Part shown: positions 1-64,000 of the stretch, piece by piece
Layout: each line of letters opens with the position of its first letter
How positions within the stretch are numbered: position 1 is the stretch's first letter
Assembly: GCF_010727945.1 (NCBI RefSeq)
Contig: NZ_AP022569.1
Coordinates: 4,278,001 to 4,342,000, forward strand
DNA: 64,000 nucleotides
Reading direction: 5' to 3'
Origin: Mycobacterium cookii
GTDB taxonomy: Bacteria; Actinomycetota; Actinomycetes; Mycobacteriales; Mycobacteriaceae
The notes under the pieces: generated by a model
Database searches by the model: none
Seen by the model: only the letters and a program-made list of their open reading frames with translations
What the model was told of the DNA's origin: nothing
Position numbers and translations under genes: made by a program

Positions 1-202
1 GCGCCAGCAGGCCGACGGTGACGCCGGTGCCGGCGCCCAAGGCCTCGAATGCCTGGGTGTACTGGCTGATCCGCTCGGCCAATTGACCGCCGGTCAGGGT
101 GGTGTCGCCGAGGAACAGCACCGGGCGGTTCTTGTGGCGCTTGAGCGCGCCCACCAGCAAGTGGCCGTTGTGGGTCGGATGGCGCAACAGATCGTCACTC
201 AT
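1..202 (-). CDS. fadD8: Fatty-acid-CoA ligase, N-terminal part (FadD8-like)
   Basis: Only the first 67 codons are visible; the gene runs off the left edge. The reading frame opens at an ATG whose complement is at 200-202 and begins MSDDLLRHP. It contains the segment RPVLFLGDTTLTGGQLAER, which is typical of the N-terminal start of acyl-CoA synthetases of the AMP-forming class, which activate fatty acids as acyl-AMP and then acyl-CoA. The core AMP-binding motifs lie outside the window. The specific name rests on position: in M. tuberculosis fadD8 (Rv0551c) is divergent from the Rv0552 amidohydrolase, exactly as here. Confidence 0.7.
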   Translation of the reverse strand, partial: MSDDLLRHPTHNGHLLVGALKRHKNRPVLFLGDTTLTGGQLAERISQYTQAFEALGAGTGVTVGLLA

Positions 203-273
203 GTGGCCAGACTAGAACGTGTTGCAATTTCTGTCTGCAACCCCCTGGGATACCCCAACCATCACTAGCATTC

Positions 274-1884
274 GTGGACATGGCCGCCGCAGATGTCGTC
301 ATGTACGGAACCGTGTTGACCGTCGACGACGCCCAGCCCACGGCTGAGGCGCTGGCGGTCGCCGACGGCCGGATCGTCGCCGTCGGCGATCGGTCCGTCG
401 TCGCCGCCCGGGTCGGCCCCGACACCCAGGTCATCGACCTCGGCGACGGCTGTGTGATGCCGGGATTCATTGAGGCGCATGGCCATCCGCTGATGGAGGC
501 GATCGCCCTGTCGGACCGCATCGTCGACATCCGGCCGGTCATCATGCGCGGCGCCGACGAGGTCGTCGACGCGGTCCGCCGCGAAGTCGCCGGCCGCGGG
601 TCCGCCGGGGCCTACCTCAACGGCTGGGATCCGCTGCTCCAGCCCGGCCTACCGGCGCCGACGCTGACCTGGCTGGACGACGTCGCACCGGACGGACCGC
701 TGGTCATCATCCACAACTCCGGGCACAAGGCCTACTTCAATTCGCTCGCCGCCAAACTCAACGGCCTGAACCGCGACACCCCGGACCCCAAGGGCGCCAA
801 ATACGGCCGCGACGCGAACGGCGAACTCGACGGCTCCGCCGAAGAGATCGGCGCGGTGTTCCCCCTGCTGGGCGGGGCGATCTCGCCGAACGACTTCCCG
901 GCGATGTTGCTGGCCGAATGCGCCCGGCTCAACCGCGCGGGCCTGACCATGTGTTCGGAGATGGCGTTCGACCCGAATTTCCGTCCGCTGGTCGAGCACC
1001 TGCGCGACCAGTTGTCGGTCCGGCTGCGTACCTATGAGGTCTCTAACGCAGCGATGTCGACCACCGCCGCGCCAGGCGACGGTGACGACATGGTGCGTCA
1101 GGTCGGCATCAAGTGCTGGGTCGACGGCTCGCCGTGGGTGGGCAACATCGCGCTGTCGTTCCCGTATCTGGATACCGCCGCGACCCGGGCCATCGGCGTG
1201 ACGCCGGGCTCCTGCGGCTGCGCCAACTACACCGCCGAACAGCTCACCGAGATCGTCGGCGCCTACTACCCGCACGGCTGGCAGATGGCCTGTCACGTCC
1301 AGGGCGACGCCGGGGTGGACACCATCCTCGACGTATACGATCAAGCGCTGCAACGCAATCCACGCGCAGACCATCGCTTGCGGCTCGAGCATGTCGGCGC
1401 GATCCGGCCCGAGCAACTTCAACGTGCCGCGAACCTCGGCGTCACCTGCAGCATCTTCGTCGACCAGATTCACTACTGGGGCGACGTCATCGTCGACGGC
1501 CTGTTCGGCGAAGAGCGCGGATCCCGTTGGATGCCGGCAGGTTCCGCGGTGGCCACCGGCATGCGCATCTCGCTGCACAACGATCCGCCGGTCACCCCCG
1601 AGGAGCCGCTGCGCAACATCAGCGTCGCCGTGACGCGCACAGCGCCGAGCGGCCGGGTGCTGGGCCCCGAAGAGCGGCTCACCGTCGAGCAGGCGATTCG
1701 GGCGCAGACCATCGACGCGGCGTGGCAGCTGTTCGCCGACGACATCGTCGGCTCACTGGAAGTCGGCAAGTACGCCGATCTGGTTGTGCTGTCGGCCGAT
1801 CCGCGCGCCGTGCCGCCGGAGCACATCGCCGACTTGGACGTTCGCGCAACGTATTTGGCGGGGCGCCGGGTCTACGCGCAGTGA
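274..1884 (+). CDS. Amidohydrolase family 3 (YtcJ-like) metal-dependent hydrolase
   Basis: A 536-residue protein of the amidohydrolase superfamily, subfamily 3, corresponding by position to Rv0552. Metal-binding features can be followed in order: AHGHP near residue 68 for the HxH pair, GHKAYFN, the IKCWVDGS segment, HVQGDAG, RLEHVG and the late LHNDPPVTP with the catalytic Asp. The C-terminal SLEVGKYADLVVLSADP is the usual closing strand. The substrate is unknown; relatives act on amide, imide or exoenzyme ring bonds. Start is GTG 274 or ATG 280. Its TGA overlaps the GTG of menC, implying co-transcription and translational coupling. Confidence 0.85.
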   Translation: MDMAAADVVMYGTVLTVDDAQPTAEALAVADGRIVAVGDRSVVAARVGPDTQVIDLGDGCVMPGFIEAHGHPLMEAIALSDRIVDIRPVIMRGADEVVDAVRREVAGRGSAGAYLNGWDPLLQPGLPAPTLTWLDDVAPDGPLVIIHNSGHKAYFNSLAAKLNGLNRDTPDPKGAKYGRDANGELDGSAEEIGAVFPLLGGAISPNDFPAMLLAECARLNRAGLTMCSEMAFDPNFRPLVEHLRDQLSVRLRTYEVSNAAMSTTAAPGDGDDMVRQVGIKCWVDGSPWVGNIALSFPYLDTAATRAIGVTPGSCGCANYTAEQLTEIVGAYYPHGWQMACHVQGDAGVDTILDVYDQALQRNPRADHRLRLEHVGAIRPEQLQRAANLGVTCSIFVDQIHYWGDVIVDGLFGEERGSRWMPAGSAVATGMRISLHNDPPVTPEEPLRNISVAVTRTAPSGRVLGPEERLTVEQAIRAQTIDAAWQLFADDIVGSLEVGKYADLVVLSADPRAVPPEHIADLDVRATYLAGRRVYAQ

Positions 1885-2831
1885 GCGTCGTACTGGACGA
1901 CGTGCTGGACCGCCTGCACGTGGTGTCGCTGCCGATGCGGGTGCGCTTCCGCGGCATCACCACTCGCGAAGTGGCGCTGATCGACGGCCCAAGCGGCTGG
2001 GGCGAATTCGGCGCGTTCCTGGAATACGACGACGCCGAAGCCGCGCACTGGCTGGCTGCCGCGCTCGACTCGGCCTACCGGATGCCGCCGCCGCCGCTGC
2101 GGATGCGTATCGAGGTGAACGCCACTGTGCCCGCGGTGCCCGCCGAGCAGGTGCCCGAGATCATGGCTCGCTTTCCCGGCGCCCGCACCGCCAAGGTGAA
2201 GGTTGCCGAACCCGGCCAGAGCCTCGACGACGACGTGTCCCGGGTCGACGCGGTGCGCGCGCTGGTGCCGACCGTGCGGGTCGACGCCAACGGCGCCTGG
2301 ACGGTCGAGCAGGCCGTCGCAGCTGCCAGGGCCCTCGGCCCGTTGGAGTATCTCGAGCAACCGTGCGCCACCGTCGAGGAACTAGCCCAGGTGCGCCGTC
2401 AGGTCGACGTGCCGGTGGCCGCCGACGAGAGTATCCGCAAGGCCGGCGACCCGCTGGCCGTGGTGCGCGCCGGCGCCGCCGATATCGCGGTGCTGAAAGT
2501 CGCTCCGCTGGGCGGTATTTCGGCGTTGCTGACCATCGCCGGGCAGATCGACATCCCGGTCGTGGTGTCCAGCGCGCTCGACTCGGCGGTGGGCATCGCG
2601 ACTGGCCTGTCCGCCGCCTCGGCGCTGCCGGAGCTGCGACATGCCTGCGGGCTGGGCACCGGCCGACTGTTCGTCGAGGACGTCGCCGAACCCCTCGCCG
2701 CCGTCGACGGCTACCTGCCGGTCGGGCCGGTGACGCCCGACCCGGCGCGGTTGCAGGCGCTGGCCGCGCCACCGCAGCGGCGACAGTGGTGGATCGACCG
2801 GGTGAAGGCCTGCTATCCGTTGATGTCCTGA
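1881..2831 (+). CDS. menC: o-Succinylbenzoate synthase MenC
   Basis: A 316-residue enolase-superfamily enzyme that dehydrates SHCHC to o-succinylbenzoate in menaquinone synthesis. Visible catalytic features: the TAKVKVAEPG strand with the Lys pair, the metal ligands in VRVDANGAW, LEQPC and AADES, and the second-half Lys in AVLKVAPLGG. The start is placed at GTG 1881, which overlaps the preceding TGA by a 4-base GTGA junction; the frame stays open far upstream but that part is antisense-like low-complexity Arg/Ala sequence. Length and position match mycobacterial MenC (Rv0553). Confidence 0.93.
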   Translation: MSVVLDDVLDRLHVVSLPMRVRFRGITTREVALIDGPSGWGEFGAFLEYDDAEAAHWLAAALDSAYRMPPPPLRMRIEVNATVPAVPAEQVPEIMARFPGARTAKVKVAEPGQSLDDDVSRVDAVRALVPTVRVDANGAWTVEQAVAAARALGPLEYLEQPCATVEELAQVRRQVDVPVAADESIRKAGDPLAVVRAGAADIAVLKVAPLGGISALLTIAGQIDIPVVVSSALDSAVGIATGLSAASALPELRHACGLGTGRLFVEDVAEPLAAVDGYLPVGPVTPDPARLQALAAPPQRRQWWIDRVKACYPLMS

Positions 2832-2844
2832 TTTGTGGGGTACA

Positions 2845-2878
2845 TGGCGTAGACGCCACGGCACTGTGTCGTCGACAC
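2845..2878. promoter_or_regulatory. Two short palindromes before the GlxA-like regulator
   Basis: Two inverted repeats sit in the 54-base gap before the ATG at 2886: TGGCG-TAGA-CGCCA at 2845-2858 and GTGTCG-T-CGACAC at 2866-2878. The second ends 7 bases before the start codon. Such placement suits an operator, possibly for autoregulation by the AraC-type protein encoded immediately downstream. This is inference; short GC-rich palindromes also occur by chance. Confidence 0.35.
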
Positions 2879-2885
2879 TGATCGC

Positions 2886-3845
2886 ATGACGCGAAAAGTG
2901 CTGATCGTCGGGTTTCCCGGCATCCAGGGACTGGACCTGGTCGGCCCGTTCGAGGTGTTCACCTCCGCGTCGCTGGCCGTGCAGGGCAGCGAGCCGGCCT
3001 ACCAGCCGATGGTGGTGTCGCTCGACGGGCAGCCGGTGACCACCGAGACCGGGCTGAGCTTCGGCGCCGTCGACCTGCCCGACCCCACCGAACCCGTCGA
3101 CACCCTGGTGCTGCCGGGCGGTCGCGGAGCACGCACCGAGCGGCGCGACCCGCGCCTGATCGACTGGATCGTCGCGGCGGCGCCGCACGCCCGCCGCGTC
3201 GTCACGGTCTGCACCGGTGCGTTTCTGGCCGCGCACGCCGGCCTGCTCGACGGTTGCCGGGCGACCACGCACTGGGCCTATGCGAACCAGCTGGCGCGCG
3301 AATTCCCGGCCGTCGACGTCGACCCGGATCCGATCTTCCTGCGCAGCTCGCCGAAGGTGTGGACGGCGGCGGGCGTCAGCGCCGGCATCGACCTGGCGCT
3401 GGCACTGGTCGAGGAGGACTACGGCACCGAGATTGCCCAGACGGTGGCCCGCTGGCTGGTGCTCTACCTCCGGCGTCCCGGCGGCCAAACACAATTCGCC
3501 GCGCCGGTCTGGGTGGCCCGCGCCAAACGCGAACCGATCCGCGCCGTGCAGGACGCCGTCGAGTCCGAGCCCGGTGGCCCGTACAGCATCACCGAGCTGG
3601 CGCGCCTGGCCGCGATGAGCCCGCGGCACTTCACCCGGGTGTTCACCGACGAGGTCGGCGAAGCACCCGGCGCCTATGTGGAGCGCGTCCGCACCGAGGC
3701 GGCCCGTCGTCAACTCGAGCAGACCGACGACACCGTGGTGGCCATCGCGACCCGGTGCGGCTTCGGCACCGCGGAAACCATGCGCCGCAACTTTATTCGA
3801 CGTATCGGCATCTCACCCGACCAGTACAGGAGGACATTCGCATGA
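2886..3845 (+). CDS. GlxA-family transcriptional regulator (DJ-1/PfpI + AraC HTH)
   Basis: A 319-residue fusion. Residues about 1-190 form a DJ-1/PfpI (class I glutamine amidotransferase-like) domain: KVLIVGFPGIQGLDLVGPFE start, LPGGRG oxyanion segment and VCTGAFLAAHAGLL nucleophile elbow with Cys. Residues about 215-315 form a double AraC HTH, with MSPRHFTRVFTDEVG and ATRCGFGTAETMRRNFIR as the two recognition halves. Such proteins bind DNA and sense small ligands through the DJ-1 fold. The stop overlaps the next start (ATGA), so it is coupled to a second DJ-1 protein. Not found between menC and bpoC in M. tuberculosis. Confidence 0.88.
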   Translation: MTRKVLIVGFPGIQGLDLVGPFEVFTSASLAVQGSEPAYQPMVVSLDGQPVTTETGLSFGAVDLPDPTEPVDTLVLPGGRGARTERRDPRLIDWIVAAAPHARRVVTVCTGAFLAAHAGLLDGCRATTHWAYANQLAREFPAVDVDPDPIFLRSSPKVWTAAGVSAGIDLALALVEEDYGTEIAQTVARWLVLYLRRPGGQTQFAAPVWVARAKREPIRAVQDAVESEPGGPYSITELARLAAMSPRHFTRVFTDEVGEAPGAYVERVRTEAARRQLEQTDDTVVAIATRCGFGTAETMRRNFIRRIGISPDQYRRTFA

Positions 3846-4561
3846 CCCAGATCGCGATCGTGTTGTACCCAGGATTCACCGCACTGGACTTCATCGGCCC
3901 CTACGAAGTGCTGCACCGGCTGCCCGACGCCGAGGTCCGCTTCGTCTGGCACGAGCCGGGCCCGATCACCGCCGACTCGGACGTACTCGTTATCGGAGCC
4001 ACCCACTCGTTTGCCGAAACCCCTTCGCCGGATGTCATTTTGGTGCCGGGCGGACCGACCACCGTCGAACACGCCCGCGACGAGAAGCTGCTGAACTGGG
4101 TGCGCACCGCCCACCAGACTGCGACCTGGACGACCTCGGTGTGCACGGGTTCGCTCATCCTGGCCGCCGCCGGCTTGCTCGACGGTAAACGGGCCACCTC
4201 GCACTGGAGCGTGTTGCCTTTGCTGAAAACGCTGGGCGTCAATGCGGTTGGCGATGAGCGGGTGGTGCACGAAGGAGACATCGTCAGCAGCGCCGGGGTG
4301 TCGGCCGGCATCGATCTGGCGTTGTGGTTGGCCGGCGAAATCGGCGGCGAAGACCGCGCCAAGGCCATCCAGTTGGGAATCGAATACGACCCGCAGCCGC
4401 CGTTCGACTCCGGCCACATGTCCAAGGCCTCGGCGAAAACCAAGGCCGTCGCCACCGCGTCGCTGGCCCGCGACGTCTCGCTACCGGCGACGCTGAGCGC
4501 CGGTACGCAGCTGCTGTGGAATCGCGCGCTGACGGCGGCGCGGGGCAAGGCCCGTCGCTAG
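3842..4561 (+). CDS. DJ-1/PfpI family protein (isonitrile hydratase-like)
   Basis: A 239-residue stand-alone DJ-1/PfpI protein, with no HTH. It begins QIAIVLYPGFTALDFIGPYE, has the LVPGGPT loop and the nucleophile elbow TSVCTGSLILAAAGLL with a Cys, followed by RATSHW. The overall pattern resembles bacterial isonitrile hydratase InhA and relatives. The start ATG at 3842 overlaps the upstream TGA in ATGA. The tail after about residue 180 is Ala/Lys-rich and may be flexible. It probably shares a substrate or signal with the coupled regulator; the actual reaction is unknown. Confidence 0.82.
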   Translation: MTQIAIVLYPGFTALDFIGPYEVLHRLPDAEVRFVWHEPGPITADSDVLVIGATHSFAETPSPDVILVPGGPTTVEHARDEKLLNWVRTAHQTATWTTSVCTGSLILAAAGLLDGKRATSHWSVLPLLKTLGVNAVGDERVVHEGDIVSSAGVSAGIDLALWLAGEIGGEDRAKAIQLGIEYDPQPPFDSGHMSKASAKTKAVATASLARDVSLPATLSAGTQLLWNRALTAARGKARR

Positions 4562-5385
4562 GCGGCGATAGCGTCGATCACCGCATTCGGATTGTCGAGT
4601 GAGACAAAAGTTTTGGCGCCCGGCACCTCGATGAGCTTGCTGTTGCTGAACACCTCGGCCAACCGTCGGCCCAAGCTCGGCGTGAAGCAACGGTCGCCCT
4701 GGCCCCAGACCAGCGTCACCGGCTTGGCGAATCGTCGCAGCCGGGCGGCGACATCGGTGAGATCGGTCCGGGCGACCTGACGCAGCAGCGCCGCCAGATC
4801 ACGGCAGATGCGGGCGTCGTCCAGACACGGCTGCAGCCACGCCGCGGTCAGCTCCGGATCGGGTCGGCTGATCAGCAGCCCGAAACCCAGCGCGGAGTTC
4901 CGCAGCGCCGCCAGCTGCATGGGCCGGAACATCGCCCTGATCGAGATGGGTCCGCGCAGCACGCCGAACACCTTGTCGAACGGGAACGGCGGGCACTTGT
5001 CGAAGGCATCGCAATTGGTCAGCACCAGCCGGCCGATCCGCTCCGGGTGGGCGTCGACCGCCAGCTGGCAGATCCCGCCGCCGGTGTTGCTGCCGACCAG
5101 CGTCACGTCGGACAGGTCGAGGGCCTCGATCGCGTCGGTGACGATCCCGGCGACACCCTGTAGCGAGAGCGCGTCGACGTCGTTGACCGGGATTCGGTGC
5201 GAGCCCAGCGGCAGGGTCGGCACGATGCAGCGGTAACCGCGCCGTCCCAGGTCTTCGGCGACATCACGCCACAGGTTCCCGTCTACCAGAATGCCGTGGA
5301 CGAAGAACACCGTCGGATGCGCAGAATCCTGCGGCCCGAATTGCTGGTATTCGATGGTGGCCTGCTTGAGTGCGAGCTGTGTCAT
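4558..5385 (-). CDS. Alpha/beta hydrolase-fold protein with altered nucleophile elbow
   Basis: A 275-residue alpha/beta hydrolase starting MTQLALKQAT at ATG 5385. The FFVHGILVDG oxyanion strand and the Asp-containing late strand VTLVWGQGD are clear. The nucleophile elbow reads LVGSNTGGG, so the position normally occupied by Ser or Asp holds Asn, and the usual C-terminal catalytic His is not evident in AKTFVSLDNP. Either this subfamily uses another chemistry or the protein is non-catalytic. It is convergent with, and overlaps by 4 bases, the DJ-1 gene, and is divergent from bpoC. A longer reading upstream to 5481 is possible but starts within the promoter interval of bpoC. Confidence 0.78.
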   Translation of the reverse strand: MTQLALKQATIEYQQFGPQDSAHPTVFFVHGILVDGNLWRDVAEDLGRRGYRCIVPTLPLGSHRIPVNDVDALSLQGVAGIVTDAIEALDLSDVTLVGSNTGGGICQLAVDAHPERIGRLVLTNCDAFDKCPPFPFDKVFGVLRGPISIRAMFRPMQLAALRNSALGFGLLISRPDPELTAAWLQPCLDDARICRDLAALLRQVARTDLTDVAARLRRFAKPVTLVWGQGDRCFTPSLGRRLAEVFSNSKLIEVPGAKTFVSLDNPNAVIDAIAA

Positions 5386-5473
5386 ACACACAGTCAAGGC
5401 CGAACCCGCTGCCAGGTCGCCTCCGCAGGCTGCCAAATACTGCCAACGCGCGACATCGCGTAGTTTCGTCGTC

Positions 5474-6262
5474 GTGATCAACCTGGCTTACGACGTCAGC
5501 GGGACCGGCGAACCGGTCCTCTTCATCGCCGGCCGCGGCGGTCTGGGACGCACCTGGCACCTGCATCAGGTCCCGGCGTTTCAGGCAGCCGGTTTCCGTG
5601 TCATCACGTTCGACAACCGCGGGGTAGGCGCGACGGCCAATGCCGACGGATTCACCATCGAGACGATGGTCGCGGACACGATCGCGCTGATCGAATCTCT
5701 GGGCGTCGGTCCGGTGCGCATCGTCGCGGTGTCGATGGGCGCCTACATCACCCAAGAGCTGCTGCTGGTCCGGCCCGATCTGGTGAGTCAGGCGGCGTTG
5801 ATGGCCACCAGGGGGCGCCTCGACAAGGCCCGCGAGTTTTTCCGTAGCGCCGAGGACGAGTTCGCCGCGTCGGGCGTGCAAATGCCGACGTCCTACGATG
5901 CGAAGTTCCGTTTGCTGGAGAGTTTTTCCCCGAAGACGTTGAGCAACGACGAAGTCGTCGCCGAGTGGATCGGCATGTTCAGCATCTGGCCGATCAAGAT
6001 CACCCCTGGGTTCGTGTGCCAAGGCAAAGCGTCGCCGCAGGGCAACCGGGTGCCCGCCTATCAGCGCATTCAGACCCCGGCGCTGGTGCTGGGCTTCGCC
6101 GACGACGTGGTGACGCCGCCGCATCTGGGCAAAGAAGTCGCCGACGCGATGCCCAACGCCAGTTACCTGAAAGTCGCCGATACCGGTCATCTCGGGTTCC
6201 TCGAGCGGCCGGAGTTGATCAACAACACGATCATCAACTTTTTCAAACAGGGCCGTCCTTGA
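5474..6262 (+). CDS. bpoC: Alpha/beta hydrolase BpoC
   Basis: A 262-residue alpha/beta hydrolase beginning INLAYDVSGTGEPVLF at GTG 5474, the length of Rv0554 BpoC. The elbow is IVAVSMGAY, with Ser as nucleophile although the first Gly is Ala; the late acid is in LGFADDVVTPP and the His in DTGHLGFLERPE. BpoC was named as a non-haem peroxidase, but the fold is that of a Ser hydrolase. Its place beside menD has led to suggestions of a MenH-like role in menaquinone synthesis; that is inference from context. Confidence 0.88.
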   Translation: MINLAYDVSGTGEPVLFIAGRGGLGRTWHLHQVPAFQAAGFRVITFDNRGVGATANADGFTIETMVADTIALIESLGVGPVRIVAVSMGAYITQELLLVRPDLVSQAALMATRGRLDKAREFFRSAEDEFAASGVQMPTSYDAKFRLLESFSPKTLSNDEVVAEWIGMFSIWPIKITPGFVCQGKASPQGNRVPAYQRIQTPALVLGFADDVVTPPHLGKEVADAMPNASYLKVADTGHLGFLERPELINNTIINFFKQGRP

Positions 6263-6357
6263 CGTTTAGAGAGCCCGCCCTGACGTCACCGGGACTGTTG
6301 GTCGGGCTCCTCAGCGGACCCAGGGGGTCCGCATCGTCACCCGACTAGGCTGGTCTG

Positions 6358-7986
6358 GTGAATCCCTCGACGGCCCAGGCCCGCGTCGTCGTCGACGAAC
6401 TGATCCGCGGCGGCGTCCGCGACGTGGTGCTGTGCCCCGGCTCGCGTAACGCCCCACTGGCGTTCGCACTGCAGGACGCCGACCGGGCGGGCCGAGTTCG
6501 GCTGCATGTCCGCATCGACGAGCGCACCGCTGGTTTTCTGGCGATCGGGTTGGCGATCGGCGCGGGCACGCCGGTGTGTGTCGCGATGACGTCGGGAACC
6601 GCGGTGGCCAACCTGGGCCCCGCCGTCGTGGAGGCCAACTACGCGCGGGTGCCGCTGATCGTGCTGTCGGCCAACCGGCCCTACGAACTGCTCGGCACCG
6701 GCGCAAACCAGACCATGGAGCAGCTGGGCTATTTCGGCACCCAGGTCCGCGCCATGATCAGCCTCGGCCTGGCCGAGAACGCGCCCGAGCGGATGGATTC
6801 GCTCAACGCGACGTGGCGGTCGGCGACCTGCCGGGTGCTGGCCGCCGCCACCGGTTCCCGCACCGCCAACGCCGGGCCGGTGCAATTCGACATCCCGTTG
6901 CGCGAGCCGCTGGTGCCGGACCGCGATCCCGGGCCCACTCCGCCCGGTCGGCCGGGCGGCAAGCCGTGGACCTACACCCCGGCGGTCACCTTCGACCAGC
7001 CGCTGGACATCGACCTGAGCCCCGACACCGTCGTCATCGCCGGTCACGGCGCCGGCGAGCAACCCAACCTGGCCGCGCTGCCGACCGTCGCCGAGCCGAC
7101 CGCGCCGGCCGCCACCAACCCGCTGCACCCGCTGGCGCTACCGCTACTGCGCCCGCAGCAGGTGATCATGCTGGGCCGGCCCACCCTGCACCGACCGGTG
7201 TCGACGTTGCTGGCCGACTCGGCCGTGCCGGTCTACGCGCTGACCACCGGACCGCGCTGGCCCGACGTCTCCGGGAACTCGCTAGCCACCGGGACCCGCG
7301 CGGTGACCACGGGTGAGCCGAATCCGGCGTGGTTGCGCCGCTGCGCCGAACTCAACGAGCATGCGAACGCCGCGGTGCGCGGCCAGCTGGCCGACCACCC
7401 GCTGACCACCGGCCTGCATGTCGCCGCCGCCGTCGCCGACGCGCTGCGCCCCGGCGACCAGCTGGTGCTCGGCGCCTCCAACCCGGTGCGCGACGCCGCG
7501 CTCGTCGGGCTGAATCCACAGGGCATCAAAGTGCGCTCCAACCGCGGCGTTGCCGGCATCGACGGCACGGTGTCCACCGCGATCGGGGCGGCGCTGGCAC
7601 ATGACCGGACGGGCGGTCGGACGGTGGCGCTGATCGGCGATCTGACCTTCGTGCACGACAGCTCCGGGCTGCTGATCGGGCCGACCGAGCCGGTGCCGGC
7701 CGACCTGACCATCGTGGTGTCCAACGACAACGGCGGCGGCATCTTCGAACTGCTCGAGCAGGGCGACCCGCGGTTCTCCGACGTGTCCGCCCGGGTGTTC
7801 GGCACCCCGCACGACGTCGACGTCGGCGCGTTGTGCCGCGCCTATCACATCGACAGCCGCCAGATCGAGGTCGAGCAACTCGGCGCCGCGCTCGACGAGC
7901 CGGCCGCCGGCCTGCGGGTGCTCGAGGTCAAGGCCGACCGGTCCTCGCTGCGGCAGCTGCACGCCGCGATCAAGGCCGCTCTGTGA
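6358..7986 (+). CDS. menD: SEPHCHC synthase MenD
   Basis: A 542-residue thiamine diphosphate enzyme that joins isochorismate and 2-oxoglutarate in the first committed step of menaquinone synthesis. The N-terminal pyrimidine-binding domain includes [17 protein letters not shown] and the acidic [13 protein letters not shown]. The C-terminal ThDP/Mg domain has [15 protein letters not shown] and [15 protein letters not shown] with the Asp/Asn metal ligands. Start is GTG 6358. The terminal TGA overlaps the next GTG, so the following membrane protein is coupled. A 7-base inverted repeat (6271-6277 with 6303-6309) lies in the 95-base gap after bpoC. Confidence 0.95.
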
Positions 7987-8525
7987 ATCGACTCGCCCGC
8001 GCTCTCGCGGTGCTGAAAGCCTGGGCCCGCATCCTCATTCACGGTCGCAGCGGCGAGTTTCCGAACACCCGGGGGCATCGCGCCGTGCGCTACGCACGGA
8101 TCGCGGTCCTGATCGTCGGCGGATTGGTCATGCTGCAGTCGCTGCTACTGGTGGCCGGCGCGATGCGCGACGATCTTGCCATTTCGCGCGACATGGGTGT
8201 GGCCGAGGCCGAGGTGCTCGACGCGGGTCCGCGGCGCTCGACGATCGAGTTCGTCACGCCGGACCGGGTCACCTACCGGCCGGAGCTTGGTGTGCTGTAT
8301 CCATCCGAATTGGCAACGGGGATGAGGATTTACGTCGAATACGACAAACGCAATCCCAATCTGGTCCGGGTGCAGCACCGCACCGCCAAGCTGGCGATCA
8401 TTCCGGCCGGCTCGATCGCGGTGGTCGGCTTTCTGGTCGCCGCGGGCGCGCTGACCGGTCTGGCCTTCCTCGACAAGCGATTGGACCGTCAGCTGGCCAG
8501 TGCGTCGAGCCAGGCCGAATCCTGA
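7983..8525 (+). CDS. Two-TM membrane protein, DUF3592-like (Rv0556-like)
   Basis: A 180-residue protein starting [14 protein letters not shown] at GTG 7983, overlapping the menD stop by 4 bases. Hydrophobic spans are near residues 40-60 ([20 protein letters not shown]) and 138-160 ([21 protein letters not shown]). Between them is a soluble loop of about 70 residues with beta-rich sequence ([32 protein letters not shown]) as in DUF3592 proteins. Function unknown; the coupling to menD is conserved in mycobacteria. Its 3' end overlaps the convergent thioredoxin-fold gene by 37 bases. Confidence 0.8.
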
Positions 8526-9118
8526 GTATCGACAACGCTTTTGGTGTTGAGATTGTAGACCGTCGGGGTGCCGGGATTGTCGGGGCTCTCGTCTTTCAGG
8601 CGCGCGCTGTTGGCGTCGTTGACCGCGCCTGCGTCGATCACGTTGTCGCCAGACGCGATTCGGTCGGCCAGCCAATCTGGCACGCCGGATTCGCGGGCCA
8701 TCGCGGCGACGTCGCCGGCGCTCGGGCCGTCTTTGCTCTGGTGGCGGTAGATGTCTTGCACGAAGGCCTGATACGCGTTCGGCGGCGTGGCAAGGTCAGC
8801 GGCGACGAACAGCGCGTTGGTGACCCGCGCGGACACGTCGTTGTGATGGCGAGGGTCCAAGAAAGTCAGCCAACGGTAGGTGATCGCGACCCGGCCGCTC
8901 GCCACCGCGCCGGCCAGCTTGTCGCCGTCGGTCGACTCGAACTCGGCGCAGTACGGGCATTGCGGGTCGCAGAAGATCTCCAACTGCACTGGGGCCACTG
9001 GTGATCCGACGAGAACGCCGTTACCGTCTAGGGTTCGTGGGACAAGCGCATGCGCGGTCGGGGTGCTGAACATCACGATCCCCAGTGCCGCCGCCAATAC
9101 GCCCAGGTAGGACCGCAT
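8489..9118 (-). CDS. Secreted DsbA-like thioredoxin-fold protein
   Basis: A 209-residue exported protein. Residues 1-24 are a signal peptide ending in TAHA. The mature part carries the redox motif [13 protein letters not shown] with a CPYC active site, and a late cis-Pro segment [10 protein letters not shown], both standard in DsbA-like thiol oxidoreductases of the thioredoxin_4 type. It probably forms or rearranges disulfides in exported proteins. It is divergent from mgtA with 84 bases between starts. The 37-base overlap with the preceding gene is antiparallel. Confidence 0.85.
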
Positions 9119-9202
9119 TGTCAGACCCCCTTTGTGTCAGAGTTCGTGTCGCGTATGCCAGTCGGTAACCATATCGACAGAAGGCGCTGTCACCTTGATG
9201 GT

Positions 9203-10357
9203 GTGCGCGTAGCGATTGTCGCCGAGTCCTTTCTCCCGCACGTCAACGGCGTGAGCAACTCCGTCATCCGTACCCTCGAGCACCTGCGCCGCACCGGCCA
9301 CGAGGCGCTCGTCATTGCCCCCGACACTCCATACGGCGAGGAACCAGCCGATCGTCTCTACGACGGTATCCGAGTGCATCGAGTGCCGTCATGGATGTTC
9401 CCGAAGGTGACCACCCTTCCGCTAGGTCTTCCGCTGCCGCGAATTCTGCGCGTGCTGCGCGGATTCGAGCCCGATGTCGTGCATTTGGCGTCGCCGGCGC
9501 TGCTCGGTTGGGGCGGAGTGAAGGCCGCCCGACGGCTCGGGGTCCCGACCGTCGCGGTGTACCAGACCGACGTGCCGGGTTTCGCGGCCAGTTACGGGAT
9601 CGGCATCACCGAGAAGGCGGCCTGGGCCTGGTTCCGCCACCTGCACCGCCTAGCCGACCGCACCTTGGCACCGTCCACGGCGACAATGGAATCCCTTGTC
9701 GAGCACGGTATTCCGCGGGTGCACAAGTGGGCCCGCGGGGTGGACATGATCGGCTACGCGCCGTCGGCCCGCGACGAGGCATTGCGCCGGCACTGGTCAC
9801 CGGACGGCAAGCCGATCGTCGGCTTCGTCGGCCGGCTCGCGCCGGAGAAGCACGTCGAGCGCCTGGCCTCGCTGGCTTCCGGCGGCGACGTTCAGGTGGT
9901 CATCGTCGGCGACGGGGTCGACCGTGCCAAGCTCCAATCGGCTATGCCGACAGCGGTTTTCACCGGGGCGTTGTACGGCGAAGAACTCGCCGCGGCGTAT
10001 GCCAGCATGGACGTCTTCGTGCATGCCGGTGAGCACGAGACGTTCTGCCAAGTCGTGCAGGAAGCGTTGGCATCCGGGCTGCCGGTGATCGCCCCCAATG
10101 CCGGTGGACCACGCGACCTGGTGACGCCGTGGCGCACCGGATTGCTGTTGGGAGTCAAGGAATTCGAGGCGCAACTGCCCAACGCCGTCAAGCACCTGCT
10201 CGAGGACCGGCAGCGCTACTCGGTGGCCGCCCGTAAGAGCATCCTCGAGCGCAGCTGGCCCGCGATCTGCGACGAGCTGCTTGGCCATTATGAGGCGGTG
10301 CTGTCGCCGATCGCCCGGGCGCGGGTGGCCCGCAGGCAGCACGCCCAGGGCGAATAG
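9203..10357 (+). CDS. mgtA: GDP-mannose-dependent alpha-mannosyltransferase MgtA
   Basis: A 384-residue GT4-family glycosyltransferase, the Rv0557 orthologue by position. Rv0557, once called PimB, is known to mannosylate a glucuronosyl diacylglycerol acceptor. Motifs: N-terminal [18 protein letters not shown] acceptor loop, the nucleotide-sugar site [22 protein letters not shown], and the E-x7-E element in [15 protein letters not shown]. Start is GTG 9203 (VRVAIVAES). It ends exactly where the convergent SDR gene ends. Confidence 0.9.
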
Positions 10358-11182
10358 CTAGCCCTGCGCCAACTCGGCGACCGGCTGCCACTGCTCCCAT
10401 ACCCGCAGCCGTTCTTCGTAGTCGGCCTTCGCCAGCCCCAGCGGGGCCTCGCCGAAGAACACCCGCAACGGCGGCTGCTCGGCATCGACGACTTTGAGCA
10501 CCGCCGCGGCCGAGGCTTTCGGATCACCCGGCGCGGCCCAGCGCTTCTTACGCCACTCTTCGGTGGCCTTGTGCACGTCGGCGTAGGCGGGCAGTTCCTG
10601 CGCCCGCCTCGACGACGACCCGGACCAGTCGGTGTCGTAACCGGCCGGTTCGATCAGCGTGACGTGCACGCCGAACGGCGCGACTTCCTGGGCCAGCGAC
10701 TGCGAGAAACCCTCAAGCGCCCACTTCGACGCGTGGTAGATGCCGACGTTCGGGAACGCGACGATGCCGCCGATCGACGACACCTGAACGATGTGGCCGC
10801 TGCCCTGTTCGCGCAGGTAGGGCAGGGCGGCCTGGGTGACCCACAGCGCCCCGAACACGTTCGTCTCGAACTGGTCCCGGGCGTCCTGCTCGGAGACTTC
10901 CTCGACAAAGCCGAACTGGCCGTAGCCGGCGTTGTTGACGACGACGTCGAGGCGTCCGAAGTGGTCATGGGCCTGTTCGACCGCGGCGAAGTCCGCGGCG
11001 CGATCGGTGACGTCCAACTGGATCGGCAGAATCGCGTCGCCGTATTTGGTGACTAGATCGTCCAGCGACGCGGTGTCGCGAGCGGTGGCCGCGACCTTGT
11101 CGCCACGCTCCAGAGCGGCGATCGCCCATTCCCGTCCGAAGCCACGCGAGGTACCGGTGATAAACCAAACTTTTTCAGCCAT
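10358..11182 (-). CDS. Short-chain dehydrogenase/reductase
   Basis: A 274-residue classical SDR that begins [20 protein letters not shown] at ATG 11182. The cofactor motif is TGTSRGFG, the NNAG-like segment is [12 protein letters not shown], the catalytic Ser is in QVSSIGGI and the Tyr/Lys pair in [11 protein letters not shown]. An NADP preference is suggested by the Arg after the second strand (AATARD). Substrate unknown. It is divergent from menG, with only 58 bases between starts, and is tail-to-tail with mgtA. Not part of the M. tuberculosis block. Confidence 0.87.
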
Positions 11183-11240
11183 GACCGTGTGCAACGCGCG
11201 CCCCGGCCCTGCATTCCCTGTGCCCGGTACCGTCATCCTC

Positions 11241-11933
11241 ATGAGCCGCGCCACGCTGGACAAAGACCCCCGCGAGGTCGCGTCGATGTTCGACGGCGTC
11301 GCCCGTCGCTACGACGTGACCAACACCGTGCTGTCGATGGGTCAGGACCGCTACTGGCGTCGCGCCACCCGCAAGGCGCTCGGCATCGGGGCGGGGGAGA
11401 AGGTGCTGGATCTGGCCGCGGGCACCGCGGTGTCGACGGTCGAACTGGGCACCTCCGGGGCGTGGTGCGTGGCCGCGGACTTCTCGGTCGGGATGCTGAC
11501 CGCCGGGCAGGCTCGCAAGGTGCCCAAGGTCGCCGCCGACGGCACCCGATTGCCGTTTGGCGACAACGTCTTTGACGCGGTCACCATCAGCTTCGGGCTG
11601 CGCAACATCGCCAATCGCGGCGAGGCCCTGCGCGAGATGGCCCGGGTCACCCGGCCCGGTGGACGTTTGGTGGTGTGCGAATTCTCCACGCCCACCAATC
11701 GGCTGTTCGCCACCGTGTACAAGGAATACCTGATGCAGGCGCTGCCGCGGGTGGCCCGTGCGGTATCGAGCAATCCCGATGCGTATGTCTATCTGGCCGA
11801 ATCGATTCGGGCGTGGCCCGACCAGGCCGAGCTGGCCCACCAGATCGCGGGCGCGGGCTGGTCGGCGGTGCGGTGGCGCAACCTGACCGGCGGCATCGTC
11901 GCGCTGCACGCCGCATACAAGCCCCAGCGCTGA
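11241..11933 (+). CDS. menG: Demethylmenaquinone methyltransferase MenG (UbiE family)
   Basis: A 230-residue SAM-dependent methyltransferase that performs the last core step of menaquinone synthesis, C-methylation of demethylmenaquinone. UbiE signature segments: [19 protein letters not shown], the SAM-binding [15 protein letters not shown], and [17 protein letters not shown] with [15 protein letters not shown]. Start ATG 11241. Note the usual DVAxGTGD acidic glycine-rich loop reads DLAAGTAVS, as in mycobacterial members. Corresponds to Rv0558. Function agrees with menC and menD nearby. Confidence 0.92.
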
Positions 11934-12046
11934 TTTCTGATCGCGCTGATTCGCGGTCTGGTCCGGGTCACTCTCGTGTGCCATCACCGGGACCGGTGAG
12001 GTGTTCAGAATCGGCGATCAGGTGCTGCCGCTGTTGCGCAACGCCG

Positions 12047-13273
12047 TCAGCTGAACGGTTTTCGGCGATCGACCAGTCGCGACACCCGCCCGCTGCCGCG
12101 CCACACCCGTGCGACCCAGTCGGCGTCGTCGTCGGTGACCAGGTTGCCCATCACCCGTACCGCGATGCCCATCAGCCGCGTCGAGCGCATTGCGATCGGC
12201 CCGGTCGCGGGCAGAAACCGCGGAAACGTCAGCAACAGTCCCAGTCGGCGGGCCACGGAAAACCCTCGCCCGTAATGGGATTGGAGCAGGCTGGGCCAGG
12301 CACGCGATAAGTCGCCGCTGCCCAGCATGTCGACCGCGAGCCGTCCGGTCTCCAGTCCGTAGTCGATGCCTTCGCCGTTGAGTGGGTTGACGCAGGCCGC
12401 GGCGTCGCCGATCAGCATCCAGTTCCGGCCGGCCACTCCCGACACCGCGCCGCCCATCGGCAGCAGCGCCGACGACATCGCTCGCGGTTGGCCCTCGAAC
12501 CCCCACTCGTCGCGTCGCAGGTCGGTGTAATACGACATCAGTGGTCTTAAAGCGAGTTCCGCCGGCCGCTTGGAAGTCGACAGCGCGCCCACCCCGATGT
12601 TCACTTCGCCGTTGCCCAGCGGGAAGATCCAGCCGTAGCCGGGCAGCACCGCCCCGTCAGGCGAACGCAGCTCCAAATGCGAAGTCAGCCAAGGGTCTTC
12701 GCTGCGCGGCGTGGCCAGGTAGCCACGGGCGGCGATGCCGTACACCGTCTCCTGATGCCACCGCCGGCCCAGCACCCGGCCCAGCGGCGACCGGGCGCCG
12801 TCGGCGACGATCAGCTCGCGGCAGCCGACCTGCGTCCCGTCGGCCAGCGTCACCGCCGTCACCCGTGTCGACGAATCATGATGAACACCAACGGCTTTGA
12901 CGCCGAGTCGCATACGTGCGCCGGACTCCTCGGCCACTTTGCGGATCCGGTCGTCCAGTTCGACGCGGGCCACCGCGCTGCCGGTGGACGGGAACGACGG
13001 GCCGGGCCAGTCGACTTCCACCTCGCCGCCGAACCCGCTCATCCGCAAGCCGCGGTGCCGGATCCGGGCGTCGAGCCAGTCGCCGAGCCCGAGTCGTTCC
13101 AGCTCGGCCACCGCGCGCGGCGTCAGCCCGTCGCCGCAGGCCTTGTCGCGGGGAAAGTTCGCCGCGTCGATGACCAGCACGTCGCGACCCGCGCGGGCGG
13201 CCCAGGCGGCCGCCGCCGATCCGGCTGGTCCGGCGCCGACGACCACCACGTCGGCATGGGAGTCCATGCTCAC
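12047..13273 (-). CDS. menJ: Menaquinone reductase MenJ (geranylgeranyl reductase family)
   Basis: A 408-residue FAD enzyme. The N-terminal dinucleotide motif is ADVVVVGAGPAGSAAAAWAA, followed by NFPRDKACGDGLTPRAV with the family Cys, and the late FAD motif MLIGDAAACVNPLNGEGI. In M. tuberculosis the orthologue Rv0561c saturates the beta isoprene unit of menaquinone-9. The GTG at 13273 gives 408 residues, matching that protein; ATG 13267 gives 406. The frame is open far upstream across grcC1 but that part is antisense. It is divergent from grcC1 with only 15 bases between start codons. Confidence 0.92.
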   Translation of the reverse strand: MSMDSHADVVVVGAGPAGSAAAAWAARAGRDVLVIDAANFPRDKACGDGLTPRAVAELERLGLGDWLDARIRHRGLRMSGFGGEVEVDWPGPSFPSTGSAVARVELDDRIRKVAEESGARMRLGVKAVGVHHDSSTRVTAVTLADGTQVGCRELIVADGARSPLGRVLGRRWHQETVYGIAARGYLATPRSEDPWLTSHLELRSPDGAVLPGYGWIFPLGNGEVNIGVGALSTSKRPAELALRPLMSYYTDLRRDEWGFEGQPRAMSSALLPMGGAVSGVAGRNWMLIGDAAACVNPLNGEGIDYGLETGRLAVDMLGSGDLSRAWPSLLQSHYGRGFSVARRLGLLLTFPRFLPATGPIAMRSTRLMGIAVRVMGNLVTDDDADWVARVWRGSGRVSRLVDRRKPFS

Positions 13274-13288
13274 CAGTATGTTGGTTGG

Positions 13289-14296
13289 GTGAGGACTCCC
13301 GCGACGGTGGTGGCAGGCGTGGACTTCGGTGACGCCGCATTCGCCACCGATGTGCGCGACGGGGTGGCCCGCATCGAGCAGCTGATGGAAGCCGAACTGC
13401 GCGGCTCGGACGACCTGATGACCGAGGCTGTCCTGCATCTCTTCGAGGCCGGCGGCAAACGATTCCGCCCGCTGTTCACGGTGCTGTCCGCCCAGCTCGG
13501 GCCACACCCCGACGCCGAGGCAGTGACCATCGCCGGCGCGGTGATCGAGCTGGTGCACCTGGCCACGCTCTACCACGACGACGTGATGGACGAAGCCCAG
13601 GTGCGCCGCGGTGCGCCCAGCGCCAACCTGCGGTGGGGCAACAACGTCGCGATCCTGGCCGGCGATTACCTGTTCGCGACGGCCTCCCGGCTGGTGTCGC
13701 GACTGGGCCCGGACGCGGTGCGGATCATTGCCGAGACATTCGCCCAGCTGGTCACCGGCCAGATGCGCGAGACTCAGGGCCCCGCGCACGCGGGCGACCC
13801 GATCGCGCACTACCTGAAAGTCGTGCACGAGAAGACGGCCTGCCTGATCGGGGCCGCCGGCCGGTTCGGCGCGATGTTCTCCGGCGCCGGCGACGACCAG
13901 GTCACCCGGCTCAGCCGGCTCGGCGACATCGTCGGCACGGCGTTTCAGATCTCCGACGACATCATCGACATCGACAGCGACCCTGACGAGTCCGGCAAGC
14001 TGCCCGGCACCGACCTGCGCGAAGGCGTCCACACGCTGCCGGTGCTCTACGCGTTGCACGACAGCGGCGCCGACGCCGACCGGCTGCGCGAGCTGCTGGC
14101 CGGGCCCGTCGAGGACGACGAGGCGCTGGCCGAGGCGTTGACGCTGCTGCGGGCCTCCGAGGGCATGGCCAAGGCCAAGGCCACCGTCGCGCGGTTCGCC
14201 GCCGAGGCGCGCGAGGAGCTGGCCGCGTTGCCTGACGGGCCGGGACGGCAAGCGCTGGTCACGCTGGTCGACTACACAATCCACCGACACGGCTAG
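13289..14296 (+). CDS. grcC1: Polyprenyl diphosphate synthase GrcC1
   Basis: A 335-residue trans-isoprenyl diphosphate synthase that elongates allylic diphosphates with IPP, probably supplying the menaquinone side chain. The first Asp-rich motif is YHDDVMDEAQ, the second is ISDDIIDIDSD, and KRFRPLFTVLS provides the substrate-binding Lys/Arg. Start GTG 13289 gives the Rv0562 length. Head-to-head with menJ at 15 bases, so the two must share overlapping promoter elements or be transcribed from inside each other's 5' region. Confidence 0.92.
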   Translation: MRTPATVVAGVDFGDAAFATDVRDGVARIEQLMEAELRGSDDLMTEAVLHLFEAGGKRFRPLFTVLSAQLGPHPDAEAVTIAGAVIELVHLATLYHDDVMDEAQVRRGAPSANLRWGNNVAILAGDYLFATASRLVSRLGPDAVRIIAETFAQLVTGQMRETQGPAHAGDPIAHYLKVVHEKTACLIGAAGRFGAMFSGAGDDQVTRLSRLGDIVGTAFQISDDIIDIDSDPDESGKLPGTDLREGVHTLPVLYALHDSGADADRLRELLAGPVEDDEALAEALTLLRASEGMAKAKATVARFAAEAREELAALPDGPGRQALVTLVDYTIHRHG

Positions 14297-14367
14297 TTCG
14301 AAGGAACTCAGCAGGGCCTGCTTGGCGTTAGATCAGAAGCACCCGGGGAGGTCGTAGGAGGAATGTG

Positions 14368-15228
14368 ATGACCTGGCATCCGCACCACAACACGTTCAAG
14401 ACGTTCGTGTTGCTGGTTGGCATGTCGACATTGATCGTGCTCGTCGGCAGCCTGTTCGGCCGGAACGTGATGTTCCTCGCGGTGCTGTTCGCCATCGGCA
14501 TGAACCTCTACACCTACTTCAACAGCGACAAGCTGGCGCTGCGGGCGATGCACGCGCAGCCGGTGTCGGAGCTGCAGGCTCCGGCGATGTACCGGATCGT
14601 GCGGGAGCTGGCCACCGCCGCCCACCAGCCGATGCCCCGGCTGTTCATCAGCGACACCGCGGCGCCGAACGCATTCGCCACCGGGCGTAATCCCCGCAAC
14701 GCCGCCGTGTGCTGTACGTCGGGAATTCTCAACATCCTCGACGAGCGCGAATTGCGTGCTGTCCTCGGGCACGAGCTGTCGCACGTCTACAACCGCGACA
14801 TCCTGATCTCGTGTGTGGCGGGCGCATTGGCGTCGGTGATCACCGCGCTGGCCAATATGGCGATGTTCGCCGGCGCGTTCGGCAACGACCGCGAAGGCGG
14901 CAATCCCTTTGCGCTGCTGCTGGTTTCGATGTTGGGGCCGATCGCGGCGACGGTGGTACGGCTGGCCGTGTCCCGGTCGCGCGAATACCAGGCCGATGAA
15001 TCCGGCGCGCTGCTGACCGGTGACCCGCTGGCGCTCGCCTCGGCGCTGCGCAAAATCTCCGGTGGCGTGCAGGCCGCGCCGCTGCCGCCGGAGCCGCAAT
15101 TGGCCGCCCAGGCGCACCTGATGATCGCCAGCCCGTTCCGCGCCGGTGAGAAGATCGGGTCGATGTTCGCCACGCACCCGCCGATCGCCGACCGGATCCG
15201 CCGGCTCGAAGAAATGGCCGGGCGCTGA
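14368..15228 (+). CDS. htpX: Membrane zinc metalloprotease HtpX
   Basis: A 286-residue M48 protease of membrane quality control. Two N-terminal hydrophobic spans ([18 protein letters not shown] and [18 protein letters not shown]) precede the zinc site [12 protein letters not shown]; two more spans near residues 145-205 surround the third ligand region [10 protein letters not shown]. The ATG 14368 is chosen because a perfect AGGAGG at 14357-14362 stands 5 bases before it; an in-frame GTG at 14365 is the alternative. Matches Rv0563. Confidence 0.93.
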
Positions 15229-15309
15229 GTCGCACACGCCTCAGCAGTCTCCACAAGCTGGCCATATGGTGACTTTCTGATTCGACGGCGCATGCGGTAT
15301 CACCGCAGC

Positions 15310-15654
15310 ATGAATCGGTACACCTACCGCGCCGAATGGTCCTCTGAACACCGCGAATACGTCGGCCGTTGCCTCGAGTTGCCCTGGCTGTCCCAGTGGG
15401 CGCCGACCATGCGGCAGGCGATCGCCGCCGTCGAGAAGGCGGTCGATGAATACCTGGCCGAATGCGAAGCCGAGGAGCGAGACGCACCGCGGCCCGTCAC
15501 GGACCGGAACTTCAGCGGCAAGTTTCTCGTCAGGACATCCCCGTCGCTGCACGCGAAGCTCGCCGTTGAGGCCGCTGAACAGAATGTGTCGATGAATCAG
15601 TGGGTGGTGCAGAAGCTTTCAGACCGACCACCGATCGGCTTGTTCGATCTCTGA
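15310..15654 (+). CDS. Solo HicB-like antitoxin/repressor
   Basis: A 114-residue protein with the HicB layout: an N-terminal degraded RNase H-like fold (YRAEWSSEHREYVGRCLEL, with the WLSQWAPTMRQAIAAVEKAV helix) and a C-terminal ribbon-helix-helix (FLVRTSPSLHAKLAVEAAEQ, NVSMNQWVVQKL). HicB proteins normally neutralise the mRNA interferase HicA and repress their own operon, but no HicA-sized frame lies on either side. It may be an orphan regulator. An upstream in-frame ATG at 15292 would add 6 residues. Confidence 0.72.
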   Translation: MNRYTYRAEWSSEHREYVGRCLELPWLSQWAPTMRQAIAAVEKAVDEYLAECEAEERDAPRPVTDRNFSGKFLVRTSPSLHAKLAVEAAEQNVSMNQWVVQKLSDRPPIGLFDL

Positions 15655-15733
15655 TATCGCATGTGGGTCTGTTTTGAAAAACGGTGTGCCCAAGACTCTT
15701 CGGTGCAGTTGAGGCTGCTGTGATTGCCGGGGC

Positions 15734-16756
15734 TCAGAAACCGGAGCCGTGCACCTCGTGGCCGGGCGTCTCGGCGGCCAGCCCGCGGTAGGCGTCCTCG
15801 ACGGTGCACCCGTGGTTGATCACGCCGTCGACTTCGCGTGCGATCGGCATATTCAGGCCGTACTTGTCGGCGAACTCCATGATCACGCTGGCCGCCTTCA
15901 CGCCCTCGGCGACCTGGTTCATCGACGAGATGATCTCGTCGATCGGCTTGCCCGCACCGAGCTGCTCACCGACGTGCCGGTTGCGGCTGCGCTGGCTGGT
16001 GCAGGTGACGATCAGATCGCCCAAGCCGGCCAGGCCGTTGAAGGTGTCGCGCTGCCCGCCCATCGCTTCGCCCAGCTTCGACATTTCGCGCACCGAGCGC
16101 GCGATCACCATGGCCCTGGTGTTCTCGCCGATCCCCAGCGAATACCCCATCCCGACGGCGATCGCGTAGACATTCTTCAGCGCTCCGGCCATCTCGACGC
16201 CGAGCACGTCGTCGATGGTGTACACCCGGAATCGCTTGGTGCGGAACAGGTGTGCGAGTTGTGCGGCAAGATGCTGGTCCGGCATCGCCAGCACCGCGGC
16301 GGCCGCATAACCCTCGGCGACCTCGCGGGCGATGTTGGGCCCGGCCAGGATGCCGGCGGGGTGACCGGGCAGCACCTCGTCGACGATCTGCGACATCCGC
16401 ATGTTGGTGCCCTGTTCGAGACCCTTGACCAGCGACACCACCGGAACCCACGGCCGCAGCTCGGACGCCAACTCGGTGAGCACATCGCGGAACCCGTGCG
16501 ACGGCACGCCCATCACGACGACGTCGGCGGCATGCGCGGCCTCGGCGAAGTCCGTCGTGGCGCGCAGGGTTTCGGACAGCTCGACATCCTTGGCCAGGTA
16601 TTTGGTGTTGCGGTGGTTCTCGTTGATGTCCTTGGCGGTCTCCTCCGAGCGCACCCATTGCAGCGTCGGTCCGCGCCGCGCACAGATGGACGCGACGGTG
16701 GTTCCCCAGGAGCCGCCGCCCAGGACGACGACCTTCGGTTCGCGGGTAGCAGCCAT
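15734..16756 (-). CDS. gpsA: Glycerol-3-phosphate dehydrogenase [NAD(P)+]
   Basis: A 340-residue cytoplasmic enzyme that reduces dihydroxyacetone phosphate to sn-glycerol 3-phosphate for phospholipid synthesis. The NAD motif VVVLGGGSWGTTVASI opens the protein; the catalytic Lys lies in MAGALKNVYAIAVG; SLVKGLEQGTNMRMS and AGLGDLIVTCTSQRSRNRHVG are standard GpsA segments. Start ATG 16756; another start three codons upstream is possible. Equivalent to gpdA1 (Rv0564c), and in the same orientation as there. Confidence 0.93.
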   Translation of the reverse strand: MAATREPKVVVLGGGSWGTTVASICARRGPTLQWVRSEETAKDINENHRNTKYLAKDVELSETLRATTDFAEAAHAADVVVMGVPSHGFRDVLTELASELRPWVPVVSLVKGLEQGTNMRMSQIVDEVLPGHPAGILAGPNIAREVAEGYAAAAVLAMPDQHLAAQLAHLFRTKRFRVYTIDDVLGVEMAGALKNVYAIAVGMGYSLGIGENTRAMVIARSVREMSKLGEAMGGQRDTFNGLAGLGDLIVTCTSQRSRNRHVGEQLGAGKPIDEIISSMNQVAEGVKAASVIMEFADKYGLNMPIAREVDGVINHGCTVEDAYRGLAAETPGHEVHGSGF

Positions 16757-16864
16757 GCCGACCACAGTATTGGCTAACGACCTCCGAGGAGGGGACTTCG
16801 TCCTCTACGTCAGTAGACCGCGGTGCCGAATCGTCGAGGGCAGGGTGATCTGTCAGGAGGAGTC

Positions 16865-18259
16865 ATGCATCGGTGGTCGGCATTGCTGTCGACATGTGCG
16901 ATCGCGGTGCTGCTCGAGTCACCGGGCGTCGCGCTCGCCGACGACGGCCGCCCGCAGGCGACACCGACCGAGAAGGCGGCGGCCCTGATCCGGCCCGCGT
17001 TGGTGGAGCTCGACGTCCACGCCGCGGGCCGCGTGCGGCTGCCCAACGGTGACCTTCTGGTATCCGACCCGGCCGCCCCGTTCGAAGTGACCTGGCACTG
17101 CTCTGGTTTCATCGTCAACCCGGACGGGTGGGTGGCCACCGCGGGGCACTGTGCCGATCCCGACTCGGCGAGGTCCGACATCATCAGTGCCGCGACGAGC
17201 GTCTACGTGAGCCGGGCGTTGTATTCGCCCGATGCTCAGGGCCCGCTTCCCACGAGTCAATGGCTGCGCGAAAACGCCCGGATCGAAGGCACGGCGCCCG
17301 ACCAGGTGGGGCCCCAAGTCACGTACACGGTGAACTACGGCAGCGGGACCGACGTGACCACCGCGTCAGCCAGCCTGGCGGACTTCCGGCCGCTGGCCAA
17401 GGGCGACGTCGCGTTGCTCAAGATGGACAAGCATCACCTGCCTTCGTCCGAATTGGCCCCCGACAGCCAGGTCGAGGTCGGCGAGGCGATCGTCGCGGTC
17501 GGCTTCCCTCATGGCACCGACTCGGTCATCGACTCCCCGGCGGAACCGACGAGCAAGAACGGGACGATCAGCCGAAAGGCCACCAAGAAGGGCATCCCCG
17601 AATACGAGATCGACGCCGCCGTCTCCAACGGTATGAGTGGTGGCCCGGTGGCCAACCTCGACGGCAAAGTACTGGGATTGGTCAGCTTCAGCCCAACCCT
17701 CGAACTGCAGCCGTTCAACTTCGTCGCACCCGCCGATCCTTTGGCGGTGCTGATGGCCGCCAAGGGCGTCAAGGCGACTCTGGGCCCGGCCGACTCGGTC
17801 TACCGCCGCGGACTCGACGCGTACTACGCCGGCCGCTACACCGACGCCATCGGTGATTTCGACCAAACCCTGCTGATGTCACCCGGCTATCCCGGGGCCG
17901 CGAAGTTCAGGACCGACGCGGCCAACCTGCGCCAGCAGTTCGGTGACGCATCGTCATTCAATTGGCCGGTGATCTGGTACGCCGCAGGCGGATTCGTGTT
18001 GTTGCTCGGGCTCGGCCTGATCGTGAGCCGCCGCAGGCGCCGCCGGACGCCGGCCGGAGCAATCGACTTGAAAGACTGGGAACCGAGTTACATCATCACC
18101 ACGCTGCCCGACGGATCGGTGGAACCGGCGGCGCTGCCGGCCGCATCGGCCGGGGAGCCGTTTTTCTGTGCGGAGTGCGGCGCGGTCCATCATCACGACG
18201 AACGATTCTGCCCGAACTGCGGCAGCCGAATCGCATTGCTCGAGAACAGAAACGGCTAA
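16865..18259 (+). CDS. Membrane-anchored trypsin-like serine protease with C-terminal zinc ribbon
   Basis: A 464-residue protein. Residues 1-26 are a signal peptide (ending GVALA). The protease domain has His in TAGHCADP, Asp in KGDVALLKMD and Ser in VSNGMSGGPVAN. After it a TPR-like hairpin (YYAGRYTDAIGDFDQTL) precedes one TM span (VIWYAAGGFVLLLGLGLIV) followed by a basic stop-transfer run. The last residues hold two CxxC knuckles, CAECG and CPNCG, a zinc ribbon expected in the cytoplasm. Start ATG 16865 follows a perfect AGGAGG at 16855-16860. It overlaps the convergent monooxygenase by 4 bases. Confidence 0.85.
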   Translation: MHRWSALLSTCAIAVLLESPGVALADDGRPQATPTEKAAALIRPALVELDVHAAGRVRLPNGDLLVSDPAAPFEVTWHCSGFIVNPDGWVATAGHCADPDSARSDIISAATSVYVSRALYSPDAQGPLPTSQWLRENARIEGTAPDQVGPQVTYTVNYGSGTDVTTASASLADFRPLAKGDVALLKMDKHHLPSSELAPDSQVEVGEAIVAVGFPHGTDSVIDSPAEPTSKNGTISRKATKKGIPEYEIDAAVSNGMSGGPVANLDGKVLGLVSFSPTLELQPFNFVAPADPLAVLMAAKGVKATLGPADSVYRRGLDAYYAGRYTDAIGDFDQTLLMSPGYPGAAKFRTDAANLRQQFGDASSFNWPVIWYAAGGFVLLLGLGLIVSRRRRRRTPAGAIDLKDWEPSYIITTLPDGSVEPAALPAASAGEPFFCAECGAVHHHDERFCPNCGSRIALLENRNG

Positions 18260-19728
18260 CCGGCCAGCGCGGACTTCTCCTCGGCGCGGCCGAACACCAT
18301 GGCCTCTTCGACCCGGTCGAACCGGTAGTCGATGGCGTCGGCGAAGTAGTTCTGTCGCACGTTCCACGGCCGCTTGATGCCGGACTTCGGCAGCGCGTGC
18401 GGTGCCCGCAACACGTAGCCGGCCTGGATGTCCCACGCCGGCTTCTCCGGCATCGGCTCACCGCTCAGATGCGGGTAGGCGTGTGTGTAACCGAGAGAGT
18501 TCATGTGCGCCAGCAATTTCGCCGTCGCACGCGCGGTCATATCGGCGCGCAGCGTCCACGAGGCGTTGGTGTAGCCGACGCACCAGAACAAGTTGGGCAC
18601 GTCCTCCAGCATGTGCGCCTTGTAGACGAACCGATCCTGTGGCTTGATCTCGGCGCCGTCGATGGACACCGTCACTCCACCGAGCGCCTGCAACTGCAGA
18701 CCGGTGGCGGTGACGACGATGTCGGCATCCAGATGTCTTCCCGACGTCAGATCGATTCCGGTGGAATCGAAGTGGTCGATGTGGTCGGTGACCACCTCGG
18801 CGCGGCCTTCGCCGATCGCGGTGTACAAGTCGGCGTCGGGGATCAGGCACAGCCGCTGGTCCCACGGGTTGTAGCGCGGCTTGAAATGGGTGTCGACGTC
18901 GTAGCCCTCGGGCAGGTACCGGAGTGCGATCCGGCGGATCCACCACTTCACGAAGCCCGGCGTCTTGCGGGCCAGGAACCAGATCACGCCTTCCATCAGC
19001 GCGTTGCTCTGCCGGGCGAACAGATGAGAAATCCTGCGCGGCAACACCTTACGCACCGCGTTCGTCGGCTTGCTGGTTCTCGCCGCCGAGAACAGGTAGG
19101 TCGGTGAACGCTGCAGCATGGTGACCTTGGCGGCCTTTTCGGCCAGCGACGGGATCAGCGACATTGCCGTGGCGCCGCTGCCGATCACCACCACTTTCTT
19201 GTCGCGGAAGTCGAGGTTGGAGGGCCAGTGCTGCGGATGGACGACGGTGCCGCCGAATTCGTTGAGGCCGGGGAAGTCCGGCGTGTAGCCCTCGTCGTAG
19301 TTGTAGTAGCCGGACCCGAAGAACACGAAGCGGCCGCGGTAGGTCGTCTCGGCACCGTCCCGCTCAGCGGTGACGGTCCAGGTGTCGGTCGAGGAGTCCC
19401 AGTCCGCCGAGCGGACATGGGTGTTGAACTGGATGTGCCGGTCGATGCCGTACTTGCCTGCTGTGGCGCTGAGGTAATCCCGGATGTCCGCCCCGTCGGC
19501 CACCCGCTCCTGTCCGGTCCACGGTTCCCACGGGAAGCACAGCGTGAAGATGCTGCTGTCGGAGCGCACGCCCGGATAGCGGAACAGGTCCCAGGTGCCG
19601 CCGATCTGGTCGCGCCGCTCCAGGATGACGTAGCTGGTGCCCGGATTGCGCTCGGTGATGCGGTAGGCGGCGCCCAGCCCCGAAATGCCTGCCCCGATGA
19701 TCACGACGTCGACGTCGGTCACACTCAT
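18256..19728 (-). CDS. Baeyer-Villiger flavin monooxygenase (Rv0565c-like)
   Basis: A 490-residue class B flavoprotein. FAD motif VIIGAGISGLGAAYR is at the N terminus, the NADPH motif VVVIGSGATAMSL is near residue 190, and between them is the BVMO fingerprint FGGTVVHPQHWP. It would insert oxygen beside a ketone or oxidise sulfur. The M. tuberculosis relatives Rv0565c and EthA are linked to activation of ethionamide-type prodrugs. Start ATG 19728. Length is normal and nothing suggests disruption. Confidence 0.9.
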   Translation of the reverse strand: MSVTDVDVVIIGAGISGLGAAYRITERNPGTSYVILERRDQIGGTWDLFRYPGVRSDSSIFTLCFPWEPWTGQERVADGADIRDYLSATAGKYGIDRHIQFNTHVRSADWDSSTDTWTVTAERDGAETTYRGRFVFFGSGYYNYDEGYTPDFPGLNEFGGTVVHPQHWPSNLDFRDKKVVVIGSGATAMSLIPSLAEKAAKVTMLQRSPTYLFSAARTSKPTNAVRKVLPRRISHLFARQSNALMEGVIWFLARKTPGFVKWWIRRIALRYLPEGYDVDTHFKPRYNPWDQRLCLIPDADLYTAIGEGRAEVVTDHIDHFDSTGIDLTSGRHLDADIVVTATGLQLQALGGVTVSIDGAEIKPQDRFVYKAHMLEDVPNLFWCVGYTNASWTLRADMTARATAKLLAHMNSLGYTHAYPHLSGEPMPEKPAWDIQAGYVLRAPHALPKSGIKRPWNVRQNYFADAIDYRFDRVEEAMVFGRAEEKSALAG

Positions 19729-19791
19729 AACGAACCTCGCTTCTGGGGCGGCAGTGTGTTGCTGATCACCACATTAGGCCCGTGGTCGACA

Positions 19792-20409
19792 TTACGAGGT
19801 CGCGAGTAGGACATCGACGTGCAGTGGTGCGCACAGATCAATGAGCCAGATCTGGTCGGCGGGACTGGCGAAGATGCGCGCGTGCGTCGGGTCTTGAGCG
19901 AACGCGTGAGCGCACTTGTCACCGAAGAACACGTATGCCTTGCTGTTGTTGCACAGCCGCGACATCCACACCATGCCGTCGACGCCGATCCCGTGCGCGG
20001 ACTCGGCCCATGTCACCGTCGTCGAGTAGGTGGAGGCGGGGCTCGAGGTGACGTCTTCGGGAGCGACCTTGAGTCGTCGTAACCCCATGCCGTGCAAGAC
20101 CGCGAGCCGTAGGTCACGGGTGACCTCGAGGCGGGCGAGGGCCTTCGGCGCGTATTGGTCGTAGGGCAGGTTGCCTCCCTCGACCGGGATGTCGTGCAAC
20201 AGCGTCTCGGCGACGGCCGCTTCTTCGGTGTCGGCCGCATACATGATCGGGACTACCGGCTTGCCGAAGAAACCGAACCGCGTTGCGGCGCCGACGCCGG
20301 GGTTGAAGTCAGTGGCTGCGCTGACGTTGGTGAAGACGCGATAGAGCAGGTGCTGTGCGGGCAGGGTCTCGATGTCCGGCGTGAACGGGCTCGGTGGCCC
20401 TTTCACCAC
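19792..20409 (-). CDS. RES-domain toxin
   Basis: A 205-residue RES-domain protein. The family's conserved polar residues can be placed in LLYRVFTNVSAATDFNPG (Arg), EEAAVAETLLHD (Glu) and the late DKCAHAFAQDPTHARIF region. RES toxins such as MbcT of M. tuberculosis break down NAD+. Translation probably starts at GTG 20409, which overlaps the upstream antitoxin stop by 7 bases, so the pair is coupled with the antitoxin first, as in known RES-Xre modules. Confidence 0.85.
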   Translation of the reverse strand: MVKGPPSPFTPDIETLPAQHLLYRVFTNVSAATDFNPGVGAATRFGFFGKPVVPIMYAADTEEAAVAETLLHDIPVEGGNLPYDQYAPKALARLEVTRDLRLAVLHGMGLRRLKVAPEDVTSSPASTYSTTVTWAESAHGIGVDGMVWMSRLCNNSKAYVFFGDKCAHAFAQDPTHARIFASPADQIWLIDLCAPLHVDVLLATS

Positions 20410-20909
20410 GAAACGGCCAGGGCTTCCGTGGCCACTGCGACGACCCGGTCCGGGTCATCGGTCAGGTGGTCTACCGGTCGGTCCCCGTCGAGATATGTCG
20501 TCGGCGAACACAACCACTGCACCAGGCCGGCCTCCGACCAGTCGTTGGCCTCTGCGATCTCGCGCAGCCGGCCGATCACGGCGAGCGGCTGCCCTCCCGG
20601 CCCGAACTGGAAATCCGGATAGGCAAGCTGGTTACCGCGGCGCACGGCGACCAGCTGGTCGTTGCGGTGCGCGGTGGCGGCGAGATTGCGTGGAGCGCGC
20701 GACCGCGACCCCATCCGTTTGCCGGCCTCGGTGCTGGTCAGCAGACCGAACTCGGCCTCGATCCGCGCATAGAGGTTGTGCTCGGCCTGCACGGCTCGGG
20801 CGATGGCGGGCTCGGCGTACACGGCGACCGATGCCAGGGCAGCTCCGACGGCTTGAGCGCTTTCGCGCACCCGCTGTGTTGCGGTGACCAGCTGTTCGAC
20901 CGAGCTCAT
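20403..20909 (-). CDS. RES-partner antitoxin (MbcA/ParS-Xre-like)
   Basis: A 168-residue protein directly upstream of the RES toxin. The C-terminal half, NQLAYPDFQFGPGGQPLAV then NDWSEAGLVQWLCSPTTYLD and PVDHLTDDPDRVVAVATEAL, matches the small helical domain of RES-associated antitoxins that occludes the toxin's NAD pocket. The N-terminal 80 residues are helical and Ala-rich, longer than in the compact MbcA. A conventional HTH is not obvious. The start ATG at 20909 lies 58 bases upstream of the yajQ stop on the same strand. Confidence 0.78.
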   Translation of the reverse strand: MSSVEQLVTATQRVRESAQAVGAALASVAVYAEPAIARAVQAEHNLYARIEAEFGLLTSTEAGKRMGSRSRAPRNLAATAHRNDQLVAVRRGNQLAYPDFQFGPGGQPLAVIGRLREIAEANDWSEAGLVQWLCSPTTYLDGDRPVDHLTDDPDRVVAVATEALAVSW

Positions 20910-20966
20910 GTGAACGATTCTACATGCGGATCATGCGTTCACAGATAGTGCACGAATCGCACGCTG

Positions 20967-21458
20967 TCAGCGGTAGTTCACGAACTGCAGCGCCACGTCC
21001 AGGTCGGACTTCTTCAGCAGTGCTTGGACTTCCTGCAGGTCATCCCGCTTTTTGCTGGTGACGCGGACCTCGTCGCCCTGAATCTGGGTCTTGACGCTCT
21101 TGGGGCCCTCGTCGCGGATCAGCTTGGTGATCTTCTTGGCGTTTTCGCTGCTGATGCCCTCTTTGAGGGTGCCGGTGACTTTGAACGTCTTCCCGGACGC
21201 CTGCGGCTCGCCGGCGTCGAACGCCTTGAGGCTGATGTCACGCCGGATCAGCTTTTCCTTGAAGACGTCGACGGCGGCCTTGACCCGCTCCTCGGTCGAG
21301 CTGGTCAGCTCGATCGCCTCGTCGCCCTTCCAGGCGATCTTGGTGTCGGTGCCGCGGAAGTCGAATCGGGTGCCGAGCTCCTTCGCGGCCTGGTTGAGCG
21401 CGTTGTCGACCTCTTGACGGTCGAGCTTGCTCACGACGTCGAACGATGAATCCGCCAT
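20967..21458 (-). CDS. YajQ family nucleotide-binding protein
   Basis: A 163-residue protein starting [20 protein letters not shown], exactly the length of Rv0566c. YajQ proteins have two small alpha/beta domains of RNA-binding type and bind nucleotides; some plant-pathogen members are cyclic-di-GMP effectors. Recognisable parts include [20 protein letters not shown] and [20 protein letters not shown]. The reading frame is open upstream to 21557, but that overlaps the tRNA on the other strand and is not used. Confidence 0.93.
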
Positions 21459-21535
21459 TGGATACGTCCCCTTCCATCGATGTTGGCCGTTTGTTGTCCG
21501 AGTACATCTTCGTTGTATCCTGCTACACGCACCAC

Positions 21536-21621
21536 GGCAGATTGCCCGAGCGGCCAATGGGAGCGGACTGTAAATCCGTCGGCTTATGCCTACCCAGGTT
21601 CGAATCCTGGATCTGCCACCA
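21536..21621 (+). tRNA. tRNA-Tyr (GTA)
   Basis: Acceptor arm GGCAGAT at 21536-21542 pairs with ATCTGCC at 21611-21617, discriminator A and an encoded CCA follow to 21621. The anticodon GTA is at 21570-21572 in loop CTGTAAA. A long variable arm (type II tRNA) precedes the T arm CCAGG-TTCGAAT-CCTGG. The length and long variable arm are expected for bacterial tRNA-Tyr. Confidence 0.96.
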
Positions 21622-21637
21622 CAGTTCAGAGGTTATT

Positions 21638-21668
21638 CCCGGCGCTGATCGAAGCCTTCAGCGCCGGG
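21638..21668. terminator. Strong hairpin shared by tRNA-Tyr and the M20 gene
   Basis: A perfect 11-base inverted repeat, CCCGGCGCTGA at 21638-21648 and TCAGCGCCGGG at 21658-21668, with a 9-base loop. It stands 17 bases after the tRNA and spans the stop codon of the convergent amidohydrolase, so it can end transcription from both sides. There is no U tract on either strand, which is common for mycobacterial I-shaped terminators. Confidence 0.75.
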
Positions 21669-22908
21669 TAAGCCGTGACAGCGCTGCGACGGTCAGCGCC
21701 TCGACGCCGGTGGACAGCGTCGGTTCGATCACCGGTGCGAACTCCGGGGAGTGATTGCTGGGGAGCGGCTTTCGTCCTTCAGCGATTTCCTTGATCAGCT
21801 GCTGATCCAATCCGCCCCAGAACCAGAACGCGGTCGGCACGCCGAGTTCGCTGCCGAACAGGCCGACGTCTTCGCTACCGGCCAGGGGTTGATCGGATTC
21901 GAACACCCGCCCTTCGCCGAAGTGCTCGCGGAAGTCAACCGCGATCTCGTGCATGACCGTGTCGTCGACGGTGGTGATGGGGAAGCTGTAGGTCGTGGTG
22001 ATTGCGGGGTCTTTCTCCGCGCCTGAGGCCAGTGACTCCGCCTTCGCGATTCGCGCAATGGACGCCAGGATGGTTTCGCGGACCTCGTCGCGGAAGGTCC
22101 GGATGCTGATGCCCAGCTCGGCGTCGTCGGGAATGATGTTCTCCTTCGACCCCGCGTGCAGGTACCCGACCGTGACGACGGCTGGGTCGAACGGCGAAAG
22201 TTCGCGCGAGACAATGGTTTGCAGGCGCTGGACGACGTTGCATGCCATCACAATCGGGTCGATCGTGGCCCACGGTTGGGAGCCGTGACCACCACGGCCG
22301 AACAGTTGCAGCTTGAGTGAGTCCGCTGCGGCCAATGCCGGTCCGGTCTTGTAGGCGATCAGCCCGGCGGGCAGCGGGACCACGTGCTGGCCGAGCACCA
22401 CTTCCGGTTTCGGGAATCGATCGAACAAGCCGTCGTCGATCATGGCCTTCGCCCCACCGCCGATTTCCTCGGCCGGCTGAAAGACCGCAACGACCGTGCC
22501 CGCCCACGAGTCCCGCTGCGCTTGCAACAGTCGCAACGCACCCACCAACGCGGTCGCGTGCATGTCATGCCCGCACGCGTGCATAACCGGCACGTCCACG
22601 CCGTTGGCGTCGACGCCGCGTGCCGTGCTTGCGTAGGGCAGTCCGGTTTTCTCGGCGACAGGCAGTGCGTCGAAGTCCGCGCGCAACAGGACCGTCGGGC
22701 CCGTCCCGTTCCGAAGCACCGCCACCACGCCGGTGCTGCCGACGCCGGCGGTCACCTCGAGCCCTAGCGGTGCAAGAGCGTCCTGCACCTTCTGCGCTGT
22801 CCGATGTTCGTGAAAGGACAGTTCAGGATTGGCGTGCAGATCTCGGTAGAAGTCGTCCAGGCCCAGTCCCAGCGTGTCTTCCCAGCTGCCGGGCAGCGTG
22901 ATCGTCAT
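21658..22908 (-). CDS. M20-family amidohydrolase (hippurate hydrolase/IAA-amino-acid hydrolase type)
   Basis: A 416-residue M20D enzyme that hydrolyses an N-acyl or peptide bond of an amino-acid conjugate. Metal-binding residues appear in VMHACGHDMHATAL, FQPAEEIGGG and the C-terminal NHSPEFAPV; the GRGGHGSQPW segment starts the dimerisation domain. The stop codon sits inside the shared hairpin. It is 34 bases after the unknown gene upstream on the same strand and may be the last gene of a five-gene run with the two-component genes. Confidence 0.88.
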   Translation of the reverse strand: MTITLPGSWEDTLGLGLDDFYRDLHANPELSFHEHRTAQKVQDALAPLGLEVTAGVGSTGVVAVLRNGTGPTVLLRADFDALPVAEKTGLPYASTARGVDANGVDVPVMHACGHDMHATALVGALRLLQAQRDSWAGTVVAVFQPAEEIGGGAKAMIDDGLFDRFPKPEVVLGQHVVPLPAGLIAYKTGPALAAADSLKLQLFGRGGHGSQPWATIDPIVMACNVVQRLQTIVSRELSPFDPAVVTVGYLHAGSKENIIPDDAELGISIRTFRDEVRETILASIARIAKAESLASGAEKDPAITTTYSFPITTVDDTVMHEIAVDFREHFGEGRVFESDQPLAGSEDVGLFGSELGVPTAFWFWGGLDQQLIKEIAEGRKPLPSNHSPEFAPVIEPTLSTGVEALTVAALSRLTRR

Positions 22909-22942
22909 GAAAGGGATTCTGCTGCATCCGCACGGCGGGTCT

Positions 22943-23350
22943 CTACGCTTCGTTCAAGCGATCAATCGTGCTGGCCAGCGTCGATCTAGTTCGCTCGAAG
23001 TAGCCCAACGTCTGCACATCCATGGGCCCGGTGACGCGAAGCTGAACGTTCAGCTCCTTGAAGCGCCGGTAGCGCATGATCCTCAGCTCGATACCGCGAG
23101 CATCAGGGCCCGCGTTGCCGGTAAAGGTCACGGAGATCGACGTGGGGCTCTCCACCTGATCGAGGCAGTCACGAAGGTCGGCCCCGGCCACGGTCTGATC
23201 GTCTGAGTGACCGACGTGATAATCGCCCTTGGCGACCGGCGCTCCAAGCGACCCGGCACACCGCGCGACCACAGGTTCGAGGGCGTTCCACGCGGCGACC
23301 ACGTCAGGATTCGCGATCTCCAATTCGGCCAGGTGACTTGCGCTAGTCAT
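22943..23350 (-). CDS. Conserved hypothetical protein in two-component cluster
   Basis: A 135-residue soluble protein I do not recognise. It opens TSASHLAELEIANPDVVAAW and has the patterned segment SISVTFTGNAGPDARGIELR followed by MRYRRFKELNVQLRVTG, suggesting a small alpha/beta fold with a central sheet. No signal peptide or TM span. It lies 12 bases after the histidine kinase and 34 bases before the M20 gene, so co-transcription is likely. No function is proposed. Confidence 0.6.
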   Translation of the reverse strand: MTSASHLAELEIANPDVVAAWNALEPVVARCAGSLGAPVAKGDYHVGHSDDQTVAGADLRDCLDQVESPTSISVTFTGNAGPDARGIELRIMRYRRFKELNVQLRVTGPMDVQTLGYFERTRSTLASTIDRLNEA

Positions 23351-23362
23351 CTGCGCAGCTTT

Positions 23363-24691
23363 TCACCCCGAGGCCTGCGGCGCCTGCTGAGCAGAGGCGG
23401 GGGTCTCGACGACGGCGGCGACGCGGGTGCCCCGTCCGGGTGCGCTGTCGATCACCAGCTTCCCGCCGATGGCGGACACCCGGTCGGTCATGTTGGTCAA
23501 CCCGGTGCCGCCGGTCGTGGGCTCGAATCCGCAGCCGGTGTCGCTGATCGTGAGGGTCAGTGTCCGCGGGTCGGCGCTGGCGGTGATCGTCACGGTGGTG
23601 TCAGCGCCGCCATGCTTGGTCGCATTCTGCAACGCCTCGATGGCGCAGAAGTAGAGTGCGGCCTCGATCGGGGCGGGGTAGCGGCCGAGGTCCTGCAGGT
23701 CGAGCTGAATCGGGATCGGGGCGTGCGCGGCGACTGCCGGTAACGCCCGGGCCAGACCGCCGCTGACCAGCGACGGCGGGTAGATGCCATGCGCGAGGCG
23801 GCGGATTTCGGCGATCGCGGATTCCAGCAGCCCGGACGCCTCGGTGAGCAGCGACTGGTGGTTTCCGTTCTCGGCGGTGCGCGCGAGTTGGAGGAGCACC
23901 GCCAGAGCGACGAGGTGCTGCTGGGCGCCGTCGTGCAGGTCGCGTTCGAGGCGGCGCCGCTCCTCGTCGGCGGCCGTGACCAGCCTGCTGCGCGACGCCT
24001 CGGCTTCGGCGGCCCGCTCGGCGAGCATCTGTTCGGAGACGGCCAGCGCGCCCGCGTTGTTGAACGCGATCACCAGCAGGTGAAAGGCATGCACCGGCAG
24101 CGCCACCAGGATGAACGCGTTCTCGATCCAACGCGGCGGTTGGACGGCCAAGTGGGCGAAATGCTGAAAACGGGCCAACACCGCCAGCGCCAAGACGCAG
24201 CCCGCGGTGATCACGGCGAACGCCAGGCCGCGCTGCCAACGGATATAGGGCTGGGCGAAAACCACGGGAACCAGGGCAGCCAACACCATCACCGGCAGCA
24301 GGTTCGGCGCGACGAACGTGATGAGCAGCACCGCGGCCCAGTTACCGATACAGGCCACAGTGATCGATTGCCGATGCTTGCCGCGGCGCGCCAACGGCAG
24401 CGCGACCGCCAGCACCAGGCACTGGCCGGTGCATATCGCGGCAATCGCCAGGAACCAGGCTGATCGCAGCACGAACAGGTACTCCCACAGCGGCAACAGC
24501 ACACCGGCGCCGCCGTACATGGCCAAATAGCCGGTGAGGAACAGCTGAAAGCGTTCGACCGTGAACCGGTTCACGAGGTCGTGCGGCAGCAGTGACGACG
24601 ATCGGACCGCCGCATCCAGCAGCACTTTCGGCGCCCGCCAGTAGGGCGCCGATTCGTCCGCCGGCGCGGTGCTCAGTGGTTTGCTTGCCAT
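23363..24691 (-). CDS. Membrane sensor histidine kinase (NarL/DesK type)
   Basis: A 442-residue kinase. Residues about 45-230 hold six hydrophobic spans (for example YLFVLRSAWFLAIAAICTGQ, LAFAVITAGCVLALAVLA). A short coiled coil leads to the HisKA_3 dimerisation site RRLERDLHDGAQQHLVALAV with the phospho-accepting His, and the ATPase domain has DTGCGFEPTTGGTGLTNM. The start ATG 24691 overlaps the receiver-only gene by 19 bases. With no large sensor loop the signal is likely membrane-borne. Confidence 0.88.
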   Translation of the reverse strand: MASKPLSTAPADESAPYWRAPKVLLDAAVRSSSLLPHDLVNRFTVERFQLFLTGYLAMYGGAGVLLPLWEYLFVLRSAWFLAIAAICTGQCLVLAVALPLARRGKHRQSITVACIGNWAAVLLITFVAPNLLPVMVLAALVPVVFAQPYIRWQRGLAFAVITAGCVLALAVLARFQHFAHLAVQPPRWIENAFILVALPVHAFHLLVIAFNNAGALAVSEQMLAERAAEAEASRSRLVTAADEERRRLERDLHDGAQQHLVALAVLLQLARTAENGNHQSLLTEASGLLESAIAEIRRLAHGIYPPSLVSGGLARALPAVAAHAPIPIQLDLQDLGRYPAPIEAALYFCAIEALQNATKHGGADTTVTITASADPRTLTLTISDTGCGFEPTTGGTGLTNMTDRVSAIGGKLVIDSAPGRGTRVAAVVETPASAQQAPQASG

Positions 24692-25047
24692 AGCCGCGTC
24701 AGCAGGTCCGGACTCAAATGTTCCTTGTGCAGGTAGGCCGCGGCGCCGCAATCCGCCGCTCCCGGCGGAAGGTCCTCTTCGTCGTACGTCGACGTCAGCA
24801 GCACGATCAGGTCCGGATGCGCGGCGCGGATGCGCCGGGTCGCTTCGATACCGTCCATGCCCGGCATGTGGATGTCCATCAGCACGATCCCTGCGCTGCC
24901 ATCAGGTATGAGTTCCATTGCGGCTTCGGCAGATTCGCAATCGCCGGCCATGTCGAAGTCATTCGTGGCGGCCACGGTGGCGGCGGTGGCGCGCCGGAAA
25001 CTGGCCTGGTCGTCGACAACCCAGACCCGCACCCGATCGTCCGCCAT
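24673..25047 (-). CDS. Receiver-only response regulator
   Basis: A 124-residue CheY-like receiver with no output domain, starting MADDRVRVWVVDDQASF. Phosphorylation residues are all present: the Asp pair in VVDDQ, the acceptor Asp in VLMDIHMPGMDG, Thr in LLTSTYDEE and Lys in YLHKEHLS. It overlaps the kinase start by 19 bases, so both are translated together. A longer start at 25092 is possible. It could act as a phosphate sink or relay between the kinase and the adjacent LuxR regulator. Confidence 0.85.
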   Translation of the reverse strand: MADDRVRVWVVDDQASFRRATAATVAATNDFDMAGDCESAEAAMELIPDGSAGIVLMDIHMPGMDGIEATRRIRAAHPDLIVLLTSTYDEEDLPPGAADCGAAAYLHKEHLSPDLLTRLWQANH

Positions 25048-25116
25048 CTCCGGATGATGCCGCACCGCGTCGTCGCGGACGATGGTGCACACACCACTGT
25101 TTTCGTGGTGCGCACA

Positions 25117-25797
25117 TCATTTCTGCGCCACGGAGCCATGGTTATCGAGGAACATCAGCACCGCCTTCACCCGCCGATCGACGGAATCGTCGACGGTCAA
25201 GCCGAGTTTCGCGAAGATGGAGTTGATGTGTTTCTCCACGGCCCGCTGCGTCAGCACCAGCCGTTTCGCCACCGTGCGGTTGCTGAGCCCGGTCGCAAGT
25301 TCGGCCAGCACCTCACGCTCTCTAGGGGTCAGCCGACTGAGCGTGGCGACGGAGTTCGGCTGAGCGAGTAGCGCTTCCACCACCAGTGGATCGAGCACCG
25401 TCCCGCCGCCGGCGACCTGATGCACCGCCTCGCTGAGCTGTTCGAAATGCGATATGCGTTCCTTCAGCAGGTAGCCGCGGCCCGCCGTGCCGCCATCCAG
25501 CAATCCGGTTGCATAGCTCGGATCCGCATACTGCGACAGCACGATCACCCCGGTATCGGGGTGTGCGGTCCGCATCAACCGGGCCAGCCGAATGCCCTCA
25601 TCGGTCGAGGTCGGGGGCATCCGCACATCGGTGAACAACAGTCTCGGACGGTGCTGTTCGATCAGTTCGACGGTGGCGTCATAGTCCTCGGCAACGCCGA
25701 CGACAGTCACGTCCGGATCGGTTGACAGCGCCCGGTGAACGCTGTCTCGCACCAAGAGGTTGTCCTCGGCAATGACGACCGAAATTGGGCCACTCAC
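25117..25797 (-). CDS. LuxR/NarL-family response regulator
   Basis: A 226-residue regulator with an N-terminal receiver (SVVIAEDNLLVRDSV, acceptor Asp in LLFTDVRMPP, Lys in GYLLKERI) and a C-terminal LuxR HTH (LTPREREVLAELATGLSNRT, then VEKHINSIFAKLGL). It is the first gene of the minus-strand run, 69 bases ahead of the receiver-only gene. It is divergent from the small protein at 26025, with 227 bases of shared upstream sequence that probably contains its target sites. Confidence 0.9.
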   Translation of the reverse strand: MSGPISVVIAEDNLLVRDSVHRALSTDPDVTVVGVAEDYDATVELIEQHRPRLLFTDVRMPPTSTDEGIRLARLMRTAHPDTGVIVLSQYADPSYATGLLDGGTAGRGYLLKERISHFEQLSEAVHQVAGGGTVLDPLVVEALLAQPNSVATLSRLTPREREVLAELATGLSNRTVAKRLVLTQRAVEKHINSIFAKLGLTVDDSVDRRVKAVLMFLDNHGSVAQK

Positions 25798-25910
25798 CGT
25801 AACGTCGTCCTTCCTCGATCTTGATTTGTTAGCACTATCCGCGCATGTGCGCCGGGTCGCTAGAGTAGTGCGCTACTTAATTACCGACGGTGCACACACT
25901 GGGGGGGTAC

Positions 25911-25931
25911 ACACCACCACGGTTGTGGTGT
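25911..25931. promoter_or_regulatory. Inverted repeat in the divergent promoter region
   Basis: ACACCAC at 25911-25917 is repeated inverted as GTGGTGT at 25925-25931, with a 7-base centre. It lies in the interval between the LuxR regulator and the small gene at 26025. A second short inverted repeat, AGTAG-TGCG-CTACT at 25864-25877, sits next to an AT-rich stretch that could be a promoter. Spacing and symmetry suit binding of a dimeric regulator such as the LuxR protein; this is inference. Confidence 0.35.
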
Positions 25932-26024
25932 CTGCTTTCTGGTCGCCGCATCGTCGCCCGACGACACTCGATTCCTATCCGAGCAGGTCCAGCACAGGAC
26001 AGGCCAACAAGGTTAGGAGGCGAA

Positions 26025-26318
26025 ATGTCGCAATTAGCAGAGACATCCGTCGTAGCACGCGATGTCGCCAGTGAAGCTGAATCAGCCACGGTGAAGGACG
26101 GGACGCCCGCCGCGCCTGTCGTCATCACCGAACAGGAGGTGTTGTTCGGTACTCGGGCGGCTACGTCGTCGCGAGTTGCGTCGGCACCCCGCAGATGGAT
26201 CGGTGCGATCCGGGCCGCCGCTGCCTCGCTGCAGCTTCCGCCACCGCGACAGCACTATTCGACGGACACGAGTTACCTCGAGCGGTCGCGTATGGCTCGC
26301 GAAATGTACCGGCTGTGA
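26025..26318 (+). CDS. Small hypothetical protein, 97 aa
   Basis: I do not recognise this protein. ATG 26025 is chosen because an AGGAGG (26016-26021) stands just before it. The first 45 residues are acidic and polar with VVITEQEVLFGTRAA, the middle is Arg/Ala-rich (SAPRRWIGAIRAAAASLQL) and the C terminus is STDTSYLERSRMAREMYRL. No signal peptide or clear TM span; residues 58-70 could form an amphipathic helix. Its location opposite a LuxR regulator with palindromes between suggests regulated expression. Confidence 0.6.
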   Translation: MSQLAETSVVARDVASEAESATVKDGTPAAPVVITEQEVLFGTRAATSSRVASAPRRWIGAIRAAAASLQLPPPRQHYSTDTSYLERSRMAREMYRL

Positions 26319-26520
26319 GCAGCTTTGACAGCGCGGTGATGCTGCTGCCGCCGGCGTTGTCCGCGGGCGGCACGCAGTATCTGCTCAAGTGGTCGGACCG
26401 CGAACGGCGTCAACAGAATTCAGCAACTTCGGACGATGGCCTCGCCCTGAGGGCCAGCCACATCGGTTGCGAGTTACCGGATACGACGTTGATGCGGATC
26501 ACGCCTACCCAGGTCCGAAT

Positions 26521-26802
26521 CTACGGGCACCACGGCGGGATCGGGCAGAAATTGAGGCCCGGCGGAGTAGGCGGCTCCGGTCCCTCGGCAATATAGTCCG
26601 GGCACGGGTAGTGCACCCCGATCGGACACTGCTCGTGATACTCATGGCAAACGCTGAGGTCCCAACCGGTGGCCCGCAATCCGGGCCAGACGTATTGGCC
26701 CGGGCACCACGTCGAGGCCTGCGCGGTCCCTGCCCCCAGCACACCTGCAACCCCGCCCCACACCAGCACGCCGGCCGCTGCACCGCAGATCAGTCGCTTC
26801 AT
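26521..26802 (-). CDS. Small secreted cysteine-rich protein
   Basis: A 93-residue exported protein. A signal peptide covers residues 1-30 (KRLICGAAAGVLVWGGVAGV, cleavage after AQA). The mature part of about 60 residues is Pro/Trp-rich and has six cysteines, in TWCPG, LSVCHEY, EQCPIG, HYPCPDY, NFCPI and PPWCP, enough for three disulfides. Family unknown to me, though small Cys-rich exported proteins are frequent in mycobacteria. It stands alone, with 202 bases before it and about 70 after it. Confidence 0.65.
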   Translation of the reverse strand: MKRLICGAAAGVLVWGGVAGVLGAGTAQASTWCPGQYVWPGLRATGWDLSVCHEYHEQCPIGVHYPCPDYIAEGPEPPTPPGLNFCPIPPWCP

Positions 26803-26871
26803 AAACAGGAATCATCCACCCCGCAGCGAACCCGAGAAATAGGGAAATCGCCCTATTCTTCCGGGCTGCGA

Positions 26872-27315
26872 TCAGCGGGCCATCACCGAATCCGGAGCAG
26901 CCCAGTCGGTGGACACCTTGCGACGTTTTATCCGCCAGGTGTCGCCGTCGGGCACCAGGGTGTCCCGGTAGCGGCCGATGTGGTCCAGCCCGATGTGTGT
27001 GACGACGGCGAAGTAGCACGACACCTGCGCCTGCTCTCGCGTTATCTCGTTGAACAGCACGTTGGTGACGTTGTGCCGGACGATCGGCTTGACATCGGTG
27101 CTGACGGCGACCTTCCCGGTCACACCGCCCAAGAACGCCACGATCTCGGCTCGGCCGTGTAGCGGTTTGAGGCCGCGGATCTCCAGAACGCCGTCGGCGC
27201 AGAAGGTGTCCACCAAGCCGTCGAGTCGGCCGGCGTCGCCCGACCAGTTATATCGCGCGAGCGTGTCGCGGATCTGCTCGCGGGCCACCAATTCCCAGAT
27301 CTCCACCGGGATCAC
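26872..27315 (-). CDS. SnoaL/NTF2-like protein
   Basis: A 147-residue protein of the NTF2/SnoaL_4 fold: ELVAREQIRDTLARYNWSGD, GRLDGLVDTFCADGVLEIRG and the late YRDTLVPDGDTWRIKRRKV are typical cone-fold segments. Members are small ketosteroid isomerase-like enzymes or ligand-binding proteins. The start is set at GTG 27315 because it overlaps the stop of the upstream membrane-protein gene in a GTGA junction, indicating coupling. The Tyr/Asp dyad often used in catalysis is only partly conserved. Confidence 0.75.
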   Translation of the reverse strand: MIPVEIWELVAREQIRDTLARYNWSGDAGRLDGLVDTFCADGVLEIRGLKPLHGRAEIVAFLGGVTGKVAVSTDVKPIVRHNVTNVLFNEITREQAQVSCYFAVVTHIGLDHIGRYRDTLVPDGDTWRIKRRKVSTDWAAPDSVMAR

Positions 27316-27815
27316 CGGGCGGTGCGCTGGTTGAGGAACGTCAACGCCTCCGGCGGGAAGAGCTCCAACGGCAGCGATGCCGGGCTGGCGCCGTACCTCG
27401 TGCGGAGCAGGACCGCGGGGCCGACGACCTGTGGCGGCCGAAGCGCCGCGTAGTCGACGATGAGCGTGCTGATCGGCGTGACGATCAGCAGCTCGTTGGC
27501 TCCGAATCCGGTCGCCCACACCGAGCCGGGTGCCATGATCGCCTCCTGCGCCTTGCTTCGTCGCAGCAGGAGGATGACGAAAAGAACCGGAAGCAGCACA
27601 GCGACGACCAACCAGGCGATGATCTGGTCGGTGTTGCCCTGGGCCGAAATGATCAGCAGTGCCATCGAAATCACCCACAGCACCCCGAGCCGCGCCAGGC
27701 CCGCGGATCGCATCAACGCGGTGCGGAAGATCCGCCGGCCGTCTCCGGGTCCGGCGACCCAGACGTGATGGAGCGGCGGAATGGGGCGTTGCGGAAACTG
27801 CTCGGGCAGCGACAT
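27312..27815 (-). CDS. Conserved membrane protein, 167 aa
   Basis: A protein with two hydrophobic spans near residues 42-60 (GVLWVISMALLIISAQG) and 67-85 (AWLVVAVLLPVLFVILLLRR), then a soluble C-terminal domain of about 80 residues with VWATGFGANELLIVTPIST. I cannot assign a family. It starts MSLPEQFPQRPIPPL and is coupled to the SnoaL-like gene by a 4-base overlap, so the two likely act together. Confidence 0.65.
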   Translation of the reverse strand: MSLPEQFPQRPIPPLHHVWVAGPGDGRRIFRTALMRSAGLARLGVLWVISMALLIISAQGNTDQIIAWLVVAVLLPVLFVILLLRRSKAQEAIMAPGSVWATGFGANELLIVTPISTLIVDYAALRPPQVVGPAVLLRTRYGASPASLPLELFPPEALTFLNQRTAR

Positions 27816-27955
27816 GGGAGCAACTTAACCAGCTGGCCGACGGGTCTCGCCGGACATCGCCATCACGCGACGGACGCTCATTGTTTGGTTAATCGTCACC
27901 AGCGGGCGGGCTGGGTCTGCAAACCTTGACTCCACGCACCGGCGAAAGGGCCGTC

Positions 27956-30799
27956 ATGACAGAACACTTGCGTGCTTACAACAGCCTGTGGCAGGTCCGC
28001 AGCGACTCCTGGTGCCGTCTGGAGGAGGCCGCTGACCGGCTGACCCGTCCGGACACCGCGGGAGCGCTGAAAGACACCTGCCTGGCGACCTGCCAGGAAC
28101 TGCTCAGCAGGTTGAGCACGCTGGAGCCGTACTGGGCCTACCCCGGTGCACCGCAATTCGCGCGTGTGCAAAGGCTTTTCGCCGGCGGTAGCTACGACAA
28201 GTTCTGCCAGTCGGTTGCGCGGATCAACCGGGCGCTCACCCAGGAGTCGTATCGCTCCGGCGACGTGGAGAACGCCGGCGCCGACGAGCTGGACATGTTC
28301 CCGTCCGATCCCCGTCAACTCGAAGGTCAGACCGAAGCCGAGCGCGACCGTCCGTATTTCGAGGTGCTCGTCGTCGAGAAGATGACCGAGGCCCAGGAGC
28401 GCGCGCTGCGCAGCGAGGTCCGCAAATGGCGGCGCCCGGATGACGAATTCGTCTACGAGCTGGTCGTGGTGGACAGCGGCGAGGAGGCGCTGATCGCCGC
28501 ACGGCTCAACGTGAACCTGCAGGCAGTGGTGATCCGGCGGCGCTTCTCCGCGAAATCGACCCGGGATCTGTCGGCGCTGACGGAGTTCGTCGACACCGGG
28601 GTGTCGCATGACCTGGCCGATCACTACTCACCCGAGGAGCGCGCCCACATTCTGGCCACCTCGATGGGGAAGTTGCGCCCCGAACTCGATCTCTACCTGA
28701 TGACCGAGATCGAGGTCGAGGACATCGCCGGTCGGCTCGGCCAGTACTTCCGCCGGGTGTTCCACGCCCGCGAAGGCATGCTCGAGTTGCACTTGTCGAT
28801 CCTGCACGGCGTCGCGGCGCGTTACCGCACCCCGTTCTTCAGCGCGCTCAAGCAGTACAGCCACCGGCCGACGGGTGTCTTTCACGCGCTGCCGATCTCG
28901 CAGGGCAAGTCGATCGTCAACTCGCACTGGATCAAGGACATGGTCGGCTTCTACGGCCTGGAAGTGTTCATGGCCGAGACGTCGGCGACCTGCGGTGGTC
29001 TCGACTCGCTGCTGGAGCCCACCGGTCCGCTGCGCGAAGCCCAGCAGCTCGCGTCGAAAGCCTATGGCTCGCGGCACACCTACTTCGTCACCAACGGCAC
29101 GTCGACGGCCAACAAGATCGTCACCCAGGCATTGGTCGCTCCGGGCGACATCGTGCTGCTGGACCGCAACTGCCACCAGTCGCATCACTACGGCATGATG
29201 ATGGCCGGCGCCAATGTCACCTATCTCGAGGCGTATCCGCTCGACGAGTACTCGATGTACGGTGCGGTCCCACTGCGTGAGATCAAGTCAAAGTTGTTGG
29301 CGCTCAAGCGCGCCGGCAAGCTGGACCGGGTCAAGATGATGTCGCTGACGAACTGCACCTTTGACGGAATCGTCTACGACGTCGAGCGGGTCATGGAGGA
29401 GTGCCTGGCGATCAAGCCCGACCTGGTATTCCTCTGGGACGAAGCGTGGTTCGCGTTCGCACGGTTCCACCCGGTGTATCGCACGCGCACCGCGATGGCC
29501 TCGGCGCAGGCGTTGCGTGAGCGGCTGCAGACCCCGGAGTACAAGGCCCGCTTCGAGAAGTACCTGGCCGAGCAGACCGCCGACAAGCCCAGTGACGACG
29601 ACCTGTTGGACCGTCGCCTGATGGCCGACCCCGCGCGGGCGCGGGTGCGGGTGTACGCATCCCAGTCGACGCACAAGACGCTGACCGCGTTGCGGCAGGG
29701 CTCGATGATCCACGTCTACGATCAGGACTTCGACCAGAAGGTGGCCGAGCCGTTCCACGAGGCCTACATGGCGCACACGTCGACCTCGCCGAACTATCAG
29801 ATCCTGGCGTCGTTGGACCTGGGCCGCCGTCAGGTGGCGCTGGAGGGTGCCGAGTTGGTGCAGCGGCAGATCGAGAACGCCATGCAGTTGCGCGACGCGA
29901 TCGACAACCATCCGCTGCTGAGCAAGTACATGAATTGCCTTGGCACGGCGCATCTGATCCCGGATCGATACCGCCCGACGGCCATCGACCAGCCGCTGCG
30001 CTCGGGCTTGCGGAACATGATGGCTGCGTGGCACGACGACGAGTTCGTGCTCGACCCGTCCCGAATCACGTTGTCCATCGGGCGAACCGGCTACGACGGT
30101 GACACCTTCAAGCGCGAACAGCTGATGGACCGCTACGGCATTCAGATCAACAAAACGTCGCGCAACAGCGTGTTGTTCATGACCAACATCGGCACCACCC
30201 GCAGCTCGGTCGCGTTCCTGGTCGAGGTTTTGGTCAACATCGCCTCCGAACTCGACCAGGCGATCTCGGAGATGAGCCTCGGCGAGCGCGAGCACTTCGA
30301 GCAGGCGGTGTACCGGCTGACCAAACGCCCGGTGCCGCTGTGCAATTTCAGCGGCTTCCACCCGGCGTTCCGGGACCACAGCGGGGCCGAGCCGACACCT
30401 GAAGGTGATGTCCGCCGCGCGTTCTACCTGTCCTACGACGACACCAACTGCGAATACCTCACCGGCGAGCAGGTCGACGAAAAGCTCGATGCCGGAATCG
30501 ATGTCGTGTCGGCGACCTATGTGACGCCGTATCCGCCGGGCTTCCCGGTGCTGGTGCCCGGCCAGGTGTTCAGCCGCGAAATCCTGCAGTTCATGCGCGA
30601 TCTGGACACCAAGGAGATCCACGGCTACGTGCCGAACTTCGGTTACCGGGTGTACACCGAGAAGGCGATCGAAATGGTCGGCGCCGCGGTCGGATTGCCG
30701 TCCAACGGCCATCACCCCGACACGTCGCCGCCCAAGCCGGCCAAGAAGAAGCCACCGAAGCGCGTCGACGATGCGCTGGGCGCCGCCGACCCTGGCTGA
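27956..30799 (+). CDS. Orn/Lys/Arg decarboxylase family protein
   Basis: A 947-residue PLP enzyme of fold type I, related to the large decarboxylase Rv2531c of M. tuberculosis. Residues about 1-240 form an N-terminal wing domain; the PLP core has YFVTNGTSTANKIV, the Asp-containing FLWDEAWFAFA and the Schiff-base Lys in SQSTHKTLTALRQGS. The C-terminal domain includes TYVTPYPPGFPVLVPGQ. The tail is Lys/Pro-rich. Start ATG 27956 is preferred over TTG 27926. It would remove CO2 from a basic amino acid to make a polyamine precursor; which one cannot be told. Confidence 0.88.
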   Translation: MTEHLRAYNSLWQVRSDSWCRLEEAADRLTRPDTAGALKDTCLATCQELLSRLSTLEPYWAYPGAPQFARVQRLFAGGSYDKFCQSVARINRALTQESYRSGDVENAGADELDMFPSDPRQLEGQTEAERDRPYFEVLVVEKMTEAQERALRSEVRKWRRPDDEFVYELVVVDSGEEALIAARLNVNLQAVVIRRRFSAKSTRDLSALTEFVDTGVSHDLADHYSPEERAHILATSMGKLRPELDLYLMTEIEVEDIAGRLGQYFRRVFHAREGMLELHLSILHGVAARYRTPFFSALKQYSHRPTGVFHALPISQGKSIVNSHWIKDMVGFYGLEVFMAETSATCGGLDSLLEPTGPLREAQQLASKAYGSRHTYFVTNGTSTANKIVTQALVAPGDIVLLDRNCHQSHHYGMMMAGANVTYLEAYPLDEYSMYGAVPLREIKSKLLALKRAGKLDRVKMMSLTNCTFDGIVYDVERVMEECLAIKPDLVFLWDEAWFAFARFHPVYRTRTAMASAQALRERLQTPEYKARFEKYLAEQTADKPSDDDLLDRRLMADPARARVRVYASQSTHKTLTALRQGSMIHVYDQDFDQKVAEPFHEAYMAHTSTSPNYQILASLDLGRRQVALEGAELVQRQIENAMQLRDAIDNHPLLSKYMNCLGTAHLIPDRYRPTAIDQPLRSGLRNMMAAWHDDEFVLDPSRITLSIGRTGYDGDTFKREQLMDRYGIQINKTSRNSVLFMTNIGTTRSSVAFLVEVLVNIASELDQAISEMSLGEREHFEQAVYRLTKRPVPLCNFSGFHPAFRDHSGAEPTPEGDVRRAFYLSYDDTNCEYLTGEQVDEKLDAGIDVVSATYVTPYPPGFPVLVPGQVFSREILQFMRDLDTKEIHGYVPNFGYRVYTEKAIEMVGAAVGLPSNGHHPDTSPPKPAKKKPPKRVDDALGAADPG

Positions 30800-30814
30800 T
30801 CTACAGTCGCTTGG

Positions 30815-31618
30815 ATGAGCAGCCGAGTCAACGCCGCGCGCCGCGAGGTCGCGTTCAGTGTGCTGGGCGGCCCGACGACGGTCGTTGACTTCGGCGGCCG
30901 CCGGTTCGTCATCGACCCGACCTTCGATGAGCCCGGCCCGCACGACTACCTGACCAAGACGGTCGGGCCGGCGGTCGCTGCCGCCGACCTCGGTGTCATC
31001 GATGTGGTGCTGGTCAGCCATGACCAACACCCGGACAACTTCGACGACGAGGGCAGGCGGGTGGCGCTCGCGGCGCCGCTGCTGTTGACCCATCCGGGTG
31101 CGGCGGAGCGGCTCGGACCACCCGCCGTCGGTTTGGCTCCCTTCGAGTCGTTCGAGCTGCCGGGACCGAAAGCCATTACCGTGCAAGCTGTTCCGGCGGT
31201 CCATGGACCCGCCGACGGGCAGCGCGACGCCGGCGGGCACGTGAACTGCGAAGTGACCGGGTTCGTGCTGGCCGGTGCGGGGCTGCCGACGGTGTACCTC
31301 AGCGGCGACAACGCGTCGGTCAGCGCGGTCAAGACCATCGCCGAGCGGGTGGGCACCGTGGATGTGGCGGTGATCTTCGCGGGCGCCGCCCGGGTGCCGG
31401 CCAAGGAGCGTGGACGTCCGTTGACGATGACGGGTCAGCGGGCCGCGGCGGCCGCCGAAGTGCTCGGCGCGCGGCTGGTCATCCCGGCCCACGTCGACGG
31501 GTGGAAGCATTTCAGCGAAGGAGTCGGCGAATTCGGCGGCGCTTTCGACGAAGCCGGGTTGCTCGACATTCTCGCCGTGGTCCCGCACGGAGAGTGGATC
31601 GTCCCGCCCTGGCTGTGA
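30815..31618 (+). CDS. MBL-fold metal-dependent hydrolase (UlaG-like)
   Basis: A 267-residue metallo-beta-lactamase-fold protein. The metal motif is VLVSHDQHPDNFDD, so the usual final His of HxHxDH is Asn, as in UlaG-type lactonases and phosphodiesterases. Other ligands are in AVHGPADG, VYLSGDNASV and VIPAHVDGW. It begins 15 bases after the decarboxylase stop and probably shares its transcript. The substrate is unknown. Confidence 0.82.
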   Translation: MSSRVNAARREVAFSVLGGPTTVVDFGGRRFVIDPTFDEPGPHDYLTKTVGPAVAAADLGVIDVVLVSHDQHPDNFDDEGRRVALAAPLLLTHPGAAERLGPPAVGLAPFESFELPGPKAITVQAVPAVHGPADGQRDAGGHVNCEVTGFVLAGAGLPTVYLSGDNASVSAVKTIAERVGTVDVAVIFAGAARVPAKERGRPLTMTGQRAAAAAEVLGARLVIPAHVDGWKHFSEGVGEFGGAFDEAGLLDILAVVPHGEWIVPPWL

Positions 31619-31682
31619 CGGCCCGGAGCCGGTTTTTCCAGATCTCGCACCATACGTGCAGCCCAACAGCGAGACTGCCTTC

Positions 31683-32420
31683 ATGCAGACCGAGACCAAA
31701 CTGCAGCGGTGGGAGCGGCGCGCCGAGTGGCCGCTCGCCGCGGCCGCCATCGTGTTTCTGGCCCTGTTCTCCCGACAGGTGATCGCCGAACCCCATGGCA
31801 GCGAAGCGCACATCCTCTGGGCGGTCGACTGGGCCATCTGGAGCCTGTTCGTCGTCGACTATGTGGTGCGCTTCATCCTCGCCCCCAACCGGTCCCGCTG
31901 GTTTGTTCGGCACCTGCTCGATTTCGCCATCGTGACGCTGCCGTTCGTGCGGCCACTGCGTCTGCTGCGGCTGATCGTCCTGATCAAGGTGCTGCAGAAA
32001 GCCGTTGGTGATGCATTCAGGGGACGCATCCTCGTCTACACCGTGTCCGGGGTGATCCTGCTGATCTACTCGGCGTCGCTGGCCGTGTTCGACAAGGAGC
32101 GCTACCTGCCCGGCGCCACCATCACGACCTTCGGAAAAGCGCTGTGGTGGTCAATCACGACGGTGACCACGGTCGGCTACGGCGACGTCTACCCAATCAC
32201 CAACGCCGGTCGCGTGATCGCGGTGCTGCTCATGGTCGGCGGGATCGGCCTTGTCGGTGTCGTGACCGCGGCGCTCGCGTCATGGATCATCGAGCGGGTG
32301 GCCGAAGAGGACACCGCAATTCAGGCCGCGACCGTCGCCCACGTCGAAGAGCTTCGCGGCGAAATCCGGGAACTGGCAGAAGAACTGCGGAGAAGAGGCG
32401 ACGTTGACCATCACGCCTGA
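31683..32420 (+). CDS. Voltage-gated-type potassium channel
   Basis: A 245-residue ion channel with the six-TM layout. The S4-like helix RPLRLLRLIVLIKVLQK has regularly spaced Arg/Lys, the pore helix and filter read WWSITTVTTVGYGDVYP, and the final TM is VIAVLLMVGGIGLVGVVTA. The C terminus is a charged coiled coil (VEELRGEIRELAEELRRRG), likely for tetramerisation. Start ATG 31683 or GTG 31656. It overlaps the next gene by 17 bases. Confidence 0.9.
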   Translation: MQTETKLQRWERRAEWPLAAAAIVFLALFSRQVIAEPHGSEAHILWAVDWAIWSLFVVDYVVRFILAPNRSRWFVRHLLDFAIVTLPFVRPLRLLRLIVLIKVLQKAVGDAFRGRILVYTVSGVILLIYSASLAVFDKERYLPGATITTFGKALWWSITTVTTVGYGDVYPITNAGRVIAVLLMVGGIGLVGVVTAALASWIIERVAEEDTAIQAATVAHVEELRGEIRELAEELRRRGDVDHHA

Positions 32421-33273
32421 GACCTTCACCATCAGCGGTGTCGGCGGCACGCGCATCGTGGCCGACCGCCTCGGTGATCCCGACACACCGGCGGTCGTGT
32501 TCCTGCACGGTGGCGGGCAGACCCGCCGCTCGTGGGGCAAGGCGGCCGCGGCCGTGGCCGAGCGTGGCTGGCAAGCGGTCACGGTCGACTTCCGCGGACA
32601 CGGCGAGTCGGACTGGTCGCCGGACGGGGACTACCGACTGGTCAGCTTCGCAGGCGACGTCCGAGAAGTGCTGCGCCACCTGCCACCTCGACCGGTGCTG
32701 GTCGGGGCGTCGCTGGGTGGATTCGCGACCATGCTTCTGGCAGGCGAGATTTCGCCCGGAATCGCCCGTGCCGCGGTGCTGGTGGACATCGTGCCCGATA
32801 TGGACCAGTCGGGGGCGAACCGGATTCACAACTTCATGGCCGACCGGATGCAGACCGGCTTCTCCTCGCTCGACGAAGTCGCCGACATGATCGCCGAATA
32901 CAACCCGCACCGGCCCCGGCCGACCGATCTCAACGGGCTGCGCACGAACCTGCGCCGCCGGGGCGATCGCTGGTACTGGCACTGGGATCCGAAGTTCATC
33001 AGCAACACCGCCTCGCTGCCGCCCAGCGAGGTGGCCGACGTCGACCGGTTGCACGCGGCGGTGGAAACGATCCTGGGCGGCGACGTGCCGATGCTGCTGG
33101 TGCGCGGCCAGATGAGTGATCTGGTCAGCCAGGACCGCGCCGACGATTTCCTGGCCCGGTTCCCGCAAGTCGAGTTCGTCGACGTCCAGGGCGCCGGGCA
33201 CATGGTGGCCGGTGACCGCAACGATCTGTTCGCTGACGCGGTGTTGGATTTCCTTGTCCGCCATGCGGTTTAA
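32404..33273 (+). CDS. Alpha/beta hydrolase
   Basis: A 289-residue hydrolase with intact catalytic features: oxyanion VVFLHGGGQTRRSW, nucleophile VGASLGGFATM, and His in QGAGHMVAGDRN; the acid is probably in VRGQMSDLVSQ. A lid domain is formed by residues about 130-215 (NRIHNFMADRMQTGF). Similar to peroxidase-like or epoxide-hydrolase-like mycobacterial proteins. Overlaps the channel gene by 17 bases and the convergent transporter by 4 bases. Confidence 0.85.
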   Translation: MTITPETFTISGVGGTRIVADRLGDPDTPAVVFLHGGGQTRRSWGKAAAAVAERGWQAVTVDFRGHGESDWSPDGDYRLVSFAGDVREVLRHLPPRPVLVGASLGGFATMLLAGEISPGIARAAVLVDIVPDMDQSGANRIHNFMADRMQTGFSSLDEVADMIAEYNPHRPRPTDLNGLRTNLRRRGDRWYWHWDPKFISNTASLPPSEVADVDRLHAAVETILGGDVPMLLVRGQMSDLVSQDRADDFLARFPQVEFVDVQGAGHMVAGDRNDLFADAVLDFLVRHAV

Positions 33274-35390
33274 AGCGGCAGCAACACGCCGTCGTGCGCG
33301 CCGAGGTCGACGGCAGCGTTGATCACGACGCGGTCGAGCTGGCGCAGTGCATGCAATGCGTTCATCAGCCGTCGGTGCTCCGGTGCCAGCGGCTGGTCGA
33401 CATGCTCGCGGGCGAGAGTCTCCGCGGCGTCGATGTAGTCGGTGGACGGAAACACCATCGCGGACTGGTTGAACTCCAACGAGGTGATCAGCACGTCGAT
33501 GTTGCGGCGGATCTGCGCCGCCGTCGAGCGGATCGCCTCGGCCAACTCCGGCGAGGTGTCGATGTGTATCTCGCTGGCGCGGGCCAGGATTCGCGTGTAG
33601 CGATCGCAGGCGGTGAGCATCCGCAGACCATGCCGCATGGTGGCACGGCCGGCCAGACCGGCCACCCCGGCGCTCATCGGCTTCGCGGTAATCCGGAACT
33701 GCGCCAGGTCGCGGCCGAGTTGACGTGCCATCTCGGTCAACCGCGCGGGTGCCGGGGTACCGAGCAGGCTGGCGATCGAGGCGTCGACGAGATCGGCGAG
33801 CGTCAAAAAGAACGTGTGCGCGTCACCGCGAATCTTCGCTCTGGTGTTGATCGGCAACACCAGCATCGCGGCGGCGATCCCGATGACCGCGCCGACGATG
33901 GTCTCCTCGATCCGCAACAGCAAAAGGCCATACGTGAATTCACCAAGCAGGCCGTACATCAACGCCAGCATGGTGCTGATCCAGAACGTCATCAGGCTGT
34001 AGGTGACCTTCATGAAATAGAAAGCGCAGAACAAACATACGAAGATCATCGCGATCGAGGCGATGGTGTTGCCGGACACCAGCGTGGCGACCAGCACGCC
34101 GCTGGGCACGCCGAGCACCGTGCCGAGCAACCGCTGCCAGCCCTTGTCCAGCGTCTCCGCCCACGAATTGGTGCCGGCGAAAATTACGAACGCGGCGATC
34201 GCCGCCCAATACCAGTGCGTCGGCGACACCGTCTCGCCGACGACAATGGCCAGCGCCGCGGCGACGGCCACCTGAATGGCCTGCCGGGTGGTCGGCAGCA
34301 GACCCGCACTGAGTTGCGGCTCGTCTGGTGGGGGCGATGGCTGCTCGACAGCCTCGATCGCGACCCGCTCCATGCGTTGGCGGACCTCGGCGGTGGCCTT
34401 GGCCGCGTCGACGATCGCCAGCGCCACGCGCCGCACCGGCACGTCGTCCGCATAGCGGTCGAACTGCTGCTGAGCCAGGTCCGCGGTCAGCCGCAGGGCG
34501 TCGGCGCGCGGCGTCCGGATCGCCCGCGACAGCAGGGCGATCGTGTCGGCCAATTCGGCGCGGGTGGCGGCGGGAACGTCGGCCACGGCCGCCCGGGCGC
34601 CCGCGATCGCAAGTCGTTCGACGGTCAATTCGGCGTCGAACAGCCACAGCGCGAGGTCATCTCCGCTGACCCCGGGCCACAGCTTGCCCGGATTGACCCG
34701 GTCTTCGATCTGCGCCTGCACCGTCAGCGCGGTCTCGTTGAGCCGGCGCAGCCGTATTCGCAGCCGGCGCTGCCGTCGCTCGTCGGGGTTGCCGATTCGC
34801 ACCGTGTCCGCGGTGGTGTCGACGACGATCGCCATCCGCGCCCGCAGCGCCCGAATATTGCCCCGGAGAACACTTTCCGGCCGATCGGGCAGGATGAACG
34901 CGCTCCACAGGTAGCTGCACAGCGTGCCCACCACCGTCGCCCCGATCAGCCACGGCAGCTGGGAGAACTTCGCCTGCAGGTAGAGCGAGAAGAAATACGC
35001 CATGAAGGTGACCATGCCCAGCGACGTTCCGCGTGGGCCGAACCGACGTGCGTAGGCCGCGACGAACACCACCCCGACGAACAGGACGTTGGCGATCACC
35101 GGGTGTGGTGACACCAGCGCGGCCAACGTGATCGCGAGCGCGGTGGGCAGCGGCAGCAACGCCATCGTGATGCGTTGCGCCCGCGGATCGGGCTCGTTGA
35201 CCGAACGCGCCGACATCATCGTGATCAGCGCACCGAGCACTGCCACCGTCAGCGGCTGATGGGCGGCCTTGGTCAACGCGAACAGCGCCAGCAGCGCGGT
35301 CGCCAGGGCGCCGGTCGTGCGGGTGGCCATCCGCAGCCGCAGCAGGCCGGGATCGGATCCGATCGCCCAGTTGCGCGCCCGCTCGAACAC
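33270..35390 (-). CDS. FUSC-family inner membrane transporter
   Basis: A 706-residue membrane protein made of two repeats of about six TM spans each, separated by a soluble helical stretch (residues about 175-350). Examples of spans: TTGALATALLALFALTKAAH and IQVAVAAALAIVVGETVSP. This is the FUSC arrangement of aromatic-acid and small-compound exporters, with soluble helices on the cytoplasmic side (TMSARSVNEPD region, EVRQRMERVAIEAVEQPSPP). Start GTG 35390. Divergent from galT with 76 bases between. Confidence 0.83.
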   Translation of the reverse strand: MFERARNWAIGSDPGLLRLRMATRTTGALATALLALFALTKAAHQPLTVAVLGALITMMSARSVNEPDPRAQRITMALLPLPTALAITLAALVSPHPVIANVLFVGVVFVAAYARRFGPRGTSLGMVTFMAYFFSLYLQAKFSQLPWLIGATVVGTLCSYLWSAFILPDRPESVLRGNIRALRARMAIVVDTTADTVRIGNPDERRQRRLRIRLRRLNETALTVQAQIEDRVNPGKLWPGVSGDDLALWLFDAELTVERLAIAGARAAVADVPAATRAELADTIALLSRAIRTPRADALRLTADLAQQQFDRYADDVPVRRVALAIVDAAKATAEVRQRMERVAIEAVEQPSPPPDEPQLSAGLLPTTRQAIQVAVAAALAIVVGETVSPTHWYWAAIAAFVIFAGTNSWAETLDKGWQRLLGTVLGVPSGVLVATLVSGNTIASIAMIFVCLFCAFYFMKVTYSLMTFWISTMLALMYGLLGEFTYGLLLLRIEETIVGAVIGIAAAMLVLPINTRAKIRGDAHTFFLTLADLVDASIASLLGTPAPARLTEMARQLGRDLAQFRITAKPMSAGVAGLAGRATMRHGLRMLTACDRYTRILARASEIHIDTSPELAEAIRSTAAQIRRNIDVLITSLEFNQSAMVFPSTDYIDAAETLAREHVDQPLAPEHRRLMNALHALRQLDRVVINAAVDLGAHDGVLLPL

Positions 35391-35466
35391 TCGTGACCAG
35401 CCTCTCTTCGGCGGACTGCATGTCTATGGTGACTTGACTCTGACACAGCGGCCAAGATGAGACCCG

Positions 35467-36528
35467 ATGAGCGTGCGAACGACCTTGGCCGACGGCCGCG
35501 AGCTGTTGTTCTTCTCACTGCCCGGCCACACCCCGGCGCCGGTCGCCGACCGCCGGCCGTTGCCGCCGTTCGAGCCCGGGCAGTCGCAACTGCGTTACGA
35601 CCAGACGACGGGCCAATGGGTAGCCATCGCGGCACGACGTCAGGACCGCACTTACAAGCCGCCGCCCGACCAGTGCCCGCTGTGTCCCGGACCGACCGGG
35701 TTGACCAGCGAGGTGCCCGCCCCCGACTACGACGTGGTGGTCTTCGAGAACCGCTTCCCGAGTCTGTCCGGCGCGGGGCACGCGGCGACGGTGCCCGACG
35801 GCTTCATTCCTCAGGCCGGCGTCGGCCGCTGCGAGGTGATCTGCTTTTCCAGCAAGCACACCGGGTCGTTCGCCGAGCTGCCGGTGCCGCACGCACGACT
35901 GGTTGTGGACGCGTGGCGGGACCGGACGTCGGCGTTGCTTGCAATGCCCGGTATTCAGCAGGTGTTCTGCTTCGAAAACCGCGGCGAGGAGATCGGCGTG
36001 ACGCTCGCTCATCCGCACGGCCAGATCTACGGCTACTCGTATCTGACCCCGCGGACCGCGGCGATGATGCAGCAGGCGCGTGCGCACACCGGCGGCAACC
36101 TGTTCGCCGACCTCTTGGCGGCGGAGGTCGCCGACGGCAGCCGCGTGATCGCCCGAACCGAGCTGTTCACCGCTTTCGTCCCGTTCGCGGCGCGCTGGCC
36201 GGTCGAGGTGCACATCTATCCGAACAGGTTCGTGCACAACCTTCTTGACCTGACGGCCGCCGAGCTGGACGGGTTCGCCGAGGTTTACCTCGACGTGCTG
36301 CGGCGGTTCGACCGGATGTATCCTTTTCCGCTGCCGTATATCTCGGCGCTGCATCAATACTCGGATTCGGATGCCTTGCGCGAGGGCTACTTTCACGTCG
36401 AGTTGATGTCGATCCGGCGCAGCGCGACCGCGCTGAAGTATCTGGCGGCATCCGAGTCGGCGATGGACGCGTTCATCGGCGATGTACTGCCCGAGGCCGT
36501 CGCCGAACGCCTCCGAGAACTTGCATGA
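35467..36528 (+). CDS. galT: Galactose-1-phosphate uridylyltransferase
   Basis: A 353-residue enzyme of the Leloir pathway that swaps UMP between UDP-glucose and galactose 1-phosphate. The active-site motif is [11 protein letters not shown] with the nucleophilic His; CPLCPG gives part of a metal site; [10 protein letters not shown] and YPNRFVHNL are family segments. The gene is intact and full length, whereas M. tuberculosis H37Rv is annotated with two pieces, galTa and galTb. Its stop overlaps galK in ATGA. Confidence 0.93.
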
Positions 36529-37607
36529 CGATCCGTTACTCCGCGCCGGGCCGGGTCAACCTGATCGGCGAGCACACCGACTACAACCTCGGCTGGTCGT
36601 TGCCGATCGCGCTGCCGCAGCGCACCGTGGTGACGCTTGACCCGTCGGACAGCGACGCCCTCGAGGTGCGCAGCGACGGCGCCGACGGCGTGGTGCGAAT
36701 TCCGTTGACCACCAAGCCCGGTGACGTGACGGGCTGGGCTTCCTATGTCGCCGGTGTGGTGTGGGCGCTGCGGATGGCCGGGCATTCCGTGCCTGGTGGA
36801 TCGATATCGATCACCAGCGAGGTCCCGATCGGATCGGGGCTGTCGTCGTCGGCGGCGCTGGAATGCGCGGCGCTGGGCGCCCTGACGTCGGGTCTGCACA
36901 TCGACCGGCTGGACCGAGCGCGTCTGGCCCAGCGCGCGGAGAACGAGTATGTCGGTGCGCCAACGGGTTTGCTTGACCAGCTGTCGTCGTTGTTCGGCGC
37001 GGCGTCGACGGCGCTGCTGATCGACTTCCGGACGTTGAGCGTGTCGCCGGTGCCGTTCGACCCGTCGGCGTCGGATGTCGTGCTGCTGCTGATCGACTCT
37101 CGGCAACGGCATGGGCACGTCGACAGCGAATACGCCGCGCGCCGGCTGTCGTGCGAGCGGGCCGCCGCTGATGTGGGCGTGGTGTCGTTGCGCGAGATCC
37201 AGGACCGCGGCTTGTCGGCGCTGGACGGTGTCACCGACCCGGTCGACGCCCGTCGTGCCCGCCATGTATTGACCGAGAACCAGCGGGTGTTCGATGTCGT
37301 TGCGGCATTGAACGATTCGGACTTCACCAAGGTTGGACGCATTTTTACCGCGTCGCACGTGTCGATGCGCGACGACTTCGGCATCACCACCGCACACATC
37401 GACCTGATCGCCGACACCGCGGTGGCTGCCGGCGCACTGGGCGCCCGGATGACCGGGGGCGGATTCGGCGGCTGCGTGATCGCGCTGGTCGCCTTGGACC
37501 AGGCCGACGCCGTCGGCGCGGCGGTGCGGTCCGCGGTGCGCGCCGCGGGCTACGACGAGCCGGTGATCACCCGGACGTTCGCCGCCGACGGTGCTATGCC
37601 GGGGTGA
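36525..37607 (+). CDS. galK: Galactokinase
   Basis: A 360-residue GHMP kinase that phosphorylates galactose at C1. The galactose-recognition signature is [20 protein letters not shown], the ATP loop is [17 protein letters not shown], and the C-terminal motif is [16 protein letters not shown]. The ATG at 36525 overlaps the galT stop, so the genes are coupled. No galE is in the window. The 3' end overlaps the convergent nitroreductase by 14 bases. Confidence 0.95.
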
Positions 37608-38076
37608 ACCGGATCGCCATCAGACGCAATTCGTTAACCGCCTCGGCGAATTGGTTGCGGGTCGGCATCCGGTGGTCGCGGAACGCGATCCCCATCACGC
37701 GCTCGGCGTGTGCGACGCCGTAGGTCTCCACGCAGCGGCAGTAGAGGTCGGTGACCAGGAGCTGGTTTTCGATGAGCTCGCCGCGCATCTGCCTGGTCTT
37801 TCCGCCGTGCAGGACCTTCGCGGTGGCGCCGTCGCGGAAGTTGTACTTCCAGGTCGCACCCGTCAGCGCATAGAGGATGCCGTCGATCAGGTGGGCGGTC
37901 AGCACCAACGAGAAATGCCGGCCGCTTTTACGGCCGGTGAAGTCCACCGCCATCAGCTGTTGGCGTGCCGGGCCGGCGAATGGCGTGCGCAGCAGCACCT
38001 TCAGCGTCGGGTTGACGACGCGCAGCAGCGCCTTGGGCGGGTGCGAGATCGTGATCGGGTTCGACTGGTCGGCCAT
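37594..38076 (-). CDS. Deazaflavin (F420)-dependent nitroreductase family protein
   Basis: A 160-residue DUF385/Ddn-type protein starting [14 protein letters not shown]. The split-barrel family signature [15 protein letters not shown] and the [13 protein letters not shown] / [15 protein letters not shown] segments are clear. M. tuberculosis Ddn reduces menaquinone and nitroimidazoles with F420H2. Whether this one is a quinone reductase is inference. A start further upstream at 38112 would add 12 residues. Confidence 0.83.
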
Positions 38077-38174
38077 GGATTCACCGTAGGTCCCAACAGG
38101 CGGTAAATCCATGCTGCGGGACCAGATTGGTGCACTAAGCTCATCGCGCGGGGGGTTGCGACCAAGGAGGGTCT

Positions 38175-39206
38175 GTGCGTGCCTTCAGGTGTCCCAACTG
38201 CGGTCAGGCGGTCGCCTTCGAGGTTCAGCAGTGCCCGACCTGCGCGACGACGGTCGGCTATCACCCGCCGTCGCGGCAAATGGTCTGCGCACCGTCGCAG
38301 ACGGTCACGGTCGACGGCCGTGACTGGACTCGGTGCGCGCACTGGGAGCGCGGTTGTAACTGGCTGGCCGCGGACGACTCCGCATCCGGTTGCTGCTTTG
38401 CCGACAGCTTCGTGCGGGAGGGCCCCGCACCGGATGACACCGAGGCGATGGCCGAGCTCGATTCGACGTTGAAGGCGTTGCGGCGGTTGATCTTCGAGCT
38501 GGTGGACCTGGGCCTGCCGGTCCACCCGTACTACGCCGACCCGTGCGGGCTGGCGTTCGATCTGCTGTCGAGCAAGACGCTGAAGCGGCCGGTGACGATC
38601 GGGCACGCCAACGGCGTCATCACCATCGACCTGGCCGAGTCGCTGGAGTTGTACCGGGAGCGGCTGCGCATCAAACTGCGTGAGCCCTATCGCACGATGC
38701 TCGGCCACTTCCGCCACGAGGTCGGCCATTATTACGAGATGCTGCTGGTGCAGGACACCCCGCTGATCGACGACGCCCGAGCGATGTTCGGCGACGACCG
38801 GCAGGACTACCAGGCCGCGTTGCAGCAGCACTACCACGGCCACGCCCCGGCGAACTGGCAGCACGACTTCATCTCGGAGTACGCCACCGCCCACCCGTGG
38901 GAGGACTTCGCCGAAACGTGGGCGCACTACCTGCACATCACCGGAACCCTTGCCACCATTGCGGATTCGGGCCTCGTCGTCGAAGCCGACCGGGTCAAGT
39001 GGGACCTCGCCGCCAACATCGACGCTCGGGAGTCCTACGCCGACGCCACCATCGAGGACATCATGGCGGACTGGCTGGTGCTGTCGGGGGTGCTCAACCG
39101 GGTCAACAACTCGATGGGCCGCGACGACCTGTATCCGTTCACGATCTTCCCGCACGTCGTGGCCAAACTGGGCTTCATCCATCGCGTCGTGACCACCGCA
39201 GCATGA
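38175..39206 (+). CDS. Zinc-ribbon metallopeptidase
   Basis: A 343-residue protein. An N-terminal zinc ribbon has CPNCG and CPTCA, then CAHWERGCNWLAADDSASGCC forms a second Cys cluster. The catalytic site is LGHFRHEVGHYYEMLL, with a further acidic ligand likely in HPWEDFAETWAHYLHITG. It belongs to the putative zinc-binding metallopeptidase family of uncharacterised function. No signal peptide, so probably cytoplasmic. The stop overlaps the glutaminase start (ATGA), an unusual and tight pairing. Confidence 0.83.
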   Translation: MRAFRCPNCGQAVAFEVQQCPTCATTVGYHPPSRQMVCAPSQTVTVDGRDWTRCAHWERGCNWLAADDSASGCCFADSFVREGPAPDDTEAMAELDSTLKALRRLIFELVDLGLPVHPYYADPCGLAFDLLSSKTLKRPVTIGHANGVITIDLAESLELYRERLRIKLREPYRTMLGHFRHEVGHYYEMLLVQDTPLIDDARAMFGDDRQDYQAALQQHYHGHAPANWQHDFISEYATAHPWEDFAETWAHYLHITGTLATIADSGLVVEADRVKWDLAANIDARESYADATIEDIMADWLVLSGVLNRVNNSMGRDDLYPFTIFPHVVAKLGFIHRVVTTAA

Positions 39207-40135
39207 TCACGTCCGAGCAGATCGCCGAGGCGGTCGCCGCCGCCTACGACAGTCACAAAGCGAACCGTAATGGCAAGAACGCCAGCTACATACCGGCCCT
39301 GGCCGAGGTGGACCCTAAGCTGTTCGGTGTCTGCGCGGCGACCGTTGACGGCCAGACGTTTTCGGCCGGCGATGCCGACTGTGAGTTCGCGCTCGAGTCG
39401 ATCTCCAAGGTGTTCACCGCCGCGCTCGCGGTCGAACAGGCAGGCCCAGAAGTGTTCCACCGCAAGGTTGGTGCCGATCCGACCGGCGCGGAGTTCAATT
39501 CCGTGCTGGCGCTGGAACTGCACAACGACAAGCCGAACTCGCCGATGGTCAACGCGGGCGCGATGACGGCGACCAGCCTGATATCGGCCACCGACGCCAT
39601 GGACCGTGAGCGCCAGGTCGTCAAGATCCAAAGCGACTTCGCCGGGCGTCCGATCACCGTCAACGAACAACTCGCAGAATCCGAGCGGGCCACCAACTTT
39701 CACAACCGGGCCATCGCGTGGCTGCTGCTGTGCGGGGGATACATGTACAGCGACCCGATGGAGGCCTGCGACGTCTATACGCTGCAGTGCTCGACCATGG
39801 TCACCACAGTCGACCTTGCAGTCATGGGCGCGACCCTGGCCAACGGCGGTGTCAACCCGGTCACCGGCAAGCGCGTCATCGCGAAAGCCAACGTGTCGCA
39901 CGTGCTGGCCGAGATGACGATGGAAGGCCTGTACACCAGCTCTGGTGACTGGGCCTACACCGTCGGATTGCCCGCCAAGAGCGGTGTGGGCGGCGGCCTA
40001 TTCGCTGTGGCGCCAGGCAAACTGGCGATCGCCGCGTTCTCGCCTCCGCTGGACAAGGCCGGTAACAGTGTGCGCGCTCAGGCCGCGATCACTCAGATCG
40101 CGCACCAACTCGGGCTAGGGCTCTACGACACCTAG
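39203..40135 (+). CDS. glsA: Glutaminase
   Basis: A 310-residue serine-dependent glutaminase of the beta-lactamase fold that hydrolyses glutamine to glutamate and ammonia. The catalytic Ser-Lys pair is in FALESISKVFTAAL; NSPMVNAGAMTATSL, the Tyr-containing CDVYTLQCSTMVTTVDLAVM and GLPAKSGVGGG are conserved. The ATG at 39203 overlaps the metallopeptidase stop by 4 bases. The 3' end overlaps the convergent methyltransferase by 21 bases. Confidence 0.93.
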   Translation: MITSEQIAEAVAAAYDSHKANRNGKNASYIPALAEVDPKLFGVCAATVDGQTFSAGDADCEFALESISKVFTAALAVEQAGPEVFHRKVGADPTGAEFNSVLALELHNDKPNSPMVNAGAMTATSLISATDAMDRERQVVKIQSDFAGRPITVNEQLAESERATNFHNRAIAWLLLCGGYMYSDPMEACDVYTLQCSTMVTTVDLAVMGATLANGGVNPVTGKRVIAKANVSHVLAEMTMEGLYTSSGDWAYTVGLPAKSGVGGGLFAVAPGKLAIAAFSPPLDKAGNSVRAQAAITQIAHQLGLGLYDT

Positions 40136-41011
40136 GGCGCTGCCAACTTCCCCGGAGATGATCCGCCACCACGGTTTGATGTAGCGATGTTTGCCGTGCG
40201 GATCGAAGTAGCGGTCTGACAGCTCCTGCGCCCCCACGTCGACCACGTTCTGGAAGCCCCGTGAGGCAAGGAATGCGGGCGCCTGGCCCTCGTCGATACC
40301 GAAACTGAGCGGCTCGCTGGTGCGCCCCATCTTGGCGAACTCGTTCGCCGCCCCACGCAGCGTGCACGTACCGTCCACCACGGAGCGCAGTATGTAATCG
40401 AACACGATCGCGCTGCCCGCGGCGCTGTCCATCACAAAGCTCAGAACCCGATCCACGGCGGCCAGGTCGAGGTAGGGCGTCACGCCTTCCCACAGAAACA
40501 CCGTCGGACGCGTCGCGCGGTAGCCGCGCGCCAGCAGCTTGTCGGCAAGCGTGTCCACCGTGAAATCCACTGCAACGTAGGCCACGTTTGCCGGGATCTC
40601 ACCGATAAGGGCACGGATCTTGGCCTGCTTCGCCGTGGATGTCGCGGGATGATCCACCTCGAACACCTGCACACCACCCAGCCGATCGGCAAACCGATAG
40701 GGCCGCGAATCGTAGCCGGCTCCCAGTATCACCAGCTGCTTAGCGCCGCCCGCCAGCCGCTGCTGCAAGAGATCGTCGAAATAGCGGGTACGGGCGATGA
40801 CGTAGTAATGATGCCCGGCGAAGCGCCGTTCGATCTGTCCCTCCACCACATCTCGAAACGGCCTACCCCACAGCAGCATTCGGTATTTCGCGCCGAGAAA
40901 TCGTTCCGCCAACGGATCGCAGCAGATCCGCTCGGCGGCAGGCTTGCGTGTCTCGATCGCTCGTGACAGCGCCATCTGCTCCGCGGTGGTACTCGAACGA
41001 GTCGCCTTCAT
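40115..41011 (-). CDS. SAM-dependent methyltransferase, TIGR00027 family
   Basis: A 298-residue class I methyltransferase starting MKATRSSTTAEQMALSRAIE. The SAM site is QLVILGAGYDSRPYRF, the next acidic strand VFEVDHPATSTAKQ and the motif VFLWEGVTPYLDLAAVDR. This family is greatly expanded in mycobacteria and resembles leucine carboxyl or O-methyltransferases of secondary metabolism. Substrate unknown. A second, different member is at 47779. Confidence 0.87.
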   Translation of the reverse strand: MKATRSSTTAEQMALSRAIETRKPAAERICCDPLAERFLGAKYRMLLWGRPFRDVVEGQIERRFAGHHYYVIARTRYFDDLLQQRLAGGAKQLVILGAGYDSRPYRFADRLGGVQVFEVDHPATSTAKQAKIRALIGEIPANVAYVAVDFTVDTLADKLLARGYRATRPTVFLWEGVTPYLDLAAVDRVLSFVMDSAAGSAIVFDYILRSVVDGTCTLRGAANEFAKMGRTSEPLSFGIDEGQAPAFLASRGFQNVVDVGAQELSDRYFDPHGKHRYIKPWWRIISGEVGSALGVVEP

Positions 41012-41061
41012 AGCGCTCGATGGTAATTGGTGCCCCGGACTTGACCGAACCCCAGAAAGGC

Positions 41062-41568
41062 TCAACGAGAGGGAAAGACACCCTGAAGCGCAATGATCCA
41101 ATTCAGCACGAGAGAGGGCTGACGGTTCTCATGCGCCGCCCCGCCTCCGGTGCCCCCGATCATTCCTGGGTTCATTTGCGCGTTTGCGGTACCCGCGTAG
41201 ATTTTGGTTGATGCTTCAGCAGGAAAGTGCCCGGTTGGTCCAGCCTCTTTCCCCTTGGCCGAGTCGCAGTTTACTGAATGCGTGTGAGACGGGATCTGAG
41301 TCGTATCGAGCATCACCGATTCGGCTCCATACGTTTGTCCAACGACATAGCTCGACAATCCAGGGCCTTGACCGGACGAGACCGGCACACGACCGCGGAG
41401 ATCAGGCAGCGCGAAGGTGCTGACACCGTCGCCGCCATAGTTGGTCCCAAGGAGGGTAAACAGCGCCTCGTTCTGCGCAATCGACAACAATTGGCCGTTG
41501 CAAAGCGCCCATCCCTGGGGGGCGAAATCATATGGGACAAGTACGAGCTGGCCTACGAAAGGATCCAT
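41062..41568 (-). CDS. Phage tail collar domain protein (microcystin-dependent-protein type)
   Basis: A 168-residue protein starting MDPFVGQLVLVPYDFAPQGW. The block WALCNGQLLSIAQNEALF, LLGTNYGGDG and FALPDLRGRVPV is the tail-collar domain found at the tips of phage tail fibres and in stand-alone bacterial proteins. The rest is Gly/Ser/Thr-rich with SHTHSVNCD and GMIGGTGGGAAHENRQPSLV. No other phage gene is next to it. Its codons are less GC-rich than the flanks, which suggests transfer. Confidence 0.83.
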   Translation of the reverse strand: MDPFVGQLVLVPYDFAPQGWALCNGQLLSIAQNEALFTLLGTNYGGDGVSTFALPDLRGRVPVSSGQGPGLSSYVVGQTYGAESVMLDTTQIPSHTHSVNCDSAKGKEAGPTGHFPAEASTKIYAGTANAQMNPGMIGGTGGGAAHENRQPSLVLNWIIALQGVFPSR

Positions 41569-41684
41569 GCGGCCATCATCGCGCGCTGCCCACGCGCAGG
41601 GCAAGGATGTGGTCCGCTCAGCCGACCACGCAGGTCAGCCTGCCGGTCCGGCGCCAAACCTAGCCGCCCTTACGGCGTAGCGCG

Positions 41685-41984
41685 CTAGCGCAGCAGGGCG
41701 TCGGGATGCGCGGTGTGCCAATCCTTCTCGATGCGGGTCACCCGACGATGCTCGACGACGATCCACAGCGCGCCGGCTATCGCGCCGAGCACGGCGATGA
41801 GCACCGTCGTCGCGAGCCACTCGTGGTGCCGGTAGGCCGCTGCGACGGCGGTGCTGATCATCCCGAGGGCGGACACGGCCAGCAAGATCAGGCCCGGCCA
41901 CATGAAGTTGTCCTTCATGGCGATGCCGGCGTGCGGCTGCGTGGTCCGCGAGTGGTCCGTCGGATCGTGGTGAGTGTCGCCCAT
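41685..41984 (-). CDS. Small membrane protein, UsfY-like
   Basis: A 99-residue protein beginning MGDTHHDPTDHSRTTQPHAG, a pattern I associate with UsfY, encoded near sigF in M. tuberculosis; this identification is from memory. Two hydrophobic spans follow (WPGLILLAVSALGMISTAVA and ATTVLIAVLGAIAGALWIVV), then a basic tail. A clear GGAGGGA Shine-Dalgarno stands 6 bases ahead of ATG 41984. It is 19 bases after the next membrane gene on the same strand. Confidence 0.6.
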   Translation of the reverse strand: MGDTHHDPTDHSRTTQPHAGIAMKDNFMWPGLILLAVSALGMISTAVAAAYRHHEWLATTVLIAVLGAIAGALWIVVEHRRVTRIEKDWHTAHPDALLR

Positions 41985-42003
41985 GACAATTCCCTCCGCC
42001 TGG

Positions 42004-42384
42004 TCAGGCCGATTCGGTGAGTTCGCGGCGGAACACTTCGGGAAGTGACACGGCCCCAATGGTTGTCACGAGCCACACCACGAGCGTCGTGGCAACCCAC
42101 GCCGCCAAGCCGTGAATGGCGAGGCCGTGTGTCTCTGCCGCGGCCAGACCCAACGCGACGACGGTCAATGCCAGGCCGGTGCCCCCGAGGAGGAGCGACG
42201 CGTAGCCATGCGGCAGTTTAACGATCAGCAAGGACAGCAGCGCCTGCGTCAGCGAGAACACCACCACGGCAACGATGAAACCCGACACCGACAAGGAAAC
42301 CCCGGGAACTACCCACGCAGCGACCAGTAATCCGATCGCCCACGATCCGAGAAGCAAAACTGCGCGCAGCAAAATTTGCCGCAT
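42004..42384 (-). CDS. Four-TM membrane protein (holin superfamily IV type)
   Basis: A 126-residue very hydrophobic protein with four predicted TM spans: AVLLLGSWAIGLLVAAWVV, FIVAVVVFSLTQALLSLLIV, ASLLLGGTGLALTVVALGLA and AAWVATTLVVWLVTTIGAVS. The VVPGVSLSVSGF linker after TM1 is typical of the small membrane family often labelled phage holin superfamily IV, which is common on bacterial chromosomes and not necessarily lytic. Probably co-transcribed with the UsfY-like gene. Divergent from the oxidoreductase at 42443. Confidence 0.65.
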   Translation of the reverse strand: MRQILLRAVLLLGSWAIGLLVAAWVVPGVSLSVSGFIVAVVVFSLTQALLSLLIVKLPHGYASLLLGGTGLALTVVALGLAAAETHGLAIHGLAAWVATTLVVWLVTTIGAVSLPEVFRRELTESA

Positions 42385-42442
42385 CCACCAAGAGTAGGCC
42401 TCGCAAGCGCAAATATGAAGAACCTAATGCCCGGCGGCTACC

Positions 42443-43636
42443 GTGAGCCCGGTGAGCGACGTCGTCGTGCTCGGGTCGGGATTCGCCGGTTTGTGGGCCG
42501 CCCTGGGTGCGGCCCGCCGCCTCGACGAACTCGGCGTTGCGCCCGGCGAGGTCAACATCACGGTCATCAGCTCGCAGCCGTACCACAACATCCGCGTGCG
42601 CAATTACGAGGCCGACCTGACCGCGTGCCGCATTGCACTGCGCGATGTGCTCGACCCGGTCGGCGTCGAGCACGTCGCCGCCGAGGTGACGGCGATCGAC
42701 CCGGTTTCCCGAACGGTGTCCACGACGCTCGGGACCCGCGGCTACGACCGTCTAGTGGTGGCGCTGGGCAGCCGGGTGGTCAAACCGGACGTGCCGGGGC
42801 TCGGTGAATTCGGCTTCGACGTCGACACCTACGACGCCGCGCAGCGGCTGCAGCGGCACCTGCAGGAGGTCGCCGGCGGTCCACACACGGTTGCCGCGGC
42901 GACCGTGATCGTGGTGGGCGCCGGGCTGACCGGCATCGAGACCGCCTGCGAGCTGCCCGCGCGGCTGGCGTTCGGCGACATTGCCCCTCGCGTCGTACTC
43001 GTCGACCGCAACGAGCAGGTCGGCTCGGACATGGGTGTGTCGGCGCGCCCGGTGATCGAGGCCGCGCTGGCGGCGAACGGCGTGCAGACCCGGTTGGGTG
43101 TCGGCGTCGCCGCGATCGGTGCCGACGGCGTGACATTGTCGACGGGCGAGCGGCTGGCCGCGTCGACAGTGGTGTGGTGCGCCGGTATGCGCGCCAACCC
43201 GCGCACCGCGGATCTGGGCGTTCAGTGTGACGGTCTGGGCCGGGTCGCGGTCGACGACTACCTGCGGGTGATCGACGTGCCAGGGGTGTTCGCAGCCGGC
43301 GATGTTGCCGCGGCGCGGATGGACGACGAGCACCTGTCGGTGATGTCGTGCCAGCACGGCAGGCCGATGGGACGGTTCGCCGGCTACAACGTCATCAGTG
43401 ATCTGCTCGGTGCGCCGATGTTGCCCCTCCGGATCCCCTGGTATGTCACCGTTTTGGACCTCGGTCCGGCGGGGGCGGTCTACACCGAAGGCTGGGATCG
43501 GCAAGTGGTCGCCAGCGGGGCAGAAGCCAAGGCCACCAAGCGCACCATCAACGGCAGCCGAATCTATCCGCCGCTCAACGGGAGTCGCGACGAGATCCTC
43601 GCCGCCGCCGCACCGGCGCTGCAGTCGCGGCCCTAG
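42443..43636 (+). CDS. NDH-2-like FAD-dependent NAD(P)H oxidoreductase
   Basis: A 397-residue flavoprotein of the type II NADH dehydrogenase family. FAD motif DVVVLGSGFAGLWAALGAA, NADH motif VIVVGAGLTGIETACELP and the late FAD motif VPGVFAAGDVAAARM are all present. It lacks the long hydrophobic C-terminal membrane helices of Ndh, so it is a soluble or weakly attached relative. Start GTG 42443. The stop overlaps the convergent giant membrane gene by 4 bases. Confidence 0.86.
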   Translation: MSPVSDVVVLGSGFAGLWAALGAARRLDELGVAPGEVNITVISSQPYHNIRVRNYEADLTACRIALRDVLDPVGVEHVAAEVTAIDPVSRTVSTTLGTRGYDRLVVALGSRVVKPDVPGLGEFGFDVDTYDAAQRLQRHLQEVAGGPHTVAAATVIVVGAGLTGIETACELPARLAFGDIAPRVVLVDRNEQVGSDMGVSARPVIEAALAANGVQTRLGVGVAAIGADGVTLSTGERLAASTVVWCAGMRANPRTADLGVQCDGLGRVAVDDYLRVIDVPGVFAAGDVAAARMDDEHLSVMSCQHGRPMGRFAGYNVISDLLGAPMLPLRIPWYVTVLDLGPAGAVYTEGWDRQVVASGAEAKATKRTINGSRIYPPLNGSRDEILAAAAPALQSRP

Positions 43637-46011
43637 ACCATGTCATTGCGGGTCAGCCACTGCATCACCGGCCACCCGACGAACACCGGCAGCCAGCAGG
43701 TCAGCACGCGATACAGCAGGACCGACGGCACGGCGACGGCCGCGGGAACGCCGAACGCGGCCAGGCCACCGATGAGTGCCGCTTCGACAGCGCCCACTCC
43801 GCCGGGCGTCGGCGCGGCCGACGCGAGCGTCCCCCCGACCATCGTCACCACAGTGACCGTGACGAAGGAGACGCTGCCGCCGAAGGCCTCGACGCTGACC
43901 CACAACGCCAAGGCCGCGCCAAGAGTCGTTCCAGCACAGCCTAAGACGATCAACGACAGTCGTTTGGGCTCGCGGGCGACCTCGATGATGTCGGTGGTGA
44001 TCTCTTTGAGCTTCGGGGCGACTTCGGCCGCCAGCCAGCGCCGCACATTCGGGATCAGCAGGAAGATGCCGACCAGGCCGAAAGCCACGCCGGCGATCAG
44101 ATACAGCATGGTGGACTTCGGCACGAAGTGCGACAGGTCGGTGCTGGCACCCGCGGCGGTACTGAAGAAGATCAGCAGCAGCACGTGCATGATCACCTGC
44201 ATCGACTGCTGCAACGCGACCGCCGTGGTGGCCCGCGTGGTGCTGAGCCCGCTCTTCTGCAGGATCCGGGTGCTCAGCGCCAACCCGCCGACGCCGGCCG
44301 GAGTGGTAGTGGCGGCAAACGTGTTGGCCACCTGAGCAATTGACAGACGCCAGAAGTTCACCGATTCGTCGGCCGACGCCCACAACGCTGCCGCGGCGCC
44401 CACGTACGTCGACGCCGAGATGACCAATCCCAGCAGCGCCCACCACCAGTTGGCTCGGCTCAACGCGTTGAAGAACGTCGGCACGGTGCTGATGAACGGG
44501 TAGGCGACGTAGACCAGCGCGACCAGCAACACCATCTGAATGAGCTGGCTGCGGCTGAACCGGGTGACGTTCTCGGATTTGATCTTCTCGGTGCCGGTTT
44601 GGCGCATCACCGCCGCGCGGCTGCGGGAAATCACCCCCTTGGCGTCATTCACCGAATCGCGGATGTGTTTCGGCACAGCCGTTTTCGTCAGCCGACGCGA
44701 CGCCTTGAGCACGGCGTCCTTGCCGAGCACGCTGATCGCGGCTTCCACCGCGTCGTCGGCGCCGTACAGCGCGGTCGTCGTCACCAGCAGCTGGGCGATG
44801 TCGGATTGCAGCTGGTTGTCGTTGGCGCCGTATTCCGCGCTGCCGAACCCGCCGAAGAAGACGGCGCCGTTGCTGACGGTGATCTCCCTGTCGCGCAGGT
44901 CGCCGTGGGAGATCTGGTGCTCCTGCAGCTTGTGCAGCGACTCCCACACCTCGGCGACCGGCGTCGACGTGTGGCACTCCGCCAGCGGCGCCCCGCGGAT
45001 GCGCTTGTGCGCGTACAACGTCCAGCCGCGGTCCAGGGAACCGACAGCGATCGTCGAGGTGTTCGCCACGCCGAGGTCGCCGATCGCTATGGCCATCAGC
45101 GCGCGATGCTCGACGGCGCGTCGCATCGACGCCTGCAGAGGGGCGGTCTCACTGCCGCGCAGCCGGAAGAGCAGCCAGGCTTGGCGCAGCGCGCCGCCGC
45201 TGCGTTGATGCGGGCCGTACATCTCGACGACGGCGGTGTCGTCTTCGGGATCCTCGGTGGCCGCGGACAGGATCAGCGGGCCGGATCCGGCCGGGCGGAG
45301 CACCGTAAGCCCGGTGACGACGAAGCCGCGTTTGGCCATCGCGCGCACCGCCCCGTCCAGCGGCACCTCGAGCGCGGGCGTGCCGCTGACCAGGATCACC
45401 AAAGCACCGACGAACCAGCCCACCGCCAGGCCCAGCAGCGAACGGGCCGGCACGATCGCGCTGACCACCAGATGGATCGGAATGAACGCCAGCAGCAGCG
45501 TCCACCACCAGTGCCGCCAGCGGGCCGGCAGCCAGGGGCCGGACACCGTAAGCACCGCGGCGAGCATCCCGATCCAGCGCGGGTCGTCGAGAAACTGGGC
45601 CAGCACCGTGCGCAGCCGGTCGGACAGGTCGAAGTGCCATTTCGGGGCCGCGAGCCCCTTGCCGGTGATCGACAACGCGAGCACGGCCAAAAACGCGGCC
45701 GCCGCGTAGGGGACGAGCAGCCGCCATTGCCGGGCGAGGATCAGGCCGATCAGGATCATGAACGGCAGCGCCAGCACGGCCAGGCCGTAGACCAGGTAGA
45801 CGACGTCGGACTGGGTGGGAGTGAGCACGCCGACGATCCGGGAGATGGACTTCTCCAGCTCGTCCCAGCGCGTGCGGGTGACCAGCGAACTGGTGATCAC
45901 CGCGGTCAACAAGGCCCCGGATAGCGCGACCCGCAGGATGTCGTTGGTGCGCCGGGTCAGCGGCTGCAGCAAGTCACCGGTGACGGTGACTTGACGCCCG
46001 TCGACGAGCAT
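43633..46011 (-). CDS. Flippase-like membrane protein with pseudokinase-like middle domain
   Basis: A 792-residue protein. An N-terminal block of about five TM spans (residues 20-220) is followed by a soluble region, residues about 220-470, with kinase-like marks: a Lys in WTLYAHKRIRG, the loop QISHGDLRDREITV and GGFGSAEYG where DFG would be. The C-terminal 300 residues are a flippase-like domain of the UPF0104/AglD2 type (ANTFAATTTPAGVGGLALS, LASAAPTPGGVGAVEAALIG), as in the lipid-flipping half of MprF. The absence of the DFG Asp suggests a pseudokinase. Substrate unknown; a lipid is likely. Confidence 0.8.
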   Translation of the reverse strand: MLVDGRQVTVTGDLLQPLTRRTNDILRVALSGALLTAVITSSLVTRTRWDELEKSISRIVGVLTPTQSDVVYLVYGLAVLALPFMILIGLILARQWRLLVPYAAAAFLAVLALSITGKGLAAPKWHFDLSDRLRTVLAQFLDDPRWIGMLAAVLTVSGPWLPARWRHWWWTLLLAFIPIHLVVSAIVPARSLLGLAVGWFVGALVILVSGTPALEVPLDGAVRAMAKRGFVVTGLTVLRPAGSGPLILSAATEDPEDDTAVVEMYGPHQRSGGALRQAWLLFRLRGSETAPLQASMRRAVEHRALMAIAIGDLGVANTSTIAVGSLDRGWTLYAHKRIRGAPLAECHTSTPVAEVWESLHKLQEHQISHGDLRDREITVSNGAVFFGGFGSAEYGANDNQLQSDIAQLLVTTTALYGADDAVEAAISVLGKDAVLKASRRLTKTAVPKHIRDSVNDAKGVISRSRAAVMRQTGTEKIKSENVTRFSRSQLIQMVLLVALVYVAYPFISTVPTFFNALSRANWWWALLGLVISASTYVGAAAALWASADESVNFWRLSIAQVANTFAATTTPAGVGGLALSTRILQKSGLSTTRATTAVALQQSMQVIMHVLLLIFFSTAAGASTDLSHFVPKSTMLYLIAGVAFGLVGIFLLIPNVRRWLAAEVAPKLKEITTDIIEVAREPKRLSLIVLGCAGTTLGAALALWVSVEAFGGSVSFVTVTVVTMVGGTLASAAPTPGGVGAVEAALIGGLAAFGVPAAVAVPSVLLYRVLTCWLPVFVGWPVMQWLTRNDMV

Positions 46012-46094
46012 GTCCTAACAACCTCCGGCCCCGCGCCTGTCAGCGACCCGCGGACAACATAACCGGAGACCAGCCTCGGATGTCTGACCCAGGC

Positions 46095-47387
46095 TTAGGT
46101 GGTGACGGGTTTCCTGCGCCGATGTGGCCGCTGGCCCCCTCGCGCCCCGGAAGCGGGACGTGGCCGGCGGGAGTTGTTCGCCGGGGTGTGCTGCACCGGC
46201 TTGGGTGCGGGCGCCTGGTAGGCCGCGGGCTCGCCGACCAGGTCGGCGACGGGCGGGCAGTCGGCGGTCACCTGCTGCGGGCGGACGTTGATGCCGGCCT
46301 TGCGCATCAGCGCCGCGTGGTCTCTGCGCTGCTCGGGCAGGACGACGGTGACGACGTCACCGCTGTTGCCGGCGCGCGCGGTGCGTCCGGAACGGTGCAG
46401 GTAGGCCTTGTGTTCGGCGGGCGGGTCGACGTGCACGACCAACTCGACCTCGTCGACGTGCACACCGCGGGCGGCGATGTCGGTGGCGACCAGCACGCGC
46501 GCGGTGCCGGCGGTGAATGCGGCCAGGTTACGGTCGCGAGCCGGCTGAGACAGGTTGCCGTGCAGGTCAACTGACGGCACCCCGGCCTCGGTGAGCTGGC
46601 GGGCCAGTTTGCGGGCCTGATGCTTGGTGCGCATGAACAGGATCCGGCGGCCGCTGCCCGACGCGAGCCGGTGTACGAGTTGCTTTTTGGCGTCGACACC
46701 GGCGACGTGGAAGACGTGGTGCGTCATCTCCGACACCGGCGAGTTCGCCTCGTCGACCGAGTGGGTCTTCTCGTTGCGCAGGAACCGCTTGACCAGCTTG
46801 TCCACGCCGTTGTCGAGCGTGGCGGAGAACATCAGGCGCTGACCGCCGGCCGGCGTTGCGGCCAGGATGCGGGTTACACCCGGCAAAAAGCCGAGGTCGG
46901 CCATGTGGTCGGCCTCGTCGAGCACGGTGATCTCCACCGAGTCGAGGCTGATCAGGCGTTGCTTCATCAGGTCTTCCAGGCGTCCCGGGCAGGCGACGAC
47001 GATGTCGATCCCGGCCTTGAGCGCGGACACCTGACGGCCTTGCGGCACGCCGCCGAAGATCGTGCTGACCTTCAGGCCGCAGGCGGAGGCCAGCGGGATG
47101 AGTGTTGCGGTGATCTGGGTTGCCAGCTCGCGGGTGGGTGCCAGCACCAGGCCGGACGGCCGTGAGGGCCGCCGCGTGCCGGATGAGAGCCGGGCGACCA
47201 GCGGGATGGAGAACGCCAGCGTCTTGCCGCTGCCGGTCTTACCGCGGCCCAGCACGTCACGGCCGGCGAGTGTGTCCGGCAGGGTGTCGACCTGGATCGG
47301 GAACGGCGCGGTGATCCCTTGCTGTGCAAGCACATTGGACAGGGACTCGGGCACGCCAAGTTCGGTGAAAGTTCTTGCAGTAGTCAT
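46095..47387 (-). CDS. rhlE: DEAD-box RNA helicase (RhlE type)
   Basis: A 430-residue ATP-dependent RNA helicase. In order: Q motif FTELGVPESLSNVLAQQGIT, Walker A GRGKTGSGKT, APTRELATQ, VVACPGRLEDLM, the DEAD box VLDEADHMADLGF, MFSATLD, then RVLVATDIAARGVHVDEVE and YLHRSGRTARAG. The C-terminal 50 residues are a basic Arg/Pro tail for RNA binding. Start ATG 47387; an open frame extends to 47669 but without helicase sequence. Preceded by a long non-coding leader. Confidence 0.92.
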   Translation of the reverse strand: MTTARTFTELGVPESLSNVLAQQGITAPFPIQVDTLPDTLAGRDVLGRGKTGSGKTLAFSIPLVARLSSGTRRPSRPSGLVLAPTRELATQITATLIPLASACGLKVSTIFGGVPQGRQVSALKAGIDIVVACPGRLEDLMKQRLISLDSVEITVLDEADHMADLGFLPGVTRILAATPAGGQRLMFSATLDNGVDKLVKRFLRNEKTHSVDEANSPVSEMTHHVFHVAGVDAKKQLVHRLASGSGRRILFMRTKHQARKLARQLTEAGVPSVDLHGNLSQPARDRNLAAFTAGTARVLVATDIAARGVHVDEVELVVHVDPPAEHKAYLHRSGRTARAGNSGDVVTVVLPEQRRDHAALMRKAGINVRPQQVTADCPPVADLVGEPAAYQAPAPKPVQHTPANNSRRPRPASGARGGQRPHRRRKPVTT

Positions 47388-47778
47388 GTTTTCGGTGCCT
47401 CTCGGGCATCGGGTTGCACCGCGTGGCCGCGACCGCATTGTCATGCAGCTGGTGGGTGCAAGGGTGGCGAGATTGCCAGTCGGCAAAATCGATCGCCGCG
47501 AAAGAAGCTTTGGATGTCGGAGCATTCCACGACGCTGTCGGCATTTCTGCGCCGACGTTGTTGCCAGCCTAGCCGACCAAGTGCTGATCGCCCGCATGCG
47601 GTGACGTGTATCACCTTCTTGCTCGGCGGTCACAGCAGTCACGGGTGCACCAGAGAGTGGGCATGACATGTGTTTTCAGAACGGACTCACATGCGATATC
47701 AATCGGCAGGAGACCCACAGCCGGCACCTAGGACGCTCACGTACGGTCGAAAGTACTGCTGCCAGAAAGGGGAATCGC
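47388..47778. other. 391-base intergenic region: helicase leader and divergent promoters
   Basis: No convincing gene. It separates two divergent starts. On the helicase side it could form a long 5' leader, as is known for cold-induced RNA helicases. A hairpin GTCGGC (47537-47542) / GCCGAC (47551-47556) with an 8-base loop is present. Close to the methyltransferase, GAAAGGGGA at 47765-47773 is a good Shine-Dalgarno for GTG 47779. Confidence 0.4.
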
Positions 47779-48720
47779 GTGGCGAGAACTGACAACGACA
47801 CTTGGGAGATCACCGAGAGCGTGGGGGCGACGGCGTTGGGCGTGGCCTCGGCCCGCGCGGCCGAAACCGAGAGCGACAACCCACTGATCCAGGACCCGTT
47901 CGCGCGGGTGTTCCTCGACGCCGCCGGCGACGGGGTGTGGAATTGGCACGGTGGTCCCGATCTGCCGCCCGAGCTCGTCGAGGCTGAGCCTGAGTTGCCG
48001 CTGCAGAGGGAAGCGATGGTCAGCTACATGGCTTCGCGGACCAAGTTTTTCGACTCGTTCTTTCTCACCGCCACCAACTCGGGCATTCGGCAGGCGGTGA
48101 TCCTGGCCGCGGGCCTCGACGCCCGGTCGTGGCGGTTGCCGTGGCCGGACGGCGTGACCGTCTACGAGCTCGACCAGCACCGGGTGCTGGATTTCAAGCT
48201 CGCGACGTTGGCGGAGCGCGGGGCGCGGCCGGCGGCGAACCGGGTCGAGGTCGCGGTCGATCTGCGGCAGGACTGGCCGAAGGCGTTGCTGGAGGCCGGT
48301 TTTGACCCGTCCCAGCCGAGCGTCTGGTCAGCCGAAGGCCTAATGCCTTACCTGCCGGCCGCAGCGCAGGATCTGCTGTTCGAGCGCATCGACGCACTCA
48401 CGGCCCCCGGTAGTCGGGTCGCCGTGGAGGCATTGGGGCCGACGTTCCTCGACGAGGAGATCCGTTCCAAACGCCGCGAGCGGATGGAGCGGGTGCGCAC
48501 GCTCGCAGCGAAAGTGGATCCGCAGCGCGAGATTCCGCGCACTGAAGAGCTGTTCTACTTCGAGGAGCGCGAGCCGGTCGGCGAGTGGTACGCGCGTCAC
48601 GGTTGGCATGTGACGGTGACGCCGGCCGCCGAGCTGATGGCCGACTTCGGCCGCGCCGCTGCGCCGGCGGTCAAGGACATGGTGCCGGGCAACGAGTTCG
48701 TGTTCGCGCAGCGAGGGTAG
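47779..48720 (+). CDS. SAM-dependent methyltransferase, TIGR00027 family
   Basis: A 313-residue methyltransferase with the mycobacterial family N terminus [23 protein letters not shown] site [17 protein letters not shown], acidic strand [14 protein letters not shown], and [18 protein letters not shown]. It is the common, long version of the family that is expanded in mycobacteria (Rv0726c-like proteins). Start GTG 47779. Its stop directly abuts the stop of the convergent lipoprotein gene. Confidence 0.9.
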
Positions 48721-50178
48721 CTACGGCATCGCCTTGACCGGCGGAATGTGCCACGTCCCGTTGAGAATCGACGGCTTCTTGTCGTTCGGCCAGTACAGCC
48801 GCAGCATGAGGTTGAACTGATCCTTCGGCGCGGGCAGCCAATTCGATTCCTTGCCCGGGCCGGGGGAGTCGGCCTGGATGTAGAAATCCACCGAGCCGTC
48901 AGAATTCGGCGTGAATTTGTCTCGCAGGCTCAGCGTGTAGCGGTTCAGCGGGTTGTCGACGAAGAAGTGGTCGGCGTCGTACACGGTGAGCGACCAGAAC
49001 CCACGCGCGGGCGGCAGCTGGTCTTTGTCGAAGTGCATCAGGTATTTCGTTGCGCCGCTGTATTTCTGGGTGACCTCCGGGCCGTCGGAAGTCGGATAGA
49101 CGGCGTCCTCGGGCAGGTTGGCGCCGACGCCGACCTCGGTGACGTAGGCGCGTTGCCGGTAGTTCGTGCCGTAATTGCCGGCCTTGATGGTGTAGGCCCA
49201 GCCGTTCTTGGAGATGAAATCGCCTGCGACGACGCCGTCTTCGCGCCACTTGCTGATGCTGTCCTGGCCGAGCTTTGCGGACTTGGCGATGCCGGAGTTC
49301 ACCGCCTTCGACAGTTTGGTCGCGTCGAAATCCTGCCCGGGAATGAGGCCGATCTTCGCGAATTTCGCGATCGTCGGCGCGTCGGCTTCGGCGGGCGGAT
49401 TGGTCTTCAGCAGTCGGGCGAACAGCGCGAGATAGTCCTGTGCGGGCAGGGCATTCACCTGTGTGCGTACCGCGGTGTTCATGTCGACGTTCGGGTTGAC
49501 CGTGGCGAACGGTGGCAGCCATGGCTGGCCGAATGACGACAGCGGCACGGCGGTGATCTGGTCCTGCAGCTTGTGCACCGCGTCGTAATCTTCCGGGGTG
49601 CCCGAGCAGTAGATCCGGCCCAGCATCCACACCAGGGCCGTCGGCGACTCGTAGTTCAGCACGTCCGGCGGTAGCGTGCCGTGCCAGCCCGGTCCGGTGA
49701 TCGCGAACGTGCGCGGCTTGCCGCCGCCGTTGCGGGTGCCTGGTGAGGCGAAGACGTTGGTCCACGCGTCGAGCATGGGCAGCAGGAAGTAGCGGTCACC
49801 CATTTCTGGGACGGTGACGATCCACGGCTCTTTGGCCACGTTGAACCACGCCTGGGTGTACAGGGTGTCGGCGTTCGGCGCGGTGATCGTGCGGGACGAC
49901 GGCTTCGGGTAGACGCGCATACGAGCGATCTGCCCCATCGGGGCTTTGATGTCTTCGGCGGTGGGGACATTCGTCAAGCCGCGCCGGGTGAATTCCATCG
50001 AAACCAGCGGGTAGGCGTACACGTAGGCCTCGGTCGCAATGTCCGATGCTTCGGACTCCGACAAGCCCGGCGTCTCAGACGTTTTCGACGGGTTCGCCGC
50101 TTGGTCGTTGCCCCCGCACGATGTGATCATCAGCAGGGCGGCCAGCACGGCGCCGGCGCGTTGAATGCTCGATCGCAT
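48721..50178 (-). CDS. DUF1254/DUF1214-domain lipoprotein
   Basis: A 485-residue exported protein. The first 21 residues are a lipoprotein signal with lipobox ITSCGG, so the Cys becomes the lipidated N terminus. A DUF1254 domain follows (ATEAYVYAYPLVSMEFTRR, ITAPNADTLYTQAWFNVAKE) and a C-terminal DUF1214 domain (GFWSLTVYDADHFFVDNPLN). The function of the family is unknown. It is divergent from vapBC. Confidence 0.83.
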   Translation of the reverse strand: MRSSIQRAGAVLAALLMITSCGGNDQAANPSKTSETPGLSESEASDIATEAYVYAYPLVSMEFTRRGLTNVPTAEDIKAPMGQIARMRVYPKPSSRTITAPNADTLYTQAWFNVAKEPWIVTVPEMGDRYFLLPMLDAWTNVFASPGTRNGGGKPRTFAITGPGWHGTLPPDVLNYESPTALVWMLGRIYCSGTPEDYDAVHKLQDQITAVPLSSFGQPWLPPFATVNPNVDMNTAVRTQVNALPAQDYLALFARLLKTNPPAEADAPTIAKFAKIGLIPGQDFDATKLSKAVNSGIAKSAKLGQDSISKWREDGVVAGDFISKNGWAYTIKAGNYGTNYRQRAYVTEVGVGANLPEDAVYPTSDGPEVTQKYSGATKYLMHFDKDQLPPARGFWSLTVYDADHFFVDNPLNRYTLSLRDKFTPNSDGSVDFYIQADSPGPGKESNWLPAPKDQFNLMLRLYWPNDKKPSILNGTWHIPPVKAMP

Positions 50179-50223
50179 ATCGGGATACTGTCACGCCATC
50201 CGGCGCTGCGCGCACCTGTCGGT

Positions 50224-50247
50224 ATTTACACCATAGGTGGTGTAAAT
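50224..50247. promoter_or_regulatory. Perfect palindrome at the vapBC promoter
   Basis: A 10-base inverted repeat ATTTACACCA-TAGG-TGGTGTAAAT fills 50224-50247, 8 bases before the vapB ATG at 50256. Its position and symmetry fit an operator for the VapB antitoxin dimer, which typically represses its own operon. The sequence is visibly more AT-rich than the surroundings, so it may overlap the promoter. Confidence 0.7.
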
Positions 50248-50255
50248 TGAGGTGT

Positions 50256-50453
50256 ATGCGCACCAATATTGAGATCGACGACAACGTCCTGCGCGAGGCT
50301 CAGCGCTTGCTCGGTACGAAAACTAAGCGTGACACCGTCGATCTGGCACTGCGCGAACTCGTTGCCCGGCATCGCCAGGTCGGGATCCTGCAACTGCGCG
50401 GAAAGGTGCGTTGGGAAGGCGACTTGGCCGAGAGCCGTAGCGGCCGGTCGTGA
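50256..50453 (+). CDS. vapB: VapB-type antitoxin
   Basis: A 65-residue antitoxin. The N-terminal ribbon-helix-helix reads RTNIEIDDNVLREAQRLLG followed by TKRDTVDLALRELVARHRQ, the form seen in VapB proteins that bind DNA as dimers. The C-terminal tail, LRGKVRWEGDLAESRSGRS, has the GxxxWxGDL pattern that wraps the VapC active site. Start ATG 50256. The stop overlaps the GTG of vapC by 4 bases. Confidence 0.9.
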   Translation: MRTNIEIDDNVLREAQRLLGTKTKRDTVDLALRELVARHRQVGILQLRGKVRWEGDLAESRSGRS

Positions 50454-50848
50454 TTGTCGTCGACACCAGTGTCTGGATCGACGTCCTGAACGACACTCCC
50501 GCGCCTCAGGCGACGCGTTGTGTGGAGCTAATTGAAGCCGGACAGCCAGTTGCGTTAACCGACGTGATCTTGACCGAGATCCTGCAGGGGCTGCGGTCGG
50601 ATCGGGAGGCGATGCGGGTGGAGCGGCATCTACGCGCCTTCCCAATCCTTCGTTTGGCGGAGCTCGACGATTTTGTGCTGGCGGCCAAGCTGTATCGCGC
50701 GGCGCGACGTGCTGGTGTAACCATCCGGAAGACTCTCGACTGTCTGATCGCAGCTCCCTGTGTGCGTACCGGTGTTCCGCTGTTGCACGCGGACGCAGAC
50801 TTTGACCGCCTCGCCACCTGCACACCGCTTCGGATCTGGACGCGCTGA
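50450..50848 (+). CDS. vapC: VapC-type PIN-domain ribonuclease toxin
   Basis: A 132-residue PIN-domain RNase. Acidic active-site residues are in VVDTSVWIDVL, LTEILQGL, KTLDCLIAAPC and HADADFDRLA. VapC toxins cleave specific tRNAs or rRNA when freed from VapB. Start GTG 50450, coupled to vapB by GTGA. The module is complete and appears functional. Confidence 0.92.
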   Translation: MIVVDTSVWIDVLNDTPAPQATRCVELIEAGQPVALTDVILTEILQGLRSDREAMRVERHLRAFPILRLAELDDFVLAAKLYRAARRAGVTIRKTLDCLIAAPCVRTGVPLLHADADFDRLATCTPLRIWTR

Positions 50849-50918
50849 AAGCAACCGCGTCACTTCCTCGTCTTGGGCGCAGATTTCGGGAAGCATCGTG
50901 GCGCGGGGAAGCTGCACA

Positions 50919-52484
50919 TCAGTTGTACGCGGTGCTTCCTTCGACGGGCATCGACGTGCTTACGACCTTGGCGGCGCAATGGTCTGAGTCAAAACCTTGG
51001 TTTCTGCACCACGAGAGGGCACCCGAGGAATCGGGAAATGTGATCCCCACGATCGTGACCCAGAAGTTGGAATCGGAGAACGTCGACCAGTCGCCCGACC
51101 ACAGCAGTCGAACCCCGGGAAAGCGGCTTCGGAGTCGAAGATGCTCTTGCAGCGTCTCCCTGTTGTCCCAGGTATGCCCTTCGTCGAAAACGCCCGGTCG
51201 TTTGGAACTGAGTTGGGGCACCCAGCGGCCGGCGAGGACTTCGCCGACGTAGGGGCGATCCGATGCGGCAAGTTCCTGCAGCCGCTGCTCGCTGGCCACT
51301 TCAGAATTTTCGGGTGCTGTTGTCTCGGTGCCCGTCGGCGCGGCCTCTTCCGACGTCGATTCGGGAGCGGGGTTGGTAGGCGAGGGATAGGCGGTCGCCG
51401 TTGCAGGGGGCGCTCGATGCTCAGACTGTTGATTCACCAGCAGGACGATCACAACCCCGATCGCGCTCAGCACAAGCGCGGCGGCGACCGCTACGACAGT
51501 CGGCAAGACCCACGCCCGTGAACGGTCCCGCGAATACTGCGCGGTTGCCACGCCCGTTGGGCCGGTGAATGGCCCCATGTACGGCTGGGGATTGCCGGTA
51601 GGCGGTGGGTAGCCGGGAGCGAGCTGAGTCGCGGTCTGGGAGGGGTTGGAGCGGTTCGTGTCAAGCGCACGCTGCGCGGCTCGTCCGAGCGCGCCCGCGT
51701 TGCCGTAACGGTCATCGGGATCTTTGGCCATGCCGCGTGCGATGACATCATCGAAAGCTGCTGGTACAGAAGGGTTTATGACACTCGGCCGCGGCGGTGG
51801 TGCGGCGATCTGGGCGCCCATGACTTGCTCGACACTTCCGCCCGGGAATGGCTTTTTCCCGGTCAACGCCTCGTGAAGCACACAAGCCAAGGAATAGACA
51901 TCGGCCGCGGGGGTGGTCGGCTGATCGCCGAATCGTTCGGGCGCCATGTAGTCGAAGCTGCCGATCTGGTAGCCGGCCACTGTCAGTCGAGTGTCGCCCT
52001 GTGCCTCGGCGATACCAAAATCGAGGAGATAGGCGAAATCGCCGGGGGTGATGATGATGTTATGCGGCTTGACGTCGCGGTGAATCAATCTCTCGGCGTG
52101 CGCGGCGTCCAAAGCTTCCGCAACCTGATTGACGATGGCGACGGCCCGCTTCGGCTCGATCGGTCCCTGCTCGATCAAGTCGTGCAGCGTCTGGCCTTTA
52201 ACCAGGCGCATATCAATGTAAAGGTTGCCGTCGATTTCACCCCAGTCGTGGATCGGGATGACGTGGGGCTCTTGAAGGACCGCGGCAGCATATGACTCAC
52301 GTTGGAAGCGTGTACGAAACTGCTCGTCTTGTGAATATTGCTCAGCAAGGATTTTCAGAGCTACGCTTCTGCGCTTCTCGTTGTCGTAGGCCTCGTAGAC
52401 CTCGCCCATCCCGCCCTTGCCGAGCAAACGGTTGAGTGTGTATTTACCGAACGTGGTCCCGGCGCGTGAACTACCCGTGCTCAC
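50919..52484 (-). CDS. Transmembrane Ser/Thr protein kinase
   Basis: A 521-residue PknE/PknF-type kinase. Residues about 14-275 form the kinase domain: [44 protein letters not shown] and MAPERFGD. A Pro-rich juxtamembrane stretch precedes one TM span ([20 protein letters not shown]). The outer part is Thr/Pro/Glu-rich, then a folded domain of about 110 residues with a likely disulfide (LSWCRNQ and DHCAAK). Start GTG 52484 follows GGAGGAGAG. Divergent from the GH92 gene. Confidence 0.9.
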
Positions 52485-52624
52485 TCTCTCCTCCCCTGAC
52501 AGCACGCAGTATGCCGGGAGGCGGCGACATTCGCGCGGCGTTTGCCACACCTGAACCCGGCCAAATGCTCGCGCTACCGGCCCGGCTCCCACACCAAGTG
52601 CCGGCGAAGGAGCAGAATTCGGCT

Positions 52625-55267
52625 ATGCGGTCACGTCGGGGTGCCGTGGCGCTAGTGACGGCGGCGCTGCTGGTCAGCGCAATGCTGGTCAGCGCCACGC
52701 CGACGTCCTACGAACCACCCGAGATGGTGGCGAAACCGGTCGATCACGTCAACACCCTGATCGGCACCGGCAATGGCGGCAAGACGGTTGGTGAGATCAA
52801 CAACTTCCCGGGGCCATCGGTGCCGTTCGGCATGGTGCAGTACTCCCCGGACACCGTCGACAACTATGCGGGCTACAGCCACTCCAACGACCACGCGACC
52901 GGGTTCAGCATGACGCACGCCTCGGTGGGGTGCGCGGCGTTCGGTGACATCTCGATGCTGCCGACCACCGGCCCGGTCGGCGTGGCGCCGTGGGATGCCA
53001 GCGAGGAGATCGCCCACGACGACCACGAGGTCGGCGTGCCCGGCTACTACTCGGTGCGGCTACCGTCCGCGGACGTGACGGCTGAACTCACCGCCACCCG
53101 ACGCACCGGTGTCGGCCGGTTCCACTTCCCGCGGCACCGGCCGGCGCGGTTCTTGGTGCGGTCAGGGTCGTCGCTGGGCGGCACCTCGGCGGACAAGATC
53201 AAGATCGAGGGCGACAACACGACGATCACCGGCTCGGCCACCACCGGCGGATTCTGCGGCAAAGACAACGTCTACACGGTGTACTTCGCGATGAAGTTCA
53301 GCAAGCCATTCATCAACTTCGGCACGTGGGACGGGACTTCGATATACCCGAAAGGTCGCAGCGCGTATGCGAGTTACCAGGGCTCCAGCGGGGGTTACGT
53401 GGAATTCCCGGCCGGTTCGGAGGTCGAGGTGCGTACGGCACTGTCCTACGTCGACGTCGACGGTGCCCGCAAGAATCTCGACGAAGCCGCGGAGAGCTTC
53501 GACGACGTCCGCGCCGCGGCGTCGACGCAGTGGAATGATGCGTTGTCGCGCATCAGGATTGCCGGCTACACCGAAGACGACATCGTCACGTTCTACTCCG
53601 CGCTTTACCATGCGCTGCTGAATCCCAACACATTCAACGACGCCGACGGACGCTACATCGGATTCGACAACAACATCCACACCGTGGATGAGGGCCATAC
53701 CCAGTTCGCCAACTTCTCCGACTGGGACACCTATCGCGGTGTCGCGGCTTTGCAGGGCCTGGTGTTCCCGCAGGAGGCCAGCGACATGGCGCAGTCATTG
53801 GTCAACGACGCCGAGCAGAGCGGGTCGTATCCCCGCTGGGCGCTGGCCAATACCGCGACGGCGGAGATGACCGGTGACAGCGTGGTGCCGCTGATCGCGA
53901 ACTTCTTTGCGTTCGGAGCCAAGGACTTCGACGTGCATCGGGCGTTGCGTTTCATGCTCGACGCGGCCAAGGAGGGCGGCGCCGGGCGCAACGGGTATGT
54001 GGAGCGGCCCGAGGTCGAGACGTATCTGCGGCGCGGCTACCTTCCGCTGCCGACGACGGCGACCTGCCGCGGTTCGTTCCCGGCGGCGTCGATCTCGTTG
54101 GAGTGGTCGGTCGACGACTTCGCCATCTCCCAATTCGCCGCTGCACTCGGCGATTCGGCGGCGGCGGCCGACTTTCAGGACCGCGCGCAATACTGGCAGA
54201 ACCTGTTCAACCCCACAACGCATTCCATCTCGCCGCGCAATGCGCTCGGGTTCTTCCGCGTGGGTCCCGCGGTGGTGCCGCCCGCGGTGGGCTGCTTCAG
54301 CCAGGTCGGGTTCGACGAGGGCAACGCCGAGCAGTACGTCTGGTATGTGCCGCAGAACGTCGCCGGTCTAGTGACCGCGCTCGGCGGCCGTCAGGCGGTG
54401 GCTGACCGGCTCGACAAATTCACCTCGCAGCTCAATGTCGGCCCGGAGGATCCGTATCTGTGGGCCGGCAACGAGCCGGATTTCGGGGTGCCGTGGCTGT
54501 ACAACTACATCGGACAGCCCTGGAAGACACAGGAATTGGTCGACCGGATCCGCAGCACACTGTTCAGCCCGACACCCGATGGCGAACCCGGCAACGACGA
54601 CTTGGGTGCGATGTCGGCCTGGTACGTCTGGGCGGCTATGGGCCTGTATCCCAGCGTCCCGGGTACATCGGTGTTGACCGTGAACACGCCGCTGTTTGAC
54701 CGGATCGAAATCGCTCTTCCCGCAGGCAAATCCATTCGGATCTCCGCGCCCGGGGCGTCCGGGCATCACCGGATGCAGTACATCAGCAGCCTGCATGTCG
54801 ACGGGCGATCAATCGACCAGACCTATCTGCCTGCGGGTTTTATCGAGTCTGGCGGCGAGTTGGCGTTCTCGTTGTCGGTTCATCCGAACACGACGTGGGG
54901 GACTGCTGCATCGTCGGCTCCGCCGTCGTTCGGTGCGGGCAGTCTGGCTGTGACGGTGAATGTTTCGCCGGCCGTTGTCACGGTGGATCCGGGGAGGTCG
55001 ACGTATGTGACCGTCAATGTGCAGCGGATGGTCGACGGGCCGGGGGAGTACACGATCAGCGCGAAGCCCTACGACGGGATTTCGGCGAAGTCGGTGTCGG
55101 GGAAGTTTGGTGACGACGGGTCGGCGACGGCGACGGTCACAATCAAGGTGGCAGAGTCGGCGCCAGCCGGCTATTACCCGCTGACGCTGACGACGAAGGC
55201 CGGTAAGGGGGAGCGGACGTTCACGCTGCTGGTCGCCGTGGGGGAGGGCGGGGTGGAGGGTGGTTGA
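52625..55267 (+). CDS. Exported GH92 alpha-1,2-mannosidase
   Basis: An 880-residue exported glycosidase. A signal peptide covers residues 1-24. The GH92 catalytic part starts [20 protein letters not shown] with [14 protein letters not shown] and includes [22 protein letters not shown] and [14 protein letters not shown] with the catalytic acid region; these enzymes need calcium. The last 100 residues form a beta-sandwich ([16 protein letters not shown]) of NEW3 type. M. tuberculosis Rv0584 is a similar exported protein. Likely acts on mannans or lipomannan in the cell envelope. Start ATG 52625. Confidence 0.88.
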
Positions 55268-55271
55268 TTCG

Positions 55272-55290
55272 GCTCTCGCGAAGAGCTTTT
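55272..55290 (+). terminator. Possible intrinsic terminator after the GH92 gene
   Basis: GCTCT (55272-55276), a 5-base loop, AGAGC (55282-55286), then TTTT. It starts 5 bases after the stop codon of the mannosidase gene. The stem is short but the U run is present, which is rare in this genome. Confidence 0.5.
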
Positions 55291-55294
55291 CGCC

Positions 55295-55639
55295 TCAGTA
55301 GTTGTTGCAGGTGGTGGCGATCTGCACGACGTATCCGCCGAACTGCTGAGCGTACGGCTGAGCTCCCGGCTTGCTTTCCAGCTCGTCCGCGATCTGGCGG
55401 CGCTGATCAGGCGACGAGTCGAGGAATCCACGCAATGCAGCCTGCGCTGTCGGCGAGGCGTTGAGTTGTGCAGCAGCTATCGGAAATTCGACATTGAGAG
55501 CTGAAACCACTTGGGAGTAGGTGCATGTGGTGTTGAAGGCCGGGCTCAGATCGGGATCGGCGGACGCGATGCCGGCGCCAGCGGCGAGTGTCATTACGCC
55601 CGCCATGGCGAACACTTGGCTCAACGACGGTTTGACCAT
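55295..55639 (-). CDS. Hemophore-like secreted protein
   Basis: A 114-residue exported protein. Signal peptide residues 1-27 (AMAGVMTLAAGAGIASA). The mature helical domain has two Cys, in FNTTCTYSQVVSAL and QIATTCNNY, and the ALRGFLDSSPDQRRQIADEL helix. This pattern matches the mycobacterial haem-binding family around Rv0203. The haem ligand is not obvious. It is convergent with the GH92 gene and 30 bases after the SDR start region. Confidence 0.75.
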   Translation of the reverse strand: MVKPSLSQVFAMAGVMTLAAGAGIASADPDLSPAFNTTCTYSQVVSALNVEFPIAAAQLNASPTAQAALRGFLDSSPDQRRQIADELESKPGAQPYAQQFGGYVVQIATTCNNY

Positions 55640-55669
55640 GTGAGGACCTTTCGATGCACCGCGCAGCTC

Positions 55670-56518
55670 TCAGCCCGACTGCCCGCGGAAGCGCTTGAGG
55701 TAGGACAACAGTCGATACGCCGGCACGCTGCTCGGCCAGTCGTCAGCGCGGAAGTACGCATCCGACCCGCCGTCGACGAATACGATGCTCCCACATAAGA
55801 AGTCGGCCGCATCCGACAGCATGAACAGCACCCAGTCGGCCAGCTGCCCGGCGTCGCCGAAACCGCCGATCGGGACGGGAAACGACCGGATGCGCTTCGC
55901 CTCCTTGGGCGATGCCAGCGACTCCTCCAGAAGAGGCGTCATGATCGCCCCCGGAGCAAGCGCGTTCAGGCGGATGCCGGCGCCCGCCCACTCGGCCTTG
56001 ACCGCCTCGCGTCGAACCCAGCGGCTCACCGCGATCTTGGACCCGGCGTAGACAAACACCGCAGCGTTCTTGCCGAGAAATCTCACGGATCGAACCGCCT
56101 TGTCGGCGTCACGCGCAAGAAAGGCCCGCACCATGCGAGCGGGAACGGTAGGCGTTGTCGTGGTGGAATTACTGGAGAAGACAACGACTTTCGCGCGGTC
56201 AGCGGCGGCCAGAGCCGGGCGCCACGCGCTGAGCAACTCAACGACGCCGAAGAAGTTGACCTGGGCGATCAGGCGCGCACGGCCCGGGTCCCGAGTGGGG
56301 CCGAGCCCGGCGGCCAGCACGGCGCCGTCCAATCTGGACCCGGCAGCTTGTAGAACGCCCGCGGCCGCCGCCTGGCGTCCCTCGCGGGTCGAAAGATCGG
56401 CGACGATGTCGGCCTGTTTGATGTCCACTCCGATCACGATGTGCCCGGCGTCGCGCAGCTTCTGCGCGACCTGGTGCCCCATGCCTGAGGCCGAGCCGGT
56501 GACCGCGTAGGTACCCAT
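55670..56518 (-). CDS. Short-chain dehydrogenase/reductase
   Basis: A 282-residue SDR with an atypical opening GTYAVTGSASGMGHQVAQKL. The catalytic Ser is in VVVFSSNSTTTTP and the Tyr-Lys pair in VYAGSKIAVSRWVRREA. An acidic Asp in VIGVDIKQADIVADL suggests NAD. The residues NALAPGAIMTPLLEE cover the nicotinamide site. Relatives include 3-alpha-hydroxysteroid dehydrogenases. Located between the hemophore-like and WS/DGAT genes, all on the minus strand with 22-30 base gaps. Confidence 0.86.
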   Translation of the reverse strand: MGTYAVTGSASGMGHQVAQKLRDAGHIVIGVDIKQADIVADLSTREGRQAAAAGVLQAAGSRLDGAVLAAGLGPTRDPGRARLIAQVNFFGVVELLSAWRPALAAADRAKVVVFSSNSTTTTPTVPARMVRAFLARDADKAVRSVRFLGKNAAVFVYAGSKIAVSRWVRREAVKAEWAGAGIRLNALAPGAIMTPLLEESLASPKEAKRIRSFPVPIGGFGDAGQLADWVLFMLSDAADFLCGSIVFVDGGSDAYFRADDWPSSVPAYRLLSYLKRFRGQSG

Positions 56519-56540
56519 CAGCTTGCCTTCCTGTGTGCCG

Positions 56541-57956
56541 TCACGCCACCACTCCGACGGCGGTCTCCAGCTCGACCAGTGCGCGCTCAGTCAACGGTAT
56601 GAGCGACTCGATGTCGGGCATCACATTGCGGCCGGAAACATAGCCGAACGTCACTCGGTCGGCATAGGAGCACATCGTCACATTCAACGCCTGCCCGCCG
56701 ATCGCCGTCGACACGGGGTAGATCTCCTCCAGATGTGCTCCGTTCCAATACAAGTCGGCCTGCGGGCCGGGAACATTGGAGATCGACAAGTTGTAGCCGC
56801 GGCGCAGCCGCGGCGCGAGCGGCACCATCGGCAACAGGACCGTGGACCCGATACTCGGCGCGACCAACAGCGTGGTCACGTTCGACCCGCGGCTGGCCAC
56901 CTGGCGCTTGGCCCACGTCATCGCACGGTGGATGCGGGCCAGCCGCTCGGCCGGATCAGCCGAGTCGGTGGCCAACGGGCACAACTCCAGACCGAACAAG
57001 TTGCCGTGCTGATCGTCGTCGTTGGTGTGCTCGCGGCTGCGTACCGTGATCGGGCAGATGGCCACCAGTGACTGATGGGGTAGCTCGTTGTGCGCGGTGA
57101 GCCACTCCCGCAGCACGCCCGCCACCACGGCGGTCACCACATCGTTGCCGGTGACTCCGGCCGCGTTCTGCACGGCCCGGATGCGCGACTTCGGCCAGCT
57201 GGTACCCGCGAAGGCGTGCTCGCGGCCGAGCCGGCCGTTGAACCTGGTGTAGGGGGCGCCGAAGGGCAGCAACGTATTTCGGCCCGCGAGGCCGGCGACC
57301 ACGGTCGATATTTCGCCGAGGGCGAGTTGGCGGACAAAGCCCAGGCCCGACGTGGTGGCGTTGACTGCAGAGCGCACGAGTCGGAACGGGTTGGGGATCG
57401 GTCCGCGTGAGGCCGCGGACCGCTCGGCGGGTTGGCCTGGCGCGATGGTGTAGAGCGGTGGCATCGACCGGCGATCGGGGTCGGTGGTCATCGCATCGGT
57501 GATCATCCGCAGGCCCGCGACGCCGTCGACCACGGTGTGGTGCACCTTGATGTACAGCGCGAATTGACCGTTTTCGAGACCGTCGATCAGATACGTAATC
57601 CACATCGGCCGCGACCGGTCGAGCCGTTCGCTGTGCAGCTCGCTGATCACCTTCGACAGCGCGTCGCGATCGGCGCCCGCAGGCAGCGTCCGGCGCCGGA
57701 TGTGGTTGTGCATGTCGACGTTGTCGTCGCTGCGCCACACCCACAGGCCCGCAGTGTCGACGCCGACGTGCGGGTACCGGCGAAATCGCGGATCAAGCTC
57801 GGCGGTGCTTGTCAGCGCATCGCGGTACAGCTCGTCGACGTAGCCTGGGCCCGCGTCGGCGGGAGGCGACAGGATCAGCAACGCGGCGACGTGCAGCGGG
57901 TCGGACAGCAGCTCCGCTGTCATCATCGCCACGTCCAACGGCTCCAGCAGGTCCAT
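56541..57956 (-). CDS. Wax ester synthase/diacylglycerol acyltransferase (WS/DGAT)
   Basis: A 471-residue acyltransferase that makes triacylglycerol or wax esters from acyl-CoA. The catalytic HHxxxDG motif appears as VHHTVVDGVAGLR near residue 140. The N terminus EPLDVAMMTAELLSDPLHVA and the late LSISNVPGPQADLYWNGAHL are conserved in mycobacterial Tgs proteins. No signal peptide or clear TM span. A 152-base gap downstream holds nothing recognisable. Confidence 0.9.
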   Translation of the reverse strand: MDLLEPLDVAMMTAELLSDPLHVAALLILSPPADAGPGYVDELYRDALTSTAELDPRFRRYPHVGVDTAGLWVWRSDDNVDMHNHIRRRTLPAGADRDALSKVISELHSERLDRSRPMWITYLIDGLENGQFALYIKVHHTVVDGVAGLRMITDAMTTDPDRRSMPPLYTIAPGQPAERSAASRGPIPNPFRLVRSAVNATTSGLGFVRQLALGEISTVVAGLAGRNTLLPFGAPYTRFNGRLGREHAFAGTSWPKSRIRAVQNAAGVTGNDVVTAVVAGVLREWLTAHNELPHQSLVAICPITVRSREHTNDDDQHGNLFGLELCPLATDSADPAERLARIHRAMTWAKRQVASRGSNVTTLLVAPSIGSTVLLPMVPLAPRLRRGYNLSISNVPGPQADLYWNGAHLEEIYPVSTAIGGQALNVTMCSYADRVTFGYVSGRNVMPDIESLIPLTERALVELETAVGVVA

Positions 57957-58108
57957 CGCTGCGACCCTGACCTCTCCAACGGGATGAGGTCACCGTAGCG
58001 CTGCCGCGCGGTGGTCCGGGGTGGAATTGGCGGCTGGGGGCGGTGCGAACCCGCGAAGGATGGGGCGGGTCGGTCTGTTGTCCCACTTGATGTCAAGCCG
58101 GACCGCCC

Positions 58109-58663
58109 CTACTCGCAGTTGTCGCACTTTCCAGTCATCGGAAGCACCGTGTAGCACGTCGGGCACAACTTCGGCGGCTCGTCGAGCTTGGCCTGTGCCT
58201 TCTTGTAGTCGTTTGCTGCTTTGGCCTTGGGGGTTAGTGTCGGAACCCCTCCACCCGCCGGAAGATAGGCGCCAAAGTGGCGGTAGCACTCAAGCCTCAT
58301 TTTCGCGGCGTGGTCATCCAACTGGTCGTATTCCATATCAACTACCTCGCCGCGAGCGAGCAGGACGTGTCGGTAGCCATCGCCAACTGTTCCGTCTTCT
58401 TTGACGCATAGGGAACTGAGAGGTGGAATCTCTTCCTTTACACAATGATCAACAACCCGGCCCAGCACACTTCCGATCCAGTTGGTCAGTAGACCGTCGT
58501 GTCTGATTTCCGACTGCTGCTGAACCGCTTCCGCCAACTGTTTGTACGTGACAAAACCGTTGTATTTCTTCGCCGTGTCCAGCAGGAGCGACACGGCCTG
58601 CGGTTCCCAAGCATCGAGCGCGTCGTTCATCGAGACGAAACTGCCGTCTTTGTCGTAAGGCAC
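58109..58663 (-). CDS. Zinc-ribbon protein of unknown function in defence island
   Basis: A 184-residue soluble protein I do not recognise. Residues about 15-60 look like a winged-helix element (AVSLLLDTAKKYNGFVTYKQ, LAEAVQQQSEIRHDG). The C terminus has CPTC and CDNCE, a zinc ribbon. Start is GTG 58663 or ATG 58630. It follows the NERD-helicase gene by 26 bases on the same strand. Base composition is lower in GC than the upstream core genes. Possibly a DNA-binding partner of the helicase; no function is claimed. Confidence 0.6.
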   Translation of the reverse strand: MPYDKDGSFVSMNDALDAWEPQAVSLLLDTAKKYNGFVTYKQLAEAVQQQSEIRHDGLLTNWIGSVLGRVVDHCVKEEIPPLSSLCVKEDGTVGDGYRHVLLARGEVVDMEYDQLDDHAAKMRLECYRHFGAYLPAGGGVPTLTPKAKAANDYKKAQAKLDEPPKLCPTCYTVLPMTGKCDNCE

Positions 58664-58689
58664 GTGTCAGCTCTTCCTGGATAGGGACG

Positions 58690-60359
58690 TCAGTGAACTT
58701 CGAACCCGGCCGCTTCCAGCCGTAGGCGGCGGGCCACATCGGGTCCGGCGACTTCGCGGATGAAGTTCAGGTCACCGCACACGACGAGTTGGTCACGGGC
58801 GCGCGAGAGGCCGACGTAGAGACGTTCGCGCGAGCGCTCGACTGCGGACTTCTCGTTGACGACGAGTACGACTGCGCGGCGCTCGAGTCCCTTGAAGCCG
58901 AGGACGTGGCCATAGAAAACCTGGTCGGCATCCCAGAAGCTGTCCCAGTAGGCGGCGCTGCCCGCTGCCTGCCGTTCCTTCTGCTCCGGGTGACGCGTGC
59001 CCGTCGTAAGCAGGGCAACGTCTTCCGGCCGCCATCCCTGCTCCAATAGCAGCCCGACCTCGTCGTCACCAGCGTTCATCGCCTCGTCTTGTCGACACTC
59101 GACGAACTTGACGGCGGGTCCATCGCCGCCGAGAAGGCGCATGGGTTGATCGACGAGCGGCTGGAACGCCGTCGCGATCTGGCGGGTGTTGCGGAGATTG
59201 TGATCGAGAATCAGTGGCACGAGTGGTACCGGTAGGGACCCGCGGCGGCTGAAAACGCGCTGGCCTTCGTCACTGAAGACATACAGGCCGCCCGTTTCGT
59301 CGTCTTTGAGGCTGCGAGAAGGGGATCCCACCATGCATCAGCGAAGTCCTGGGCTTCGTCGACGATGATCGAGTCGAAACGATAACCTGGTGCGAGTTGC
59401 GTTGCCAGGTCAGCCATTTGGAGCGGCAGGTCATGCTCCCAGAATTGGACCGTCTCGTCAGTGCGCAAGGACTCGTCGGGTCCTACAGGCGCTCCCCATT
59501 GCATGCCCAGCGCGTGATACCCACCGACGTACGCGGGCTTTTGCCGGCGCGGCCATTTGGTCGTGATCCGTTGCAGGTAGGAAGCGAGCCCATGGGAGTA
59601 GCAGACCAGAGCGACCCGCTGGCCGGCGGCGGACAGTCGACGAGCCTGTTCCACGGCGAGAAAGGTCTTGCCGCTCCCCGCCCCGCCGCGGATCTCAACG
59701 CGATTCAGCAATTTGATCGCGCCGAGGATGACGGCTTGATGCTCGGTCAGGGCGTCAGCGGCGTCCTCGCTAGCGAGTGCGCGGGCGACAACATCACGTT
59801 GCGGCAACCCTCTGCCGCTTAATGCTATCGAGAGCTGCTCGATGCCTCGCCTGGTCAGCAGCGGGCGGTCGAGCTCGTGTCGCAGCAATACGCTCTTCAG
59901 GTTCACGACGAGTTTCGAAAGGTCTTCGCGGTCAATCACTTTCCAGCGTGGGCACTCGGGCAGGGCGAATTCGTCGTCGATCTTTGCATTGGGGAAGACC
60001 ACGACGTGGTCCCAACGCAGACGGCCCTGGGTCCAGCGATCGTCGTCTTCGACGAAGGTGCGCAGCGCGTAGCAGGCTTCGCGGGCCTGGCGAACCGGAT
60101 TGATCTCGTGGTCTTGCCCGTGGCGCCTTTGCCACCACGAAGTGCCGTCGTGCCAGACCTCGCCACCTTTGACCTCGAGGCACACGATGCCGGCACTTTC
60201 GATCGCTACGACGAAATCGACCTCGTGGTCCTTGAGGTGGTCCGTCACGCGCTGGCCCGGGATTACCACGTCGTGCGGTTGGAGCTGGTCCCGCAGACTT
60301 TGGTACACCTTGCGCTCGGTGTCATTGGCGAGGCGGGGCGCTTCGTCGGTCGACGTCAC
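58690..60359 (-). pseudogene. NERD-domain UvrD-type helicase, split by a frameshift
   Basis: Two overlapping frames together encode one protein of about 556 residues. Frame 1 (60359 to 59211) has an N-terminal NERD nuclease-like domain (VDFVVAIESAGIVCLEVKGG), Walker A RGGAGSGKTFLAVEQ and Walker B SIIVDEAQDFADAWWDP. Frame 2 (to 58690) resumes with LKDDETGGLYVFSDEGQRVF and includes HVLGFKGLERRAVVLV and RLYVGLSRARDQLVV. The switch is near 59315-59322 and needs a -1 shift; no slippery heptamer is seen. It is a mutation, a sequencing error or recoding. Start GTG 60359. Such helicases occur in defence islands. Confidence 0.82.
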
Positions 60360-60837
60360 GATCGCGGCCCCGGTAGAGCGTGGCTAGGCTGCGATTTGGA
60401 ACTTTCTGGCGTTATGGCTACCCCCACCACTCGATTGAACATCATTCAAGGGACTTGCAGCTAGATAAGGCTGGCACAAGGTGTTGAGCCTCGATGTTTG
60501 CGCACCAGCGGGTCATCGGGAACCCGCTACGCGCGCACGGTGAGCAGTTAAGACGGCTAGTCGCCGCTCAGGCGTGACCAACAGCCTGCGCGTGAACGGA
60601 TGGACCGCCAAGACATCCTTGCCTGCTCGTCAGAACACTCACGGGGTTGGGGCGAGGTACGCGGTCCAATGCGCACGTCTTGGGAGAGAGATCGCTGACC
60701 GCAAGGTTTGCTGCATATGGAGTTGCGAAAAGACAACCCATTCAAGTCGAAGGCACGTTGCACAGAGTCCGTGCTCGGAGCGGAATAGTCGCTCGATTCG
60801 CAAAGCGATCAGTTCTCCTTGCGATGCATGAAAAACT
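60360..60837. other. 478-base gap without a supported gene
   Basis: No convincing gene. The tract separates the divergent helicase and HNH genes and must hold both promoters. It is less GC-rich than the core genome. A 27-codon frame at 60494-60577 and several short frames are present but lack Shine-Dalgarno support. It could also be eroded sequence from an insertion. Confidence 0.4.
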
Positions 60838-61728
60838 GTGGGAGTGGATAGTGCGGCCGAACTTCATTTACGCGAACTCATCTTCAGCCAGCTAGCCGAG
60901 CTCGTTTCGGAATATGGCGTTGTCACGCGAAAGCAGCTGGACGCTCTGCAAGTCGGTGGCGAAACCCGTCGCATCATCGACCGCAGTAAAGGCATCTGGA
61001 ATCCCAGGGACCTTCTCGCCACGTTGTCAGTCGTTTCAAGCCCAGACGGCGGATACTCCGACGCCCACGTCGGCGAATCGCTGTTCGCGTATGACTACCA
61101 AAGGGACACGACGGCTGGCGACAACGTGAAGATGCGCAGGGCATTAGAACTGAGACTGCCGATCATCTTGCTTCGCAAGATCAAAGACGGCGTCTACGTT
61201 CCTATCTTTCCTGCTTACGTCATCGCTGACGACGCCGCTAACCACCGCTTCATGATTGCGTTGGACGCGAGCCTCCAGTCAGTAGCTGATCCACTTCATC
61301 TGGAGCCGATCGAGCGCGTCTACGCAGAGCGGGTTATGAAGCAACGCCTGCACCAGCCCGAGTTTCGAGGTCGGGTGATGTATGCCTACGAACAACGCTG
61401 CACCGTATGCACTTTGAAGCATGGCAAGCTTTTGGATGCCGCTCACATCATAGGAGATGCTGAGGTCCATGGCGTTCCTTCAGTCGATAACGGCCTCAGT
61501 CTCTGCAAGATTCACCACGCGGCATACGATGCGAATCTTCTTGGCATCTCACCAGATTATGTCGTGCGTATCAACGGCGAGCTGATGGAGGAGACTGACG
61601 GGCCGATGCTTCTGCACGGACTGCAAGAGATGGACGGACGCGGGCTTACGCTACCCAAGCGGCGAGCAGACAGGCCCTCGAAAGACCGCCTTGCCGAGCG
61701 GTTCGAAATGTTCAAGAACGTGAGTTAA
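60838..61728 (+). CDS. HNH endonuclease
   Basis: A 296-residue protein. The first 60 residues resemble a winged-helix element (LISQ-like AELVSEYGVVTRKQLDALQV). The C-terminal nuclease has Cys pair RCTVCTLKHGKLLDAAHIIG and NGLSLCKIHHAAYDANLLGI, the HNH metal and catalytic core with a zinc-binding Cys frame. This form is common in type II restriction enzymes. Start GTG 60838. It converges on the vsr gene with a 4-base overlap and so probably belongs with the methyltransferase. Confidence 0.83.
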   Translation: MGVDSAAELHLRELIFSQLAELVSEYGVVTRKQLDALQVGGETRRIIDRSKGIWNPRDLLATLSVVSSPDGGYSDAHVGESLFAYDYQRDTTAGDNVKMRRALELRLPIILLRKIKDGVYVPIFPAYVIADDAANHRFMIALDASLQSVADPLHLEPIERVYAERVMKQRLHQPEFRGRVMYAYEQRCTVCTLKHGKLLDAAHIIGDAEVHGVPSVDNGLSLCKIHHAAYDANLLGISPDYVVRINGELMEETDGPMLLHGLQEMDGRGLTLPKRRADRPSKDRLAERFEMFKNVS

Positions 61729-62153
61729 CCGGCTTGCGTCTGCTCGAGCGCCCGTCGGACTTGGGCAACGGCCTCGTCCACCGTTTCGTGTTCCCAGATT
61801 CGAACTACTGTCCAGCCAAGATCGCTCAGCGCGACACTATTTCGCGCATCTCTCTTGACGTTTGCGTCGAGTTTCTCACGCCACCAATCAGCGTTGTTCT
61901 TGGGTGATGTTGCGTGCAGAGGGCAGCCGTGCCAGAAACAGCCGTCGACGAACACAATTACTTTCCGCTTAGTGAACACGAGATCGCCTCGACAGCGCAG
62001 TGACTTTTCGGGGCGGTAGTCGACCCGGTAGCGATAACCCATGCGATGCAGAGCCTTACGTGTTCTGAGCTCGAGCTCGGTGTCCCGTCGGAGCTGCGAC
62101 TGCATCCGCCGACGGATTGAGTCATCCAGAGGTTCAGGCTTTTCGGAAGGCAT
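61725..62153 (-). CDS. vsr: Very short patch repair endonuclease Vsr
   Basis: A 142-residue Vsr endonuclease, which nicks beside T:G mismatches formed when 5-methylcytosine deaminates. The catalytic Asp is in CRGDLVFTKRKVIVFVDG and the zinc/DNA motif is GCFWHGCPLHATSPKNN; TVVRIWEHE closes the domain. It overlaps the 3' end of the methyltransferase by 20 bases, so both are translated from one message. Presence of Vsr supports that the neighbour makes 5mC. Confidence 0.93.
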   Translation of the reverse strand: MPSEKPEPLDDSIRRRMQSQLRRDTELELRTRKALHRMGYRYRVDYRPEKSLRCRGDLVFTKRKVIVFVDGCFWHGCPLHATSPKNNADWWREKLDANVKRDARNSVALSDLGWTVVRIWEHETVDEAVAQVRRALEQTQAG

Positions 62154-63303
62154 CTATATGAGCATCGAGCGCTTGGATGAATCCGGCACGGCTTTGCAGC
62201 CTGCTCGCCTTCAAGCGTGTTGCGAATCCTGTTGTTGCGCCAATACTCAACGGAACCGCCCCGTACTTATCCATGACCGCCGCCAGCGACGCCCTAGGCG
62301 CGATCTTCAGGGGGCGCTCGCTGAGTGTCCAGGCTTCGCGCACTCCTCTCACATTTGCTGCCGCCTTTGGCCAGCTCTTGCGGTCGTCGAAGGACCTTCG
62401 CTCAACGTCTACTGACTTGCCCGGATCGACCAATCTGCTGCCGATCCACTCTGCGACAGGAACGGTCACGGCGTTGCCAACGAGCTTCCATCGCTCGCCT
62501 TCGCGATTTACCGCATCGGTCCACCCGGACGGAAACCCTTGCAACCGCTCACCGGCAGCGATCGAGGGTTTCACGATCGCATCACCAACGCTGCGCTCGT
62601 GAAGCCATACGCCTGGGGGAGAAGCGATTCCGAGCTTCGATCCGCCCTTGAGCGTCGGGGTGACGCCTTCGCCCCATCCGAGTCCTCTGTTGCCTTCGGT
62701 CCAATAGAAGCCGTACGCGCGGTGGATTGGGCGAACTGGAGCTAGCGTGGCGTTATCCGCAAACAAGACGGTTCGAGGGTCCTCAGTGCGTGAAGCGACA
62801 AGGTATGTGCGGCGACGTCGCTGTCTCACTCCAAAGTACTGAGAATCCACCGTTCGGTATGCCCAGTTCCATCGGTGGTCCTCAAGCCATCGAACGATGA
62901 AACGGATTGCCGCTCCCTGGTGTAACGCGAGGAGGTTGGGCACGTTCTCGAGCACGAGCCAGCTCGGTCCGCGCTTGGTGGCGAGTCGGAAAACCTCGCG
63001 GATCAAACCTGACTCAGCCCCATCGATCCCAGCCGTGCGCCCGACCTGACTGAGATCAGTACACGGGAATCCGGCAGTGACGACGTCGCATCTGGGTAGC
63101 GCGGGCAAGTCCCGAATGTCTCCTAGAATGTCTGAGTCAAAACGCCGCTGAAGCACCCGGGCCGCGGGTTCCCAGTTCTCACACATCACATCCGTGGTGA
63201 TTCCAGACTGCGCCAACCCCGCCTCGAAGCCGCCGATGCCTGAGAACAATCCGACCGCGCGCATACAAGAATCCTCGAGCATTTCCGTCGAAACTTCAAT
63301 CAC
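62134..63303 (-). CDS. DNA (cytosine-5) methyltransferase
   Basis: A 389-residue C5 methyltransferase. Motif I is VGLFSGIGGFEAGLAQSG, motif IV VTAGFPCTDLSQVG with the catalytic Cys, motif VI LVLENVPNLL, motif VIII SQYFGVRQRRRRTYLVAS, and the C-terminal ERWKLVGNAVTVPVAEW. The start is placed at GTG 63303 because it overlaps the upstream stop in GTGA; ATG 63282 and ATG 63264 are alternatives. If the neighbour is DrmC, this is the DrmMII-type subunit that marks self DNA. Confidence 0.92.
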   Translation of the reverse strand: MIEVSTEMLEDSCMRAVGLFSGIGGFEAGLAQSGITTDVMCENWEPAARVLQRRFDSDILGDIRDLPALPRCDVVTAGFPCTDLSQVGRTAGIDGAESGLIREVFRLATKRGPSWLVLENVPNLLALHQGAAIRFIVRWLEDHRWNWAYRTVDSQYFGVRQRRRRTYLVASRTEDPRTVLFADNATLAPVRPIHRAYGFYWTEGNRGLGWGEGVTPTLKGGSKLGIASPPGVWLHERSVGDAIVKPSIAAGERLQGFPSGWTDAVNREGERWKLVGNAVTVPVAEWIGSRLVDPGKSVDVERRSFDDRKSWPKAAANVRGVREAWTLSERPLKIAPRASLAAVMDKYGAVPLSIGATTGFATRLKASRLQSRAGFIQALDAHIDAFRKA

Positions 63304-64000
63304 GTCTTGAAGTCGATCAAAATGCCATGCGCGTGAAGGTTTTCGAGATGCTCGCGGATACCCGTGGCGATAAGCGCATCCTGACTGAACATGCCGCACT
63401 CAAGGCTCCGCATCGCCGCCGCAGTCGAGAAGTTTGCACTAGTGACAAACGAGCACCTGTCGTCTACTGCGATCAGCTTGGAGTGCTGAATCGCCCACTG
63501 GCCACCTGCGGGCTCGGCCAACGTCCAAATACGCGCGCCGTCGAGCCTCTGCGCAATCAGCGCGGCGGCATCGGCTCTCTCCTTGACATCAACGACGACA
63601 GTCACGGTGACGCCTCGGTCTAGAGCGTTGCGGAGGGCAGCCAGGTGCGGCGAATCCTTACCTGCCGAATACGTTGCAGCGTGTATGTGCGTGGTTGCAT
63701 CGTTGATCATGTCGAGAGCGGCGAGCGTTGTGTGGCCGGTCGATCCCGGGATAGAGGGCGAAGTCCACACAACTACTGGACGATGAACCTTTGGGACCGC
63801 GGCGATACCGTCGAGTACTGCCGCGACTAGTGCTGCATCGGTGTCGCGAGAGATCAACTGCTTCAGCAATCGTTCGACTTCGGAACGATGGGCGGGGTAA
63901 GCACGTTTGGCCGCAACGTGTGGCATTTTGACCTGACGCAGAGCGGCAGCGATCGACTTGGCTTCTTCGGCGCTGAGGAGCTCACCAAGCCGTGCGATCT
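63300..64000 (-). CDS. Phospholipase D-like protein resembling DrmC (5' end beyond window)
   Basis: The frame is open through the right edge (upstream residues include ARLGELLSAEEAKSIAAAL), so the N terminus is missing. The single PLD active site is the HxK-x4-D segment in WAIQHSKLIAVDDRCSFVTS followed by ANFSTAAAMRSLECGMF. Before it are VVVWTSPSIPGSTGHTTL and ALRNALDRGVTVTVVVDV, the layout of DrmC of DISARM. It is coupled to the methyltransferase by a 4-base overlap. A PLD-type restriction nuclease is the alternative. Confidence 0.75.
   Translation of the reverse strand, partial: IARLGELLSAEEAKSIAAALRQVKMPHVAAKRAYPAHRSEVERLLKQLISRDTDAALVAAVLDGIAAVPKVHRPVVVWTSPSIPGSTGHTTLAALDMINDATTHIHAATYSAGKDSPHLAALRNALDRGVTVTVVVDVKERADAAALIAQRLDGARIWTLAEPAGGQWAIQHSKLIAVDDRCSFVTSANFSTAAAMRSLECGMFSQDALIATGIREHLENLHAHGILIDFKT

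Follow-up and report, generated by a model that had tools for sequence, protein, structure and literature searches.

A predicted class 1 DISARM operon of Mycobacterium cookii with C5-cytosine methyltransferase and vsr genes at its tail

Introduction

The way in which the bacterial anti-phage system DISARM discriminates self from foreign DNA is unsettled and its cutting nuclease is unclear, according to PMC9142583. A locus of Mycobacterium cookii, in which genes for a C5-cytosine methyltransferase and a Vsr endonuclease stand directly behind a DrmC-like gene, raises the question of whether such enzymes belong to the system or only live beside it. The window (the whole stretch of 64,000 nucleotides that was analysed) comprises bases 4278001-4342000 of the 5.32-Mb single-contig genome. 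An earlier note, made from the window alone, had proposed a DISARM-type locus entering from the right edge. The chromosome to the right of position 64000 was fetched, and genes outside the window are given in window coordinates. Literature is mostly cited by PMC number.

Structure of the locus

Judged by gene content, a predicted complete chromosomal class 1 DISARM locus, drmD-drmMI-drmA-drmB-drmC, reaches with its tail into the right end of the window (Table 1). The genes from drmD to vsr overlapped successively by 4, 4, 4, 4, 4 and 20 nt and, being overlapping and co-directional, were read as one transcription unit, so that drmD through vsr probably share a single transcript. The coupling of a DrmC-like gene to a C5-methyltransferase gene and then to vsr, proposed by the earlier note, was borne out by the last two of these overlaps, and the HNH nuclease gene convergent with vsr was also recovered. 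The same note had expected drmA and drmB past position 64000, and both were found within 15 kb to the right, drmB directly after drmC and then drmA. The PLD protein, for which a DrmC layout had been suggested, did not match a stand-alone family best: the top 18 among the 25 PADLOC models listed for it were DrmC models. It was encoded after drmB and carried the HKD motif HSKLIAVD.

Table 1. Genes at the right edge of the window and in its flanks, in window coordinates
Feature	Position	Strand	Match or remark
drmD	73772-77419	-	PADLOC PDLC02625, 1373 bits; outside window
drmMI	69744-73775	-	PADLOC PDLC02643, 1572 bits; outside window
drmA	66076-69747	-	PADLOC PDLC02575, 1173 bits; outside window
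drmB	64010-66079	-	PADLOC PDLC02583, 202 bits; outside window
drmC, PLD-family protein	63300-64013	-	PADLOC PDLC02612, 383 bits; start 13 nt past window end
C5-cytosine DNA methyltransferase, 389 aa	62134-63303	-	PF00145, E 7.8e-43
vsr	61725-62153	-	PF03852, E 6e-17
HNH endonuclease	60838-61728	+	PF13391, E 4e-8; convergent with vsr
RecD-like, UvrD-like and second SNF2 helicases	78137-87675		all on one strand (L005:2137-11675); outside window, upstream of drmD, by recD
NERD-UvrD helicase	58690-60359		split over two frames (two ORFs)
184-aa protein	58109-58663		no Pfam or PADLOC match

DrmA and DrmB were homologous over most of their length to the solved Serratia proteins (7s9v_A, E 5e-223; 7s9v_B, E 2e-124). 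DrmA had the features of a YprA-family SF2 helicase, with the motifs FFPTGGGKTE (Walker), DELH and QASSRVGR, and DrmB, a separate protein of the DUF1998/MZB type, had an MZB match. DrmD was an SNF2-like helicase encoded upstream of drmMI, with the motifs DDVGLGKT (Walker), DEAHH and QRIGRVDR; the Walker motif was read from the translation, and a degenerate DNA pattern for it gave counts at chance level. DrmMI matched Eco57I and MmeI_TRD and contained an NPPF motif, as in MmeI/Eco57I-type methylases with predicted adenine specificity, and one of the two SAM-motif patterns tried on it had no match. Residue 9 of DrmA aligned with residue 136 of Serratia DrmA, which leaves little room for the EVE-like N-terminal domain that class 1 DrmA carries (preprint PMC12458937). 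The class 1 DISARM of Serratia sp. SCBI (7s9v/7s9w; PMC9142583) has homologous DrmA and DrmB and likewise holds both an adenine and a cytosine methyltransferase, but most of the DrmA N-terminal part is missing in M. cookii, where vsr and the HNH gene follow.

Class 2 DISARM is said to have the order drmE-drmABC-drmMII (Ofir et al. 2018). The M. cookii locus resembles it in having drmA, drmB, drmC and a C5-methyltransferase gene in one run. Unlike class 2, it possesses drmD and drmMI, DrmE was absent among the best 25 families listed for the ORFs scanned, and the methyltransferase lies outside the DrmMII families; class 2 was rejected on the presence of drmD and drmMI and on the family of the methyltransferase. 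The assignment to DISARM thus stood, with the class settled as class 1, and a DrmMII identity of the methyltransferase did not: the best PADLOC model was that of a type II methyltransferase (MTase_II PDLC03324, 347.5 bits), whereas the best listed DrmMII model (PDLC02653) scored 68.5 bits.

Flanking genes

The low GC content reported earlier for 58-64 kb was reproduced (0.58-0.62 in 2-kb steps, against 0.63-0.71 leftward), and the long ORFs from there on to ~87.7 kb had a GC content of 0.585-0.600. The recB and recC ORFs had 0.652 and 0.655. An empty site, which would point to a precise insertion beside recD, was not seen, as none of the five left-flank proteins tried was found in 24 genus mates, in stretches of up to 1.5 kb past recD.

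The RecD-like helicase upstream of drmD matched PADLOC PDC-S68 with 1393 bits. The SNF2, UvrD and RecD-like genes were rejected as parts of DISARM and kept as neighbours, since the RecD-like protein occurred in 1 of 395 other genomes (E 1e-60). When six DISARM genomes were searched at E 1e-30, the protein was present in two, Mycobacterium sp. 1245111.1 and Nonomuraea. A Demequina locus (L071) had homologs of the SNF2 and UvrD proteins after DISARM and no RecD-like relative at E 1e-30. Within the window, the NERD-UvrD gene, split in M. cookii, was a single 566-aa ORF in Mycobacterium sp. 1245111.1, and the 184-aa protein had a 35% identical relative near another methyltransferase-Vsr tail (L058:19009-19515).

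The methyltransferase, Vsr and HNH genes

The methyltransferase gene was taken to start at a GTG that overlaps the drmC stop (63303); an alternative ATG lies at 63264 and the ORF opens further up, at 63399. The motifs PC, ENV, QRRR and GNAV were present, and the closest solved relatives were M.HhaI chains, aligned over the N-terminal part. Members of the family were found in 10 of 396 genomes of the phylum, M. cookii included (E 1e-40). In the phylogenetic tree the 17 DISARM-linked members (the M. cookii protein and 16 others) formed one clade, with support of 99/96, apart from the stand-alone members, which fits a single recruitment followed by co-inheritance. The nine other genomes provided 12 loci, of which none had DISARM, one had a weak HNH match and ten had Vsr in the fetched stretch. 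Since relatives of the methyltransferase thus occur with Vsr outside DISARM, the pair could be a module that lives beside it.

The product of vsr aligned with E. coli Vsr (1cw0, E 9e-16) and held a Vsr domain with its active-site residues: counterparts of E25, D51, H69 and D97 were kept, and the H64 position was occupied by Asp, as read from the 1cw0 alignment with the numbering of PMC12907096. According to the same source, Asp at this position occurs in functional Vsr proteins, vsr genes are linked to C5-methyltransferase genes, and Vsr nicks the T:G mismatches that arise from 5mC deamination, in VSP repair. The arrangement is similar to E. coli Dcm-Vsr and to other pairs of C5-methyltransferase and V genes (PMC12907096, PMC10855626) in that vsr overlaps or adjoins the methyltransferase gene, though here Asp replaces His64 and the pair is embedded in a DISARM locus.

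The HNH protein had no PDB relative at E 0.1. Its family is common, being found in 38 of 396 genomes (E 1e-15, M. cookii included) and in 3660 proteins at E 1e-10. We fetched 30 of the 39 match places, one of which was the M. cookii locus itself, and all 29 others lacked a methyltransferase or Vsr gene within about 1.5 kb. The HNH protein is thus probably not the usual cutter of the methyltransferase, and it is the least certain member of the tail. It is a recurrent neighbour of the methyltransferase in one branch of DISARM, described below.

Recurrence of the tail among DISARM loci

A DrmA scan of genome contigs with a five-row alignment confirmed 269 stretches, and the counts given here cover the best 80 of the 269. 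Every stop-to-stop ORF of 80 aa or longer was searched with profiles of the methyltransferase, Vsr and HNH proteins. We defined the branch of M. cookii as the 16 loci (L055-L069 and L115) whose DrmA was at least 64% identical in the best segment. Ten of the 80 loci had less than 2.5 kb after drmC, two in this branch (L057, L069) and eight among the 60 loci outside the branch and its sister group.

Judged by the profile matches, the combination of C5-methyltransferase and Vsr is kept by one DISARM branch across several actinobacterial families. A C5-methyltransferase was present in 14 of the 16 branch loci, 13 times of the same family as the M. cookii enzyme and once (L056) of another. The two in which none was found were L057, whose contig ends 470 bp past drmC, and L060, with neither methyltransferase nor Vsr within 3.4 kb after drmC. 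Vsr was found in 12 of the 16 (not found in L057, L059, L060 and L069, where the contig of the last ends 1.5 kb past drmC) and HNH in 10. The genomes G147 and G187 also bear the methyltransferase/Vsr tail. In the loci that the DrmA tree places as a sister group (L070, L071, L072, L084), the C5-methyltransferase gene was upstream of drmD in all four loci and vsr after drmC in three, on the opposite strand in L084. L059 and L071 had a C5-methyltransferase with no Vsr found. Among the remaining 60 loci, 52 of which had at least 2.5 kb after drmC, the profiles detected no C5-methyltransferase and one Vsr (L114). The addition of vsr and an HNH nuclease, which the earlier note had called unusual, is therefore real but recurrent in related loci.

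The nearest named relative of the island was that of Mycobacterium sp. 1245111.1 (L055), with 89% identity in DrmA, 94% in DrmB and DrmC, 93% in the methyltransferase, 82% in Vsr and 95% in HNH. In that locus drmMI/drmA, drmB/drmC and drmC/methyltransferase each overlapped by 4 nt and methyltransferase/vsr by 32 nt. The order drmC-methyltransferase-vsr with a convergent HNH gene was shared by this locus and three Nocardioides loci. In Geodermatophilaceae loci vsr followed drmC, with the methyltransferase gene convergent and HNH divergent from it, and in G147 vsr again came directly after drmC, convergent with the methyltransferase gene, with HNH upstream of drmD. The L056 methyltransferase, accompanied by Vsr, matched DrmMII PDLC02651 best (292 bits), and those of L071, L072 and L084 matched DruM PDLC00033 (355-363 bits), with Vsr in L072 and L084. 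The family of the methyltransferase thus seems to have been exchanged among loci while Vsr stayed. In L056 (Mycolicibacterium sp. P9-22), positions 16448-20020 hold the other C5-methyltransferase, an uncharacterised protein, a protein judged by eye to be DUF262-like, and vsr, on the strand opposite drmC.

An inverted partial copy of drmMI was observed after drmMI in 7 of the 80 loci (L075, L083, L088, L097, L105, L107, L125), all outside the branch of M. cookii, and also in genome G020 (L043). In L083 and L088 this copy was the MmeI target recognition domain. The longest inverted arms in the four loci tested were 299-570 nt long and 77-95% identical, L105 having a further 190 nt at 97%, and L083 and L107 had a serine recombinase gene before drmA. 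These copies look like an invertible specificity cassette, which would make DISARM methylation phase-variable; our literature search returned no title on this subject.

Plasmid loci and strength of the association

DrmA matched 85 plasmid records, of which we read 21; several of these were DISARM-like only, and one lacked annotation there. By profile, C5-methyltransferase was present in 5 of the 21 and Vsr in 2, both times with C5-methyltransferase. In Microvirga terrae the order was C5-methyltransferase, vsr, drmD, drmMI, two more genes, drmA, drmB and drmC, with vsr overlapping both of its neighbours, and in Deinococcus sp. AJ005 a vsr gene on the opposite strand and a C5-methyltransferase gene came after drmC. 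The other three plasmids with a C5-methyltransferase, from Nocardioides sp. JS614, Tsukamurella and Photobacterium, yielded no Vsr match, and in Photobacterium the methyltransferase gene lies ~9 kb from drmB. The PLSDB annotation of the Microvirga and Deinococcus records names vsr beside DISARM.

The association was examined over 108 loci, a set that excludes the ten loci with less than 2.5 kb after drmC and one plasmid locus (L227) with a DrmA fragment; L045 and L089 are probably one contig, and the upstream flanks of L040-L054 are incomplete. Both genes were present in 20 loci, C5-methyltransferase only in 5, Vsr only in 1 and neither in 82. Vsr thus occurred in 20 of 25 loci with C5-methyltransferase against 1 of 83 without it (Fisher 3.6e-16, kinship ignored). 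Six changes per trait suffice to account for its distribution on the 108-row DrmA tree. In 6 independent pairs differing in C5-methyltransferase, Vsr differed in the same direction in 2.9 on average and never in the opposite one (sign test p 0.25); the statistics thus draw on few independent events. The retention of Vsr with different methyltransferase families, together with the gene overlaps, is the stronger argument.

Proposed roles of the methyltransferase and Vsr

We consider it probable that this is a DISARM system with a second, 5mC self-mark, in which Vsr repairs the deamination that the mark brings about. Host DNA would carry two independent self-marks, one set by DrmMI, of the adenine type, and the other by the C5-methyltransferase. 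The DrmA-DrmB helicase complex would load on the ends of unmodified foreign DNA and, assisted by DrmC and DrmD, either block that DNA or direct its degradation. Vsr would nick the T:G mismatches left by deaminated 5mC, so that the cytosine mark could be kept without mutation of the host. DrmAB is reported to load on 5′-overhang DNA, with lower ATPase activity on 5mC-containing DNA, and DrmC is reported to be dispensable (PMC9142583).

Alternatively, the methyltransferase, Vsr and HNH could share a defence island with DISARM without being functionally tied to it. They would then be a self-contained module of restriction-modification or solitary methylation, in which HNH does the cutting. V genes are parts of some m5C restriction-modification systems (PMC10855626), the methyltransferase-Vsr pairs of the same family in 10 of the 12 loci without DISARM fit this explanation, as does the commonness of the HNH family, and the methyltransferase and HNH genes shift in place and orientation among loci. 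However, the methyltransferase gene overlaps drmC co-directionally in both the window and L055, the DISARM-linked methyltransferases form a clade of their own, vsr overlaps drmD in Microvirga, and the 29 other HNH loci fetched lack such neighbours within about 1.5 kb. We regard a module of this kind as possible but rather unlikely.

A role as guard would have Vsr make loss of the methyltransferase costly and so stabilise the locus, like VsrA of Caulobacter, where loss of a solitary C5-methyltransferase leads to a VsrA-dependent SOS response (PMC12907096). The Vsr of the window shares with VsrA the Asp at the H64 position. In sequence a guard and a plain repair enzyme look alike, and the two roles are compatible; we think the guard role unlikely.

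That Vsr is the DNA-cutting effector of DISARM, in place of a dispensable DrmC, is improbable: a Vsr-type nuclease domain, predicted to be active, is part of ARMADA helicases (PMC12458937), type III-B CoCoNuTs have a Vsr-like effector fused to a helicase (PMC11090510) and drmC is immediately followed by vsr in G147 and the Geodermatophilaceae loci, but Vsr is nearly confined, among the 108 loci, to those with a C5-methyltransferase, accompanies that enzyme also where DISARM is absent, and here stands beside a DrmC with its HKD motif. ARMADA shares with the M. cookii locus a YprA-family helicase, an SNF2-type helicase, a PglX-like methyltransferase and a Vsr-type nuclease (PMC12458937). Unlike ARMADA, where Vsr is fused to the helicase, the locus has split DrmA and DrmB and a separate small Vsr beside a C5-methyltransferase.

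Our literature search mostly covered papers available without subscription. In the accessible parts of PMC12458937, PMC11090510, PMC10855626 and PMC10740426, Vsr forms part of ARMADA, Druantia or CoCoNuT helicases, is the V element of restriction-modification systems or figures under VSP repair in a genome list, and is nowhere described as encoded within a DISARM operon. The presence of vsr beside DISARM has already been annotated in PLSDB though, as far as we searched, it has not been discussed.

A reading of two self-marks with Vsr as repair enzyme could be extended: class 1 DISARM may repeatedly have gained an exchangeable C5-methyltransferase/Vsr cassette, in which Vsr both guards the second self-mark from mutation and punishes its loss. 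We put this forward as a doubtful conjecture. If it were true, DISARM would enforce its own methylation, and Vsr would be a true DISARM component and not a passenger. That a branch of DISARM usually pairs a cytosine mark with its repair enzyme points to a 5mC mark that is both used and costly, and the methyltransferase/vsr pairing may offer a natural, testable system for the study of DISARM self-recognition.
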